DNA of 64,000 nucleotides from Diabrotica undecimpunctata. Its lineage: Eukaryota > Arthropoda > Insecta > Coleoptera > Chrysomelidae. The notes beneath the pieces are model-generated. The model was not told the DNA's origin. It made no database searches and was given only the letters and a program-made list of their open reading frames with translations. Each line of letters opens with the position of its first letter. Position 1 is the first letter of the stretch. The translations under genes were made by a program, and so were the position numbers. This document shows, in pieces, positions 1 to 64,000 of this stretch. Location: assembly GCF_040954645.1 (NCBI RefSeq), contig NC_092809.1, forward strand, positions 83,538,389-83,602,388. Reading direction: 5' to 3'.

Positions 1-1125
1 CGTCATTAAATTCATCGTCTTTATAACTTTAAATACAGTATATGTTGTTATTCCATTATTCAGGATCATTATTATCTTCCTCTTCAAAATGATTTCTTGA
101 GGTTCTGAAGAAAAACCACAGGTTCTAAAGCAGTTTTTCACTGTGAGGAGTGTTACGTTTTGCCATGTTTTGTCCACCATCCTCATTACTTGAAGAACAT
201 TGATACAAGAAATCGTATTTTGCTCCATATCAGCTATCATTCTTCTAACAACTTCTTTTCTGTATAATGTTTTAAAATTTTTAATGATACCCTGATCCAA
301 AAGTTGAAGTTGTGTTTGGTGGAAGAAATTGTACTTTGATTGCCTTTAATGGTGGTATGTCCCTGTGTGCTGTTCAGTTGTCGATGAACAAAACAATTTT
401 TCTATTACAAGTTGCCCTTTGCTAATCTATATTAATCAGCCATTTTTTAAAAAGTTCTGCTGTCATCCATGCTTTTTTAATGGCTTCATAATCCATGGGT
501 AGTGATTTTAAACCTGCAAAACAGAAGGTTTTCTGTGCCCGTAGAATTTGCACAAAGCAGAATCGTAAGTCGTTCCTTGCTGTGTTTTTCTCCATGACAT
601 TTTTTATTTTTGAATGTTAATGTTTTTTCGGGAAGACATTTAAAAAACAGACCAGTTTCATCAGCATTAAAAACATCATTGGGATTATAATTATTCACTA
701 AATTATGCAATTTCCATTGAGATTTCCATTCTTGGCAGACTGATTTGCTTACGCTCGTACTTTCGCCGCACATTTTTTAAGGCTAAATCATTCGTTTATT
801 GAAATTCTCTAACCAGCCATTGCTGGCTTTAAAATTATCGATTTTTAGTGAATTAGCGAACTCTACAGCCTTTTCTTTCAGTATGGGTCCACTGATACTG
901 ATGTTTTTGTTTCGATACTGTTTTAACCACGTAAACAAACACTGTTCCAAATTAGGGAATTCGGCAATTTTTGTCTCCTGATTCTTGTTTTTTCAATAGT
1001 TCGGTTTCTTTTTTTATGATGATTGATAATGTAACTTCTTTTCTTTTGAATCCATTTTTCACTGCTTCTATAGCTTTTAATTTATCAGCATATGTTAGCG
1101 TTGTTAATTTTCTTTTTGAACTCAT
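1..1125 (-). pseudogene. Tigger-like (CENP-B/pogo) transposase, broken and partial
   Basis: A plausible start is the ATG at 1125-1123. It opens with MSSKRKLTTLTYADKLKAIE, the helix-turn-helix seen in CENP-B, pogo and Tigger proteins. After a gap and frame changes, 773-486 (minus) carries the DDE core around NADETGLFFKCLPEKT, whose Asp would be the first catalytic residue. Nearer the window edge, minus-strand pieces read AWMTAELFKKWL, LLDQGIIKNFKTLYRKEVV and VDKTWQNVTLLTVKNCFR, in the order expected of the family. The reading frame changes more than once and the C-terminus is outside the window. It would have cut and pasted DNA at TA sites; as it stands it cannot encode an active enzyme. Confidence 0.88.
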
Positions 1126-1330
1126 TTTAAGCAAGGTATCACACAGTACCTAAATCGATGTTTCTAGAACAGTGATCAAAACTTATGATACAGTAAGCTG
1201 TTCAGCTGTCATTGGTAAACAATTTTATGTTATAGAGATTGTGAAAACATTTCTTTAAGTTACTGAGGGCCAATATTGATATTATTTATTTAAGTTACCG
1301 AGATTGTGTATTTTAAGTTGTAGAGGTTTT

Positions 1331-1416
1331 GGGCTCCGATGGGAAGGGAACATATAATTTTTTGAAGTTATAGAGGTTTTTAAGTTATTGAGGTTTGACC
1401 TATCGAGGTTCTACTG
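1331..1416 (-). repeat. Terminal region of the Tigger element
   Basis: The terminal repeat reads outward to CTACTG at 1411-1416, then TA. It is rich in the pattern GAGGTT..TA..GAGGTT, which resembles the subterminal sequence of Tigger elements. Its partner is not in the window. Confidence 0.75.
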
Positions 1417-1529
1417 TATTTTCAAAAAGAAAAGATTTAAATGGTGAAATGGTGAAATGGGAACCATTCTATTGTAGAAATAATACAGTTATTTATTGCT
1501 GCTTTTTAAAAACAATAAATTTTTAAAAA

Positions 1530-2112
1530 ATGTTTTCCGACGAATCTTCATTCACAATCCATAAACGTTATAATCCATCTGTCGTCCGCTATTGGTCTAG
1601 GGAAAAGAAACATTTGAGTATTGCTGTGAAAACACAATTCCCAAAGAAATTAAATGTGTGGACTGGCATTTATAACGATAATATAATTGGTCCATTTTTT
1701 ATTACGGGAAATCTGAATGGACGAAAGTATCTAAGATTTATTACGCAATCAGATTATTCCAGCAGTTCGAAACCTTGCGGTCAACTTCGATGATGTTTGG
1801 TTTCAACAGCATGGTTGCCCAGCACATAATGCAATCGAAGTTACAAATTATTTGGAACAAACATTTCCTGGACGAATAATTTCTACACGAGGAACAATAA
1901 AATGGCCCCCTAGATCACCAGATTTAGCACCTTTGGTATTTTTTTTCTTAGGAATGCTAAAATCAAAATTATATCGGCATGAATTCGAACGAGCCAACAA
2001 TTTAGCAGAATTGTAAGAAAAAATTGTTCAACTTTGTAGTCGAGTACAACCAAATCAGCTAAATGCAATGAGACTTGTATTAATTGATAGATTCGGATTT
2101 TGTTTAGCTTAA
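1530..2112 (+). pseudogene. Tc1/mariner-superfamily transposase fragment
   Basis: The fragment begins at MFSDESSFTIHKRY, where FSDES holds the first catalytic Asp of Tc1/mariner enzymes. It runs in one frame to about 1755, then shifts frame. It continues with WFQQHGCPAHNA (second Asp region altered) and WPPRSPDLAPLVFFFLG. In the last motif the expected D of DFF is Val (codon 1936-1938), so the third acidic residue is gone. An in-frame TAA follows at 2014-2016, and the family-like tail ends at the TAA at 2110-2112. The N-terminal DNA-binding part is missing. The left end lies about 110 bp from the Tigger terminus, so the Tigger may have landed in this older copy. Confidence 0.88.
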
Positions 2113-2915
2113 AATGGTGGTTTGTTTGAACATTTAATTGGTTAGAGATTTTTTAAAAATGCCTTTAATTTTAATTATTTAGAATAATTTTTTTGATTGG
2201 TTTTTTTTTATAAAAATAATATTTATATTTAGTTAATGTTTGTTAAGTTAATTATTGTTTTATTTCCTAGCTACCACAGCTAAAAATCTACAAAAATTAC
2301 ATTTAAAACTCGAATACCTATAAGTGTTTGAGTTTTTCTTAAAGATTTACCGACGGAAAGTTGGCGACGAAGTAATTTTATGCAAAGAACTGCACCCCAT
2401 CAATGTCCGATAATTACTGTCGGTCATCGGTGTATTTTTATGCCACTTCGCACTGTAAAAGAAGGCGTTGCTTAAAATTTTAAACTCTTCAGGGGAATAA
2501 TGCTTTGTTGCCACACATAAATTACTTAAATCACTGTTCTTTGTTAACTAATAAAGTAATTAATAAAATCGATAAGAAAATAACAATTACGTGGTTACTT
2601 TATTTGAATTTTTTTAGGCCAATATTAATTTTTATTCTACAATGAACTGTAGTGGATTTAAATATTATTTTAGACCCATGTATCGGACTAAAATTTTAGA
2701 AGGAAAGATGTAACAGAAATCATAGCAACACTGTATAAAAGTCATACCTACTCCATCGAGATGGTGACTGCCTCTCACTTCTATTCAAACAATTAAGTGT
2801 TATCTTTGTTCCACATACTGAATAACGTATACGGTAGTTGAAAATTTGCCGAATCTGTATATATTATTAAAAAACACTCATTGCTCATCATTCACAAATA
2901 ATACATCATCACAGT

Positions 2916-2917
<2 letters not shown>
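2113..2917. other. Unassigned AT-rich spacer
   Basis: I see no open reading frame, RNA gene or clear repeat terminus here. It may hold the rest of the mariner-type element, but no inverted repeat could be matched by eye. Confidence 0.4.

Positions 2918-2981
<64 letters not shown>
2918..2981. repeat. (TA)n microsatellite, left flank of Gypsy-1
   Basis: About 32 TA units with a single CA interruption. The last four bases, ATAT, match the ATAT on the far side of Gypsy-1 (14295-14298), so the element appears to have inserted into this array. Confidence 0.95.
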
Positions 2982-5574
2982 TGTTATGATATGTGAATTC
3001 AATGCAAGAAAACTACAAGTTGCTCTTATTTACCGGCTAGCTTTATGAAGATGAAAATAAATTTTTTAAGTTGATTAATTTGTAATATTGTTAAATTTAG
3101 AAATGCTTTTAATAAAAATTATTGAACGCCTGAAAATCAAAAAAAATTTGACAAACATTTATTCTACTCACCTTGTATTCTCTAAATCTGTATTTTGAAT
3201 TTAAAATTTTTTTTTTTTTTACTTATTTGTCTTAGAACATGTAGACTCTTAACTCAAGCGAGTTCTGTGACCTGTACTGCTTGATAAAGCTATATAAAAT
3301 TATATAAAGCAAAAATCACCACACAAGAAGTTTTATTTTTAATGTACTGTGCAATTATTCACAAGTGATCAATTAAATATTACACAACGATATCTTGTAT
3401 AATATATAAAAAAAATTATTTAAGATTCTTCCAATAAATAAGCCAATACTTAACCGTTTAATACTAATATGAATGGATTTAGATTTATGACGTAATACAA
3501 TATTGAAGTAAGTATATGAAATTAGTGTTTTGTGAAGTTGCAACAAGAAATACTTGATCTAAGATCTAATACGTGTTTGTTTGTCAAAGTATTTATAACC
3601 TCACTTACTATCTTTTTAGAGCGAAAACAAAGGTTTATAATCCTTCAAATTTTTTTTAGTTTAACTGTTTTGTTTAATGATTTTAGTAAGCAAAAGAAAC
3701 GGTGAATTATATTTGGTTAATATTACAAAAGCGATAATAAAATTTTTGTGAACTTGACTTCAAATTATTTTGTTTTTTAACACAAAGATGATTTAGAATG
3801 ATATAGGCTGTTTAAAAAAAAAAGGTAAGATTATTTCTAAAGAAATTTCAAAACTTGCGTTAAACTTTATTAAAGTTCACTTTCGTCTTTCAGATAATCC
3901 CTTCTCTAAAAATTTTATGGAAATCTTCAATAACAAAGATTGCATCTTTCAGTGACGTCTTCTAATGGATTAAGGCCGCAAAACTATCAGAATTATCTCT
4001 CCAATGGTTGAGAAATATTTATAAGTACCCAAAATGAATTTTAAATGATCTTCAGTCAAAATTAAACACCAAACGGTCTCTTTATTCAGCGAGAATTCAA
4101 ATGAGTGGAAAAACTCACCTTTCTGGTAGCTGTGGACCTCTTTATGATGACTGCTAACTATTCCCTTATCGGAAAATATACTGTTAATCTGCAGGCTTTG
4201 CTAAAATTTAATCAGAAACGATGGTTTCTTATCGGCAAGGTAATTTGAATATACTTTGTTATAATTCAGGACTTTTTTAAGGTTTTTTAAAATACTTTTG
4301 AAAAATTGTGACTGCTGAAAAAAATCAAAAATTTTCTGCCCCTTCGTAACTATTGATTTTCTATCTTTTATTTTTCATTGCTTACCAGATCTCCAAGCAT
4401 TTTGACAATGTTTTTTAAGATCTGACAGGATTTTTGTATATTTTTGACATTTATGATTAAAATAAAAATATTTTAAATTTTCATAAATTGTTAAATCTTG
4501 AGAATTATATTGACTTTTGAAATGAATTGAAACAAATACTAGAGAATTTAAGCATTCTTTTGACATATAATTTCTACAACAAATGATAATTTAAATATTA
4601 AAATTTTTACTAACAAATTTGACATACACCAATTTTAACATGAATTAGTTGCTTTTATTTTGCTTTTATTTAATTTTAAAGCTATCTGAAAGCATTTTTG
4701 ATATTGAATCACTGAGAATTGTCTTCAGATTACCTGTCCATTAAAGATTATATCATTCTGAACTCTTATTTATGAGATATATCCTATTTCACCTCCTAAC
4801 ACGTTTTATTTTCCGAGCTCTATCCATGTTAACTGTATGTTTACTAACAAATTGAAACTTCTTACTTTGTGAATAAATGACTTAAATATTTTATCTGTTT
4901 TAGGACTGTTGAAGATTCTATTGACTTGTATATATTAGAATTTGGATTATAATAAAAATTGTAATTAATTAATAAATACAAATTTATGGTTTTTATTTCC
5001 ACTCGATCCGAAGTGGTTTGATATTTGCTTTTTGTATCTTTATGTTGTGGCTATATTGGCTTATTCTGTAAGTATCTCTTACATAAATAATATAATATAT
5101 ATATAACGAACAATAACTTAAGTTTAAATCATAATCAATTTCATGATCAACAATTGTTTTTGGTTTAATTTTTTTTTATATATTTTTTTTTAATTGAAAA
5201 GTGTTTATCAACCAACTATAACTCAGTGGCTATAATAACTCACGTATTAAAAGAATCTTATTTCTATTATGCTAAATTTGTTTATAATAAACCAACTGGT
5301 TTTAATTATAATAATAATAAAATTATTTTGAAAACATTAATTAAATCTGGTGATACAATATAGTCCTTATTGGTTTGTTACATGTCTGTGAATTCTGCTT
5401 ATTTTTGCTTTTAGTTTCTTTCTTATTATTGAATCTAGTTTCAACTATTAAATTAACAACAATAATACAATTGTTTGAGTTAAATATATATGTGGTATAT
5501 TCAATATTGTCATTTTGTTTTATGTTCATACTATTCAAAAAAAAAAACTGTTTAGGAGCTTTAATTTCATAACA
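2982..5574 (-). repeat. Gypsy-1 3' LTR (2593 bp)
   Basis: This is a direct copy of 11702-14294. On the minus strand it begins TGTTATGAAATTAAAG at 5574. Just before it on that strand lies a short purine run, GGAGAA (5576-5581), the only candidate polypurine tract. The 63-80 codon open frames inside the LTR are not preserved in a way that suggests coding and are left out. Confidence 0.95.
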
Positions 5575-6404
5575 ATTCTCCAAAAATTAATATTTCATAT
5601 TTGACAATTTTTTTGGCAAATATCAAATATTCATTTTTCTTTGACTGGTTTTTTGCAAGTTGTGTGATTGTTTCTCTGAACGTCGACACAAGTGTATGTT
5701 TCAGTGATTTTATGAATGTGTGATGGTTAAAAACAATTAAATTTTTGATTCAGTTGCATATATATGGTATACAATTATGCTGCAGATAGTTTGAATGCTC
5801 TCTTTGAAAAAAAAATAATAATTAGTTTTGTTCTTTTAATTTTGCATGTGTAAGCTTAAGTTGCTTTAGTTTGTTTTATTAATGCATGTTTTATTTTGAA
5901 TATATAAAAAAAATATAGAGTTTAAGTTTTATTTAAGCCCGTGTGAGCTGCATTTTGTGGTTAGAGTGTAAGCTAGTTAGAATGTGACTTTATTATCATT
6001 CGGTTATTTTTAATAAGTTTTCGTTGAGGGTTGAGTTTATATTCTACTTTTGAATCCATTTTATAGTTGTTTCTCTTCCTTGGTTTCTTAGAGTTCTGCC
6101 ATCTTCGTTTCAAATTTTTCCTCTCCAATCCTTCTTCTGTAATTCCATTCCAAGTTTTATTATTATACTGCATAATTATATCATTATAATCTTTCATAAT
6201 TCATCATAATTCATATTATATTATATATCATATTCATAATCATAATATCCGCAATAATTCATATTTCATCATTTTTCATAAATAGCAGCATTATTATTAT
6301 TATTATTCCATCTTCTGTATCCCATTCATGTCCTTTACTTAAAAAAAAATTGTTTCATTTTATAAATATAACTTAAAATTAATAATGTCTTCTTATTTCT
6401 TCAC
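5575..6404 (-). other. Gypsy-1 region between pol stop and 3' LTR
   Basis: An 830-bp AT-rich stretch. It holds one open frame, 6197-5973 (minus), for a 74-residue very basic peptide starting MKDYNDIIMQYNNKTWN. It has no signal peptide or membrane segment, so it is not a recognisable envelope gene. Simple ATT/ATA-rich tracts lie at 6190-6310. I read this as mostly untranslated sequence; a small accessory protein cannot be excluded. Confidence 0.5.
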
Positions 6405-9400
6405 TTATTGTTCATATTTGTAAATGTCTTTTATGTTAAAAACTCCTCTAAGATACCCACTCTCAGGATATTTCAATAAATAACTATTTTCTCCATCTTC
6501 TGTTTCAACTTCATAAGGTCCCTCCAATGGTGGTAAAAGTTTGTTACAAATGTTATCTCTATAATTGCTTACCCTATGTGCTCTAATTAATACTAGTTCT
6601 CCTTTTTGAAATTTTTGGTTTGTTCTCATCTTCCTTTTGTTTTGTCTTTTCAAATATTTCTCTCCATTCTTGATGATTCTTAGTTTTACATCTTGACAAA
6701 TTTGGTCATATTCAGGTTCTATTTCTATAATCCAAGGTCTTTCTAGTCTTATCCTTTTCATTAGAAATAGTGGTATCTCATTAGTCACAGTGTTTGGTAA
6801 CTGATTTATGTATTGTTCTATCCTTAATAAATGTTGATCCCATACAGTGTGTTTGTTTTCTATTGATATTCTTAAAAATTTTATCACTTCTTGAATATAT
6901 CTTTCCGAAGGATTTGATTGAGGATGTCTGATGCTTGTAAAACTTAATTTGGTTCCATTTCTTGTCATAAAATTTTTGAATCGGTCGTTTTGGAAATATG
7001 TGGCATTATCCAGTATGCATTGTTTAGGTTTTCCTATTTCTTCAAAATAATTGTTTAAATTATTTATGATAGTGTTGACTTTTGTATTTTTACTGGAATA
7101 AAGTTTGATGAATTTTGAAAATAAATCTACGATTACCATGATATGTTTATGTCCATTTCCTTCCGTTTGTATCAAGTCACTCAAAAAATCTATAGCTATT
7201 ATATCTAAGGGCTCTTGTGCTATTATATTTTTGGGAGTATTCCAATTTGAAAAATTCTTCGATTTTTGTCTTTGACAAGTATGACATTTTCTAGTCAAGT
7301 TTTTGATTATGCTTGTATCCTTCTTGGTGATATAGTTTTCTCGAAACATTAACCATATTTTCTTACTACCCGCGTGTCCATTCTTTTCATGTAAATCCTT
7401 CAGTATTTCTTCGGCTAAATTTTTGCTGATGTAATATAACTCTTGCTCTCCAATTCTTTTAATGTAAATTTGATCTTTCAGTATACATCTTTCCTTTTCT
7501 TTCTGTGTTAAATTTTGCTGATCTTCTCTAATGGCTTGTTTTGAGTACATTCCCTCCTGTTCTTTTAATATATTTAATCCGATTTGAATTTTTCTCTCTT
7601 CTCTTGTTCCTTCCTCTTCGTTCCTTGTCAAGGCATCTGCAATGACATTATCTCTTCCTTTTATATGTCTAATTTCGAAGTTATATTCTTGAAGTAGTAA
7701 AGTCCCACGATGTATTCTATTATTAAGCAATTTGTTATTCATGATATTTATTAACGATAAATGGTCAGTTTCAATATAAAATTTTGATCCTAATAAATAA
7801 TACCGAAATTTTGTTACACAAAATAGTATGCTAGCAAATTCCAATTCGGTGACACTATACCTCTTCTCGTAATTTCTGGTTACACGTGACACAAATGAAA
7901 TAGGAACTTCTTCATTGTCCTGGTCTTGTAACAACACTCCTGCAAATTTGTGCATGGAAGCATCTGTCTGTAGAATGAATGGCAAATCGTACCTGGGGTG
8001 ATAAATTCTTAGATTAGTCCGAAATATGTCCTTTAAATTTTGAAAGGCCTGGTTTTGTTCTTCTTTCCATTTCCATTTTTGATCCTTCTTCAATAGTTGA
8101 ATTAATGGTAATTCTTTCTCACTCAAGTCTGGAATTAATCGTTTAAAGTAGTTGATTAGGCCTATAAATCCTCGTAAATTTTTCAAATTTTTCGGTGCTG
8201 GATAGTTCATTATTTTCTCAATTCTTTCTTCGTCCATAGAAATACCACTTCTGTCTAATTTATATCCTAAATACGTGACCTCTTGTTGATAAAATTGGCA
8301 TTTGTTTAAGTTAATTTTTAATCCTGCTTCATTCAATGCATTCAACAAAATATTTATGTGTGTTAAATGTTCGTGTGATGTGTGAGAATAAATGAGAATA
8401 TCGTCAATGTAGTGTATAATAAAGTCTTCGTATTGATCCAAAATTTGATGTAAAGCACGTACAAGAGCTGAACATGCACTTTGCAAACCGTATGGAACTA
8501 CTTTAAATCTATATATTACCCCTTCTATCGAAAAGGCTGTAAAATCCCTACTATCTTTATGCAATGGTATCAACCAAAAGCTATGCTTCAGGTCAATTTT
8601 TGAAAAATAATTTGATTTAGTTATTTTTCCAAAGATTGCATCTACACTTTGTGGTGCTTCATATTGTGGTGTTGAATATTTGTTAATGTTCCTGGCATCG
8701 AGGCATAATCTTAACTCACCATTGCTCTTCTTCACTACCACTATAGGGTTTATATACTTTGAATTGCTGTTTTCAATTATTCCGTTTTGTAACATCTTCT
8801 CTATCTCCTTTGAAACTTCTTTCCGGTATTTATAAGGAATTGGATATGTCTTCGATTTAAAATTTTCTATTCCTTTTACCTCAATTTTATGCATGTACTT
8901 TTCAGCCACTCGGTTTTCGGATTTTATCAAACCATCATATTTTTGCAACAATCTTCCTACATCTTCTTTCCATTCTTCTGCACATACTAAATTTTCTTCC
9001 AATTCCATTTTACTTTCTTCTGGTTCATTATTTATAAAATTGTAGTTTGTATGATTTTTAATATTGTTAATTTCCTTTATCTTTAATTCCTCTTGTTTTG
9101 ATTCCTCGTCTTCTGTATTTCCAAATTTCAGTACTTCTTCTTGAATTTGTAAAGTTTTGTTTACATAATCGATGACCATTCCATTTCTGTCCATTTCGTC
9201 TGTCCCAATCAAAATATCATGTCTCATGTTTTCTACTATTATGAATTGCATACTATATTCGGTTGTATCAAATAATACTTTTCCCACTATTCCCTTCTTT
9301 GCTTCATATAGTTTTTTGTTGTTTGCACCCACTAGATTAACCTTTGGAATTGAATAACAATATTTTTGAAAATTTAATTCATTAATAACTTTATTGTCAA

Positions 9401-9485
9401 TTAGTGAAACTTCAGAACCCGTGTCTATTAAAATTTTAACTTGTTTTTGAAAGAATTTACCCTGAATTAAAATTAACCCTTGCAA
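6405..9485 (-). CDS. pol: Gypsy-1 Pol polyprotein: protease, RT, RNase H, integrase
   Basis: This 1026-residue frame encodes the enzymes that copy the element's RNA to DNA and insert it. Domains in order: aspartic protease with DTGS at residue 21; reverse transcriptase with YIDD at 359-362; RNase H with TDAS (Asp 508), the E547/E549 region and TDH at 573-575; integrase zinc site H699, H704, C734, C737; integrase core D766, D826, E861, with 34 residues between the last two. All key residues are present, so it looks functional. The first codon is TTG, so the coordinates mark the longest called frame and not a real start. The frame is open upstream to at least 9575 and lies -1 relative to gag, so Pol is probably made as a Gag-Pol fusion by frameshifting. 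No chromodomain or envelope follows. Confidence 0.95.
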   Translation of the reverse strand: MQGLILIQGKFFQKQVKILIDTGSEVSLIDNKVINELNFQKYCYSIPKVNLVGANNKKLYEAKKGIVGKVLFDTTEYSMQFIIVENMRHDILIGTDEMDRNGMVIDYVNKTLQIQEEVLKFGNTEDEESKQEELKIKEINNIKNHTNYNFINNEPEESKMELEENLVCAEEWKEDVGRLLQKYDGLIKSENRVAEKYMHKIEVKGIENFKSKTYPIPYKYRKEVSKEIEKMLQNGIIENSNSKYINPIVVVKKSNGELRLCLDARNINKYSTPQYEAPQSVDAIFGKITKSNYFSKIDLKHSFWLIPLHKDSRDFTAFSIEGVIYRFKVVPYGLQSACSALVRALHQILDQYEDFIIHYIDDILIYSHTSHEHLTHINILLNALNEAGLKINLNKCQFYQQEVTYLGYKLDRSGISMDEERIEKIMNYPAPKNLKNLRGFIGLINYFKRLIPDLSEKELPLIQLLKKDQKWKWKEEQNQAFQNLKDIFRTNLRIYHPRYDLPFILQTDASMHKFAGVLLQDQDNEEVPISFVSRVTRNYEKRYSVTELEFASILFCVTKFRYYLLGSKFYIETDHLSLINIMNNKLLNNRIHRGTLLLQEYNFEIRHIKGRDNVIADALTRNEEEGTREERKIQIGLNILKEQEGMYSKQAIREDQQNLTQKEKERCILKDQIYIKRIGEQELYYISKNLAEEILKDLHEKNGHAGSKKIWLMFRENYITKKDTSIIKNLTRKCHTCQRQKSKNFSNWNTPKNIIAQEPLDIIAIDFLSDLIQTEGNGHKHIMVIVDLFSKFIKLYSSKNTKVNTIINNLNNYFEEIGKPKQCILDNATYFQNDRFKNFMTRNGTKLSFTSIRHPQSNPSERYIQEVIKFLRISIENKHTVWDQHLLRIEQYINQLPNTVTNEIPLFLMKRIRLERPWIIEIEPEYDQICQDVKLRIIKNGEKYLKRQNKRKMRTNQKFQKGELVLIRAHRVSNYRDNICNKLLPPLEGPYEVETEDGENSYLLKYPESGYLRGVFNIKDIYKYEQ

Positions 9486-9568
9486 ATTTTGATTTTTCTT
9501 TTCTTCCCCAAATGTTATGAACTCCCTTGGATGCTCATAGTGACATACGGCCGCATTTAGCAGGTGCT

Positions 9569-11524
9569 TTATTGAAAATTTGGTGATTGTGAATCTGTTG
9601 TGTATTGTGTGTCAAAGGGTTGTGATGGTGATGATGTGTTGAGTGTTTCAATTGGTGACTCTTGTTGACTGACGTCGGTGTATGATTGATGGTGACTTAG
9701 AAAATTCACTTGTCTTTTTTGGTTATTTCTATTTATATCTTCTAGACTTCTAGTGTTATGGTTTCGATTGTTTGTGTAGTTTTGATTTGACTGTTGTTGT
9801 GAATTGTTTGTCTGATTCTGTTGAATGGCACTGTTTGAAAATGCATGATTCATATTGCCATTGGAGTTAAAGTTTCTGTTGTTATTATTGTAATTATTTC
9901 TGTTAAAATTTCCGTTGTTTTGATTATTGTAATTACCGTTTTGATACCGTCCATTATTTCCATAGTTATTGTTGTTAGTTTGATTGTTACGATTATAGTT
10001 TTGGCGATTAAAGTTCTGATTATTTTGGTTGCGGTAGTTATTATTATTATTCCTAAAGTTCGAGTTATTATAGTTGTTGTTACCATTATTTTGTCTATAG
10101 TTATTGTTAAAATTACGATGATTATTGAAATTATTGTCGTTCTGATTATTGTTTCTGCTGTAGTTATTGCTCCCATTGAAGTTGTTATTATTATTATTAT
10201 TTGCTTGGTCATTGTTTTGATACATGGGGTTTCGTTGCTCATGCATCATCAAAAATTGGCACAGTTTGTCTATTTCTTTAAAGTTGTATAACATCATGAT
10301 ATCTTCCAATGTCCGATCAAAGTGTTGCACGATACAACCCACAATGTATTCTTCGTTAAAACCACAGTCTAAGTATTGAGCTGTGCTGTAAATTTGCATG
10401 GCGTACCGGTGGTATGACATGCTACGATTTGGGTTGTATTTGCCACTTAACAGCTCGTTTTTGATTGAACGCTGTTGTGCTTGACCCCAGAAATATTCAC
10501 TGAATTTGGTCGCAAAGTCTTCCAGATCCACCAACTCATTTTCTTTGTTCGAAAACCATAGTAACGCCTCATCCGTCATCTGGTTTCTGATGAATTCTTT
10601 AAAGTCTTCGAAATTTCTGTAAGATGCATATCTGTGCCTAAGGAATTTCATGAAAGGTACTGGATGCTGCTGTTTTATTCTTCCACTAAAATAGATTTTA
10701 CAATCTCTTTCGACCGTTTGTACAACCGGCCTTGCATCCAATTCCTTCTGTGTCACTTCTTTAAGAGACTCTTGTACTCTCCCAATTTCTTTCTCCATTA
10801 TCTCTTTGGTCTTATTCATATTTTCATCTATTTCATCTTCTTTTTTCTTCCACTGTTCATTAATGTCTCGTCGAAATATCTCTTCCTTCTGCTCAATATG
10901 ATGCTCCAGCTGTACTGCCAACACTCCCATTTGTTCGTCAATATCTTCGAACTTTTTTTGGTTATTTTGTTGTTCTAGCTTCAAATTTTGTTCCATTAAT
11001 TCAATCTTTTTATTTTGAGTTTCATTATTCTTTTCCAGCTGTGCCGATAACACTTCCATTTGTTCTTTGCACTGCTCTTCCATCTTGGCCATTTCTAGGG
11101 TTAACTCTTCTTTTACTTCTTCTATCTTCTTTCCCAACTTATCCTCAACCTGTTGTGCCATCTGTTGTATTTTGTCATCAAAATTTTGTGTTATTTCCCG
11201 TTTTATTTCTTTTTTTGTATCTTCAAGTTCTTTTGTCATATGTTGTTTATTTTCTTCTGCTTTCTGGTTTATATTTTGCTCAGTTTTTTTTATTTCCTGT
11301 AACAAAATTGCCATCATCTTGTGAAAGTCCAATTCATCCTTCTTTACGGGCTGAGCTTGGTCTCCACTTGCCATTTGCCTTTCCATTTGTGCTTCTTCTG
11401 GCTGTCTTTTCTCCTCCATTGTCTCCTGTACTTCTTCAGTCTCTTTAATTTGTTCTTCGGTTCTGTCTGTCACTTCCTGTTCTTCTTCTACGTTCTTATG
11501 TGATCTAGTCTTTCTTTTGTCCAT
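9569..11524 (-). CDS. gag: Gypsy-1 Gag: coiled coil, capsid, Asn-rich tail
   Basis: This 651-residue structural protein would form the cytoplasmic particle that packages element RNA. It starts at the ATG 11524-11522, the first in the leader after the primer-binding site. Residues 1-60 are charged; about 65-262 form a long Lys/Glu/Gln coiled coil. Residues 272-432 resemble a retrotransposon capsid, with HPVPFM at 287-292 and DEALLWF at 318-324. Residues 436-600 are dominated by Asn with interspersed Arg, Tyr and Phe. No CCHC zinc knuckle is present, so nucleic-acid binding may fall to this Arg/Asn-rich tail. The HPVPFM region recurs in the Gag of Gypsy-3, which makes the two elements relatives. 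The pol frame overlaps the end of gag. Confidence 0.93.
   Translation of the reverse strand: MDKRKTRSHKNVEEEQEVTDRTEEQIKETEEVQETMEEKRQPEEAQMERQMASGDQAQPVKKDELDFHKMMAILLQEIKKTEQNINQKAEENKQHMTKELEDTKKEIKREITQNFDDKIQQMAQQVEDKLGKKIEEVKEELTLEMAKMEEQCKEQMEVLSAQLEKNNETQNKKIELMEQNLKLEQQNNQKKFEDIDEQMGVLAVQLEHHIEQKEEIFRRDINEQWKKKEDEIDENMNKTKEIMEKEIGRVQESLKEVTQKELDARPVVQTVERDCKIYFSGRIKQQHPVPFMKFLRHRYASYRNFEDFKEFIRNQMTDEALLWFSNKENELVDLEDFATKFSEYFWGQAQQRSIKNELLSGKYNPNRSMSYHRYAMQIYSTAQYLDCGFNEEYIVGCIVQHFDRTLEDIMMLYNFKEIDKLCQFLMMHEQRNPMYQNNDQANNNNNNNFNGSNNYSRNNNQNDNNFNNHRNFNNNYRQNNGNNNYNNSNFRNNNNNYRNQNNQNFNRQNYNRNNQTNNNNYGNNGRYQNGNYNNQNNGNFNRNNYNNNNRNFNSNGNMNHAFSNSAIQQNQTNNSQQQSNQNYTNNRNHNTRSLEDINRNNQKRQVNFLSHHQSYTDVSQQESPIETLNTSSPSQPFDTQYTTDSQSPNFQ
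9575..9581 (-). promoter_or_regulatory. Candidate -1 ribosomal frameshift site (A AAT TTT)
   Basis: On the minus strand the gag frame reads CCA AAT TTT CAA TAA. The heptamer A AAT TTT fits the X XXY YYZ slip pattern and ends one codon before the gag stop at 9571-9569. After a -1 slip the frame is open with no stop into pol. No downstream stem or pseudoknot was worked out. Confidence 0.6.
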
Positions 11525-11680
11525 GTTTATTTTTATTTAATTTCAATTCACTCAATAAACTTATTATCTACACAAATTATACTCTTAACACCCTGTATAT
11601 TATGTTATTAAATGTTTAAGGTACACCACTGGTTAATACTTTGTTATAATGCACTACCTGTCACCGTCCAAATACACAGC

Positions 11681-11698
11681 CACACGTTGGGCTCGCCA
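11681..11698 (-). other. Gypsy-1 primer-binding site, tRNA-Lys-like with a 2-base insertion
   Basis: Four bases inside the 5' LTR the minus strand reads TGGCGAGCCCAACGTGTG. The complement of an insect tRNA-Lys 3' end, from memory, begins TGGCGCCCAACGTGGGGC. The match is good apart from an extra AG after TGGCG and one later mismatch. The first five bases pair with the universal CCA end plus two bases. Confidence 0.7.
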
Positions 11699-11701
11699 AA
11701 T

Positions 11702-14294
11702 TGTTATGATATGTGAATTCAATGCAAGAAAACTACAAGTTGCTCTTATTTACCGGCTAGCTTTATGAAGATGAAAATAAATTTTTTAAGTTGATTAATT
11801 TGTAATATTGTTAAATTTAGAAATGCTTTTAATAAAAATTATTGAACGCCTGAAAATCAAAAAAAATTTGACAAACATTTATTCTACTCACCTTGTATTC
11901 TCTAAATCTGTATTTTGAATTTAAATTTTTTTTTTTTTTACTTATTTGTCTTAGAACATGTAGACTCTTAACTCAAGCGAGTTCTGTGACCTGTACTGCT
12001 TGATAAAGCTATATAAAATTATATAAAGCAAAAATCACCACACAAGAAGTTTTATTTTTAATGTACTGTGCAATTATTCACAAGTGATCAATTAAATATT
12101 ACACAACGATATCTTGTATAATATATAAAAAAAATTATTTAAGATTCTTCCAATAAATAAGCCAATACTTAACCGTTTAATACTAATATGAATGGATTTA
12201 GATTTATGACGTAATACAATATTGAAGTAAGTATATGAAATTAGTGTTTTGTGAAGTTGCAACAAGAAATACTTGATCTAAGATCTAATACGTGTTTGTT
12301 TGTCAAAGTATTTATAACCTCACTTACTATCTTTTTAGAGCGAAAACAAAGGTTTATAATCCTTCAAATTTTTTTTAGTTTAACTGTTTTGTTTAATGAT
12401 TTTAGTAAGCAAAAGAAACGGTGAATTATATTTGGTTAATATTACAAAAGCGATAATAAAATTTTTGTGAACTTGACTTCAAATTATTTTGTTTTTTAAC
12501 ACAAAGATGATTTAGAATGATATAGGCTGTTTAAAAAAAAAAGGTAAGATTATTTCTAAAGAAATTTCAAAACTTGCGTTAAACTTTATTAAAGTTCACT
12601 TTCGTCTTTCAGATAATCCCTTCTCTAAAAATTTTATGGAAATCTTCAATAACAAAGATTGCATCTTTCAGTGACGTCTTCTAATGGATTAAGGCCGCAA
12701 AACTATCAGAATTATCTCTCCAATGGTTGAGAAATATTTATAAGTACCCAAAATGAATTTTAAATGATCTTCAGTCAAAATTAAACACCAAACGGTCTCT
12801 TTATTCAGCGAGAATTCAAATGAGTGGAAAAACTCACCTTTCTGGTAGCTGTGGACCTCTTTATGATGACTGCTAACTATTCCCTTATCGGAAAATATAC
12901 TGTTAATCTGCAGGCTTTGCTAAAATTTAATCAGAAACGATGGTTTCTTATCGGCAAGGTAATTTGAATATACTTTGTTATAATTCAGGACTTTTTTAAG
13001 GTTTTTTAAAATACTTTTGAAAAATTGTGACTGCTGAAAAAAATCAAAAATTTTCTGCCCCTTCGTAACTATTGATTTTCTATCTTTTATTTTTCATTGC
13101 TTACCAGATCTCCAAGCATTTTGACAATGTTTTTTAAGATCTGACAGGATTTTTGTATATTTTTGACATTTATGATTAAAATAAAAATATTTTAAATTTT
13201 CATAAATTGTTAAATCTTGAGAATTATATTGACTTTTGAAATGAATTGAAACAAATACTAGAGAATTTAAGCATTCTTTTGACATATAATTTCTACAACA
13301 AATGATAATTTAAATATTAAAATTTTTACTAACAAATTTGACATACACCAATTTTAACATGAATTAGTTGCTTTTATTTTGCTTTTATTTAATTTTAAAG
13401 CTATCTGAAAGCATTTTTGATATTGAATCACTGAGAATTGTCTTCAGATTACCTGTCCATTAAAGATTATATCATTCTGAACTCTTATTTATGAGATATA
13501 TCCTATTTCACCTCCTAACACGTTTTATTTTCCGAGCTCTATCCATGTTAACTGTATGTTTACTAACAAATTGAAACTTCTTACTTTGTGAATAAATGAC
13601 TTAAATATTTTATCTGTTTTAGGACTGTTGAAGATTCTATTGACTTGTATATATTAGAATTTGGATTATAATAAAAATTGTAATTAATTAATAAATACAA
13701 ATTTATGGTTTTTATTTCCACTCGATCCGAAGTGGTTTGATATTTGCTTTTTGTATCTTTATGTTGTGGCTATATTGGCTTATTCTGTAAGTATCTCTTA
13801 CATAAATAATATAATATATATATAACGAACAATAACTTAAGTTTAAATCATAATCAATTTCATGATCAACAATTGTTTTTGGTTTAATTTTTTTTTATAT
13901 ATTTTTTTTTAATTGAAAAGTGTTTATCAACCAACTATAACTCAGTGGCTATAATAACTCACGTATTAAAAGAATCTTATTTCTATTATGCTAAATTTGT
14001 TTATAATAAACCAACTGGTTTTAATTATAATAATAATAAAATTATTTTGAAAACATTAATTAAATCTGGTGATACAATATAGTCCTTATTGGTTTGTTAC
14101 ATGTCTGTGAATTCTGCTTATTTTTGCTTTTAGTTTCTTTCTTATTATTGAATCTAGTTTCAACTATTAAATTAACAACAATAATACAATTGTTTGAGTT
14201 AAATATATATGTGGTATATTCAATATTGTCATTTTGTTTTATGTTCATACTATTCAAAAAAAAAAAACTGTTTAGGAGCTTTAATTTCATAACA
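11702..14294 (-). repeat. Gypsy-1 5' LTR (2593 bp)
   Basis: This direct copy of 2982-5574 has the same length. The two differences I see are one base fewer in the T run near 11925-11938 and one more in the A run near 14258-14269. It should hold the promoter and polyadenylation signals, but I could not place a convincing TATA box in such AT-rich sequence. Confidence 0.95.
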
Positions 14295-14304
14295 ATATAT
14301 ATGT

Positions 14305-14375
<71 letters not shown>
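14295..14375. repeat. (TA)n microsatellite, right flank of Gypsy-1
   Basis: About 40 TA units with GTATAC interruptions near 14302-14309. It is probably the other half of the array at 2918-2981 that Gypsy-1 split. Confidence 0.92.
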
Positions 14376-14377
<2 letters not shown>

Positions 14378-14634
14378 TAAAAGTAAAAAGTAATGGCATG
14401 TCTCGCAATACAGAAAACCAAAAATGGTATATCGATGGAAGGCAACCGTATATACGTATTTCTGACTATTGGTCGTCTTCAGTACGGTGCAGCCAAGTTA
14501 GAAAAGGAGCATATTAACTTGGGAAAGGATCACTACAGGAGCAATGCAACCAATTTGTGGCATTAGAGTTAGAAGACCCTTATGGTTTCCAGGGCAACAG
14601 GGCAACTTTTATTATTCACTCGCATTATCCTTTT

Positions 14635-14636
<2 letters not shown>
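14376..14636. other. Unassigned 260-bp segment between two TA arrays
   Basis: This segment is less AT-rich than its surroundings. I found no second copy in the window and no open frame with a recognisable product. The 81- and 65-codon frames that cross it read into the TA array as Tyr-Ile repeats and are not genes. Confidence 0.4.

Positions 14637-14709
<73 letters not shown>
14637..14709. repeat. (TA)n microsatellite, left border of 6.3-kb repeat copy A
   Basis: About 36 TA units that directly abut the CATCCCACTATCG terminus of copy A. Copy B has a TA array in the same place, so the array may belong to the repeat or mark its target. Confidence 0.93.
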
Positions 14710-14713
<4 letters not shown>

Positions 14714-15889
14714 CCACTATCGTTTTAAGCTCTTTTCACGTTGCAGTCATTTAGCATCACCAAGAAATGCTATCATTTTCTATTTATAAGTCGTGTATGT
14801 TCGTTTAGTGCACCTTTGTAGGCTTGGCACCGTTGTCGGTTTTTCAATAATCCGATTTTTTTATAAATTAAATTTTTTACATCAAACCATCATTTTAACA
14901 TTGGGAGGTAAAATTACTGTATTTGGTATCATTTTAAAGCCAATAGATGTTGCCAGTGTTAATACTTAAATAATATTTGAAAACATAAAAATATCGATCG
15001 GTTTTGGGTCAAGTTCAAATGAAGACATTGCCGACTACCTGCCGACCGGCTGGGGTCAACCAACTAGTTTTTATATATCAACGTTCAGTTGTTATATTTA
15101 TTCAATTTAGATATTTTTTCCCAGAGAGTTGTGTAGAGGAATATTTTACATATTTCAATTTCCAAGCTGTTTAATCGAAGCTATCAGTGAATAGTTTAAG
15201 ATAAATATTAGATTTTTATGGGATTAGGTCAAAAATATTGGTTGTGATTGGGATGAGAATCACATTATTAATTATTTAATGTTTAACATTTTGATTTCAA
15301 TTCAGGAAATCGTTCTCAAAAAACGTTTTTTGTACAAAATGTGTATACACATTTTTACATAATTTGTACAATAAACAAGGTTAAATATTGGAAATCGTAT
15401 CGTTAAATATTAGTTAATTAAAAATGTAATTTTCATCTCAATATCGACCAATAATTGTGGCATAATCACATAAAAAAAATAATATTTGACTTTGACCATG
15501 CCATAAGAAAGTAGTTAACGGAACCTCGCTAAATAGTTTTAAAAAATCTTACAGAAATTTAAATTCTAAATAGTATGAGGGGTAGCCGACGAAAAATTCG
15601 TAAAGACGTACAGTTGATTTTGCTTTGTTTTCTTAAACAATCTTAAAAGGCAAAATAAAAAATTTTGCTTATAAAACGTTTTGTATACATTCTAAAGAAA
15701 AATAATTTAAATAAAAGTTGTAGACCATAAAAAGTTTTCTATGTAGAGAAATACCAAATTTAAATACATAAATAATTGAGATAATTCCAAAAAACCATAA
15801 ACTCTAAGATATTATATGTTTGTAGTAATTTATAAATATTAATAACTTTGTTTTGTGACTAACGACAGATAATATAGCTACTTGAAATC

Positions 15890-16147
15890 ATGGCAATTGA
15901 TGAGTTATTAAAGTGTGCTAAATATCAAGCAGATCAAAAAATATTTTACAATTTATTTAATTTGTTTATCACAGAAAGCAATTATTTAAACAACTGTACT
16001 TGTCCAAACTCGTATGACTATAAGTATTTTGTAACTTGCAGTCGATTCTTTGCGCTTTCAGTTTTAGGGTATATTAAAAAAACTTTTAACATATTATTAA
16101 ATTTTTTATTAAAAACCAGTTTGAATAGGAGACTTTTTAGTTTTTAG
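15890..16147 (+). other. Conserved short open frame in repeat copy A, unknown
   Basis: An 85-codon frame beginning MAIDELLKCAKYQADQKIFY. Copy B (51182) keeps the first 41 codons with only three differences (two residue changes visible at ITESN versus MTESD), then the two copies diverge through a small indel after NCTCPNS. No family is recognised and there are no obvious domains. It could be a captured exon, a remnant of the element's own protein, or chance in a young repeat. Confidence 0.3.
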
Positions 16148-16189
16148 ACCACTTAACGTTTTTTTAGTTTCTTTGACAAGTGAGGATTC

Positions 16190-16540
16190 GGTTATTTCTT
16201 CATATGGGCTATGAACAATTGTCTAGTCAAGTCAACACTATTATAGTTACCTATATTTTTCCAGTAGTCATGCAGACGGTTCATTTTAATTGTCCCCATA
16301 TGGAACATAAGCTCGAGAAAAGTCTTAAATTCTGTTTGTGTTGTCTCTTTCCAAAACGCAATCCTCGATTTTTCTGAACGACTTTGTGCAAGTATTTTGT
16401 CAGTCACTTCCACCATTCATTTAATCCACATCGTCCTCGCCCGATGCTTCTAACAATGATTGTAATTCAGCAGTGGTCAATCTACGTTTATGTTCACATC
16501 TACCTTTTTTAGATGTCGAAGGCATATTATTTACATCCAT
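16190..16540 (-). pseudogene. piggyBac transposase N-terminal piece (in copy A)
   Basis: It starts at the ATG 16540-16538 with MDVNNMPSTSKKGRCEHKRR, then a stretch ending in SGEDDVD and a stop. A continuation reads FKTFLELMFHMGTIKMNRLH followed by DYW, a hallmark of the N-terminal half of piggyBac proteins. It breaks off near 16190, before the catalytic region. The piece lies downstream, on the same strand, of the C-terminal piece at 17480-16697, which is the reverse of normal order. Copy B has the same arrangement. Confidence 0.75.
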
Positions 16541-16696
16541 TTCTTTATAAATACTATAACTCACTTTTACGGAGGTAATTAACAATAAAAACGTTCTACT
16601 GGAAACTATCAACTTACGACTTCCAATACTATAAGGCCACTTGAGCCACAATACGTTTTTACTCAATAATAGTTCCTGTATAAGTAAAATTGTTTT

Positions 16697-17480
16697 TTAA
16701 TGTGCTTCATTGAAGCACACTAGATATATTTCAGTTTTGCCATCACATTCTTCAGAGTATGTTTTAGCTTTTTTAACTTTTCTATCGGCCTTTCTACTAG
16801 TCATGCTTCTTCTTAAAACTTTATAACATCTTGTACACTTTCTTCTCTTTGTATTATCTACATCGCTTTGCCTTAGATGGTATTTTTGGGTGTAACTGGT
16901 CATGAGGGTTACAACATTTCTTTATTTGTAAATGCCTTCGCGAACTCCAGTCTGAACTCAAGGATAGGTTGTCGCTTTTTTTACGTTTTCTATTATTTAG
17001 CAACTAAGCATTGACTACTGCGGTATTAAATATTAATTCCATTGCCACTTTCCGGTACCACTTCAGAATTTTGCGTATTGGGCTTTGGTAAGAAGCCACT
17101 TGATCACTAAAATCAACACTCTTTTTCACCAAGTTATAATCGAGAATAATTTGTGGTTTTATTTGATTAAACCAAGATACAACTATTATGTTTAAATGTT
17201 GCAAGGATTAAAACTGGTCTTTTGTCGACCCATTTTATCACTCGTAAAATCAATAATGGGGATAAATTTCATCGAGAGTAACTGGTTGCAACTTTTTTAA
17301 TCGAGATTTTAGTTTTACATGTTTTTAGAGTAAAACATCTGCACATGAATAATTCGTTTCTTGAACAATGATTTCAATTCATCGACCAATATTCTAAAAT
17401 AAGATGTTATTACGTCGTCCAGAATATTATAAACTGGTTCTCTTTCATAAAGGATTGGAAATATGGTTTACACTCTATAT
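16697..17480 (-). pseudogene. piggyBac transposase C-terminal piece (in copy A)
   Basis: On the minus strand a motif WVDKRPVLILAT (near 17240) is followed after breaks by ILDYNLVKKSVDFSDQVASY and KWYRKVAMELIFNTAVVNA (17204-17004). This is the conserved block with the last catalytic Asp residues (KKSVDFSDQ). The tail at 16903-16697 carries CTRCYKVL...CDGK...LVCF, a reduced cysteine-rich C-terminal finger, and ends with NEAH and a stop. Stops and frameshifts separate the blocks, so it is not functional. Confidence 0.8.
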
Positions 17481-18359
17481 TTAGAAAAATCTTTTACTGC
17501 AACTCTTGTTTGACCTAAACTAAATTAATACACAAAACAAATTAATCTATTTTTTTTATAGAAATGCAGATTCCTGTCGGATTTTTATCAGTGCGGCATG
17601 AGTCACTGGTGTCTCGTATATCCGGACCTCTTATCGCATTACAAACATAATTCTTAATTAGCAGTGCGGTACAAGATACATTTATGTCGTATAATCTGAA
17701 AGCCGTAATAAGACCATAAGACCGTATGTTATAAATAAATATATTCCTAAAAGAATTATCTTGAAACATGAAATAAATACACTAAAAAAGTGCAATATTA
17801 AGTGTTATTTAAAAAATGGTATGCCATTCACGACGGGCGTACAGTTAAAAACAAAAGTTTTCAGTGTTCTATTGCTTTATTATTATCTGGTATTCTGAAA
17901 ATGTTGACATTTTTTCCTGGTCTGATCTTCCTCAACTAACGTCATCTTTCTTAATTTGTGGGTTGTGTTGTTCAGGTCTCTTTAAGTGTTTTTGTTGGTA
18001 TCCATACTGAATGATCTTCTTTAGACAATGTACTAATGTAGTGTTCAAATGTGGCATTGCGTGCGTCATGTAGCGCTGATCTTAATTATCTGATTAGTCG
18101 ATTATATTTGTGTTCGTCATTAAGATTTCGGCTTCTTGGTCATCTAACTCTTGCTCTTCATTTTTCGACTATTAGTTGTATAATATAATTCGGAGTGTTA
18201 CTTGTGTTGTCTTGATTTGGAATTGTTAATCGTGTAGCTCCATATGAAATAGTAAAAGATGAAAACGGCAGCATATTCATGCATAAAAAAAGGAAACGCG
18301 ATAAAGATATCTGAAACAACTGTTTTATGTTATAAAAGATTAAATAGTCCGAAATTGCC

Positions 18360-18600
18360 AGGTGAACAGGGTACTATAAAGAGGAAGTAGAATTAGCTAT
18401 GAAACAGCTTAAATGGGGAAAATAAGTAAGCTTAGACCAAATACCAGCAGGAATTATTCAACTGGGGAAAAAATTAAACGGATAACAATATTCACTCCAT
18501 TTACAAAAAAGGGGGTGACCCGCAAAAATTTTAAGAACTTCTTTAATAGCCTCCAGTCAACAATTGCCTAATTATGTTTAAAAAACGTACGGAGTGCACT
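18360..18600 (+). pseudogene. LINE reverse-transcriptase scrap (in copy A)
   Basis: Plus-strand pieces resemble EEVELAMKQLKWGK and LDQIPAGIIQL, the start of a non-LTR RT domain (K.GK..G.D.IPAE pattern). They are followed by KILRTSLIASSQQLPNYV. Stops interrupt it. Copy B has the same scrap at 53480-53700, so it was inside the repeat before the repeat multiplied. Confidence 0.6.
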
Positions 18601-19059
18601 GTATATACTAACCCGAACCGTCAACATACTTTTTGTTGCAGTTATGTATTACGATCAACTTAAAGGTTATGCACGACTCCCCTTGCATAGGTACACAGGC
18701 ATGCACCCGTGCGGGAGAAAAAAGATTTGTCATAACGTTACATTATGTCACATTTTAACGTTGAATATTTTATGGTCCCCTTTGGATTATAAAACGAATG
18801 ATCGACTTTTTCTCGCACAGATCCCGCCTATGTAACTTTACAAAGCGAGTCGTTTGCTGGGTATTAAAGAAACGTCTATGGCCATCATATAATTTGACGC
18901 TATTTCACGTTCTACGACGCATTCCACGTTTGACACACTGTCTTGTTTAGTTTTCTGTCATTTTATTTGTTAAATCCTATCTCATTCTTGTCACAGCGTC
19001 AAGGAGCAGTAAATGTGTGCAGTGAACGGGAGGAATATGTTTAACAGTGAACGTTGGAG

Positions 19060-19440
19060 ATTTTTCGAGTCTTTCATATTTTCTTCTTTGAGTGCCTCTC
19101 CTATCGGAGATTAGATATCATTAGGGCGATTCTAATTTTATTTACTGCTGTTTTGAATAATTCACTCATCACTAACTCATCAGGTGGCCAAAGTGTTTAA
19201 GTTTTCTCTTTTTTATATTCAGTATAACTTCTGGATCGTTATGTATTCTACGTATTACCCCTTCATTTGTAATTTTATCCACTCAACTTATTTTTAGTAT
19301 ACGGCAGTAGCACCACATCTCAAAGCTTTCAAGATTTGTAACATTCTTCTGTTTAAGAGTCCATGCCTCAACACCGTAAAGCTAAGTACTGAATACATAC
19401 TAAGTAGTTAACTAAAAGTGGACGTATGCAAAGAGATGTA
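19060..19440 (-). pseudogene. LINE ORF2 C-terminal tail, decayed (in copy A)
   Basis: This is the counterpart of 54614-54190 in copy B, where the reading is clearer. Copy A shows the same FEMWCYRRILKI-type block and the following stretch, with extra stops and a deletion of part of the GRR.MSWMRNLREWFG segment. The tail region of non-LTR polymerases carries these motifs. Confidence 0.65.
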
Positions 19441-19599
19441 TGACGTAATCGTATGGTATTCGCTAAATCTTGTCACGTAATATGCCACATACCTCTGTGC
19501 GTAAATTCGTTTTATTGCTGCCAGTTTAAGGTGTTATTAGATGCAGCCATGTTGAATTTCTCTCCACTATCGTATTATCTTCGTTAAATCCTATCATTT

Positions 19600-20535
19600 T
19601 AGGCTCCATATATCCTGATTAGACCTATAGGACCCGAGATACGCAACTAAGGCTCTTTTGACATAACATATATAGGAGCAAAGATATATACCTAAGGTCC
19701 TTTTGACGTGTTGATGTATTTGATTTCTACGTCGTAATATTCTATTGGTTAAATGTTACCATTTGAGGTACTGTACGTCACGATTGGACTAATAGGACCT
19801 CAGATACATAACTAAGGCCCTTTTGATAAGCTGATGTATTTTATTTTTCTATCTTATTGTAGTCGATTGGTTAAATCCTATCATTTGAGGTACTGTACGT
19901 CACGATTGGGCTAATAAAAACGAAGATACGTAACTAAGGCCATTTTAATATTTTGCTGTATTTGATTTCTATCTCATTATATTCTATTAGTTAAATTCTA
20001 TCATTTGAGGTATCGTACGTCACGATTGGACTAATAGGACCGAAGATACATAACTAAGGCCATTTTGACATGCTACTTTATTTAATTTTTATACCTCATT
20101 GTATTTTACTTGTTAAATCCTTTCATTTGAGGTACTGTACGTCATGATTGGACTAATAGAACTAAGATACACAACTAAGGCCCTTTTGACATTGTTCTGT
20201 ATTTGATTTTTGTATCCCATTGTATTCTCTATGTTAAATCCTATCATTAGAGGTACTATACGTCACGATTGGACTAATAGGACCGAAGATACGTGACTAC
20301 GGCCCTTTTGACATGTTGCTGTATTTAATTTTTTTATTTCATTGTTTTCAATTCGTTAAATCCTGTCATTTGAGATACTGTACGTCACGATTGGACTTAT
20401 AGAAACAAAGATATATAATTAAGGCCTTTTTGTCATGCTGCTATATTTGATTTTTCTGTCTTATTGTAATTTATTGGTTAAATCCTATCATTTGAGGGGC
20501 TGTACGTCGCGACTGGACCAATTGGAGCGAAGATA
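19600..20535. repeat. Tandem array, ~121-bp unit, about 7-8 copies (in copy A)
   Basis: Each unit carries GTACGTCACGATTGGACTAA, then an (A)AGATAC..AACTAAGGCCCTTTTGA block and TTAAATCCTATCATTTGAGG. The AAGGCC landmark falls near 19695, 19815, 19938, 20058, 20179, 20301 and 20423, a spacing of 120-123 bp. A partial unit precedes these and units diverge by several percent. The same array is in copy B (54945-55795). Confidence 0.92.
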
Positions 20536-21051
20536 CCATAGGTAGTTGCAATATATCATATCCCGTTACTTTTAACCAACCATGATGCCAGAATGATTTG
20601 TGGATGAAAAGAATGTATATATATTCTTAAATTTACTATTTCATTGTGGGTAATATTATATTCAACAGCGATGCCAAATTTCTGATGCTAAAATGATTGA
20701 TAATGAAAGTGGGATATACATTCTCATGTATATAATGGCAGCGAGTAAACGGTAAAACCCTGAACTAAATATATATAATATTTTCACTGTACCATCATTT
20801 TAGACTCAAACATTTTCTGGAATAAACTTGTATAACTCAGTAAGGGATAAAAAGAGAAAGCGGATATTTTAAAATATCAACACGGTATCAACACTCTAAT
20901 CAATGAGATGGTTAAAATTCTTGTAACAAGTACAGGAAAAAAGTTATTAAGGTCTTGTAAAGTAGCGTCGATATACAGATGCTACTTTGCAAGACGATGC
21001 TAAATTGATGGTAAAAGCATAATGTATCGATGCGAAAATGATAGTATGATG

Positions 21052-21960
<909 letters not shown>

Positions 21961-22019
21961 ATATATTTGTTCCAAACGAGTCACAAGTACTTCTTTCTTT
22001 TTTCTTTTTTCTTATTCTT

Positions 22020-22025
22020 ATATAC

Positions 22026-22099
<74 letters not shown>

Positions 22100-22101
22100 G
22101 T

Positions 22102-22137
<36 letters not shown>
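22020..22137. repeat. (TA)n microsatellite
   Basis: About 58 TA units with a few CA or GTATAC interruptions. It lies 60 bp beyond the right tip of fold-back 1, after a pyrimidine-rich TTTCTTTTTTC stretch. Confidence 0.93.
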
Positions 22138-22139
<2 letters not shown>

Positions 22140-23651
22140 AAAATGTTGTATTTTAATAATTTTATTTTTATTTATAATAAATGTTGTAATTTTTAAAATC
22201 TGTGGTTCGTTGTTTAATTTAATATATACCTCAGCTAGCTCAATTATGTGTTCTAAGCAATCTGTCACTATGTGACGTCGACTCTGTAGTCTCCTGGTAG
22301 AGTTCAAAAAGAAATTAAACCAAAATTTACTTTAGACCTTTGATAAATTAACCCAAATGAAGCACGTTATTTATTAATATTGAACAAATTTAATATAAAC
22401 AATAAAATTCGTCTGCAACTTGGGTTGCCTTTAAAAATTTACAAAAACAGGAATCGTATAAATCTTAATGTGGTTTAGAGTCGTGACAATAAAAATTTAT
22501 TACAAAATGTGGAGACTCTATACAAGTACCTAAAAACTAAATAAATATTGCAACTTTATAAAGTGTTTAAATGAACTATAAAGAAAAGAAAATGAACACT
22601 TTATTCCGCTGACTTTTAACTTGCATTCAAATATAATCAAAATTTCAAATGATCCCCAAAATTACTATCCAACCTTACTTTAAAACAGTTCTGATTTATT
22701 TAAAGAAAACTAACTACTCGCAAAATAATTGGTGAAACTGGAATATCAATCCTGTCTTAGGAAGTTAAGGTACGTATTCTATTTTTAATTTAATGATCAT
22801 TAATATTTTCAATTTTTTTAAGGCCTATCGCAATTATGTTAATTCATGAATTTTAATTTTCTCAATTTAAATGACATTTCTGTACTCCAATAATAATTTA
22901 TAAGTTAAATTGTTTCTCTTACTCTCTGGAACAAATTCTGGATATCTCTGCTGTGGAAACTGTGGAAAAACTAAAATTCTCTTTAGACGAGTTAAAAAAA
23001 CACTCCCGACCTATTCCACAATTTCAGGACTCTCCTTTCAAAATTTCTTGTCGGCCTCCCAAAATCTATCTTTCGTTGCTAACAGCAACCAACGTTCTTT
23101 TTTCTTTTCGTCTTCTATTTTTTTTTTAAACCATAAAACTGTCCTGTTCTGACACATTTGTCAATCCACATTAATTTCTCATAATCACTTTAATCACATC
23201 TAATTTGGGAATTTATAAAAAAAAATGTTCAGATATAAAACTTATTCTATTACAATGCTAATACAATTTATTCTTTTCATCTCCACATCATTGTAATTTC
23301 TTATTTAACAAAACCCCTATTAATTTAGCTCCCATAGACTTGCTTGACAGTTTATTTTCTGACGTTTTCAAAATTTCTATGTTTAAATATTTTTTAAGAA
23401 TTCTTCTTTTTTTGTTCTTTTTAAGGTTTAGACGATTCACCTATACACTAGGCAACTATACTATTCAGAAATTATTAACACTATACCAGGTAAGTCAAAA
23501 TTAATTTATTTAACAATTTACTAATCTTTTTCTCTCTTTTATTTCAGAGTCGAACCCACATTGTGATGGCTTCATGAAATTCATGAACAACAAACTCATA
23601 TAAAAATCCATTTAAGTTGTATCCTTTTTAACATATTGAAATCATTTCAAT
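22138..23651. other. Unassigned AT-rich segment left of Gypsy-2
   Basis: No product is recognised on either strand. The longest frame, 22910-23152 (plus, 80 codons), is Phe/Ser-rich and looks like chance. A pair of splice-like signals (donor CAG/GTAAGT at 23490, acceptor TTTATTTCAG ending 23547) encloses 58 bp, but the flanking sequence gives no convincing exon. Confidence 0.4.
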
Positions 23652-23655
23652 ATAT

Positions 23656-24011
23656 TGTTGTGAATTTATTAAAAGGTTCAATATTTATAACACTTACGGA
23701 TTTAATTTATTTCTTTATTTATATTAACTTATCTGACAATAATTTATTATATCCGTACGTAACAAATTCGCGAGCGCGGGTCTTGAGAATTAACTGTCCC
23801 TTCCAAATAAAGTTCCGTTATTATATACCAGTGCCGTTATCTCGAAAAATCTAAAACCTTCGATGGCGAAACGGTAAAGGCAAACTGGATTTCCCTCGCA
23901 TCGGTTCTGGAAGGTCGCTCAGGTAAATCGAGGCCTCTCGTAAACTCTACAACATATTAGAATAAAAACATGTTTACAGGTTAAAACTATGACTCATATT
24001 TTTACGTAACA
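23656..24011 (-). repeat. Gypsy-2 3' LTR (356 bp)
   Basis: A direct copy of 29651-30006 with no difference seen by eye. On the minus strand it begins TGTTACGTAAAAATATG. The last codons of Pol and its stop (23976-23974) lie inside it. Confidence 0.97.
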
Positions 24012-25644
24012 TTGCCCCCCTCTCAAAAGATGGTTCCTCCTGGAACCTTGTCGGGGCTAGAACTGGAACGGTATGCTGGTATCGGCAACTGGACCCTCTT
24101 TTACAACTTCCAGTTGTATAAAAATGACAAGGGACGGTTTTCTCTCCGCACCAGTAACTATGCGGATTGCAACAGACTAACACCTGGACTTCGGTGTCTT
24201 TAAAGATCTCCTCCACCATATTTCGGATAACCCTCCAATCTAATTGGCGGCACTCCAACTTTGACATGGCTAACTTTTGCACGTCGGACTCTAGTACGTG
24301 CTCTCTCAATTGAAGTAAGGCTTCCCATACATCTCGGTAGGTAGGTTGGTCACAGGCAGTGTCTTTTGTTACCAGGTAGAAAAGGTAACGTGATGCATCT
24401 TGGAGTTTCAAGGTTTTACCGGGAGCTGGCACCTGGCACTGAAGTTCTGCAACTCGACCAAACTTCCTTCGAAAGACGGATGCCAACCCTGGTGCGTCTT
24501 TGATACTGGCCGGGATGGTAAGGGCCAGCGAGTAGTCATCGGGGAGCGCGAGTAGATCTTGCTTTTCTTCAGTGGTAACACCATGTCTTGCTTTACCGGT
24601 ACCTCCATAGGCACCCATGAATTCCTCAAACGTGAGGTCAGACACGTCTTGGACTTGGTTTACCTCCACTTCTTCATCTACGTCGTGGTCACCTTCAAAA
24701 GACGCCAGCCGGTTATGGTGTACTATCATCGGCTTTCCCCTCGGAATCTTGCTTATTCGGTAGATGACATCGTTGATCTTCTCCATAATTAGGTATGGGC
24801 CTTCCCAAAACTGCTGCAATTTGGGAGAACAACCTTTTCGCTTCTTGGGATTATACAGCCATACTTTGTCGTTCTTCTTAAAGCAACCCTTTTCGGCTTG
24901 TGTATCGTACCGTTTCTTCATTCTGTCGCTAGCGATCTGAAGGTGGGAACGGACCAACTCATGTACATTGTCCATTCTTCTTCGTAATTCGATCACATAA
25001 TCTTCACCTGCTACATCTTCTCCAGGTTTACATCCAAACTCGAGATCACAAGGTAGTCGCATTTCGCGTCCGAATAGGACTTTGGCTGGTGTCTGGCCTG
25101 TTGATTCGTTAACAGCAGATCTGTAAGCCATTGTGAAGAACGGAAGGTATTGGTCCCAGTCTCGCTGATGATCGGACACCATCTTTGTCAAATACTTGCC
25201 AACTGTCCTATTCATTCGTTCTACCATACCATCCGATTGCGGATGATACGCGGTAGTTCTTGTTTTCTTCATGCCTAGTCTATCACATATTCCTTGGAAT
25301 AGATCGCTTTCGAAGTTCCTGCCTTGGTCACTATGGATCTCCAAAGGCACTCCAAATCGGCTGATATATTCTTGGATCAACTTATCTGCAACGGTGGCGG
25401 CCTTCTGGTCTGGAAGTGCGTAAATCTCGACCCACTTAGTGAAGTAATCCATTACTACCAGCATGTACTTGCCTCCGTTTTCACTTTCTGGAAATGGCCC
25501 AGCGATGTCCAAAGCTATTCTTTCAAACGGGCTTCCAACATTATATTGTCTCATAGGAGCTCTCCTTTTTCGGTAAGGCCCGTTACTCGTGGCACAAATA
25601 GTACATTTCTTACACCAGTCTTTTACATCGTCGGAACTGTTCAT
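23974..25644 (-). CDS. pol: Gypsy-2 Pol 3' part: integrase, macro-like domain, CCCH finger
   Basis: This 556-residue frame is the continuation of Pol after a frameshift. Residues 11-17 hold the CxxC-type pair of the integrase zinc site. D46, D106 and E142 form the integrase triad, with 35 residues between the last two; about 250-315 is the integrase C-terminal domain. An acidic linker follows (318-345). Residues 369-492 resemble OARD1/TARG1-type macro domains, which remove ADP-ribose from proteins: SLALTIPASIKDAPGLASVF, RKFGRVAEL, RYLFYLVTK and the following PTY align well, and K427 matches the active-site Lys. C506, C514, C520 and H524 make a C-x7-C-x5-C-x3-H zinc finger of the RNA-binding type. 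The last codons lie in the LTR. The first Met is internal; it is not a true start. Macro-domain function is inferred from sequence pattern only. Confidence 0.9.
   Translation of the reverse strand: MNSSDDVKDWCKKCTICATSNGPYRKRRAPMRQYNVGSPFERIALDIAGPFPESENGGKYMLVVMDYFTKWVEIYALPDQKAATVADKLIQEYISRFGVPLEIHSDQGRNFESDLFQGICDRLGMKKTRTTAYHPQSDGMVERMNRTVGKYLTKMVSDHQRDWDQYLPFFTMAYRSAVNESTGQTPAKVLFGREMRLPCDLEFGCKPGEDVAGEDYVIELRRRMDNVHELVRSHLQIASDRMKKRYDTQAEKGCFKKNDKVWLYNPKKRKGCSPKLQQFWEGPYLIMEKINDVIYRISKIPRGKPMIVHHNRLASFEGDHDVDEEVEVNQVQDVSDLTFEEFMGAYGGTGKARHGVTTEEKQDLLALPDDYSLALTIPASIKDAPGLASVFRRKFGRVAELQCQVPAPGKTLKLQDASRYLFYLVTKDTACDQPTYRDVWEALLQLREHVLESDVQKLAMSKLECRQLDWRVIRNMVEEIFKDTEVQVLVCCNPHSYWCGEKTVPCHFYTTGSCKRGSSCRYQHTVPVLAPTRFQEEPSFERGAMLRKNMSHSFNL
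24015..24024 (-). other. Gypsy-2 polypurine tract
   Basis: The minus strand reads GAGAGGGGGG three bases before the 3' LTR, the expected primer site for plus-strand DNA synthesis. It is also read as Pol codons (Glu-Arg-Gly). Confidence 0.88.
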
Positions 25645-28159
25645 CCAATAAAACCGTTCCCGAATTCGCTGAAGGGGTTTTCCTTACACCAAAATGCCCT
25701 CCCGATGGACTGTCGTGTAACTGACGAAGTACTTCCGCTATTCTGCTCTTTGGGATCACCAACTGTCTTCTCTTTTCCGAACCGTCATCATTTTCCAGGA
25801 CTCGTTTGAGCAAGCCATCTTCGATGATAAATGAGTCCCACTGGGCCCAATACGTCTTAACTACTGAGCATAGGTTTGATATTTCCTGCCAAGGTGGTCG
25901 ACGGTTTTCCTCTTTCCATTTTCGGATTTTCTGTATAACTGGATCTCTCTCTTGTTCTTCCCTTATCTTAGTAGGCGTCCAGTCGTCGTTGACAATCGTC
26001 GTTCTTAGCACTGCTGCTTCCTTGGATTCAGTTTTGTTGCAGTGGGAACACTCTGCTGGGCATGGCCTTCTGGAAAGAGAATCAGCGTTTCTGTGGCTAA
26101 CTCCGGCCCGGTGCTCAATCTTAAAATCGTATTCTTGGAGTCGTTCGATCCACCTGGCTATCTGACCCTCTGGATTCTTAAACTGCATCAACCACTTAAG
26201 GGCGGCATGGTCGGTTCGGATTAGAAACTTTCTGCCATAGAGGTATTGATAGAAGTGCTCTACTGATTTCACTACTGCCAGAAGTTCTCTTCTCGTGACG
26301 CAATAATTCCGTTCAGGTTTTGAAAGAACTTTACTAAAATATCCGAGAACTCGTTCCTGTCCTCCTTGAATCTGAGACAGCACTCCTCCAATTCCCACAT
26401 TACTTGCGTCCGTATCTAAGATGAACTCTCCTTCTGGCAGTGGATACCCTAAAATTGGTGCTGTTATTAAATGCTTTTTCAACGTTTCAAAGGCATTTTG
26501 GCAGTCTATATCCCAGCGGTATTCTCTTGCTTCCTCTGTAAGTCGCGTTAATGGCTTAGCGATATCTGCAAACTTCTTAATAAACCTCCGGTAGTAAGTA
26601 CATAGTCCAAGAAAACTTCTCACTTGATGTTTGTCAGTTGGTTTTGGCCATTCCTTAATGGAATCGATTTTTCCCTTATCCACGGCCACTCCTTCTTTAC
26701 TGACTATATGACCCAGATAATTGACTTTACCTTGAAATAGCTGGCACTTCTTGGGGTTTAGCATCAATTGGGCAGCTTTAAGTTGATTAAAAACGTTTTC
26801 TAAATTCCTCAAATGATCTTCGAATGTCTCCCCCAAGACGATTATGTCATCTAAATAAACCAGGCATGTTTTCCAAGATAACCCTCTCAACACATTTTCC
26901 ATAAGCCTCTCAAATGTCGCAGGAGCATTACAAAGTCCAAATGGCATAACGTTGAATTGCCACAATCCAGATCTTGTGGTGAAGGCTGTCTTTTCTTTAT
27001 CGACTGGGTCCATTTCTACCTGCCAGTATCCAGACTTCAAATCTAAAGTAGAAAACAATTTACTTCCAGCCAATGTGTCCAATGTGTCATCGATCCGAGG
27101 CAGAGGATAACTATCTTTCTTGGTAACGTTGTTCAGCAAACGGTAATCCACACAGAACCTCGTCGTTCCGTCTTTCTTCTTAACCAGGACCACCGGAGAG
27201 ACCCATGGACTCGTAGAAGGTTCTATCACCCCGTCTTTCTTCATTTCCTGAACAATCGTTTCAGCTTCCTCTCTCTTCGCCTGTGGTAATCGTCGAGCTG
27301 TTTGACGAATTGGCTTAGCATTACCAGTATCAATTTTATGCTTAACAACGGTAGTTCTTCCCGTCTTTCCTCCTTTCGGTACGAAAATATCACGATACTG
27401 CCGAAGAAATTCCCTTAATTTCCTTTTCTCCATCTGATTTAGAGACTGTCCTGCAACTGCAACCATTTGGTCGAATTTGTCGTTGGAATTATCAGATGTT
27501 GTCGCCTGACGGATTATGGATGTCACAGGTACACAAGTTCCTACCTTTGTCTCTTTCTTGATGGTCACTGGGTAGTCGTTGACATTGATAAGTCTCACAG
27601 GAATTTCTTTAGCCGAAGTCACCAATTCCTTTCCAATTATGATTCCACGGCCAACCTCATCGTCGTGGTTCCAAGGCTCCATCATAACAGGTCTCCCTTC
27701 GTCCACAATTCCCTGTAGCCGCGCTACTATGATCGTTTCGCTTCTCGCAGGCACGACTGTATCTTCTTTAATGGCTGCTTGCACAGTGTTGTCATTATGT
27801 GGATGGAGAAATACTTCCTCGTTGCCAACTTTGATTACCTTATTCTTAAAATCCAATTGGAATCCATGCATATTCATTACGTCCATCCCTAATATAACAT
27901 CCTCTTCGATGTCAGCAACTATAACAGTATGGACAAACTTTTCTGCTCCAATTCCCAATTGTACCTGGATTTCTCCATGAATGTTGGCATTTTCACCTGT
28001 AGCGGTCCGAAGTCGCAACCTCGTTGGTAACAGCTTCTTTCGGCTGTTTATAACTGTCGAGCGTATAATGGTTCTGGTCGCTCCGGTATCCACCAACAAC
28101 GTATGCTTTTTACCATTTATGTCTCCATCTACATATACACTATCTTCACGACATTTCAA
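25610..28159 (-). CDS. pol: Gypsy-2 Pol 5' part: protease, RT, RNase H, start of integrase
   Basis: In this 849-residue frame the protease has DTGA at 24-27, RT has YLDD at 435-438, and RNase H has TDAS (Asp 584) followed by a normal RNase H run. The frame enters the integrase zinc-binding region with GGHFG, then loses its frame near 25677 and ends at 25610 with unrelated residues. The first codon is TTG. The open frame reaches back to 28270 and overlaps gag by 40 bases in the -1 frame, so expression as a Gag-Pol fusion is likely. The overlap has no perfect slip heptamer; G GAA AAC just before the gag stop is the nearest. All catalytic motifs seen are intact. Confidence 0.94.
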   Translation of the reverse strand: MKCREDSVYVDGDINGKKHTLLVDTGATRTIIRSTVINSRKKLLPTRLRLRTATGENANIHGEIQVQLGIGAEKFVHTVIVADIEEDVILGMDVMNMHGFQLDFKNKVIKVGNEEVFLHPHNDNTVQAAIKEDTVVPARSETIIVARLQGIVDEGRPVMMEPWNHDDEVGRGIIIGKELVTSAKEIPVRLINVNDYPVTIKKETKVGTCVPVTSIIRQATTSDNSNDKFDQMVAVAGQSLNQMEKRKLREFLRQYRDIFVPKGGKTGRTTVVKHKIDTGNAKPIRQTARRLPQAKREEAETIVQEMKKDGVIEPSTSPWVSPVVLVKKKDGTTRFCVDYRLLNNVTKKDSYPLPRIDDTLDTLAGSKLFSTLDLKSGYWQVEMDPVDKEKTAFTTRSGLWQFNVMPFGLCNAPATFERLMENVLRGLSWKTCLVYLDDIIVLGETFEDHLRNLENVFNQLKAAQLMLNPKKCQLFQGKVNYLGHIVSKEGVAVDKGKIDSIKEWPKPTDKHQVRSFLGLCTYYRRFIKKFADIAKPLTRLTEEAREYRWDIDCQNAFETLKKHLITAPILGYPLPEGEFILDTDASNVGIGGVLSQIQGGQERVLGYFSKVLSKPERNYCVTRRELLAVVKSVEHFYQYLYGRKFLIRTDHAALKWLMQFKNPEGQIARWIERLQEYDFKIEHRAGVSHRNADSLSRRPCPAECSHCNKTESKEAAVLRTTIVNDDWTPTKIREEQERDPVIQKIRKWKEENRRPPWQEISNLCSVVKTYWAQWDSFIIEDGLLKRVLENDDGSEKRRQLVIPKSRIAEVLRQLHDSPSGGHFGVRKTPSANSGTVLLDEQFRRCKRLV

Positions 28160-28230
28160 AGAAGCTATTAGTATGAGAGGGTCTTTGGAAAAGTTCTGGG
28201 TCGAAGCTGCCCCCCTAAGGCTGACCCGTT

Positions 28231-29574
28231 CTAGTTTTCCTGATGGTGAGTTTCTTGATTTGCGTCGTACCTAGGGTGCTTACAGGAGCTTCGTACGTGT
28301 CCTATTTCGCCACAATTCCAGCATCTGATGGTCTTCGTTTTCTTGTATGTCATGCTTTTCATCATATTAACGAGCTGGTCAAGTTTATCTTCATCTCCTT
28401 CCTCTTTTACAGTCCTAACTTTACTGTACCCGCCAGAGGCCTGCGTAGCTGACTCGTATTCGAGGGCGGCGGATAGGACATCAACCAGTGTCTTGTGACG
28501 AGCTAATCGCAGTGTTCTCTGCATTTCATGATCACGAAGACCATCAATAAACGTTTGAACGGCCAATTTTTCTATCATGTCTTCGGGAGCTGTTGGATAA
28601 GCATATCGTACTAATCTGGCAATATCTACCTCATATTCTTGAAGAGCCTCATCTTTCTTCTGTCTACGATTTTTAAGCTGTGACTGATATACATGCTCCA
28701 AATGTTCGTGGCCATATCGCATATTTAACCTCTTCTTCAGTTGTTCGAAATCATCGGTCTCCTCTACGGCTATGGTCTGAAGCACATCTAAGGCATCTCC
28801 TCGACAGGCGATAGTCAGGTTTACAGCCTTTTCTTTTTCAGACCATCCATTTGCTCTTACGGCTGATTCGAACTGTTTCATGTAGTTGTTCCATGATGAT
28901 TTTCCGTCGAAAGTTGGGACTTTAACATGAATAGAACCTCCACTTCCTTCAAATTTCGGCCGTGTCTCCAACTTAAATTTCGTCTCGTCTTCTTTTATCT
29001 CCACTGTAGTCGGATTGTTACCTCTCTCTGCTGTACCTGTTTCTTCCATCTTCCTTTCCATCTCTTTAATCTTTTCTTCGAAGGCCAACTTATCGGCAGC
29101 AACTTGGTTTTTTAACGAAGATATTCTATCGTCCAGGGCAGACATCTCAGAAGTGACTTTAGAGATTTCTGAAGAGATGTTAGCAGAAACTTTGCTTTCC
29201 AGGGAAGAAATCTCGTTAGAAACTTTGCTTTCTAAAGAAGCGATGTCGCCGGAAACTTTCGAAATATCGCCAGAAACTTTGTTCTCTAATGATGCGATGT
29301 CACCAGAAACTTTGGCTACATCACCAGAAACTTTGGCCACATCACCAGAAACTTTGGCTACATCACCAGAAACTTTGGCTACATCACCAGAAACTTTCGA
29401 AATCGACGAGAGGACAGCATCTTCAAATATATAAGTCTCTGGATCTAGTCCTTCTTCTAGCAAAGCGTTCTTTAGTCGTTGGACTAACTCAGCCTTTTTT
29501 CCGGTAGAAGCTAATTCTCTGTCTTCAAGATGTCTTCTTAAATTAGTCACTGTCAGCTCATAAATCGTCGTCAT
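28231..29574 (-). CDS. gag: Gypsy-2 Gag: SAP-like motif, heptad repeats, capsid, CCHC knuckle
   Basis: The 447-residue structural protein starts at the ATG 29574-29572 (a GTG two codons upstream only lengthens the frame). Residues ~8-42 match a SAP motif (LRRHLEDRELASTGKKAELV then QRL), a helix pair known to bind AT-rich chromosomal DNA. Residues ~58-158 are coiled-coil heptads, several of them near-identical VSGDVAK repeats. About 200-400 is the retrotransposon capsid region (KVPTFDGKSSWNNYMKQFE). C418, C421, H426 and C431 form a CCHC zinc knuckle for RNA packaging. The stop is at 28233-28231. A SAP motif in Gag could link particles or pre-integration complexes to chromatin; that is inference. 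Confidence 0.93.
   Translation of the reverse strand: MTTIYELTVTNLRRHLEDRELASTGKKAELVQRLKNALLEEGLDPETYIFEDAVLSSISKVSGDVAKVSGDVAKVSGDVAKVSGDVAKVSGDIASLENKVSGDISKVSGDIASLESKVSNEISSLESKVSANISSEISKVTSEMSALDDRISSLKNQVAADKLAFEEKIKEMERKMEETGTAERGNNPTTVEIKEDETKFKLETRPKFEGSGGSIHVKVPTFDGKSSWNNYMKQFESAVRANGWSEKEKAVNLTIACRGDALDVLQTIAVEETDDFEQLKKRLNMRYGHEHLEHVYQSQLKNRRQKKDEALQEYEVDIARLVRYAYPTAPEDMIEKLAVQTFIDGLRDHEMQRTLRLARHKTLVDVLSAALEYESATQASGGYSKVRTVKEEGDEDKLDQLVNMMKSMTYKKTKTIRCWNCGEIGHVRSSCKHPRYDANQETHHQEN
29298..29400 (-). repeat. 21-bp minisatellite inside Gypsy-2 gag
   Basis: About five near-perfect copies of a 21-bp unit (ACATCACCAGAAACTTTGGC on plus, plus one base) encode the VSGDVAK heptad. The unit length is a whole number of codons and of coiled-coil heptads, so copy number can change without breaking frame or coil. 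More diverged units continue to about 29160. Confidence 0.92.
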
Positions 29575-29631
29575 TTTCACAATTTACAAATATTCACTTG
29601 TATTATTATTATAAGTCTAATTTATGTTCGA

Positions 29632-29648
29632 TCCCACTTCTGACACCA
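29632..29648 (-). other. Gypsy-2 primer-binding site, tRNA-Leu
   Basis: The minus strand reads TGGTGTCAGAAGTGGGA two bases inside the 5' LTR. This complements the 3' end of insect tRNA-Leu, which from memory ends TCCCACTTCTGACA plus CCA. Confidence 0.88.
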
Positions 29649-29700
29649 TTTGTTGTGAATTTATTAAAAGGTTCAATATTTATAACACTTACGGATTTAA

Positions 29701-29714
29701 TTTATTTCTTTATT
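29701..29714 (-). promoter_or_regulatory. Polyadenylation signals in Gypsy-2 LTR
   Basis: Two AATAAA hexamers on the minus strand (29706-29701 and 29714-29709), downstream of the TATA box. The same pair is present in the other LTR, where it would end the transcript. Confidence 0.6.
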
Positions 29715-29815
29715 TATATTAACTTATCTGACAATAATTTATTATATCCGTACGTAACAAATTCGCGAGCGCGGGTCTTGAGAATTAACTGTCCCTTCCA
29801 AATAAAGTTCCGTTA

Positions 29816-29822
29816 TTATATA
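29816..29822 (-). promoter_or_regulatory. TATA box in Gypsy-2 5' LTR
   Basis: The minus strand reads GGTATATAATAACGG, the only TATA-like motif set in less AT-rich sequence within the LTR. It is repeated at 23821-23827 in the 3' LTR. Confidence 0.55.
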
Positions 29823-30057
29823 CCAGTGCCGTTATCTCGAAAAATCTAAAACCTTCGATGGCGAAACGGTAAAGGCAAACTGGATTTCCCTCGCATCGGT
29901 TCTGGAAGGTCGCTCAGGTAAATCGAGGCCTCTCGTAAACTCTACAACATATTAGAATAAAAACATGTTTACAGGTTAAAACTATGACTCATATTTTTAC
30001 GTAACAATATATATATATAAAGTAGTTAGGTATTATTGACTGACACGTTATGTAAAA

Positions 30058-30925
<868 letters not shown>

Positions 30926-31889
30926 ATAATATTGGTTCTGTCGATTCATCAACATGTATAGTTTAATAATTTATAAAAATTTTTTGGAGCCCGTAAATAC
31001 CCCTGTATCATAAATGTATATCGTTTAGTTCACGTGTATATATTATAGGGGTCGTACAGATCTTCTTCAATGTATATTTGAACCATACGTTTATCGGTTT
31101 AAGTAAGCTCTAAGAGTTTGGCAACTGTGTGATTAAACCGTATATTTTCAACACATACCCTGAACGGTTCATATGGGCTCTTTATTTTTATCTACTGTTC
31201 GTAGACAGTGCAATCTAATACGCATTACACTGAGTAACAGAGGATATCTTTTTACCTGGTATAACTACGTACTAAAAGGGAACTGGTTCTTTAAAAACAG
31301 GTATATAGATACAAAAGGATTTGGGCTTATTATTTAATGAAATATTCGCTTGCATAGGAAATTTTATTTTTCTGCATTTTTAAAAATGTTGTTCTTTTAT
31401 TTAATATAATTTTATTAGTTCAATGCCGAACTCGATGTTTTTTTTTTTTAATTACAGAAATTTCCTAATATATTTTGTTTACGTGAGTATGTCTATGTAC
31501 GTTTTATGTAAGCATCCGATTAATAAAAAGTAATTTTATTTCATCCAATCTTCTGCGATATCTTGTATAAAGCTTTTTTATTATTTTAGTTCTGGTCTTA
31601 TTTGTGTACTACATATGATATCTCGATAAAAGGTTATCTCAAAATAAATATGGTTAAGAGCTACAATAGATATTTTTGTGTTAAAATTGGTAGTAGTGTG
31701 CACAAAAAGAAAGAATAGTTAATTTGTCTAAAGTGGTATATTCGGCAGCAGATGCATATAGTGCAAGCGTCTATGTTTTAAGGGCGGAAGGATGTGCACC
31801 TCATTTTTAGCTAACAAGCTTGCGAACAATATTATTTCTGGTCCTCAATTTACCTTTTAGTTTTAAACAATAATCTGTGACTGACCCCG
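30926..31889. other. Unassigned AT-rich spacer
   Basis: No gene, RNA or repeat boundary was recognised on either strand. Confidence 0.4.
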
Positions 31890-32765
31890 TGCGATACAAA
31901 CTATTTTCAAGGAATTTATAGGGAGTCTACGTTCAACAATTTCATGACATTATTGGATGTTCAATTTTGTGAAAGCGTCTATGTTAGGGAAATTGAAGGA
32001 GCACACACGAGCTTTTCAGGGGTTTTGGCTGAAAATTGATTCATAGTTTATTTGTATTGTGCAATAATAGGTGTATCGTCTATATAATAGAAGTCCTAGT
32101 ATCTACCGGTATGGATCGTTCGTTTGTGTAAATGTTATACAGTGTAGGTGTCTTTATGCTACCCCAAGCGAGACCGTTCTTCATCTGCTATTCTTACCAT
32201 TGAGTGATACAAAAAATATTCTCTTGTGTAGGCATACGCAGACAATATAAGTGAGTTTGTTATCTAAGGGGATACCATATAGTTTTTGAAAAAATATTCT
32301 GTAAGTTAAGGTGTCGTAAGCGGCATTTAGATTGAAAAATACCACCACTGATACCCGATATTATTCGTACCCATCTTTGATTTAGTATTTGTGATGTACA
32401 TCACTTTGAATAGCTGACAAAATAAAGATATTGGCCAATAGTTTTTGTGGTCGTTGGAGTTTTTGCCAGGTTTAAGCAAGGTAACAACTTTGGCTTGTCT
32501 CTAGACTTTGGGTATCTCCTAATTTGAATACAGTTGTTCATCATCTGGATAAGCCATTGTAGTGTTTTTGGTCCAGATTTCGTAATAAGCTTTGTGCTCA
32601 GATGCTCAATGTCGGTATTTGTATTATTTTTCATTAAATATGTAGATGGTAGATCCAAGCTCAAAGCTTTTTCCGATAGAAATAGTATGTCTATATCTAT
32701 AATGTGGTTTTCAGCGATCAGCTATATACCAAATATCCTAGGTTAGGCCCTATATGTGTTTCCTA
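31890..32765 (-). pseudogene. Jockey/CR1-like LINE reverse transcriptase, decayed
   Basis: On the minus strand 32664-32401 reads GPKTLQWLIQMMNNCIQIRR followed by YPKSRDKPKLLPCLN and AKTPTTTKTI. These match the typical W..A..I.L.KPGK....YRPISL start of a non-LTR RT. Further down come AAYDTL (motif A, as in T.AYDTV) and FFVSLNGKNSR. The YADD region is degraded to LLYRRYT, and a NPKAR(V)C.F block follows. Stops and small indels occur throughout. Confidence 0.75.
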
Positions 32766-33589
32766 TACTAGAAATTAGTTAGATTCGTGTTTAGCTCATA
32801 TGTCTGATAAGTTTAAGTAAAGTAAAGTTTCTTGATTTTTAGATATACCCTTAACAGTTATAGACATATGTTATTAGAATAGTTGGTCCTAAAAAGGACC
32901 AATTTGACAAAATCATATTAAAGGGGTGACTGAAGAATTAGCCGATTAATTAATTAATCATTACCCGGGGTATGCCCGATTGCGGTGGTCTTATTAGTAC
33001 TTCAATCTTCCTAAAGGCTCGCTTTTTAAACCCCATAAGTAATGCGTAATCTTTTACTTTTTATTAAAAATTTAAATTTTACATGCCGTGTATTACTTTT
33101 TGAAGATATGTCAAATCAGATTTGTATAGTAATAATTTTAGGTTCTAAAGAGCCTCTTTGTGGAAAATAAATAAGTTTGTGATATCTGTCACAACTCATA
33201 TATAGATAATAAAAAAAAAACAGTTAAAATAAGTGTAAACAATCTTAACTACATACATCGTCGCCACTGTTCAGGTGAGGGTTTATCACAGATATCAAAG
33301 GTTACATTTTAATTCAATGTTCTATTTACGTATCTTCAATATTAAAAAAGTAGAAAAACACATGTTTATGCTTTTATTTTTTTTAATCTATTCTATTTTC
33401 TTTCTAGAGTTCCGTCTTTTTTGAGCGACCTGTGTTCTTTTTTCAATTGGGCACTTGTCCAAAGCTATGACAAATACTCCTCTGCTATTTTACATTAATA
33501 TGACATTCATTATTTTCTCTAAACACTCTGTCCTCTGCTATTCTACATTAATATGACTGATTTATTTTATCTTTCTTGCAACTATTTTA
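32766..33589. other. Unassigned spacer
   Basis: No product or structured repeat was recognised. A duplicated phrase (CTCTGCTATT.TACATTAATA at 33480 and 33532) is the only visible internal repeat. Confidence 0.35.
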
Positions 33590-34570
33590 ATGTTTATCCT
33601 GTGTATCTTCTTCTTCTTCTACTATTTCTTTTTATATAGACATAACTCTGTCTGTTTTTCAATGTGCCTCCAGTAAGTTGCCTTTCCATCGTTTTCGTGG
33701 TCGTCCTACTGATCGTCTTCCTATGGGTTAACCGTCTCTTGCCGTCTTTATTGTTTTATTTGTTGTCATTCGGCATATACGATCGTTTCATTCTACTCTT
33801 CTATTTCTTAACCAGTTCTTGATGTTCTTCACCTTGCATCTACGTCGTATATCTGTACTTCTAGCTCTATCCCATAGTGTCTTACCATCAATTTTTCCAA
33901 GTGTTTTCATCTCTGCTGTGTCATATCCTTTTTGTCCTCTCTGTGTCAGATCTTGTTCCTGCCGCGTATGTCATTATTCGTCTGATGACTGTTTTGTAAA
34001 TTCTGCCTTTCGTTTCTTTTCCGATATTTTTAGTTCCTCATAATGTTTCATTTAGGCAGCCTGTGGCTCTGCTTGCTCTATTTACTGGGTCTTGCACTTT
34101 AGTTTCGAGCTTTCCGTAGCTAGATAATGTGATGCCTAGATATTTAAGCTCTAACACTTCTTCTATTATAATGACCTTCCAGCTCCAATTAACATCTTAG
34201 TAAATTTGCTGTTGTAACCATGCATTTTGTCTCTTTTGGGGAAATTAACATGTTAAATTTTCTGGCGGTTATATGAAATTGGTGCAGCATACGTTGTAAA
34301 TCATTTTCACTTTGAAAGAGTAGTATTGCGTCGTCTGTACAGCAGATTATTTTTAGTTCTTATTTTTTATTATTTCATCCATAATCAGGTTGAATAATAG
34401 AGGACTCAGGTAATATCCCTATTTTATTTCATTGTCACCTTCAATAGGGTCGGTTAGTTCTTCTTCTACTTTTACTTTTATTGTGTTGTTTTGGTATATA
34501 TTTTCGATCGTTTTGATTTTTCCTAGAGGTATCTCTCTTGCGTACAATAAGGGGATAACGTTTTTTTAAT
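33590..34570 (-). pseudogene. LINE ORF2 C-terminal half, decayed
   Basis: The minus strand shows a DDAILLFQSENDLQRMLHQF-type block (around 34330) with the catalytic Asp pair partly kept as FADD/TDD-like. Then comes FNMLISPKETKCMV, and a tail with DIRRRCKVKNIKNWLRNRR, EWNDRI and GRRSVGRPRKRW (33850-33670). This tail is typical of non-LTR elements. Multiple stops and frame changes make it a relic. Confidence 0.78.
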
Positions 34571-34835
34571 TTGTGTATCTTCTGTATATCATTATTTCTT
34601 TTGTGTATTAAAAATTAAATTTTGGTTATTATTTCTTAATATTCTCTTAACGTGTTTATTAATTGTCTTGTTATATGTGTATCAAGATATGTGTGTCATA
34701 ATAGATTGTAATGCATATTTCATTTAATGTAATTAAAGTGCTCTTTGCGTTTGCCAATTACTTTCTCACTTCCTCAGCGATAGGTCTTTTTTTCCTCATC
34801 AATAACCTTATCCTCGCTCGATACAGCTATTTTTA
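34571..34835. other. Short AT-rich spacer
   Basis: Nothing recognised between the LINE relic and the piggyBac terminus. Confidence 0.4.
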
Positions 34836-34849
34836 CCCTCTATAGCCCC
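34836..34849 (+). repeat. piggyBac left terminal inverted repeat
   Basis: CCCTCTATAGCCCC, preceded by TTTA, probably a decayed TTAA target site. It pairs with 37220-37233. Confidence 0.88.
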
Positions 34850-35330
34850 GTGTGTACTTAAGGCAACAAAAGAGTTTTTGATGCAGAAAACTTTTTTAAA
34901 ACAATTTCCGACTCTAGTATGCCCTCTGTTAATTTCAGACAACATTTGGTTATAAATTTTAATACACTTTGTGAACCTATGATGAAACCTATATGGAAAT
35001 GTTTAACAATATGTCAAATGGACATGACTGCCTTATTAGTTTGTATTTTCGATCGTGATTTATTGTTATAAATTGTGTACAATTTATATAAAAATACATA
35101 CAGAGGCATTATATCAGCATTTAGATATTGATTACCGTTGACATTTGTTTATTTTATTGTGTTGTTTCAGTACTGTGATAAAAACAGGTATGTTGCTTTG
35201 AATCCACGCTGGACCATATTATTTTAAATTATTTCTTTAAGATGGATACAAAGACGTTCTACGGGAAAAGCAGTAAATATCCGAGAAATACAAAGACTCT
35301 GACTTTGATAGTGATAATAAGAAAGTAATA

Positions 35331-37061
35331 ATGAATTTTCCAGGTACTCAGATATCAATCGATCCAGGATCAAATAAAATGGAAAATGAAGACGATTTGT
35401 ACGAAGCAAATTTAGACCAGGATGCCCATTTAGATTTAGACCAAGATGAAGATGAGGGCGATACCGATAAAACAGAAAAACACACTGAACAAAATGTGCT
35501 CAAAAGGTCAAAAATGATCGTAAAAAACATTCAGTGGAAGAGTGGTTCCCGAACAGTATTTCCAATTCCAGAATGGAAAGGTAATTTACCAACATGCAAA
35601 TTATTAGAACCGGAACCCCCTCTACATTATGTTAAAAAGATGATATCTACCAATATGCTGGAAAACATAATAGAACAAAGTAATTTGTATGCACTGCAAA
35701 AGAATATAAATAAACCATTGAATATGACACTAACAGAATTAAACCAATTTATTGGATCTGTTCTACTGATGTCAATATATGGCATGCCAAGGACAAGATC
35801 ATTTTGGCAGAAGGAAACACGTGTTGCTCAAATAGTCGATACTATATCTAGGAATCGCTGGGAAGAAATAAAAACTAAAATGCATTTCAGTAATAACGAA
35901 AATATGGTCAACAATAATGATAAGTTATACAAAATTAAATCGTTCATCAACGGTTTAGTTTAAAATTTTCAAAGTATTCCAATGAGTGAAAAATTGTGTA
36001 TTGATGAACCAATGATACCATTCACAGAGGCACATTCTTTAAAACAATATATGAAGAACAAACCCAAAAAATGGGGATACAAGGCATTTGTTTTGTGTGA
36101 TAGCAATGGTATTGTTTATAACTGGGAATTATATACAGGAACTGTTAAACATCCTCTTCATTTACCTAATGTAGACACCAGCGGTAATGTAGTAATAAGA
36201 ATGTGTGAGATAGTCAAACCAAACAAATACTATAAAGTATATTTTGACAACTGGTTCAATAGCATTTAGTTGCAGATTGAAATGGAAAAACGTGGACTGC
36301 AATATTTGGGAACTGTTCTTCCAAACAGATTGCCTTATTGCCATTTTTCTGATGACAAGAATATGAAGAAACAGGGCAGAGGTACTGTAGAAGAAAAGCA
36401 CGCTACAGTAAATGGCATAAGACAAACAGCGTTAAAGTGGTACGATAATAAACCGGTTAATTTGCTTAGTACATTTGTTGGTTCTGAGCCTACTTCGTTA
36501 GTCAAGAGGTGGGATAAAAAACAAAAATCAAGAATTATTGTATGCTGTCCAAATTCAGTGCAATTTTATAATACATTTATTGGAGGTGTCGATCTTATGG
36601 ATTCACTAATTGCTCTTTACCGAACAGACATAAGATCTAAAAAGTGGTATCTAAAAATATTTTTTCACCTTCTGGATTTAGCTGTTGTTAACAGCTGGTT
36701 GTTGCATCCTCGTGATTGCGATTACTTTGAAATTAAAAAGAAAAACCAGTTGCCTCTGTTACAGTTTAAGTCCCACTTATGTAGCGTACTGTTAGTAAGA
36801 ACTGACCAGATCAAAAACAAAGGACGTCCCAGGCTCAGTGAAATTGAGAACGAAATTGTAAAAAAACAGAGGAGAGGATCTACTGCTATTGTACTACCAA
36901 AGGAAGTTAGGCTTGACCAAAGGCCAGTAATTTCTGAAAAAAAGGGAAGATGCAAAAAACCAGGATGCTGTAATACTTCTAAAGTAATGTGCGATAAATG
37001 TAAAGTTGCTTTATGTTTTACAACTACAAATATTTGTTTTTTTGAATGGCATAATAAATAA
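35331..37061 (+). pseudogene. piggyBac transposase, full length with two in-frame stops
   Basis: One frame spans 577 codons, the usual length for the family, interrupted only by TAA at 35961-35963 and TAG at 36267-36269. It has an acidic N-terminus, then LNMTLTELNQFIGSVLLMSI and RSFWQKET. The catalytic region carries SEKLCIDEPMIPF (first Asp), KVYFDNWF (second) and GGVDLMDSL (third and fourth Asp). The C-terminal cysteine-rich finger is CKKPGCCNTSKVMCDKCKVA followed by LCF. All catalytic residues remain, so the gene died recently through point mutations. Upstream of 35331 the frame is open for about a dozen codons to a stop; a start at 35379 (MENEDD) is also possible. Confidence 0.94.
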
Positions 37062-37219
37062 GTATATAACTTGTTTCGTTAGTTTTTGCTAAACACTCCC
37101 AAAACACTTCCCAAACGAAATTTAAAAAATCTAAAAAAATTACTAGTTGTTGTAAATGGATATTTGAGCACATATACAAATTAAAACATTTTATAAACAA
37201 ACAAGTTTACAAAAAAGTA

Positions 37220-37233
37220 GGGGCAATAGAGGG
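37220..37233 (+). repeat. piggyBac right terminal inverted repeat
   Basis: GGGGCAATAGAGGG on the plus strand, the inverse of the left end with one mismatch, followed by CTAA. Confidence 0.88.
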
Positions 37234-37859
37234 CTAAGATATTTATATTTCACTATATGCTCTATGAGTTGGTTTTCAATTCAAATTTGCACCTATGACG
37301 AAATTTATAATATCTAAGATCTGGTGCTTTCATATGAAACTGGAATAAAACACTTGTTAGATAATATTTATTTGTTTTGAGTACATTTTTTTTAAAACCT
37401 AGTATATAAAAAATAAATATTTGTCTGTCAACAAATTTCTATATAAAAGTACGAGGCACTATTATTCTTATGCTGTGAGCTTTGCTGCTCTGTTACTTTT
37501 ATAACGCTTAAGCTATTTTTAATTTATTGTAAATATTTTTGAGGTGTGTTTAGTTAAATGATCATTTTTAAGGTTAGTACATTTGATTAAATGAAATTGA
37601 CATTAATTTGATAGTTTCCATTTTATTAGTGTTGATGGTATATGACTAGCATCTGTTGGTACTATATATCAATTTCAACATGTGGAAGTGAGAGCACTTT
37701 CTTGTTAGTAATTTCAGTTTAAATTTTGACGAAACCAGAAATAACCCATAATATTCTTTCCGTGTGATCTTAGTATTTCCGTTGATTAAATAGTATAGGG
37801 TATCCAATATTTCAATCATCGGTATGTCAGAGTGATTTTTATGAATTTTATATATATTT

Positions 37860-39245
37860 GCAAAATGAAAAAGAAAGTTTAGTACAGGCAGTTAAACAGC
37901 TGATCTGTCAATTTAGAAGTAAGAGCAAGTACCAACTTGCTGAAAAGTATACCCATACACAAAAGGAATAATAAAATGTACTGCACAAACTATAGCGCTA
38001 TAAGCTATATATAAGCTATATCTCTATTAATAATTAGGATATACAGTATTTTTTCTAATACACCTGGAACGATTGAGTAAATAGGTGAACTATAAAGTAG
38101 GTGAATATTAGTGTGGAATTAGAAAAACTTAATAAATCGTTGATCAATTATTCACTATTAGGCAGTTAATGAGAAATGTTGGGAATACATACAAAAAAAA
38201 TCATTAAACTAGGTATTTATAGATTTTAAACAAAGACTGATATAATCATAAGAATAAAACTATGAAATACCATTACAGAAAAGAATACTGTCGACTTATT
38301 TTCAAATGTACATTGATTTCAAACAGGAAGATTCCATTCCAAACTCTATTTAAAAAGTAAAATCAATAAACAGATAATTATATACATAAAGATTATACAA
38401 ATCGCAAATATTGGAAAACCTAAATATGCGTGGTCAAAATATTAAAAATCAAAGTGCTTTAAAAAGTGAATGAACTCGCCTAACAGCTGTTTTGAAAACA
38501 ATATATTATGAAACAAATTGGGGATATTATATTACACAAACTAAACCGCTTGTCTACAAAAAAATCAAGAAAATATGACACGACAGGAAAGACTAATGAC
38601 TTTACAGCTAATTGCCACATAAATATCAATGTAAAGCAAAAATACTTATTTAGATAAACGTATAATGTTTCACTAAACGGTAACGAAAAATGTTACAAAT
38701 AAAGGTTAAAACATGCTTTTCAATTCGCGGTAAAAGATTTAATAAAGTTCAGCACACAGTATAAATTCGTAACAAAATTCATATACCAGTAAACGGTACT
38801 CGATACAGCAGCAAAGTAATTTTGGCAACAAATATGTAGGTTGTACTTTACCCCATTGTAATCATAGTACCCGCTATGGAAAATGGTGTCTTCTTTGACA
38901 TCCAGCAACCACAAATGTGAAATTAGGAAAGATTAATGCGAAATTAGGAAAATTCAATGAACCGTTGATCAAATATTCACTATTATATACTTAATGAAAA
39001 ATGTTGGGAATAAAAAAAAACATTAAGCTAGTTATGTATAGATTTTCAACAAACATATGATATAATTATAAGATTGTAACTAAAATGCTATGGAAGAACT
39101 GGGCATACATAAGAAAAGTAACTGCCAACTTACTTTCAAATGTCCAGTGACCTCAAACAGGAAGATGCCCTGTCTCCAATCGTGTTTACCATCGTTTTGG
39201 AGAGCATCTCCCGGAAAGCAAATACAGAAAATCTCACAGTTTAAT
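37860..39245 (+). pseudogene. LINE reverse transcriptase, heavily decayed
   Basis: Scattered plus-strand pieces include LVQAVKQL (37880), PIHKRNNKMYCTNYSAISYI (~37955, the P..KKGD...C.NYR.IS motif) and FKQEDSIP (~38318, the QGDS.SP motif). A second, QEDALSPIVFTIVLESISRK, lies near 39155-39215. Two QGD-type motifs suggest two overlapping remnants of related elements. No frame longer than about 60 codons survives. Confidence 0.6.
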
Positions 39246-40084
39246 AATTAAGGTCCTCATATTATACGGACCTTCGACGATAAGTTTAATATAGTAGCGA
39301 AAATAATTATTGGTAAGCAAAAAGCATTAATACATTAAATAGAAAAAAGCGCAAAAAAGGGTCCTCCAAATCAACGATAATAAAAAAATATATGGCTATC
39401 ACTTTGAAATGTTTCATCGGTCTAAATATTTGGAATTTAAAAGCACTTTTAACAAAAACACTACAAAAGAGAATAACAACAGAATACAAGCTGGAAATTG
39501 CTACGTTTTAAGCAAAAAAATTAAATCCAAAAATACATCCCGCAGTAAAAAAAATAAGAATCTACGTACGTAAGTAAAACACAAACAATGAAAAAATAAA
39601 ATAAGAGCCGATTGAGCGTCGTAGAAAGAAATAGATAATTATGTTATGAATAAGATCACAAATCAAGACAAAGTGCAAAACAATAACTTTAGCGTTGAGA
39701 TTTAATTTCTTGTACGACGGTACAATTTTTATATACCTGTTTGACCTTAGCATTAGTTCCCGGTCGTAAAACACTTCTGAGGGCTTTTCTAGCAATCCTG
39801 ATCTCAGTAATACCTGAGTTTTACTTACATTATTTTATATATCCTGATTTTAGTAGTTCGCATTACATATCTGGATTTAAAAGTGTTATGAGGTGATACA
39901 TATATCAGTTTGCTACCTGAATTTTCCCTTTTATCTCTTATGTGACAACGTTATCTGCAATATCTAAAACGCCCCAATTTTTCATAATTTTATGGGTCTA
40001 TTGTTGCGTTATATGCTCTATTCTACATCATCTCTTTTGTCTGTTAATAAATATTTATTTGGTTTTATCGTTACTATTATACCG
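39246..40084. other. Unassigned AT-rich spacer
   Basis: No product recognised. The minus-strand frames at 39307-39489 and 39562-39795 have low-complexity, hydrophobic translations and no family resemblance. Confidence 0.35.
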
Positions 40085-40440
40085 TTTTTTTTGCTGGTAA
40101 TAGCATTATTCTATAGTATTTTAATATTTAATCTATGGATTAAATTCGGATAGCGGATAGTGATATTCTTTACTTTCTCGGAGAATTTATAGTGTAACAC
40201 ACAAAAACCGTATTAAATTGCCAAAAACTTCCTTGCATATTCTATTTATTTATGAGGGGCAGCAGCAATATCAGTACCTACCATAATAATGCATATAGTC
40301 CTGGACTGGCTAATCGTTGGATAATAGGAAACATGGATGTAGCAGTTTTAATGGTTTGGTGACTGCTTACTGAAATCGGGGAGCAGAGATATCAGTACCA
40401 AGTTAATAACTATAGGAGTTGCGGATACATTTTCTGATAA
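40085..40440 (+). repeat. Dispersed repeat (RepX), copy 1
   Basis: A ~360-bp segment with TTGCCAAAA.CTTCCTTGCA, TCCTGGACTGGCTAATCGTT and GGAGCAGAGATATCAGTACC. It recurs at 42905-43262 (same strand) and 62452-62812 (opposite strand). Non-coding; family unknown. Confidence 0.85.
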
Positions 40441-40959
40441 TTTAGTTCCTCCCTTTTTTTTTAATATACTATAGAAGTCTCAAGTACAGGTCTCATTGGT
40501 ACAGGTAATTGTAAAAGATGCATAAGGTATTTAGACATCGTTTTTTGTAAATTGAATGTTTTAGATTTTCAGATGTATAAACTTGACGTGAATTAATTTG
40601 GACTCGTTTAGTTTAGGCTCTAATAGGTATACTATTTGTAGGTTAAACTCCCATGGTATACTTTAGCAAAGGCCTAAGCAATGTCAAAAAAGACTAGCAC
40701 AATTTTTTTTTCTAAAACGTATTTCTCAACAAGTTTCTCACTTAGTTATATCGATAATTCTGTATATTCAATTAATCATGAGATACTTTTTATCTCTGAA
40801 TAAAAATTATCGGTTTGGAATCAGCTCCTTTTTTTATTATTGGTTTCATTAACTTATATAAATAAATATAACCTGATTTAAAGTAAAGCTGAAGTTGGTT
40901 TTTAAATGCACACTTTAATACTCTGTTTTTGTTTGCCTTATTTTTAGACCTTTTGCTCA
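40441..40959. other. Unassigned AT-rich spacer
   Basis: Nothing recognised apart from AT-rich sequence. The right part may hold the 3' end of the LINE at 40960-42100. Confidence 0.35.
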
Positions 40960-42100
40960 AGCGCCCATCTCCATTGTCTCAATCATTAATTCAATTATCT
41001 CTCCTTATCTCTTACTAACACCACATCGTTAGCATACATAAGGCACCAAGGAATATCTCCTTGACATGTTTTCGTTAATTTTTCCAACACTAATTAGAAG
41101 AGATAAGGGATTAGCACTGACCACTGATGCAATACTATTCTCAAATGAAATTTATCAGTCTTACCCTCACTTGTTCTAACATTAGTTTTCCATTACTTGC
41201 CTTATGATAAAAATTGCATCCGTTGTTGATTTGCCTTGCATAAATTTAAACTGAATATTTCTGTTTCTTCCTGTATCCTACTATCAATTATTCTCTCCCA
41301 TAGTTTCATGGTGTTACAGAGTAGTTTTAGGGCTCTATAGTTTGTACAGAGTTTATTATCTACTTTGTTTTTGTATACAGGTACTAGAATGCTACTTCTC
41401 CATTCATCCGGTATTCGCCTAACTTTCAAAATTCTATTAAATAGTCCTGTTAGCCAACTTGTTCCTGATTTTCCTAATGCTGATCATATATATCCAGGGA
41501 TGCCATCAGGACCTATGCCTTTTCTTTTTTCATCTTATGTAGCTCTTAAATTACTTCCGCGGTCGTCATTTTCGGCACCATTGCTATTACTGTCTCTGTT
41601 GCCTCTATAGATGCTTTCTCAAACTCTTAGTTTAATTGGTCGTTAAAGAACTCCTTGTAGCTATTTTTTACATCCTTTCCTTGCATAAATAGTTTAATGT
41701 ATTTATTTCGTATACATTTAATCTGATTAAAATCTTTGGTTTTCTTTGCTCCACTTTTAGCAATTTTGTATATGTTTTTTTCTTAGTACTCAGTTCATTG
41801 TACAGCGTTTCATGCGCTGCTACCTTAGATTGTGCTACCGCACATTTGCTTCCTCTTTAACTATTTGATACTTTTGATAATCTTATTCTGATATTTTTTC
41901 TTGTCCCTCCTTATATAATCTTCTCTTGTCTTTTATATTGTCTTAAACATCGTCTGACTATCTATATTTACCAATTTTTAAGTCAATTTTCTGAGATTTT
42001 TTCAAGTATTTTAGTTACACCCTCTTTAATAATTTTTGACACATTTCTCCAAATTTCATTATGACCTTTTTCCATATTCCAACACATTCTTTTTTTATTT
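40960..42100 (-). pseudogene. LINE reverse transcriptase, decayed
   Basis: The clearest part, 41429-41202 (minus), reads VRRIPDEWRSSILVPVYKNK then CTNYRALKLLCNTMKLWERI, the standard start of a non-LTR RT. Upstream on the same strand are blocks like KSGTSWLTGLFNRILK and a helix-rich lead-in (AVAQSKVAAHETLYNELSTK) that precedes RT in RTE/BovB-like proteins. Downstream the catalytic half is barely readable. Stops are frequent. Confidence 0.75.
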
Positions 42101-42104
42101 CTAA

Positions 42105-42531
42105 AAAAAGGGGTTAGTCTTTGTATGTGGGTATATTTTATTTTATAAAAACCCTTAAAAGGGCAACATTACAAGCACGAACGTTTTCGGAACAACTGTT
42201 CCATCATCAGGTTAAAATGCAGGTTAACATGCCTGAGCCACCAAAATATTTGGGTAAAAACCCTTTAAATTGAAAAATGTTACCGAAGAATGTACATGAT
42301 GTTTATAATATTATATGATGTTTAATATTTTAATTAGATTTTACTTCAGGTAACATACACCCATGCTTAAGTGAGTTCCAGTGTCCGGAGAGTAAACCTC
42401 TTCAAACGGACTACGGTTGGCAACTGAGTTGATGGAACAGTTGTTCCGAAAACGTTCGTGCTTGTAATGTTGCCCTTTTAAGGGTTTTTATAAAATAAAA
42501 TATACCCACATACAAAGACTAACCTCTTTTG
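42105..42531. repeat. Fold-back element 3: ~100-bp arms, 225-bp loop
   Basis: The left arm (42105-42205) and right arm (42431-42531) are near-perfect inverse copies carrying CGAACGTTTTCGGAACAACT. The loop (42206-42430) has no coding capacity. Arms and loop together look like a non-autonomous hairpin element. Confidence 0.9.
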
Positions 42532-42834
42532 TTATACGTGGTATACAGCCAGCTACAGGAATTATTTTCCTTGTGGATTTTTTTATTTCTGTTTTAAATT
42601 GAACTACTTTGTCGCTTGTTAACGTCAATTAATTGTTTTTGTGACTCTTCTCGATATTTTGGTTTTATTTCATATTTTACTTGTATATCTAGTACCAGCA
42701 CTTTATGCTGTTGGCTTACAGTTTCACTAATTATTATTTTAGAGTCTTTACATAAGGGATTGGCTTACGATCCATATTTGGAATTGATTTTGTCTGCTTT
42801 TAAATTGGATAAGTTGGCTTTCTCTTTTCTAAAA

Positions 42835-42879
42835 GCATGTACTAACAGTGGACTAGGTATGGCCACTGTTAGTACATGC
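42835..42879. repeat. Perfect 17-bp hairpin
   Basis: GCATGTACTAACAGTGG (42835-42851) and its exact complement (42863-42879) are separated by 11 bases. It lies just left of RepX copy 2. No transcription signal ties it to an RNA gene. Confidence 0.8.
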
Positions 42880-42904
42880 TACTGCTAATTCCAGCATATT
42901 ATCT

Positions 42905-43262
42905 GCCATATTATTTGCTGCTAATAGCATTCTAATATTTCATCTATAGATTAAATCCGTATAACAAATAGATATTTTTCACTTTCTCGGAGTAATAATA
43001 TTCTAACATAAAAAATCCTATTAAATTGCCAAAACCTTCCTTGCATATTTTATTCACTTATAAGGGACAGCAGCAATATTAGTACCATAATAAGGGTATA
43101 GTCCTGGACTGGCTAATCGTTGGATAATAGGAAGCATGAGTGTAGCAGTTTTAATGTTTTCGGGACTGCTACCTGGTATGGAGGAGCAGAGATATCAGTA
43201 CCAAGTTATTGCATATATGAATTGTTGCTTGAACTTTATTATTATTAAACAGCACTATATAA
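42905..43262 (+). repeat. Dispersed repeat (RepX), copy 2
   Basis: Colinear with 40085-40440 and inverse to 62452-62812. It extends slightly further right into TTGTTGCTTGAACTTTATTA, which copy 3 also has, so the true right end of the repeat is near 43262. Confidence 0.85.
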
Positions 43263-43599
43263 ACAGCACTATATTCTATAACACAATAAACACTGTTATA
43301 AAACAGTCGAATAATATACAGATTCTCAATTCAAATATTCAAAAAATTAAAGAACAGCTTACTAAAATAGAAATCGCCTATTTAAAATGCAATCCATTAA
43401 TGGCCCAAAGTACCAAGCACTTGTAGCATATGGTAATGATATTGATCTCATAAGAAACTCTCTCCCGTCTGCGACATCTTCAACAAAGTGAAGAGAACAC
43501 GAAAAATGTTTTACTTAAAATCAACAAAATGAAAAACAAATACAAGCGAATCAACAGAAGAGAGCAATTCAATCTAGATTGTGAATAAAACAAGTGATG

Positions 43600-43745
43600 T
43601 TTTTATCTAAGGGGACGTCATAGAATTTTTGGAGAAATTTTCTCTAATTTAATATGTCGTAAGCGGCATTTCGATTGACAAATACTACCCCTAATACCTG
43701 ATATCTTTCGTACCCGTTGTTGATTTTAGCAACAACGGGTACGTT
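43600..43745 (-). pseudogene. LINE RT scrap ending in a short palindrome
   Basis: The minus strand reads NGYERYQVLGVVFVNRNAAY followed by DILN, the motif A region seen also in the LINE at 31890-32765. At 43711-43745 a 15-bp inverted repeat (CGTACCCGTTGTTGA and its complement) marks one edge. Confidence 0.6.
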
Positions 43746-44292
43746 ATTACATACTTTATAAGTATTACGAATAAAAATAAATAAGCAAGAAGAATGTAAG
43801 TGTACTATATTTAAACCAAGTGACAGAAAAAAGAATATTATACATACATGTACTTCTAAATTAAAAATTATATGCCTGACAACGCAAGATACAAAAAACA
43901 ATGATTTAACATTGAAAACAATGATAGCTTGCACAAGCGACAAAGTATTTAAAACGATAAGGCCGAACATATTATATGTAATTGTAATAGATATGTTGGC
44001 TAAAATTATACCATAAGACACCGAAATATTATATCTATGTGTTTATGTGTATCTAAAGTATAGTAGTATATTGAATTCCCTACATTAAAAAATCGAAATA
44101 TTTAAATTAGACAGTAAAAAATTATAATTTTAAGATTGATTTATAAATTATTATAATTTAAATTTTACTGCTTGATGAAACAAATATTGTAAGTCATACA
44201 CTATAGCAATCGAAACATCGGAAAGTACATTTATAATATAATAAATATTTCAGTGCCAATGTATTAAAAAAAATTCTAGTACATAAACATGG
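43746..44292. other. Unassigned AT-rich spacer
   Basis: No gene or repeat boundary recognised. Confidence 0.35.
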
Positions 44293-44714
44293 ACACTTGC
44301 CTATTCAAAGTTTATAATAGACACTAATTTCAGTTTATCTATAATTAAAGCAAGTAATATAAATTATAATTATTAAAATATTTAACTACATTAACCAAGT
44401 ACGTATTTGTGAAATTTCTCGATGACTAAATTGATTGATATTTAAATAAATTTGAAGTTCCAAAACGTACCTGCTGTAAAATTTAAAAATCTACGACTAA
44501 TCAAATTATTGGCAACATCGGAGGAGTTTAGTTGGGTACGCAAAGAAATGTATACGGATCCCAAAAGTGTTTTAACGTATTACAGAGTCCACTTAATCCG
44601 ACGTGTTGGTCGGAGTCCACATAAAGCGCTACCCAGATAATAATATACACGGTGTATATTCGCCTGGAGTTAGTATAATACCGTTTTAGTACGGAGCTCT
44701 CATTAACCGCTAGA

Positions 44715-44717
<3 letters not shown>
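44293..44717 (+). repeat. Dispersed repeat (RepY), copy 1
   Basis: It matches 59540-59965 in inverted orientation, including AACCGCTAGATC at the end that touches a TA array in both copies. Both copies keep a 62-codon open frame (44452-44640 here) that differs at only three residues, but it starts at TTG and resembles no known protein, so I do not call it a gene. Confidence 0.85.

Positions 44718-44785
<68 letters not shown>
44718..44785. repeat. (TA)n microsatellite
   Basis: About 34 TA units joining RepY copy 1 to the left terminus of the mariner-like element. Confidence 0.93.
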
Positions 44786-44787
<2 letters not shown>

Positions 44788-45310
44788 AAATATACAAAGT
44801 GCGGCGTATCAAAGTTATATTTTTTCTTATAGAACACCCTGTATTTTATTGGATTTTCTAATTGTCTGCAAAAAATAAGGTATAGTTTCATAAGACTTCC
44901 CTATTGTAAAACTTTAAACGAGGACTCATTCTTAATTTATTTAAGCAATTCTAATAAATACATCTAAATAGCTGGATATTGGTCGAATGTATTTCATGAT
45001 TACTTATTAAAAATTTGCTTACAGGGTGTTCAAAATTTGAAGTTTCATTATTGGATTATTCAATGTGTAATATAAGGCTTTTAAATAGAACATCCTGTAT
45101 ATTAATGAATTATTAAATTAAAAAAATTATTCTCTTTCGAATGATATAGGGATGTTCTATAACTAGGACTGATAGTTTTGCCGTAATTTAAAATTTTGGT
45201 TAACGGAAATCGATTTTAAATATTTATAATTGTTACTTTCGATTTTTAATCCCATCATATTGACATATTGTTATAAACGAAACCAGTGTAGTTGTAAATA
45301 CATTTTTTGT
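44786..45310 (+). repeat. Left long inverted repeat of the mariner-like element
   Basis: The reverse complement occurs at 47455-48034. Shared phrases include GCGTATCAAAGTTATATTTT, TATAGTTTCATAAGACTTC, AATAGCTGGATATTGGT and ACAGGGTGTTCAAAAT. Confidence 0.88.
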
Positions 45311-45794
45311 AAATAAACTAAAATTTTTATGTCTTTGGATTTGTATTCGTTGGGAATAGGATAATTAGTATTAAAATATGATAAAAAGAAATAAAAAAAA
45401 TTTGTTGAAAATATGATATTTTTTAGATTTTCTACGATTCATCAAGTGAAAGGCAACTGCACAAAGATTACATTTTTCAAAAATGACGTAGATATTAACG
45501 TTATGTTTAATTTTTTGTATTATTATAAGTATTAAAATAAGTTTAATATTTAAATAAAAATAAAACTGTAAAATATATGTATTTCGTTGAATTCGTAACA
45601 ATAATAATAATAATAATAAGATGTACCTACAACTTCTTACATGCTTACGAGCACACACTCTTTTATTGAAAACAATTAAATACATACCAAAACAGAAACA
45701 ATTTTAATAAAACAAATAATACAAAATAATACAAAAAGAATAATGAACATAAATAATATAAAATAATCAAAAACTTAGTATAAATAAAAAATGT

Positions 45795-46868
45795 TCAGGT
45801 ATGTAACAGATGTTCAAATTGCTTGCCATCTTGTGCAATACAACAAGCGATTCTATCTTCGAATGATTTACTTACTTTATTTGACATAGCAGGAGTTATT
45901 GAAGCAAACGCGTTTGTAATTCTTAATTTCATGTCATCTCTAGTAGTAGGAGGTGTAGCATATACAATATTTTGAATATAACCCCACTTAAAAAAATCCA
46001 TCTTGGTTAGTCCTGGTGACCTAGGGGGCCAATTATATGAACCACCTCTACCTATCCATCTGTTTGTAAATTGTCTGTTAAGGTAGTTCCTAATACTACG
46101 TGAGAAATGAGCAGGAGCTCCGTCCAACTGGAGCCACATTTTTATTCGTAGACTAAGTGGAAGGTTTTCAATCAGTTTCCAAAAATCTTGTTTTAAAAAA
46201 TTTAGGAAATTTGTCCCATTGAGATGTCTGTCAAAAAAATACGGGTCGATAACGTACTCGCCCATAATGCCGCCCCAAACATTAACACTCCATCGGTGTT
46301 GGCGATCAACAGTACGAAATAAATGTTTATTTTCTGTGTCATATTAATGAAAATTATGTCTATTTACTAGACCATTATTATGAAAAGTCGATTCGTCTGT
46401 AAATAATACATTTCTAAAAAAATCAGGATCTACTCCAACTTTATCTAAAGTCCATAAACAAAAATTTAAACGGTTACCATAATCTTGTTTTGTCCAATGC
46501 TAGTGAAGTTGAATGTGATACGGATGAAAGTGGTTGGTCTTAAGTATTCTACATAAACTAGTTTGTTTAATTTCTAATTCACCCGAAATTTTTCTTGTAC
46601 TAATATTTGGGATTTTCGTAACAGAAAGCAAGACATAAGTTCGTTAACTTTGTCACAAATAACTGGTTTATTTTTGTTTACCTTTTCGTATGCAACATTA
46701 CCAGTAGCACGGAATATATTCAGCAATCTCCCAAAAACTTTCTTGTGTTGGTGTCTTCTGTCAGGATACTTTTAAGCATAAACTTTAGAAGCTAAGAGAC
46801 AATTTTTCAAACATCCTCCAATGCAAAGTACCATAATAACTCTTTCATGGATAGCGTAATTCTTCATT
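45795..46868 (-). pseudogene. Mariner-like transposase with DUF4817-type N-terminus
   Basis: A likely start is the ATG 46868-46866. The N-terminus (MKNYAIHERVIMVLCIGGCL.. KYPDRRHQHKKVFGRLLNIF) resembles the DUF4817 helix-turn-helix of insect mariner-like transposases. The middle has stops and shifts; then VLFTDESTF supplies the first Asp. A stop follows near 46343. An intact 156-codon run (46265-45795) carries WLQLDGAPAHFSR (second Asp) and WPPRSPGLTKMDFFKWGYIQ (third Asp region), ending with a normal C-terminus. It is non-functional as it stands. Confidence 0.88.
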
Positions 46869-47454
46869 TTTAGGAATAATGAAAGATAAATATTACACAC
46901 AAATGTTTATATTTTGACAATTACCAGACCGTAATGTCAGAAAATAACATTAACTAACTATATCTTTTGTTTTAAAATAAATATACCCATGAAGAGTTCA
47001 TATAATTGTAAATTACGCAAAAACTATGAGACTTAAGTGTAGGACATCTTTATACCATTCAAAAGAGGAAACTTTTTTTAGTATTACGTGTTTGGGACTT
47101 TTCATTTTGTATAATATAGGATTTTTAGGTCAGTCTTGCAACAGTGTGTAGTTGCAACCTGTAAGACTAATGGACTCGCCCGAGTAGCAATGTACATGTA
47201 CAAGGGGAGTGAGTTTGTAGAGAGAAGTTGTTATAATGGCGGAAATAACATAGCATTGTAAATTGTTTGGTTAAATAAAAAGTTGGAAATATCAGTTGGG
47301 ATATTAATTTTGGCAAAGAAAACCTACGTTAAGAAAAGTTAAAGTTCTTATTAATTAATTTTTCTTGTAGTAAGTTGTGGTTTATTTTGTATTATTTGTT
47401 TTATTAAATTTTTTTCTGATTCGTTGTGCACCAGCAAATAAAAGTATAAAGTAT

Positions 47455-48034
47455 ATACATTTGTTTACAACTACATTGGTATCATTTATAACAAATATGT
47501 CAAAATGATGGGTTTAAAAATCGAGAAAACTATAAATATTTTGAAATCGAAAAGAAAATTTTAAATTACGCAAAATCTATCACTCCTGGTTATAGGACAT
47601 CCATATATCATTCGAAAGTGGAAAATTTTCTTAACATAATAATTTATTAATATACAGGGTGTGATATTTAAAATAAGACTTATATTACACAATGAATAAT
47701 CCAATAATGAAACTACACATTTTGAACACCCTGTAAATAAATGTTAAATAATTAATCATGAAATACATTTAACCAATATCCAGCTATTTATAGGCATAAC
47801 GAATTTTATTAGAATTTCTTAAATAAGTTAGGAATGAGTCTTCGTTTAAAGCTTTACATTTTAAGAATATTCCACATAATTCAGAAGACTCTGTACACAG
47901 GTATAGCGAAGTCTTATGAAACTATACCTAATTTTTTGCTGATAATTAGAAAATGTAATAAAATATAGGCTGTCCCATAAGAAAAAATATAACTTTGATA
48001 CGCAGCACTTTATTGGGACGCCCTGTATATTTCA
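47455..48034 (-). repeat. Right long inverted repeat of the mariner-like element
   Basis: The inverse partner of 44786-45310. It ends with a CAGGGCGTCCCAATAAAGTG tip read on the minus strand, of which the left copy keeps only part. Confidence 0.88.
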
Positions 48035-49950
48035 AAATAATTTTAAAATGGAGCCCTTATTAACCTTCAAACTATAAATTTAAAATTTTTTCAAAATCTT
48101 TTACCGTTTCGCTGTAATCTTTCGTCCCGTTAGTGGGGACTCACCCTGTATATATATATTCTGAATCTACCAATTTTATTCCTGTCAGTGCTTAGTTCAC
48201 TTGTTTTTTTACATAGATAGAAATAAACACATGATAATATTGTATATCTATTTGTGCTTAAAAAGGGATAAAAATTAATCACATTAATAAACTTTCAATA
48301 AAAATATCCCTAAACTAAGAAAACTGATGACCAGTATATTAAAATATTCACATAAAAACTAATGGTACAAAACTTTGTTAGCTATGAGTAAAAGGCTTTT
48401 TATCAAATAAAGTCACCAGCTAGTATCACCTGATTTTTATTCTGCAGTGTAATTTTGATCATCGTCGCCGGCGTTTGGTCATTTCGGTAGTAAACAACGG
48501 TTTGTGCTGGAAATTTTTGTCGTTTTTATATTTAGAATATGAGGGATAAATATGAGAATATTTCTTTAATATTAATAGTTTTAAACATGCTAAAAATATT
48601 CCAAAACTTAGAAAAGTTTTAACCACGTACATACGTTTCTTTGTAGTCGTTTAGTACTTTTTTATTATACAATAATTGTAAATTATTGAGTTTATTGCTT
48701 ATAAATTAATGTAAGAATATACATACTGGGGATGTGTGGTATTTGTTGAATACGAAGATAATGATTTTCTTGGTTATGAAGTTCTGTGGATTGAAGCTGT
48801 TCCAGTTTCGACAATAATTCTTCAGGCGAATTGGTAAATATTTATTAATTAGGTATTTATATAAAAGCATCTATCAGTTTTTATATTAAAGCATCTGTCA
48901 AGTTTTATAACATGCATCTATACTCATAGTCTTATACATTTACTTTTCTATATACCTAGTTTTATGTTAACCCTTTAAGTAATTTTACGAAAAAAATGTA
49001 CTTAGACCAAAGCTAAAGACTTAAAATTAGTTAAAGGTATTTTCTTTGCCGGATTTTTAATAACACATATTAATAAAAGCATTGTTAATTTATTATTTAA
49101 ATGTATGTTTGCTGTATCTTCACTTTAACCTTTTGTATTAAAACATATTAAATCCTCATAGAGTAAAATTAATTTTATTTTGTTTCTTTTTGCAGTACAA
49201 ATGGTACAATGTCGCCGGTGAGTAAGGGAATGAGTCAGGGGTTTTATATTTCTAATATAAGCTTTTTATGTACCGTTTACTTAAAAATTTTTCCATTTAA
49301 ATACCATGTTGCCCATATTAAGGTATGTAACAATTGGTACTTACCTAATCGTATCCGACAAAAAGGTTTCGCATCTGTATAATTACAGTATGCATCATTT
49401 GATGTTTACTCCCAAAATATTCAGTTGCTATAACCTTCGATAATTACCTGTATTGGTTTTTTGCTTTGAAATTTCGTTTTTACCGATAAAAATCGAACAG
49501 GATGCATATACATGTAGAGTTCAGTTCACGACTGGCACCCTGTTTCAACCAAACGCTCTACTTATTTCTTCGGAAATGCTTCTGCAGTTTGTACATAATT
49601 ATGTCTGGACCAGTTACTTTTAAAGAGCATACTCTTTTGGTTGTTATTCTTTACCTAATTCACATGTTAGTTTTTTTATCCGTTAAAGTTATTCCTAAAA
49701 TTTTTCTTTGTGTAAGTCTCTGGTGTGTTTATAGTTTAGTTTATGTCTTTTGATCCAACACCTGTGTTTCAGAGCCTTATGTGGTGACTGGTAATATACA
49801 TTCAATCTAGGTCTTTGTTTTTAACTTTACAGAAATTCTCATTTTTAGAAGAATATATTTTGTTTAATTCACCATATTATGCTGCCTTACTTAATCCTTC
49901 TACTGATTTCACAATCTTCCTTTTGTATTTCTGTAGTGATTGATTGATTG
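48035..49950. other. Unassigned 1.9-kb AT-rich segment
   Basis: No product recognised on either strand. The 83-codon frame at 49502-49753 (plus) is hydrophobic (two possible membrane stretches) but has no family resemblance and no second copy here. Confidence 0.35.
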
Positions 49951-49956
49951 ATATGT

Positions 49957-50023
<67 letters not shown>
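49951..50023. repeat. (TA)n microsatellite, left border of copy B
   Basis: About 35 TA units ending in TAATA just before CATCCCGCTATCC. It corresponds to the array left of copy A. Confidence 0.93.
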
Positions 50024-50026
<3 letters not shown>

Positions 50027-51181
50027 CATCCCGCTATCCTTTAGAACTCTTTTCACGTTGCAGTAATTTAGCATCACCAAGAATTGCTATCATTTTCTAT
50101 TTATAAATTGTGTATGTTCGTTTAGGGCACCTTTGTAGGCTTGGCACTGTTGTCGGTTTTTTAATATTCCGATTTTTTTTATATATTTAATTTTTACATC
50201 AAACCTACGTTTTAACATCGAGCGGTAAAATCACTGTATTTGGCATCATTTTAGAGCCAGTAGATGTTGCCGGTATTAATCCTTAAAATAATATTTTAGA
50301 TACCTAAATATCGATCGGTTGTTTGGGTCAAGTTCGAATAACGACATTGAAACTACCTGCTCACAAGTTGCAGTCTCAACAGGTTTTTTTCTTCGTTTAG
50401 ATGTTATATTTATTTAACCTAGATATTTTTGCCCAGAGAATCGTGTAGGGGAATATTTTACATAAATTTTAATTTACAACCTGTTTAGTCGAAGCTATCG
50501 ATGAATAGTTTGAGATAAATATTATGGTTTTATGGGATTAAGGCCTTTATTATTGGTTGTGATTCTGATAATGTTTGAAATTTTGATTTCCATTCCGGAA
50601 ATCGTTCTCAAACAACGTTTTTCTGTACAAAATGTGTATACACATGTTTACATAATTAGTACAATAAACAAAGCTATTGTAAAATAATAGTGGAAATCAA
50701 AACGTTAAATATTAGTTAATTAAAAATGTAATTTTCATCTCAATAACGACCAATAATTGTGGCTTAATCACATAAAAAAATAATATTTGACTTTGACCAT
50801 GCCATAAGAAAGTAGTTCACGGAACCTCGCTAAATAATTTAAAAAAATCTTATACAGAAATTTAAATTCTAAATAGTATGAGGGGTAGCTGACGAAAAAT
50901 TCGTAAAGACGTACAGTTGATTTTGCTTTGATTTTTTAAACAATCTTAAAAGGCAAAAAAAAATAATTTTTTGCTTATAAAACGTTTTGTATACATTCTA
51001 AAGAAAAATAATTCAAATAATAGTTGTAGACCATAAAAAGTTTTTTATGTAAAGAAATACCAAATTTAAATACATAAATAATTGATATAATTCCAAAAAA
51101 CCGTAAACTCTATGATATTATGTTTGTAGTAATTTATAAATAATGTTAATAACTTTGTTTTTGGCCTAACGACAGGCAATT

Positions 51182-51370
51182 ATGGCAATTGATGAGTTAT
51201 TAAAGTGTGCTAAATATCAAGCAGATCAAAAAATATTTTACAATTTATTCAATTTGTTTATGACAGAAAGCGATTATTTAAACAACTGTACTTGTCCAAA
51301 CAGTATGACTCTAGAAGTATTTTGTAACTTGCAATCGATTCTTTTCGCTTTTGGTTTTAGGGTATATTAA
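51182..51370 (+). other. Conserved short open frame in repeat copy B, unknown
   Basis: 62 codons starting MAIDELLKCAKYQADQKIFY, the counterpart of 15890 in copy A. The copies agree to NCTCPNS and then differ by indels in TATGACT...AAGTATTTTG. One copy must have shifted frame, so at most one retains the original C-terminus. Confidence 0.3.
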
Positions 51371-51479
51371 AAAAACTTTAACATATTAATAAATTTTTTA
51401 TTAAAAACCAGTTTGAATAGGGGACTTTTTAGTTTTTAGACCACTTCACGTTTTTTCAGTTTCTTTGACAAGTGAGGAT

Positions 51480-51856
51480 TATCTATTCGCTTATTTCTTA
51501 ATATGGGCTATGAGCAATTATCTAGTCAAGTCAACACTATTATAGAAGTTACCCATACTTTTTTAGTAGTCATTCAGACGGTTCATCTTAATTGTCCCCA
51601 TATGGAACATAAGTCCGAGAAAAGTCTTAAATTCTGTTTGTGTTGTTTCTTTCCAAAACGCAATCCTCGATTTTTCTGAACGACTTTGTGCAAATGTTTC
51701 GTCAGAGTCAATCAGAGTCACTTCCACCATTCATTTAATCTACATCGTCCTCGCCAGATGCTTCTAACAATGATTGTAATTCAGCAGTGGTCAATCTACG
51801 TTTATATTCACATTTAGCTTTTTTAGATGTCGAAGGCATATTATTTACATCCATCT
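51480..51856 (-). pseudogene. piggyBac N-terminal piece (in copy B)
   Basis: Same piece as 16190-16540, with the serine-rich STSKK start and the LTTAELQSLLE segment readable. It is extended by a short duplication (AGTCAATCAG) near 51705 and further frameshifts. Confidence 0.7.
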
Positions 51857-52010
51857 TTTTATAAATACTATAACTCACTTTTACGGAGGTAATTAACAAT
51901 TAAAATGTTCTACTAAAACTATCAACTTACGACTTCCAATACTATAAGGCCACTTGAGGTATAATACGTTTTTACTCAATAATAATTCCTGTATAAGTAA
52001 AATTGTTTTT

Positions 52011-52780
52011 TAATGTGCTCCATTGAAGCACACTAGACATATTCCAGTTTTGCCATCACATTCTTCAGAGTATGTTTTAACTTTTTTAACTTTTCTATCG
52101 TCCTTTCTACTAGTCATGCTTCTTCTTAAAATTTTGTTACATCTTGTACACTTTCTTCTCTTTGTATTATCTACATCGCTTTGCCTGAGATGGTATTTTT
52201 GGGTGTAACTGTTCGTGAGGGTTACAACATTTCTTTATTTGCAAATGCCTTCGCGAACTCCAGTCTGAACTCAAGGATAGGTTGTCGCTTTTTTACGTTT
52301 TCTTTTATTTAGCAACTAAGCATTTACTACTGCGGTATTAAATGCGGTATTAAATATTAATTCCACTGCCACTTTCCGGTACCACTTCAGAATTTTACGT
52401 ATTGGGCTTTGGTAAGAAGCCACTTAATCACTAAAATCAACACTCTTTTTCACCAAGTTATAATCGAGAATAGTTTGTGGTTTTAGTACTTGTGTATAAT
52501 TTTTCTTTTCATCTGATTAAACCAAGATATAACTATTATGTTTAAATGTTGTAAGGATTAAAACTGGTCTTTTGTCGACCCATTTTATTACTTGTAAAAT
52601 CAATAATGGGGTTAAGTTTCATCGTGAGTAACTGGTTGCAATTTTTTTAATCGAGATTTTGGTTTTACATGTTTTTATAGTAAAACATCTGCACATGAAT
52701 AATTCGTTTCTTGAACAATGATTTCAATTCATCGACCAATAGTCTAAAATAAGGTTTTATTACGTCGTCCGGAATATTAT
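52011..52780 (-). pseudogene. piggyBac C-terminal piece (in copy B)
   Basis: Same piece as 16697-17480, again upstream of the N-terminal piece on the minus strand. The cysteine-rich tail and the LVKKSVDFSD-type block are recognisable in spite of extra indels. Confidence 0.72.
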
Positions 52781-53479
52781 AAACTGGTTCTTTTTCACAA
52801 ATATATTGGAAATATGGTTTACATTCTATATTTAGAAAAATCTTTTACTGCAACTCTTGTTCCCATAAGACCGTATGTTATAAATAAATATATTCCTATA
52901 AGAATTATCTTGAAAGATGAAAAAAATACAATAAAAAAGTGCAATATTAAGTGTTATTTAAAAAATAAGTCATTCACGGGCGTACAGTTAAAAACAAAAG
53001 TTTTCAGTGTTCTATTGCTTGATTATTATTATCTGGTATTCTGAAAATGTTGACATTTTTTCCTGGTCTGATCTCCCTCAACTAACGTCATCTTTCTTAA
53101 TTGGTGGGTTGTATTGATCAGGTCTCTTTAAGTGTTTTGTTGCTATCCATAGTGAATGATCTTCTTTAGACAATGTACTAATGTAGTGTTCAAATGTGGC
53201 ATTGCGTACATCATGTAGCGCTCATCTTAATTGTCTGATTATCTACCTCTTGCTCTTTATTTTTCGACTATTAGTTGTATAATATAATTCGGAGTGTTAT
53301 TTGTCTTTTCTTGATTTGGAATTGTTAATCGTGTAGCTCCATATGAAATAGTAGGAGATGAAAACGGCAGCATATTCATCCATAAAAAAAAGGAAACGCG
53401 ATAAAGATATCTGAAACAACTGTTTTATGTTATAAGAGATGAAATAGTCCGAAATTACCAAAACAGGTGAACAGGGCAC

Positions 53480-53700
53480 TATAAAGAGGAAGTAAAATTA
53501 GCTATGAAACAGTTTGAATGAGAAAAAGAAGTAAGCTTAGACCAAATACCAGCAGGAATTATTCAACTAAAGAAAAAAATTAAATCGATAACAATATTCA
53601 CTCCATTTACAGAAAAGGCGGTGACCCGCAATTATTTTAAGAACTTCTTTAATAGCCTCCAGTCAACAATTTCCTAACCATGTTTAAAAAGTGTACGGAA
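53480..53700 (+). pseudogene. LINE RT scrap (in copy B)
   Basis: Counterpart of 18360-18600, with EEVKLAMKQFE and LDQIPAGIIQL-like pieces in broken frames. Confidence 0.58.
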
Positions 53701-54189
53701 TGCACTGTATATACTAACCCAAGTCGTCAACATACTTGTTGTTGCAGTTATGTATTACGATCTACTTAAAGGTTATGCACGACTCCCCTTGTATAGGTAC
53801 ACAGGCAAGCACATGCGGGAGAAAAAAGATTTGTCATACCGTTACATTATGTCAAATTTTAACGTTGAATATTTTATGGTCCCCTTTGGGTTATAAAACG
53901 AATGATCGACTTTTTCTCGCACAGATCCATGCTATGTAACTTTACAAAGCGAGTTTGCTGGGTATTAAAGAACCGTCTATGGCATCATATAATTTTACGC
54001 TAATATTTCACGTTCTGTGACGCATTCCACGTTTGAAACATTGTCTTTTTTAGTTTTCTGTCATTCTATTTGTTAAATCCTATCTCATTCTCGTCACAGC
54101 GTCAAGGAGCAGTAAATGTGTGTACTGAACGGGAGGCATATGTCTAACAGTGAACGTTGGAGATTTTTCGAGTTTATCATATCTTCTTC

Positions 54190-54614
54190 TTTGAGTGCCT
54201 CTGCTATCGGAGATTGGATATCATTAGGGCGATTCTAATTTTATTTACTGCTGTTTTGAATAATTCCTTAGTGGTACAGCCAAACCACTCTCTTAAATTT
54301 CTCATCCAGGACATTCTTCTACGGCCTGGATTTCTGCGTCCTTGGATTTTTCCATGCATTATATTTTGTAGGAATGTGTACTTTTGTCCTCTCATCAGGT
54401 GGCCAAACTATTCAAGTTTTCTCTTTTTTATATTCAGTATAACTTCTGGATCGTTATTTATTCTGCGTATTACCTCTTCATTTGTAATTTTATCCACCCA
54501 ACTTATTTTTAGTATACGGCGGTAGCACCACATCTCAAAGCTTTCAAGATTTTTAACATTCTTCTGTTTAAGAGTTAATGCCTCAACAACCGTAAAGCAA
54601 AGTACTGAATACAT
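54190..54614 (-). pseudogene. LINE ORF2 C-terminal tail (in copy B)
   Basis: 54614-54408 reads VEALTLKQKNVKNLESFEMW then CYRRILKISWVDKITNEEVI. After a frame change 54395-54204 reads HGKIQGRRNPGRRRMSWMRN then LREWFGCTTKELFKTAVNK. These are the two standard blocks of the C-terminal region of non-LTR polymerases. No RT core is attached. Confidence 0.8.
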
Positions 54615-54827
54615 ACTAAGTAGTTAACTAAAAGTGGACGTATGCAAAGAGATATATGACGTAATCGTATGGTATTCGCTAATAATCCTGTCACGTAATA
54701 TGCCACACACTTCTGTGCGTTAATTCGTTTACGCAACTAAGCCTCTTTTGACATAACATATATAGGAGCAAAGATAAATACCTATAGTGCTTTTAGTGTT
54801 GATGTATTTGATTTGTACGTCGTAGTA

Positions 54828-54939
<112 letters not shown>

Positions 54940-54944
54940 GTATA

Positions 54945-55795
54945 GAAGATACATAACTAAGGCCCTTTTGGCAAGCTACTCTATTTAATTTTTATATCTC
55001 ATTGTATTATATTAGTTAAATTCTATCATTTAAGGTAGGAAACGTCATGATTGGACTAATAGGACAGCAGATACATAACTAAGGCCCTTTTGACAAGCTG
55101 ATGTATTTTTTTTTCTATCTTATTGTATTCGATTGGTTAAATTCTATCATTTGAGGTACTGTACGTCACGATTGGGCCACTAAAAACAAAGATACGTAAC
55201 TAAGACCCTTTTGACGTGATGCTGTATTTGATTTTTATGTCATTGTATTCTATTGGTTAAGTGCTATCATTTGAGGTATCGTACGTCACGATAGGACCAA
55301 AGATACATAACTAAGGCCATTTTGACATGCTACTCCATTAAATTTTTATACCTCATTGTATTTTATTTGTCAAATCCTTTTATTTGAGGTACTGCACGTC
55401 ATGATTGGACTAATAGAACTAAAGATACACAACTAAGGCCCTATTGACATTGTTCTGCATTTGATTTTTCTATCCCATTGTATTATTTATGTTAAATCCT
55501 ATCATTAGAGGTACTATACGTCACGATTGGACTAATAGGATTGAAGATACGTGACTACGGCCCTTTGGACATGTTGCTGTATTTAATTTTTTTATTTCAT
55601 TGTTTTTAATTGGTTAAATCCTGTCATTTGAGATACTGTACGTCACGATTGGACTTATAGAAACGAAGATATATAAATAAGGCCTTTTTGACATGCTGCT
55701 ATATTTGATTTTTCTGTCTTATTGTATTTTATTGGTTAAATCCTATCATTTGAGGTGCTGTACGTCGCGACTGGACAAATTGGAGCGAAGATACA
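54945..55795. repeat. Tandem array, ~121-bp unit, about 7 copies (in copy B)
   Basis: Same unit as 19600-20535. The AAGGCC landmark falls near 54960, 55083, 55205, 55314, 55436, 55558 and 55681. One unit is shortened to about 110 bp by loss of the GATTGGACTAATA part. Confidence 0.9.
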
Positions 55796-56311
55796 ATAGG
55801 TAGTTGCAATATATCATAACCCGTTACTTTTAACCAAACATGATGCCAGAATGATTTGTAGATGAAAAAAATATATATATATATTCTTAAATTTACTATT
55901 TCGCAGTGGGTAATATTATATTCAACAACGATGCCAAATTTCTGATGCTAAAATGATTGATAATGAAAGTGGGATATACATTTTCATGTATATAATGGCA
56001 GCGAGTAAACGGTAAAACCCTGAACTAAATATATATAATATTTTCACTGTACCATCATTTTAGACTCAAACATTTTCTGGAATAAACTTATATAACTCAG
56101 TAAGGGATAAAAAGAGAAAGCGGATATTTTAAAATACCAACACAGTATCAAGACTCTAATCAATGAGACGGTTAAAATTCTTGTAACAAGTACGGGAAAA
56201 CACTTATTAAGGTCTTGTAAAGTAGCGTCGATATACAGATGCTACTTTGCAAGACGATGCTAAATTAATGGTAAAAGCATAATGTATCGATGCGAAAATG
56301 ATAGTAGGATG

Positions 56312-57089
<778 letters not shown>

Positions 57090-58137
57090 ATCTTTGAGAT
57101 GATTTCTGATCATTTCCTTAGCTGTCTTAAAGTTTCCCATGTATTGTATCTTCTTCTTTAGATTATTCATGAACGGTACGGGGTGAAGTTTTCTTACATC
57201 CCCGCCAAACTGTAATTTTACCTCGCTTGTTCCCTGGATAAACATTTCCCTTCTCTCCCCGGAATTTTGTTCCTTTTTGATTTCCTCCATTTTTCTTTCT
57301 ATTTCTCGCATGTCTTCTTGTAAAACGTTTTCAAATTTTGTTTCTAATTTTTCTAATTCCTTTTTCTGGACAGTCTTAATATCTTTCATTTGAAGATTCA
57401 TTTCTTTAATTTCTGTCTTCAGTTTCGCATTTTCCTGTACAATTACTTCTATTTTCTGTAGCATATCTTCCTTGATACTTTCTATCTTTTTGTTGTTTTC
57501 TTCTATTGCCTGTTTAGTTTCCTTCTGGTTTTCTTCCAGTCTGCGGTTATTTTCGTCCATTATGTGTTTTGTTTCCAGTTGATTTCTATCCATTTTTTGT
57601 AACGATTCTTGTATTTGTTGTGTCTGTATTTGCATAATAGCTAATAATTTTTCTAACATCCCTGTTTCTTTTCTTTCCTCCATTATTGTAGCATTTCCTT
57701 TATTATCCGATCCTTCATCTATAATTGTTTCCTCTTCTATCTTATCCTCTTTCCTCTCTTGCGTTTTGCTTTGACTCCTTGTGGTCGACATGTTCGTTAG
57801 ATTATTTATCCCCGCCAAATATGAAGCTTTGAAATTTGTGAAATAATATCCCCGCCAAATATGAAATTCGAGTAATGTTGCAAAGACGAAAATTTTTCCT
57901 CTTATCCCAAATGCAATAAATTCAAATAAATGCAATAAAATTTTAAAACTTTTGTCAGTTGTAAAAATCAATCAAATATCATAAATTATATCATGTAAAA
58001 ATTTGTACCTAGAGAAATTTGAAATGTAATGTAATAAAAGCAAATATTATAAACTTTAACCATCGGCAAATAATTTTTCAATCAATCTGCTTTCTTTCTC
58101 TATCCGTTTAAATTTTAACTAGAAATACTTTCTACGC

Positions 58138-58155
58138 CTTACACGTTGGGGGCCA
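58138..58155 (-). other. Gypsy-3 primer-binding site, tRNA-Lys-like
   Basis: The minus strand reads TGGCCCCCAACGTGTAAG just inside the 5' LTR. TGGC.CCCAACGTG matches the tRNA-Lys complement at 13 of 14 bases and resembles the Gypsy-1 site without its extra AG. Confidence 0.75.
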
Positions 58156-58157
58156 TT

Positions 58158-59489
58158 TGTTATGATTGTTTATTTGGACTTTAATTTTAGTTTATTTAGC
58201 CAATAAAAAAGAATTATAACTTATTTGTTATCAAAAGTAAAATAATCCTTATATTACCTGTGTTCGATGGATTCAAAAGATTTTCTAGTTGTCTTTTATC
58301 GGGAGAGAGAAGAAAGGATAAGAATACAAATATATTATATTACAAAGATTTACGTTTCTTTATTTTATATGAACGAATAAAACAATTATTACATTCTGTC
58401 GTTATCTTATCAATCAGCATACAAGAAAATAAATCAAATTTTTATAATAATAAGATTATAAAACTACATACATTTGTATTACGTGAAAAACCAATTTTAC
58501 TTAAAATTTTCTTTACTTGAAACAAGAAACAACAAAACTTTAAACTTTTGATTAGCCTAACAAAACCTCAGTTCTTAAATTTGAATGCTAATGACCATGA
58601 TGTCGAAACGATCCTTCACAGATATAAAATTCAATTGTACAAACACTTACAGCTTATTTTCTTCTTGAGTTGTATGTTGGAAAATACCCAGAAAAGTCCA
58701 GTCTCCTCAACGATGTGACCTCTCCTCCTTTGCACCTCGGCTCTTTCTTAACGTCTCTGCAAACCCCTGCACAATACACAAAAAACACCTGTTTCACTTC
58801 TTCAAACTCAGCTACTTATTTATGACACCAGGACCTCCTTTTGTCAACTTGATGCCGTAAGAATACTTTCACATATACTTTATAAAATGCCCACGGTAGA
58901 TATAAGGACCTCTTTTAATCTACTTGTTATCTCCTTCTTCAAACTGTTCACTTCTTTTCGTTACGCCGGTATCCAAACTCACGAACCACACCCTATCTTG
59001 AGACAAACGACTGTTTCCTTTCGATGACCAAAAAATATGACTCCACTTCTCCTGTCTCATGATCGACTCACAAATTCCCATTTAAAAACGACCGTCCAAT
59101 CAAAAGCTCAAATTGTGTTTACCATGATTTTGGAAAAGCCTAATTTCGGTTTCAGAGAAAAACTAAATAGCTTACTTTAAAATTGGTTTTTTCAATACAT
59201 CATTTATACATATTTCAAAAGATTAGAATATGGTCATTTAATACTCGACTATACAAACAATGAAAAGATTAACTTACAGGTAAAATGTCTTCTAATTCTA
59301 AACAAAGGTTTTTTGATAATTTTGTTTGAAACGGAAAAAGGTCGTTTGCCAAACAAATTTCTATTCTTATCTACACTAAATCTTATCTTAAATTACTATA
59401 TACAATTTGTTTCTATTGATATCTTAAAATTTTATTCCGATGGATATTTTTATTTATTTTTCTTTGGTTGGGAAAGAAGAAACATAACA
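58158..59489 (-). repeat. Gypsy-3 5' LTR (1332 bp)
   Basis: It begins TGTTATGATTG and ends GAAACATAACA on the plus strand. The tips resemble those of Gypsy-1 (TGTTATGAT...CATAACA). It is roughly half the Gypsy-1 LTR length and shows no visible similarity to it away from the ends. Confidence 0.9.
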
Positions 59490-59508
59490 ATATATATATA
59501 TGTATATA

Positions 59509-59539
<31 letters not shown>
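59490..59539. repeat. (TA)n microsatellite, right flank of Gypsy-3
   Basis: A short array with TGTATATAATG interruptions that joins Gypsy-3 to RepY copy 2. Confidence 0.9.
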
Positions 59540-59541
<2 letters not shown>

Positions 59542-59965
59542 TCTAGCGGTTAATGGGGGCTCCGTACTAAAACGGTATTATACTAACTCCAGGCGAATAT
59601 ACATCGTGTATATTATTATCTGGGTAGCGCTTTATGTGGACTCCGACCAACACGTCGGATTAAGTGGACTCCGTAATAGGTTAAAACACTTTTGGGATCC
59701 GTATACATTTCTTTGCGTACACAACTAAACTCCTCCGATGTTGCCAATAATTTGATTAGTCGTAGATTTTTAAATTTTACAGCAGGTACGTTTTGGAACT
59801 TCAAATTTATTTAAATATCAATCAATTTAGTCATCGAGAAATTTCACAAATAGGTACTCGGTTAATGTAGTTAAATATTTTATGGTGGTTATTTATATTA
59901 CTTGCTTTAATTATTTTTAAACTTAAAAAAGTATTTATTATAAGCTTGGAAATGGCTAGTTTTCG
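59540..59965 (-). repeat. Dispersed repeat (RepY), copy 2
   Basis: Inverse of 44293-44717, with GATCTAGCGGTTAAT next to the TA array. The 62-codon frame is at 59804-59616. The 44293 copy also has its TA array on the GATCTAGCGG side, so a TA tract is a regular part of this repeat's edge. Confidence 0.85.
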
Positions 59966-61560
59966 TTTTATTTATTATTATTTTTTGTTAAAATGAATAT
60001 GCACTTAAACATTTAGTTTCTAAATGTACTAACATCGAGTAGAGTAGTCGTGTAACAGTTTAAGAAAGTAGAAGCCCTTCGGTAGGATTATAATAAACTA
60101 CATAAAATTAAAAGAAACTCTGTAAACAGGAGATCTTTGTAATTTTTCAATTCCTGCAATTTATGACGTGCAATATTTGTTTCATAAAGTAGTTAAATTT
60201 AAACTATAATAATTTGTGGGAAGCGTTTAAAGAAGTAATCGCTAACCTTAATTAGAATACGGCACAATAAGAAGATGAAACTTACTGTATTTTTACTTAT
60301 ATTCACAAAAAGAATATCCAAAGTAAAATTTAACACGTTTCAATGGAGTTGAAGTGAAATTTGACTTTTTATTACGATACCGGATCCTGTAAATCTTTAA
60401 ATACATTAAATCTCCCGTAAATTATTAAACTTATTCTTAGAATAAAATAACAAACTTCTTAGTAATTATATACAATATACCGTTCACAATTATGTGATAA
60501 TGTGTAGGTGTCAAGATTGCACGGTCATGTGCCATAAGGTTTCATCTTTCATATAAACATCGATAGTTTTTAACTTTGGGTGTATTTGGTTCCACTGTGC
60601 TGTAACCGATCCAACTTGAAAAGTGTTATTTTACATAAAATTAGCACGTTGGCCCTAATAATGACCTATAAATATACATTGCTAAAAATTGTATACATTT
60701 ATCAATTTAAAACATTCTTTGTCGTCTTCTGATCTTCATCTCCATTCGTTCCTAATTAAGCACATGTTATCCACAGGATACCTCTCTCATTTTTAAATCA
60801 TTACTCTTTTTGTCTTTTGCCATGGATTTCTTTATTTTGTTTATTCATATCGTTTTTACTCATAACAAATATTGGGTAGATTATTGTATCATTAAACTTT
60901 CTCCTTATATGTCCGTATCATATAAGTTGTCTAGTTATTTTAGCGTATATAATGTCGTATGTTAATTCCATTTTGTTTAACAATAAAACAGCAAAACTTC
61001 TACAAAATTATTTCTATCTTATCACTACAGCTGTTTCGGAGAGTGCCTATCTCAAGTCTCAAGTTTCTCGAATCCATCAATCATCCATTGTATTTCTTAT
61101 ACTTTCATTTTAATCCTCTCCAATCAAAGATTTTGAAGCAGCTTTGCTCCATAGTCCATTTTTGTTGCTTTTTGTCACTGTTTCTCCTTTCTCTTTATCA
61201 TTATCAATACGTAGCGCTACAACACTGGGTAGGTCTTCGCTGACTACAACTTATCTCCAAGTTGATCGATTTTCCACGAATCTGGAATCAAATGAAATGT
61301 TCATTTTTTGAGATATGATTGGATGTTTTCTCTCCATTGTATACTGACATGCCCAAGTGGCATTCTTCTGTGCTAACTTCCTTCCACACCAGTTCTACAA
61401 GTTTGACATCTTGGCGTCTATGCACGTGTCCGATATACCTTAAGGGATTTATTTTCCTGAACAATATCGTTATGCGAGCTTTCTTTATTCAGTATGTTTT
61501 CTTATTCTATACGGATTTGTAGCGATATGATAATGAGTTCTGAAGCTATTTTCTTGTGGC
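59966..61560. other. Unassigned 1.6-kb segment
   Basis: No recognised product. Minus-strand phrases near 61330-61440 (RYIGHVHRRQDVKLVELVWK) weakly recall the GHV.R block at the end of LINE polymerases, so part of it may be LINE debris. Confidence 0.35.
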
Positions 61561-61567
61561 ATTTTAA

Positions 61568-61745
61568 AGTAATTACTATTTAAATGGGAATAAGCCACAA
61601 TTAAAGGAGTTTCAATTTCCACTTCGGAAATCGTTCTCAAAATACAAACATTAGTGAGAATGATTTCCGAAGTGGAAATTGAAACGTCAATAAACTAACT
61701 TTAACCTCTAATTGTGGCTTATTCCCATTTAAATAGTAGTTATAA
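61568..61745. repeat. Hairpin repeat with ~75-90-bp arms
   Basis: The left arm includes ATTTAAATGGGAATAAGCCA and TTTCAATTTCCACTTCGGAA; the right arm carries their complements (to 61739), with a short centre near 61642-61650. The right arm has an extra ~20 bases (GTCAATAAACTAACTTTAAC). A weaker version of the GGAAATCGTTCTCA motif occurs near 15305 and 50597 in the 6.3-kb repeat. Confidence 0.85.
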
Positions 61746-61769
61746 TAATGGGGTTAAATAAAAATTTCT

Positions 61770-62170
61770 GATTATTTTCCTTTCAAATATTCGGAGTGCT
61801 TCCTTATTTGTTTTAGTCATTCTCCATGACTCACATCCATGTATTAAAATAGGTCTGAAGTTTGAATTATGTTCTGTATTTCTTTAGTGGCATTATTACT
61901 AACCGTGATTAGTGACCTAAGATATTTAAAGTGTTCCATACTTTCGAAATTGTAGTTGTTGACTTTAATGTTTTTTCTAAATTTATTGAATTGGTTTATT
62001 GGTTTTCTGTTGATTCGCTTGTATTTGGTTTTTATTTCGTTGATTTTAAGTCAAACATTTTTTGTGCTCTCTTCACTTTATTGAAGTTTGTGGACGAAAG
62101 AGTTTCTCATTTGAGTTATGAGTTCTATATCATTAGCATATGTTAGGAGTGCTTTGTCCCTTGGGCCGTT
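61770..62170 (-). pseudogene. LINE reverse-transcriptase fragment
   Basis: The minus strand reads LLTYANDIELITQMRNSFVH (YADD changed to YAND). It continues LKINEIKTKYK, NNYNFESMEHFKYLRSLITV and NNATKEIQNIIQTS, which is the RT thumb region order of non-LTR elements (GLKIN..KT, F..V..F.YLGS). The frame is open through much of this stretch but has stops at both ends. Confidence 0.78.
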
Positions 62171-62451
62171 AATGGATTACATCTTAAATAGGCGTTATTT
62201 CTATTTTAGTAAGCTGTTCATTAATTTTTTGATTATTGGAATCGAGAATCTGTATTTTATTCGACTGTTTTATAACACAGAGTTTCTTGGAGCATATTTT
62301 TATCTTTGGTTTCCAGTATCATTATTACAAGGATTTTGCTGGATATGGACATAGTGAACCCGGTGGTATGTACATGATGTTTTCATAACCAACGTTAAAA
62401 AATTTTTCTTACTGTAAATTTATGATTATTTTACTAGGAAATATAGTGTTG

Positions 62452-62812
62452 TTTAATAATAATAAAGCTCAAGCAACAATTCCTATATGCATTAACTCGG
62501 TAATGATAATTCTGCTCCCCGATACCAGGTAGCAGTACCGAAAACATTAAAACTGCTACACTCATGCTTCTCATTATCCAACAATTAGCCAGTCCAGAAC
62601 TATACGCCTTATTATGGTACTGATATTGCTGCTGCTCCTCATAAGTGAATAGAATATGCAAGGAAGGTTTTGACAATTTAATAGGATTTTGTGTGTTAGA
62701 ATATTATTTCTCCGAGAAAGTGAAGAATATCTATTTGCTATCCGGATTTAATCCATAAATTAAATAATAGAATGCTCTAAAATAATGCTAGTAGCAGCAA
62801 AAAAAAGCGGTC
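62452..62812 (-). repeat. Dispersed repeat (RepX), copy 3
   Basis: Inverse of the copies at 40085 and 42905. It has CTCCCCGATACCAGGTAGCA, TAGCCAGTCCAGAAC and the TTGTTTAATAATAATAAAGC end. It touches the 3' end of the LINE at 62815. Confidence 0.85.
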
Positions 62813-62814
62813 TA

Positions 62815-64000
62815 ATAGTCATCATCATCATCATCAATCAGTCATGAGTTGTCCATTGTTGAACATAGGCCTCCTTTAGACTTTTCCATCTGCTTCTGTT
62901 CTGCACCTCTGGTATCCAATTGGTCACGATTCTTTTGAGGTCGTTGGTTCATCGCTTTGGGGGTCTTCCTCGGCTTCGCTTGTCAGCCCGTGGTCTCCAC
63001 TCAAGCAATTTTTTGGTCCAACTGTTGTTTTTCATTCTTGCAACATGTCCTGCCCATCTCCATTTTTTTTGTAATATGTTCGATAATGTCTTCCACTCCG
63101 GTTCGTCTACGAACTTCCTTGTTTCTTATTCTATTGCTTAAGTTTGTTCAAAGCATTGATCTCTCCATCTTTCGTTGTGTGCTTCTCAATTTTTCGGCTG
63201 ATGCTTTTGTGAGAGTTAAGGTTTCTGCTCCGTATGTGAGGACTGGTAGAACGCACTGGTTAAAAGCTTTTCTTTTTAAATGGATCGGTATATTTGTTTT
63301 AAATACGTCTCCCATTTTTCCGAATGCAGCCCAACCCAGACTTATTCTTTTGAGTAGCTCGCATGTTTGGTTATCTCGCGTTAACCTTATTTCGTGACCC
63401 AAATACACATATTTTTCTACAAGTTCTATGGGCGACTTTTTGATTTCTATTAGCTCATTGGGGACGAGATTGGTCATCATTTTTGTTTTTCCATAGTTTA
63501 TTTTTAAACCGACTTTCTGGGTTACTTGCTGTAGTTGTTGTAGCCTAACTCTGGCTTCTCCTAAGTTGTCTGTTATGAGAACAATATCATCGGCATATCT
63601 GAGATGATTGAATATCTTTCCATCGATTCTAATACCCTTGGATTCCCACTCTAGCCTTTTAAATGCGTACTCCATGACTGTTATAAATAGTTTTGGCGAC
63701 AAGGTATCTCCCTGCCGCACCCCTCTGCCAATTTTTATCTTCTCAGTGCAATGGAGGTTAACGGTTGTTGTCGCATTTTCGTATATATTTCGAATAATAT
63801 TTGCATACCTTTGATATATTCTGCATTCTGATAGTGCTTTTAAGATAGCAACTGTTTTGTGGAAGTCGACAAAGATAAGAGCAAGGGGTCTGTTATATTC
63901 GATAGACTTTTCAACTAGAGTTTTAAGGCATTGCAAATGGTCGTTTGTTCCGTGTCCCGCTCGAAATCCTGCCTGTTCTTCTGATTGATAGAAATCGAGT
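62815..64000 (-). pseudogene. LINE ORF2 C-terminal part and 3' end, cut by window edge
   Basis: The RT frame is open from the right edge to 63148: EQAGFRAGHGTNDHLQ, then motif A FVDF, GVRQGDTLSPKLFITVMEYA (motif B), YADDIVLITDNL (catalytic Asp pair) and GLKINYGKTKMM. An in-frame TGA at 63150-63148 interrupts it. The frame then resumes with NRIRNKEVRRRTGVEDIIEH, shifts at a T run near 63062-63070, and continues KWRWAGHVARMKNNSW and RSRGRPPKR, with a second stop where RW is expected. It ends in a TGATGA repeat (plus TCATCA, 62818-62838), as many RTE-like LINEs do. The residues around motif A (KTVAIL in place of KAFDSV) are altered or partly deleted. Confidence 0.85.

Follow-up and report, generated by a model that had tools for sequence, protein, structure and literature searches.

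The integrase of a Ty3/Gypsy retrotransposon in the beetle Diabrotica undecimpunctata is fused to a macro domain of the TARG1/OARD1 type, and the same fusion is common to many related, mostly insect, elements. The retrotransposon lies in a 64,000-nt stretch of contig NC_092809.1 (hereafter the window), in which a Gypsy Pol ending in such a domain had originally been predicted. The reading favoured here, to which we assign a probability of about one half, is that a Ty3/Gypsy lineage captured a TARG1-type macro domain that would act in the majority of its members as a hydrolase erasing ADP-ribose, and that would have become a non-catalytic module in the branch to which the window copy belongs.

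The element occupies positions 23656-30006 of the minus strand and is bounded by two identical LTRs (identity over 356 nt; Table 1). Together with the LTRs, the presence of a Gag and the domain order protease, reverse transcriptase (RT), RNase H and integrase identify it as Ty3/Gypsy. ATAT is found on each of its outer sides, although as a target-site duplication this is ambiguous because the surroundings are AT-rich. In the window copy, a frame break within the H2C2 zinc-binding motif of the integrase splits the protease, RT and RNase H from the frame containing the integrase and the macro domain. In this last Pol frame, which ends inside the 3′ LTR (stop codon at 23974-23976), the integrase core is followed by a p58-type C-terminal domain, the macro domain and a CCCH finger, in that order; no chromodomain family was present among the 13 Pfam families matching the frame at E ≤ 1. 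The Gag of the element opens with a SAP domain, which is an unusual start for a Gypsy Gag, and at 29246-29404 (minus strand) bears 21-nt tandem repeats that encode a recurring VSGDVAK heptad.

Table 1. Features of the macro-bearing Gypsy element, in window coordinates.
Feature	Position	Strand	Details and basis
3′ LTR	23656..24011	-	356 bp, TG..CA; identical to the other LTR
Polypurine tract adjoining the 3′ LTR	24012..24029	-	Within the Pol reading frame (encodes ..FERGAM); position and composition
CCCH zinc finger	24073..24141	-	Residues 515-537 of the integrase frame; PF00642, E 2.8e-6; CPSF4 fingers, E 1.7e-5
TARG1/OARD1-type macro domain	24169..24597	-	About residues 363-505; phmmer, predicted fold, residue alignment, shuffle control
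Integrase p58-type C-terminal domain	24703..24801	-	Residues 295-327; PF22938, E 3e-13
Integrase core (rve)	25240..25527	-	Residues 53-148; PF00665, E 5.7e-14
Integrase-macro frame	25683..23974	-	569 aa; open reading frame
Overlap between the two Pol frames	25610..25683	-	H2C2 match divided between both frames
Protease, reverse transcriptase and RNase H frame	25613..28270	-	886 aa; PF13975; PF00078, E 9.5e-39; PF17917
Gag frame	28231..29583	-	450 aa; SAP domain, heptad repeats, Retrotrans_gag, CCHC knuckle; Pfam matches
Primer-binding site	29635..29648	-	TGGTGTCAGAAGTG (minus strand), 2 nt inside the 5′ LTR; assigned by position
5′ LTR	29651..30006	-	356 bp; identical LTR pair

Other mobile elements are also present in the window. 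A second Gypsy element (6405-11536, minus strand) has an integrase frame that ends in an SH3-like match and is without a macro domain, and two frames at 35277-37061 (plus strand) contain between them the two ends of DDE_Tnp_1_7, a transposase of the piggyBac type. At about 21500-21710 a long inverted repeat, its arms separated by a short centre, was noticed by eye; it is possibly a small foldback element.

The macro motifs on which the original prediction was based are present, in a single open frame with the integrase. The location proposed for the domain was right, while its extent proved slightly greater than the residues 369-492 first given (Table 1). Its resemblance to OARD1/TARG1 was borne out both by sequence and by predicted fold. 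When residues 340-569 were compared with the PDB sequences using phmmer, the top five rows were all human C6orf130/OARD1 (E 2.7e-21 to 1.1e-20), the best being 2eee_A (E 2.7e-21, with an alignment covering 141 residues of the query). Scored locally with BLOSUM62 against human OARD1, the segment reached 217, whereas 2000 shuffles averaged 26 and peaked at 48; as a control, the C-terminal 230 residues of 104 proteins without a macro domain scored at most 44. An AlphaFold2 model obtained from a 25-row alignment had a mean pLDDT of 80.7 (means of 81-97 per ten-residue block from 11 to 170, the finger region being weaker). In a Foldseek search of the PDB with this model, ranks 1-8 corresponded to TARG1/C6orf130, with DarG below all eight; the top match was 4j5s_C (TARG1; E 4.2e-15, TM 0.92 by target, 1.4 Å), and identity between the window copy and human TARG1 in the Foldseek alignments was 33-34%. 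The model of P0148, a relative with an intact catalytic pair, also gave TARG1 first (TM 0.95, 41% identity). The segment is thus confirmed as a TARG1/OARD1-type macro domain.

The Pfam Macro profile (PF01661), which had been suggested as a check along with structure prediction, behaved differently from the fold search: it did not match the window copy at E ≤ 1, and its gathering score (22 bits) was not reached by this copy. The profile matched 9 of 28 macro-bearing members at E ≤ 0.01 (P0018 at 22.1 bits), and, among the RT matches listed, Macro is not named in the precomputed Pfam annotation of any macro-bearing Pol. The failure of PF01661 to detect the window copy is the one point in favour of a chance resemblance, or of an insertion unique to this copy. 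That reading, to which we give practically no weight, is refuted by the E-value against OARD1, the shuffle control and the TARG1 fold, as well as by the RT clade, the macro-domain tree and the genome copies described below.

A search with the RT frame, of which the best 120 of 7925 relatives were used, led to a set of 126 proteins that includes the window's own frames. A macro domain, called by phmmer with a fragment of human OARD1 (E < 1e-5), was found in 22 of the 126, so that the segment is not a feature absent from all related elements; in 14 of these 22 proteins the domain is followed by a CCCH pattern. A fusion restricted to the window copy was rejected as well, since relatives carrying the macro domain occur among the public proteins and in the same genome. 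In an RT tree of 121 rows (a quick tree with a midpoint root), a clade of 27 rows with an SH-aLRT of 100 contained all 18 macro rows having a usable RT piece, six incomplete rows (one of them the RT frame of the window) and three rows without a macro domain (P0015, P0021 and P0026). P0015 and P0026 terminate shortly past the integrase, and P0021 shows, by eye, an apparent remnant of the CCCH finger. Outside the clade, none of the 94 rows (81 with an integrase end, 13 incomplete) had a macro domain. A profile search (best 120 of 6918) added six shorter macro proteins, two from Macrosteles, one from Brassicogethes, one from Pyrocoelia and two others. Where named, the hosts of the macro rows are the beetles Diabrotica, Aromia, Callosobruchus, Brassicogethes and Pyrocoelia, and a leafhopper; the named protein nearest to the window frame, 89% identical, is from Diabrotica virgifera. 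One macro-Gypsy Pol, P0028, is labelled as coming from the fungus Erysiphe pulchra but groups with the other macro elements; the label may reflect contamination or transfer.

The macro domains themselves were also compared. The 27 retroelement rows formed a single group in the macro-domain tree (100/98), apart from 18 animal OARD1 rows (17 of at least 31 other animal proteins listed, plus the human fragment) and 20 IMG/VR rows. P0012, which is incomplete, was omitted from this tree, from the active-site table and from the pairwise-identity comparison, and P0007 aligns to the first part of the macro region only. Among 16 Pols, the mean pairwise identity of the macro domain was 0.50, versus 0.25 for the adjoining linker. 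Two proteins of Macrosteles quadrilineatus annotated as OARD1-like (P0139 and P0193) sit inside the retroelement group, and the N-terminal start of P0139 resembles an integrase tail; to judge from their sequences, they are probably pieces of Gypsy Pol and not of a host TARG1 gene. Macro-Gypsy elements may account for some insect genes annotated as OARD1-like, these two leafhopper entries being ones that look like element pieces.

A host-gene search of the Diabrotica genome with mammalian OARD1 (best 150 scored of 4793 candidates) gave one outstanding match (L132; contig C3:100934206-100934631), 48% identical and with an intact catalytic pair. This TARG1-like gene sits in a frame of 760 aa. No integrase was seen by eye in the 400-aa stretch read, and a Pfam scan of 247 residues returned nothing convincing (best E 0.084); the part read contains repeated stretches upstream of the macro domain. 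A tree separated the beetle host gene and 31 retroelement domains from 18 other animal OARD1 and four IMG/VR rows (98/82), the branch of the beetle gene being long (1.15) and its exact attachment unsure. The mean identity of the retroelement domains was 0.42 to the beetle gene and 0.41 to human OARD1, values that do not discriminate between the two. If the IMG/VR domains are taken as the outgroup, these results are most simply read as capture from an insect host, and the retroelement domain is likely to derive from a TARG1-like gene of such a host. The passages cited from PMC4245714 record TARG1 in the fruit fly and only occasionally in invertebrates. TARG1-like macro domains are also encoded by 48 IMG/VR loci (L001-L048), many of them on contigs >100 kb, of which 20 were used in one tree and four in two later ones; an origin from these domains was rejected, none having fallen within the retroelement group in three trees. 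Further macro stretches detected in the Diabrotica genome with Pfam Macro are two that look MacroD-like by eye (L049 and L050) and another macro gene (L051).

Catalysis by TARG1 uses Lys84 and Asp125 (PMC9411070 and the relevant part of PMC7050489, which prints Glu125). In a residue table of 27 retroelement macro domains, drawn from public proteins and the window copy, both residues were kept in 22/22 public relatives outside the window's branch, as were Asp20, Asp37, Gly43 and Gly123. The window's branch, composed of the window copy, P0004, P0008, P0009 and P0005, differs markedly: position 125 is R/S/N/N/G, so that Asp is lost in five of five, and Gly123 and Asp37 are each lost in all five as well. 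Lys84 is K in 25 of the 27 rows, including the window copy, and R in P0009 and P0005 (within the branch, three K and two R), while the core residues Gly43, Gly53, Tyr93, Trp129 and Phe140 are retained. In the window copy the OARD1 loop GCGLD is shortened to EC--RQ, and the equivalent of Asp125 is therefore absent. The proposal that the domain might remove ADP-ribose is consequently not supported for the window copy, the branch of which is without equivalents of Asp125, Gly123 and Asp37. Loss of Asp125 alone is no proof of inactivity, because in DarG the lysine alone is present and SCO6735 is without either residue, and both proteins are described as still reversing thymidine-ADP-ribose (PMC7050489, PMC9411070); with the loop lost, the domain of the window's branch is likely to be inactive.

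When the 1.74-Gb assembly was searched with the window macro domain, 5369 first-look candidates were obtained, of which the best 150 were scored. These copies, the window copy included, are all ≥98% identical and stop-free, with 104 situated in frames at least 1390 aa long; having been chosen as top-scoring, they are biased to conserved copies. The family is young and abundant in its own genome. A sample for the analysis of selection was taken by choosing 30 loci by their integrase and removing the window copy and one locus that was not comparable gap-free, which left 28. The macro domain was without a stop in 28/28, and its unique variant codons relative to the window copy were 10 nonsynonymous and 15 synonymous, giving a pN/pS of 0.20 from these 25 variant codons only (one-sided p 6.6e-5, or 0.002 with synonymous sites weighted 1.5). 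Elsewhere in the integrase-picked copies, pN/pS was 0.77 for the CCCH finger and 0.45 for the linker, neither of which displayed comparable constraint in so small a sample; the value for the integrase, measured in copies picked by macro domain, was 0.18. The macro domain therefore appears to be constrained about as strongly as the integrase despite its lost loop, and shows purifying selection in the window's family. A pN/pS of 0.11, obtained with copies picked by macro identity, was considered biased, and the value from the integrase-picked set is used instead. These data bear on the idea that the domain is now a functionless, decaying passenger in this family, with which the loss of the catalytic loop in the branch would agree, as would the youth of the copies, which have had little time for decay; the constraint near that of the integrase, and the stop-free state of all 28 copies, make it quite improbable. 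The window copy (L055) and another (L056) located ∼172 kb from it on the same contig share the 569-aa last frame. Their match stops at the LTR edge, and elements with a broken Pol therefore seem to have inserted separately, perhaps by moving in trans.

A second macro-Gypsy family is present in the same genome (best 150 scored of 5660 candidates, 20 of them read) and groups, with weak support (85/67), as sister to the window's branch. Its copies have Arg at position 84 (20/20), Ala or Thr at 123 and either Asp (17) or Glu (3) at 125, and retain the equivalents of Asp20, Asp37 and Gly43. Judged from the two families read, in neither of which the catalytic pair is complete, hydrolysis would at the least be dispensable in the Diabrotica genome.

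According to the favoured reading, a Gypsy lineage, mostly of insects so far, would have gained a TARG1-type macro domain, often with a CCCH finger behind it, as a C-terminal extension of its integrase. In the majority form, the integrase would carry an ADP-ribosyl hydrolase into the nucleus along with the element DNA, and this hydrolase would strip ADP-ribose from proteins or nucleic-acid ends, either where the element inserts or in chromatin under PARP control, weakening the response of the host to the element, or its repression. A counter-defence role, which had been raised as one function for the domain, may apply to it; most public relatives have kept the catalytic pair. In the window's branch catalysis would be gone, and the macro domain would persist in the integrase as a module for binding or docking, one that is probably non-hydrolytic. 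Published descriptions are compatible with several of these steps: TARG1 cleaves ADP-ribose from protein esters, nucleic-acid ends and thymidine (PMC7050489, PMC8501950), and L1 is silenced by SIRT6 via mono-ADP-ribosylation of KAP1 (PMC4695847). In Drosophila parp-1 nulls, mobile elements tend upward, some of them from the Gypsy superfamily; among the eight elements with a significant change, five went up and three went down (by type, five LINE-like and three of the Gypsy superfamily), and nine of ten further risen elements, below the cut, were of the Gypsy superfamily, an effect that the authors consider may be indirect (PMC7712786, in the results cited). Weighing against the favoured reading are these mixed PARP-1 data, the fact that both families read broke the catalytic pair, the three members of the RT clade without a macro domain, and, as regards the source, the long branch and unsure attachment of the beetle host gene. 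A more detailed proposal would be that an insect Gypsy clade bears a host-TARG1-derived, integrase-borne hydrolase that erases PARP marks at insertion, that at least one abundant family has turned it into a dead but selected integration module, and that two families of one genome broke the pair differently; we advance it tentatively, as falling somewhat short of even odds.

The domain might alternatively be a reader and not an eraser, that is, a targeting module at the C-terminus of the integrase by which the integration complex would dock on chromatin or proteins bearing ADP-ribose. Its position past the integrase C-terminal domain would suit this role, being like that of the chromodomain of chromoviruses, which sits at the C-terminus of the integrase. 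The second family, with Lys84 lost and the Asp20, Asp37 and Gly43 equivalents kept, points the same way; catalytic loss in both families of the Diabrotica genome would cost a reader little, and ALC1-like macrodomains are described as comprising readers and erasers (PMC7050489). A pure reader, however, would have no need of the Lys84 and Asp125 that 22/22 relatives outside the window's branch have kept. Moreover, ADP-ribose binding would be doubtful in the window's branch, because Asp37 and Gly123 have been lost, and uncertain in the second family because of Ala/Thr at 123. A reader suits the two families of the Diabrotica genome better than an eraser does; as an account of the domain as a whole we regard it as possible but doubtful. 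The two functions are not necessarily alternatives, one being able to succeed the other.

Counter-defence could also take place in the cytoplasm, the macro domain stripping ADP-ribose set on Gag, Pol or the element RNA by antiviral-type PARPs. Viral macro domains are reported to oppose host ADP-ribosylation (PMC7729036), Tribolium is recorded as having a few relatives of the PARP7/11/12/13 branch (PMC4245714), and the best structure match of the window model in the BFVD was VP8 of Kadipiro virus. The fusion partner of the domain is, however, the integrase and not Gag, which would point to the nucleus, and according to the part of PMC7729036 cited here the catalytic residues of the macro domain are lost in insect-restricted alphaviruses. 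On balance, a cytoplasmic site of action seems unlikely.

If the favoured reading, that of an integrase-borne eraser, is true, these elements would indicate, at the level of sequence, that retrotransposon integration in insects encounters ADP-ribosylation either as a barrier or as a handle, and the intact and altered macro domains of related elements would provide natural matched pairs for comparing an eraser with a reader. Macro domains in retroelements (PMC4977317) and captured domains in LTR elements (PMC9289625, PMC6338049) are already known from the passages cited. Among the papers listed from the open-licence part of PubMed Central, a scope that leaves out Repbase reports and most subscription papers, no description was found of an insect Gypsy integrase-macro fusion, nor of an insect integrase-TARG1 clade with repeated catalytic loss.

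Among known systems, TARG1/OARD1 (C6orf130), an ALC1-like hydrolase, is the closest to the Gypsy macro domain in both sequence and fold. Unlike TARG1, the Gypsy domain forms part of a retrotransposon integrase and is frequently accompanied by a CCCH finger; in the window's branch, Asp125 and Gly123 are also missing. DarG and SCO6735, bacterial macrodomains of the ALC1-like class, show that this class can do without the Asp or even the whole catalytic pair, but they are not part of retroelements. Viral macro domains, such as those of alphavirus nsP3 and Kadipiro virus VP8, share the macro fold and are likewise not from retroelements; the alphavirus chains were 10-14% identical to the window model among the Foldseek matches listed, and TARG1-like homologues have been noted in numerous viral genomes, few of them with all essential residues (PMC4245714). 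In chromoviruses, too, the integrase of a Ty3/Gypsy Pol is extended by a chromatin-type domain, the chromodomain, which PMC6338049 names as an accessory domain; its fold differs from that of the macro domain. Fish endogenous retroviruses carry a macro-domain ORF (Basta et al. 2009, as cited in PMC4977317), which is an additional ORF, whereas the Gypsy macro domain is an integrase fusion. Finally, orchid Gypsy elements bear an m6A demethylase of the AlkB type (PMC9289625), which is also a lineage-specific captured domain that removes a modification, but it is a different enzyme, found in plants and encoded by a separate ORF.
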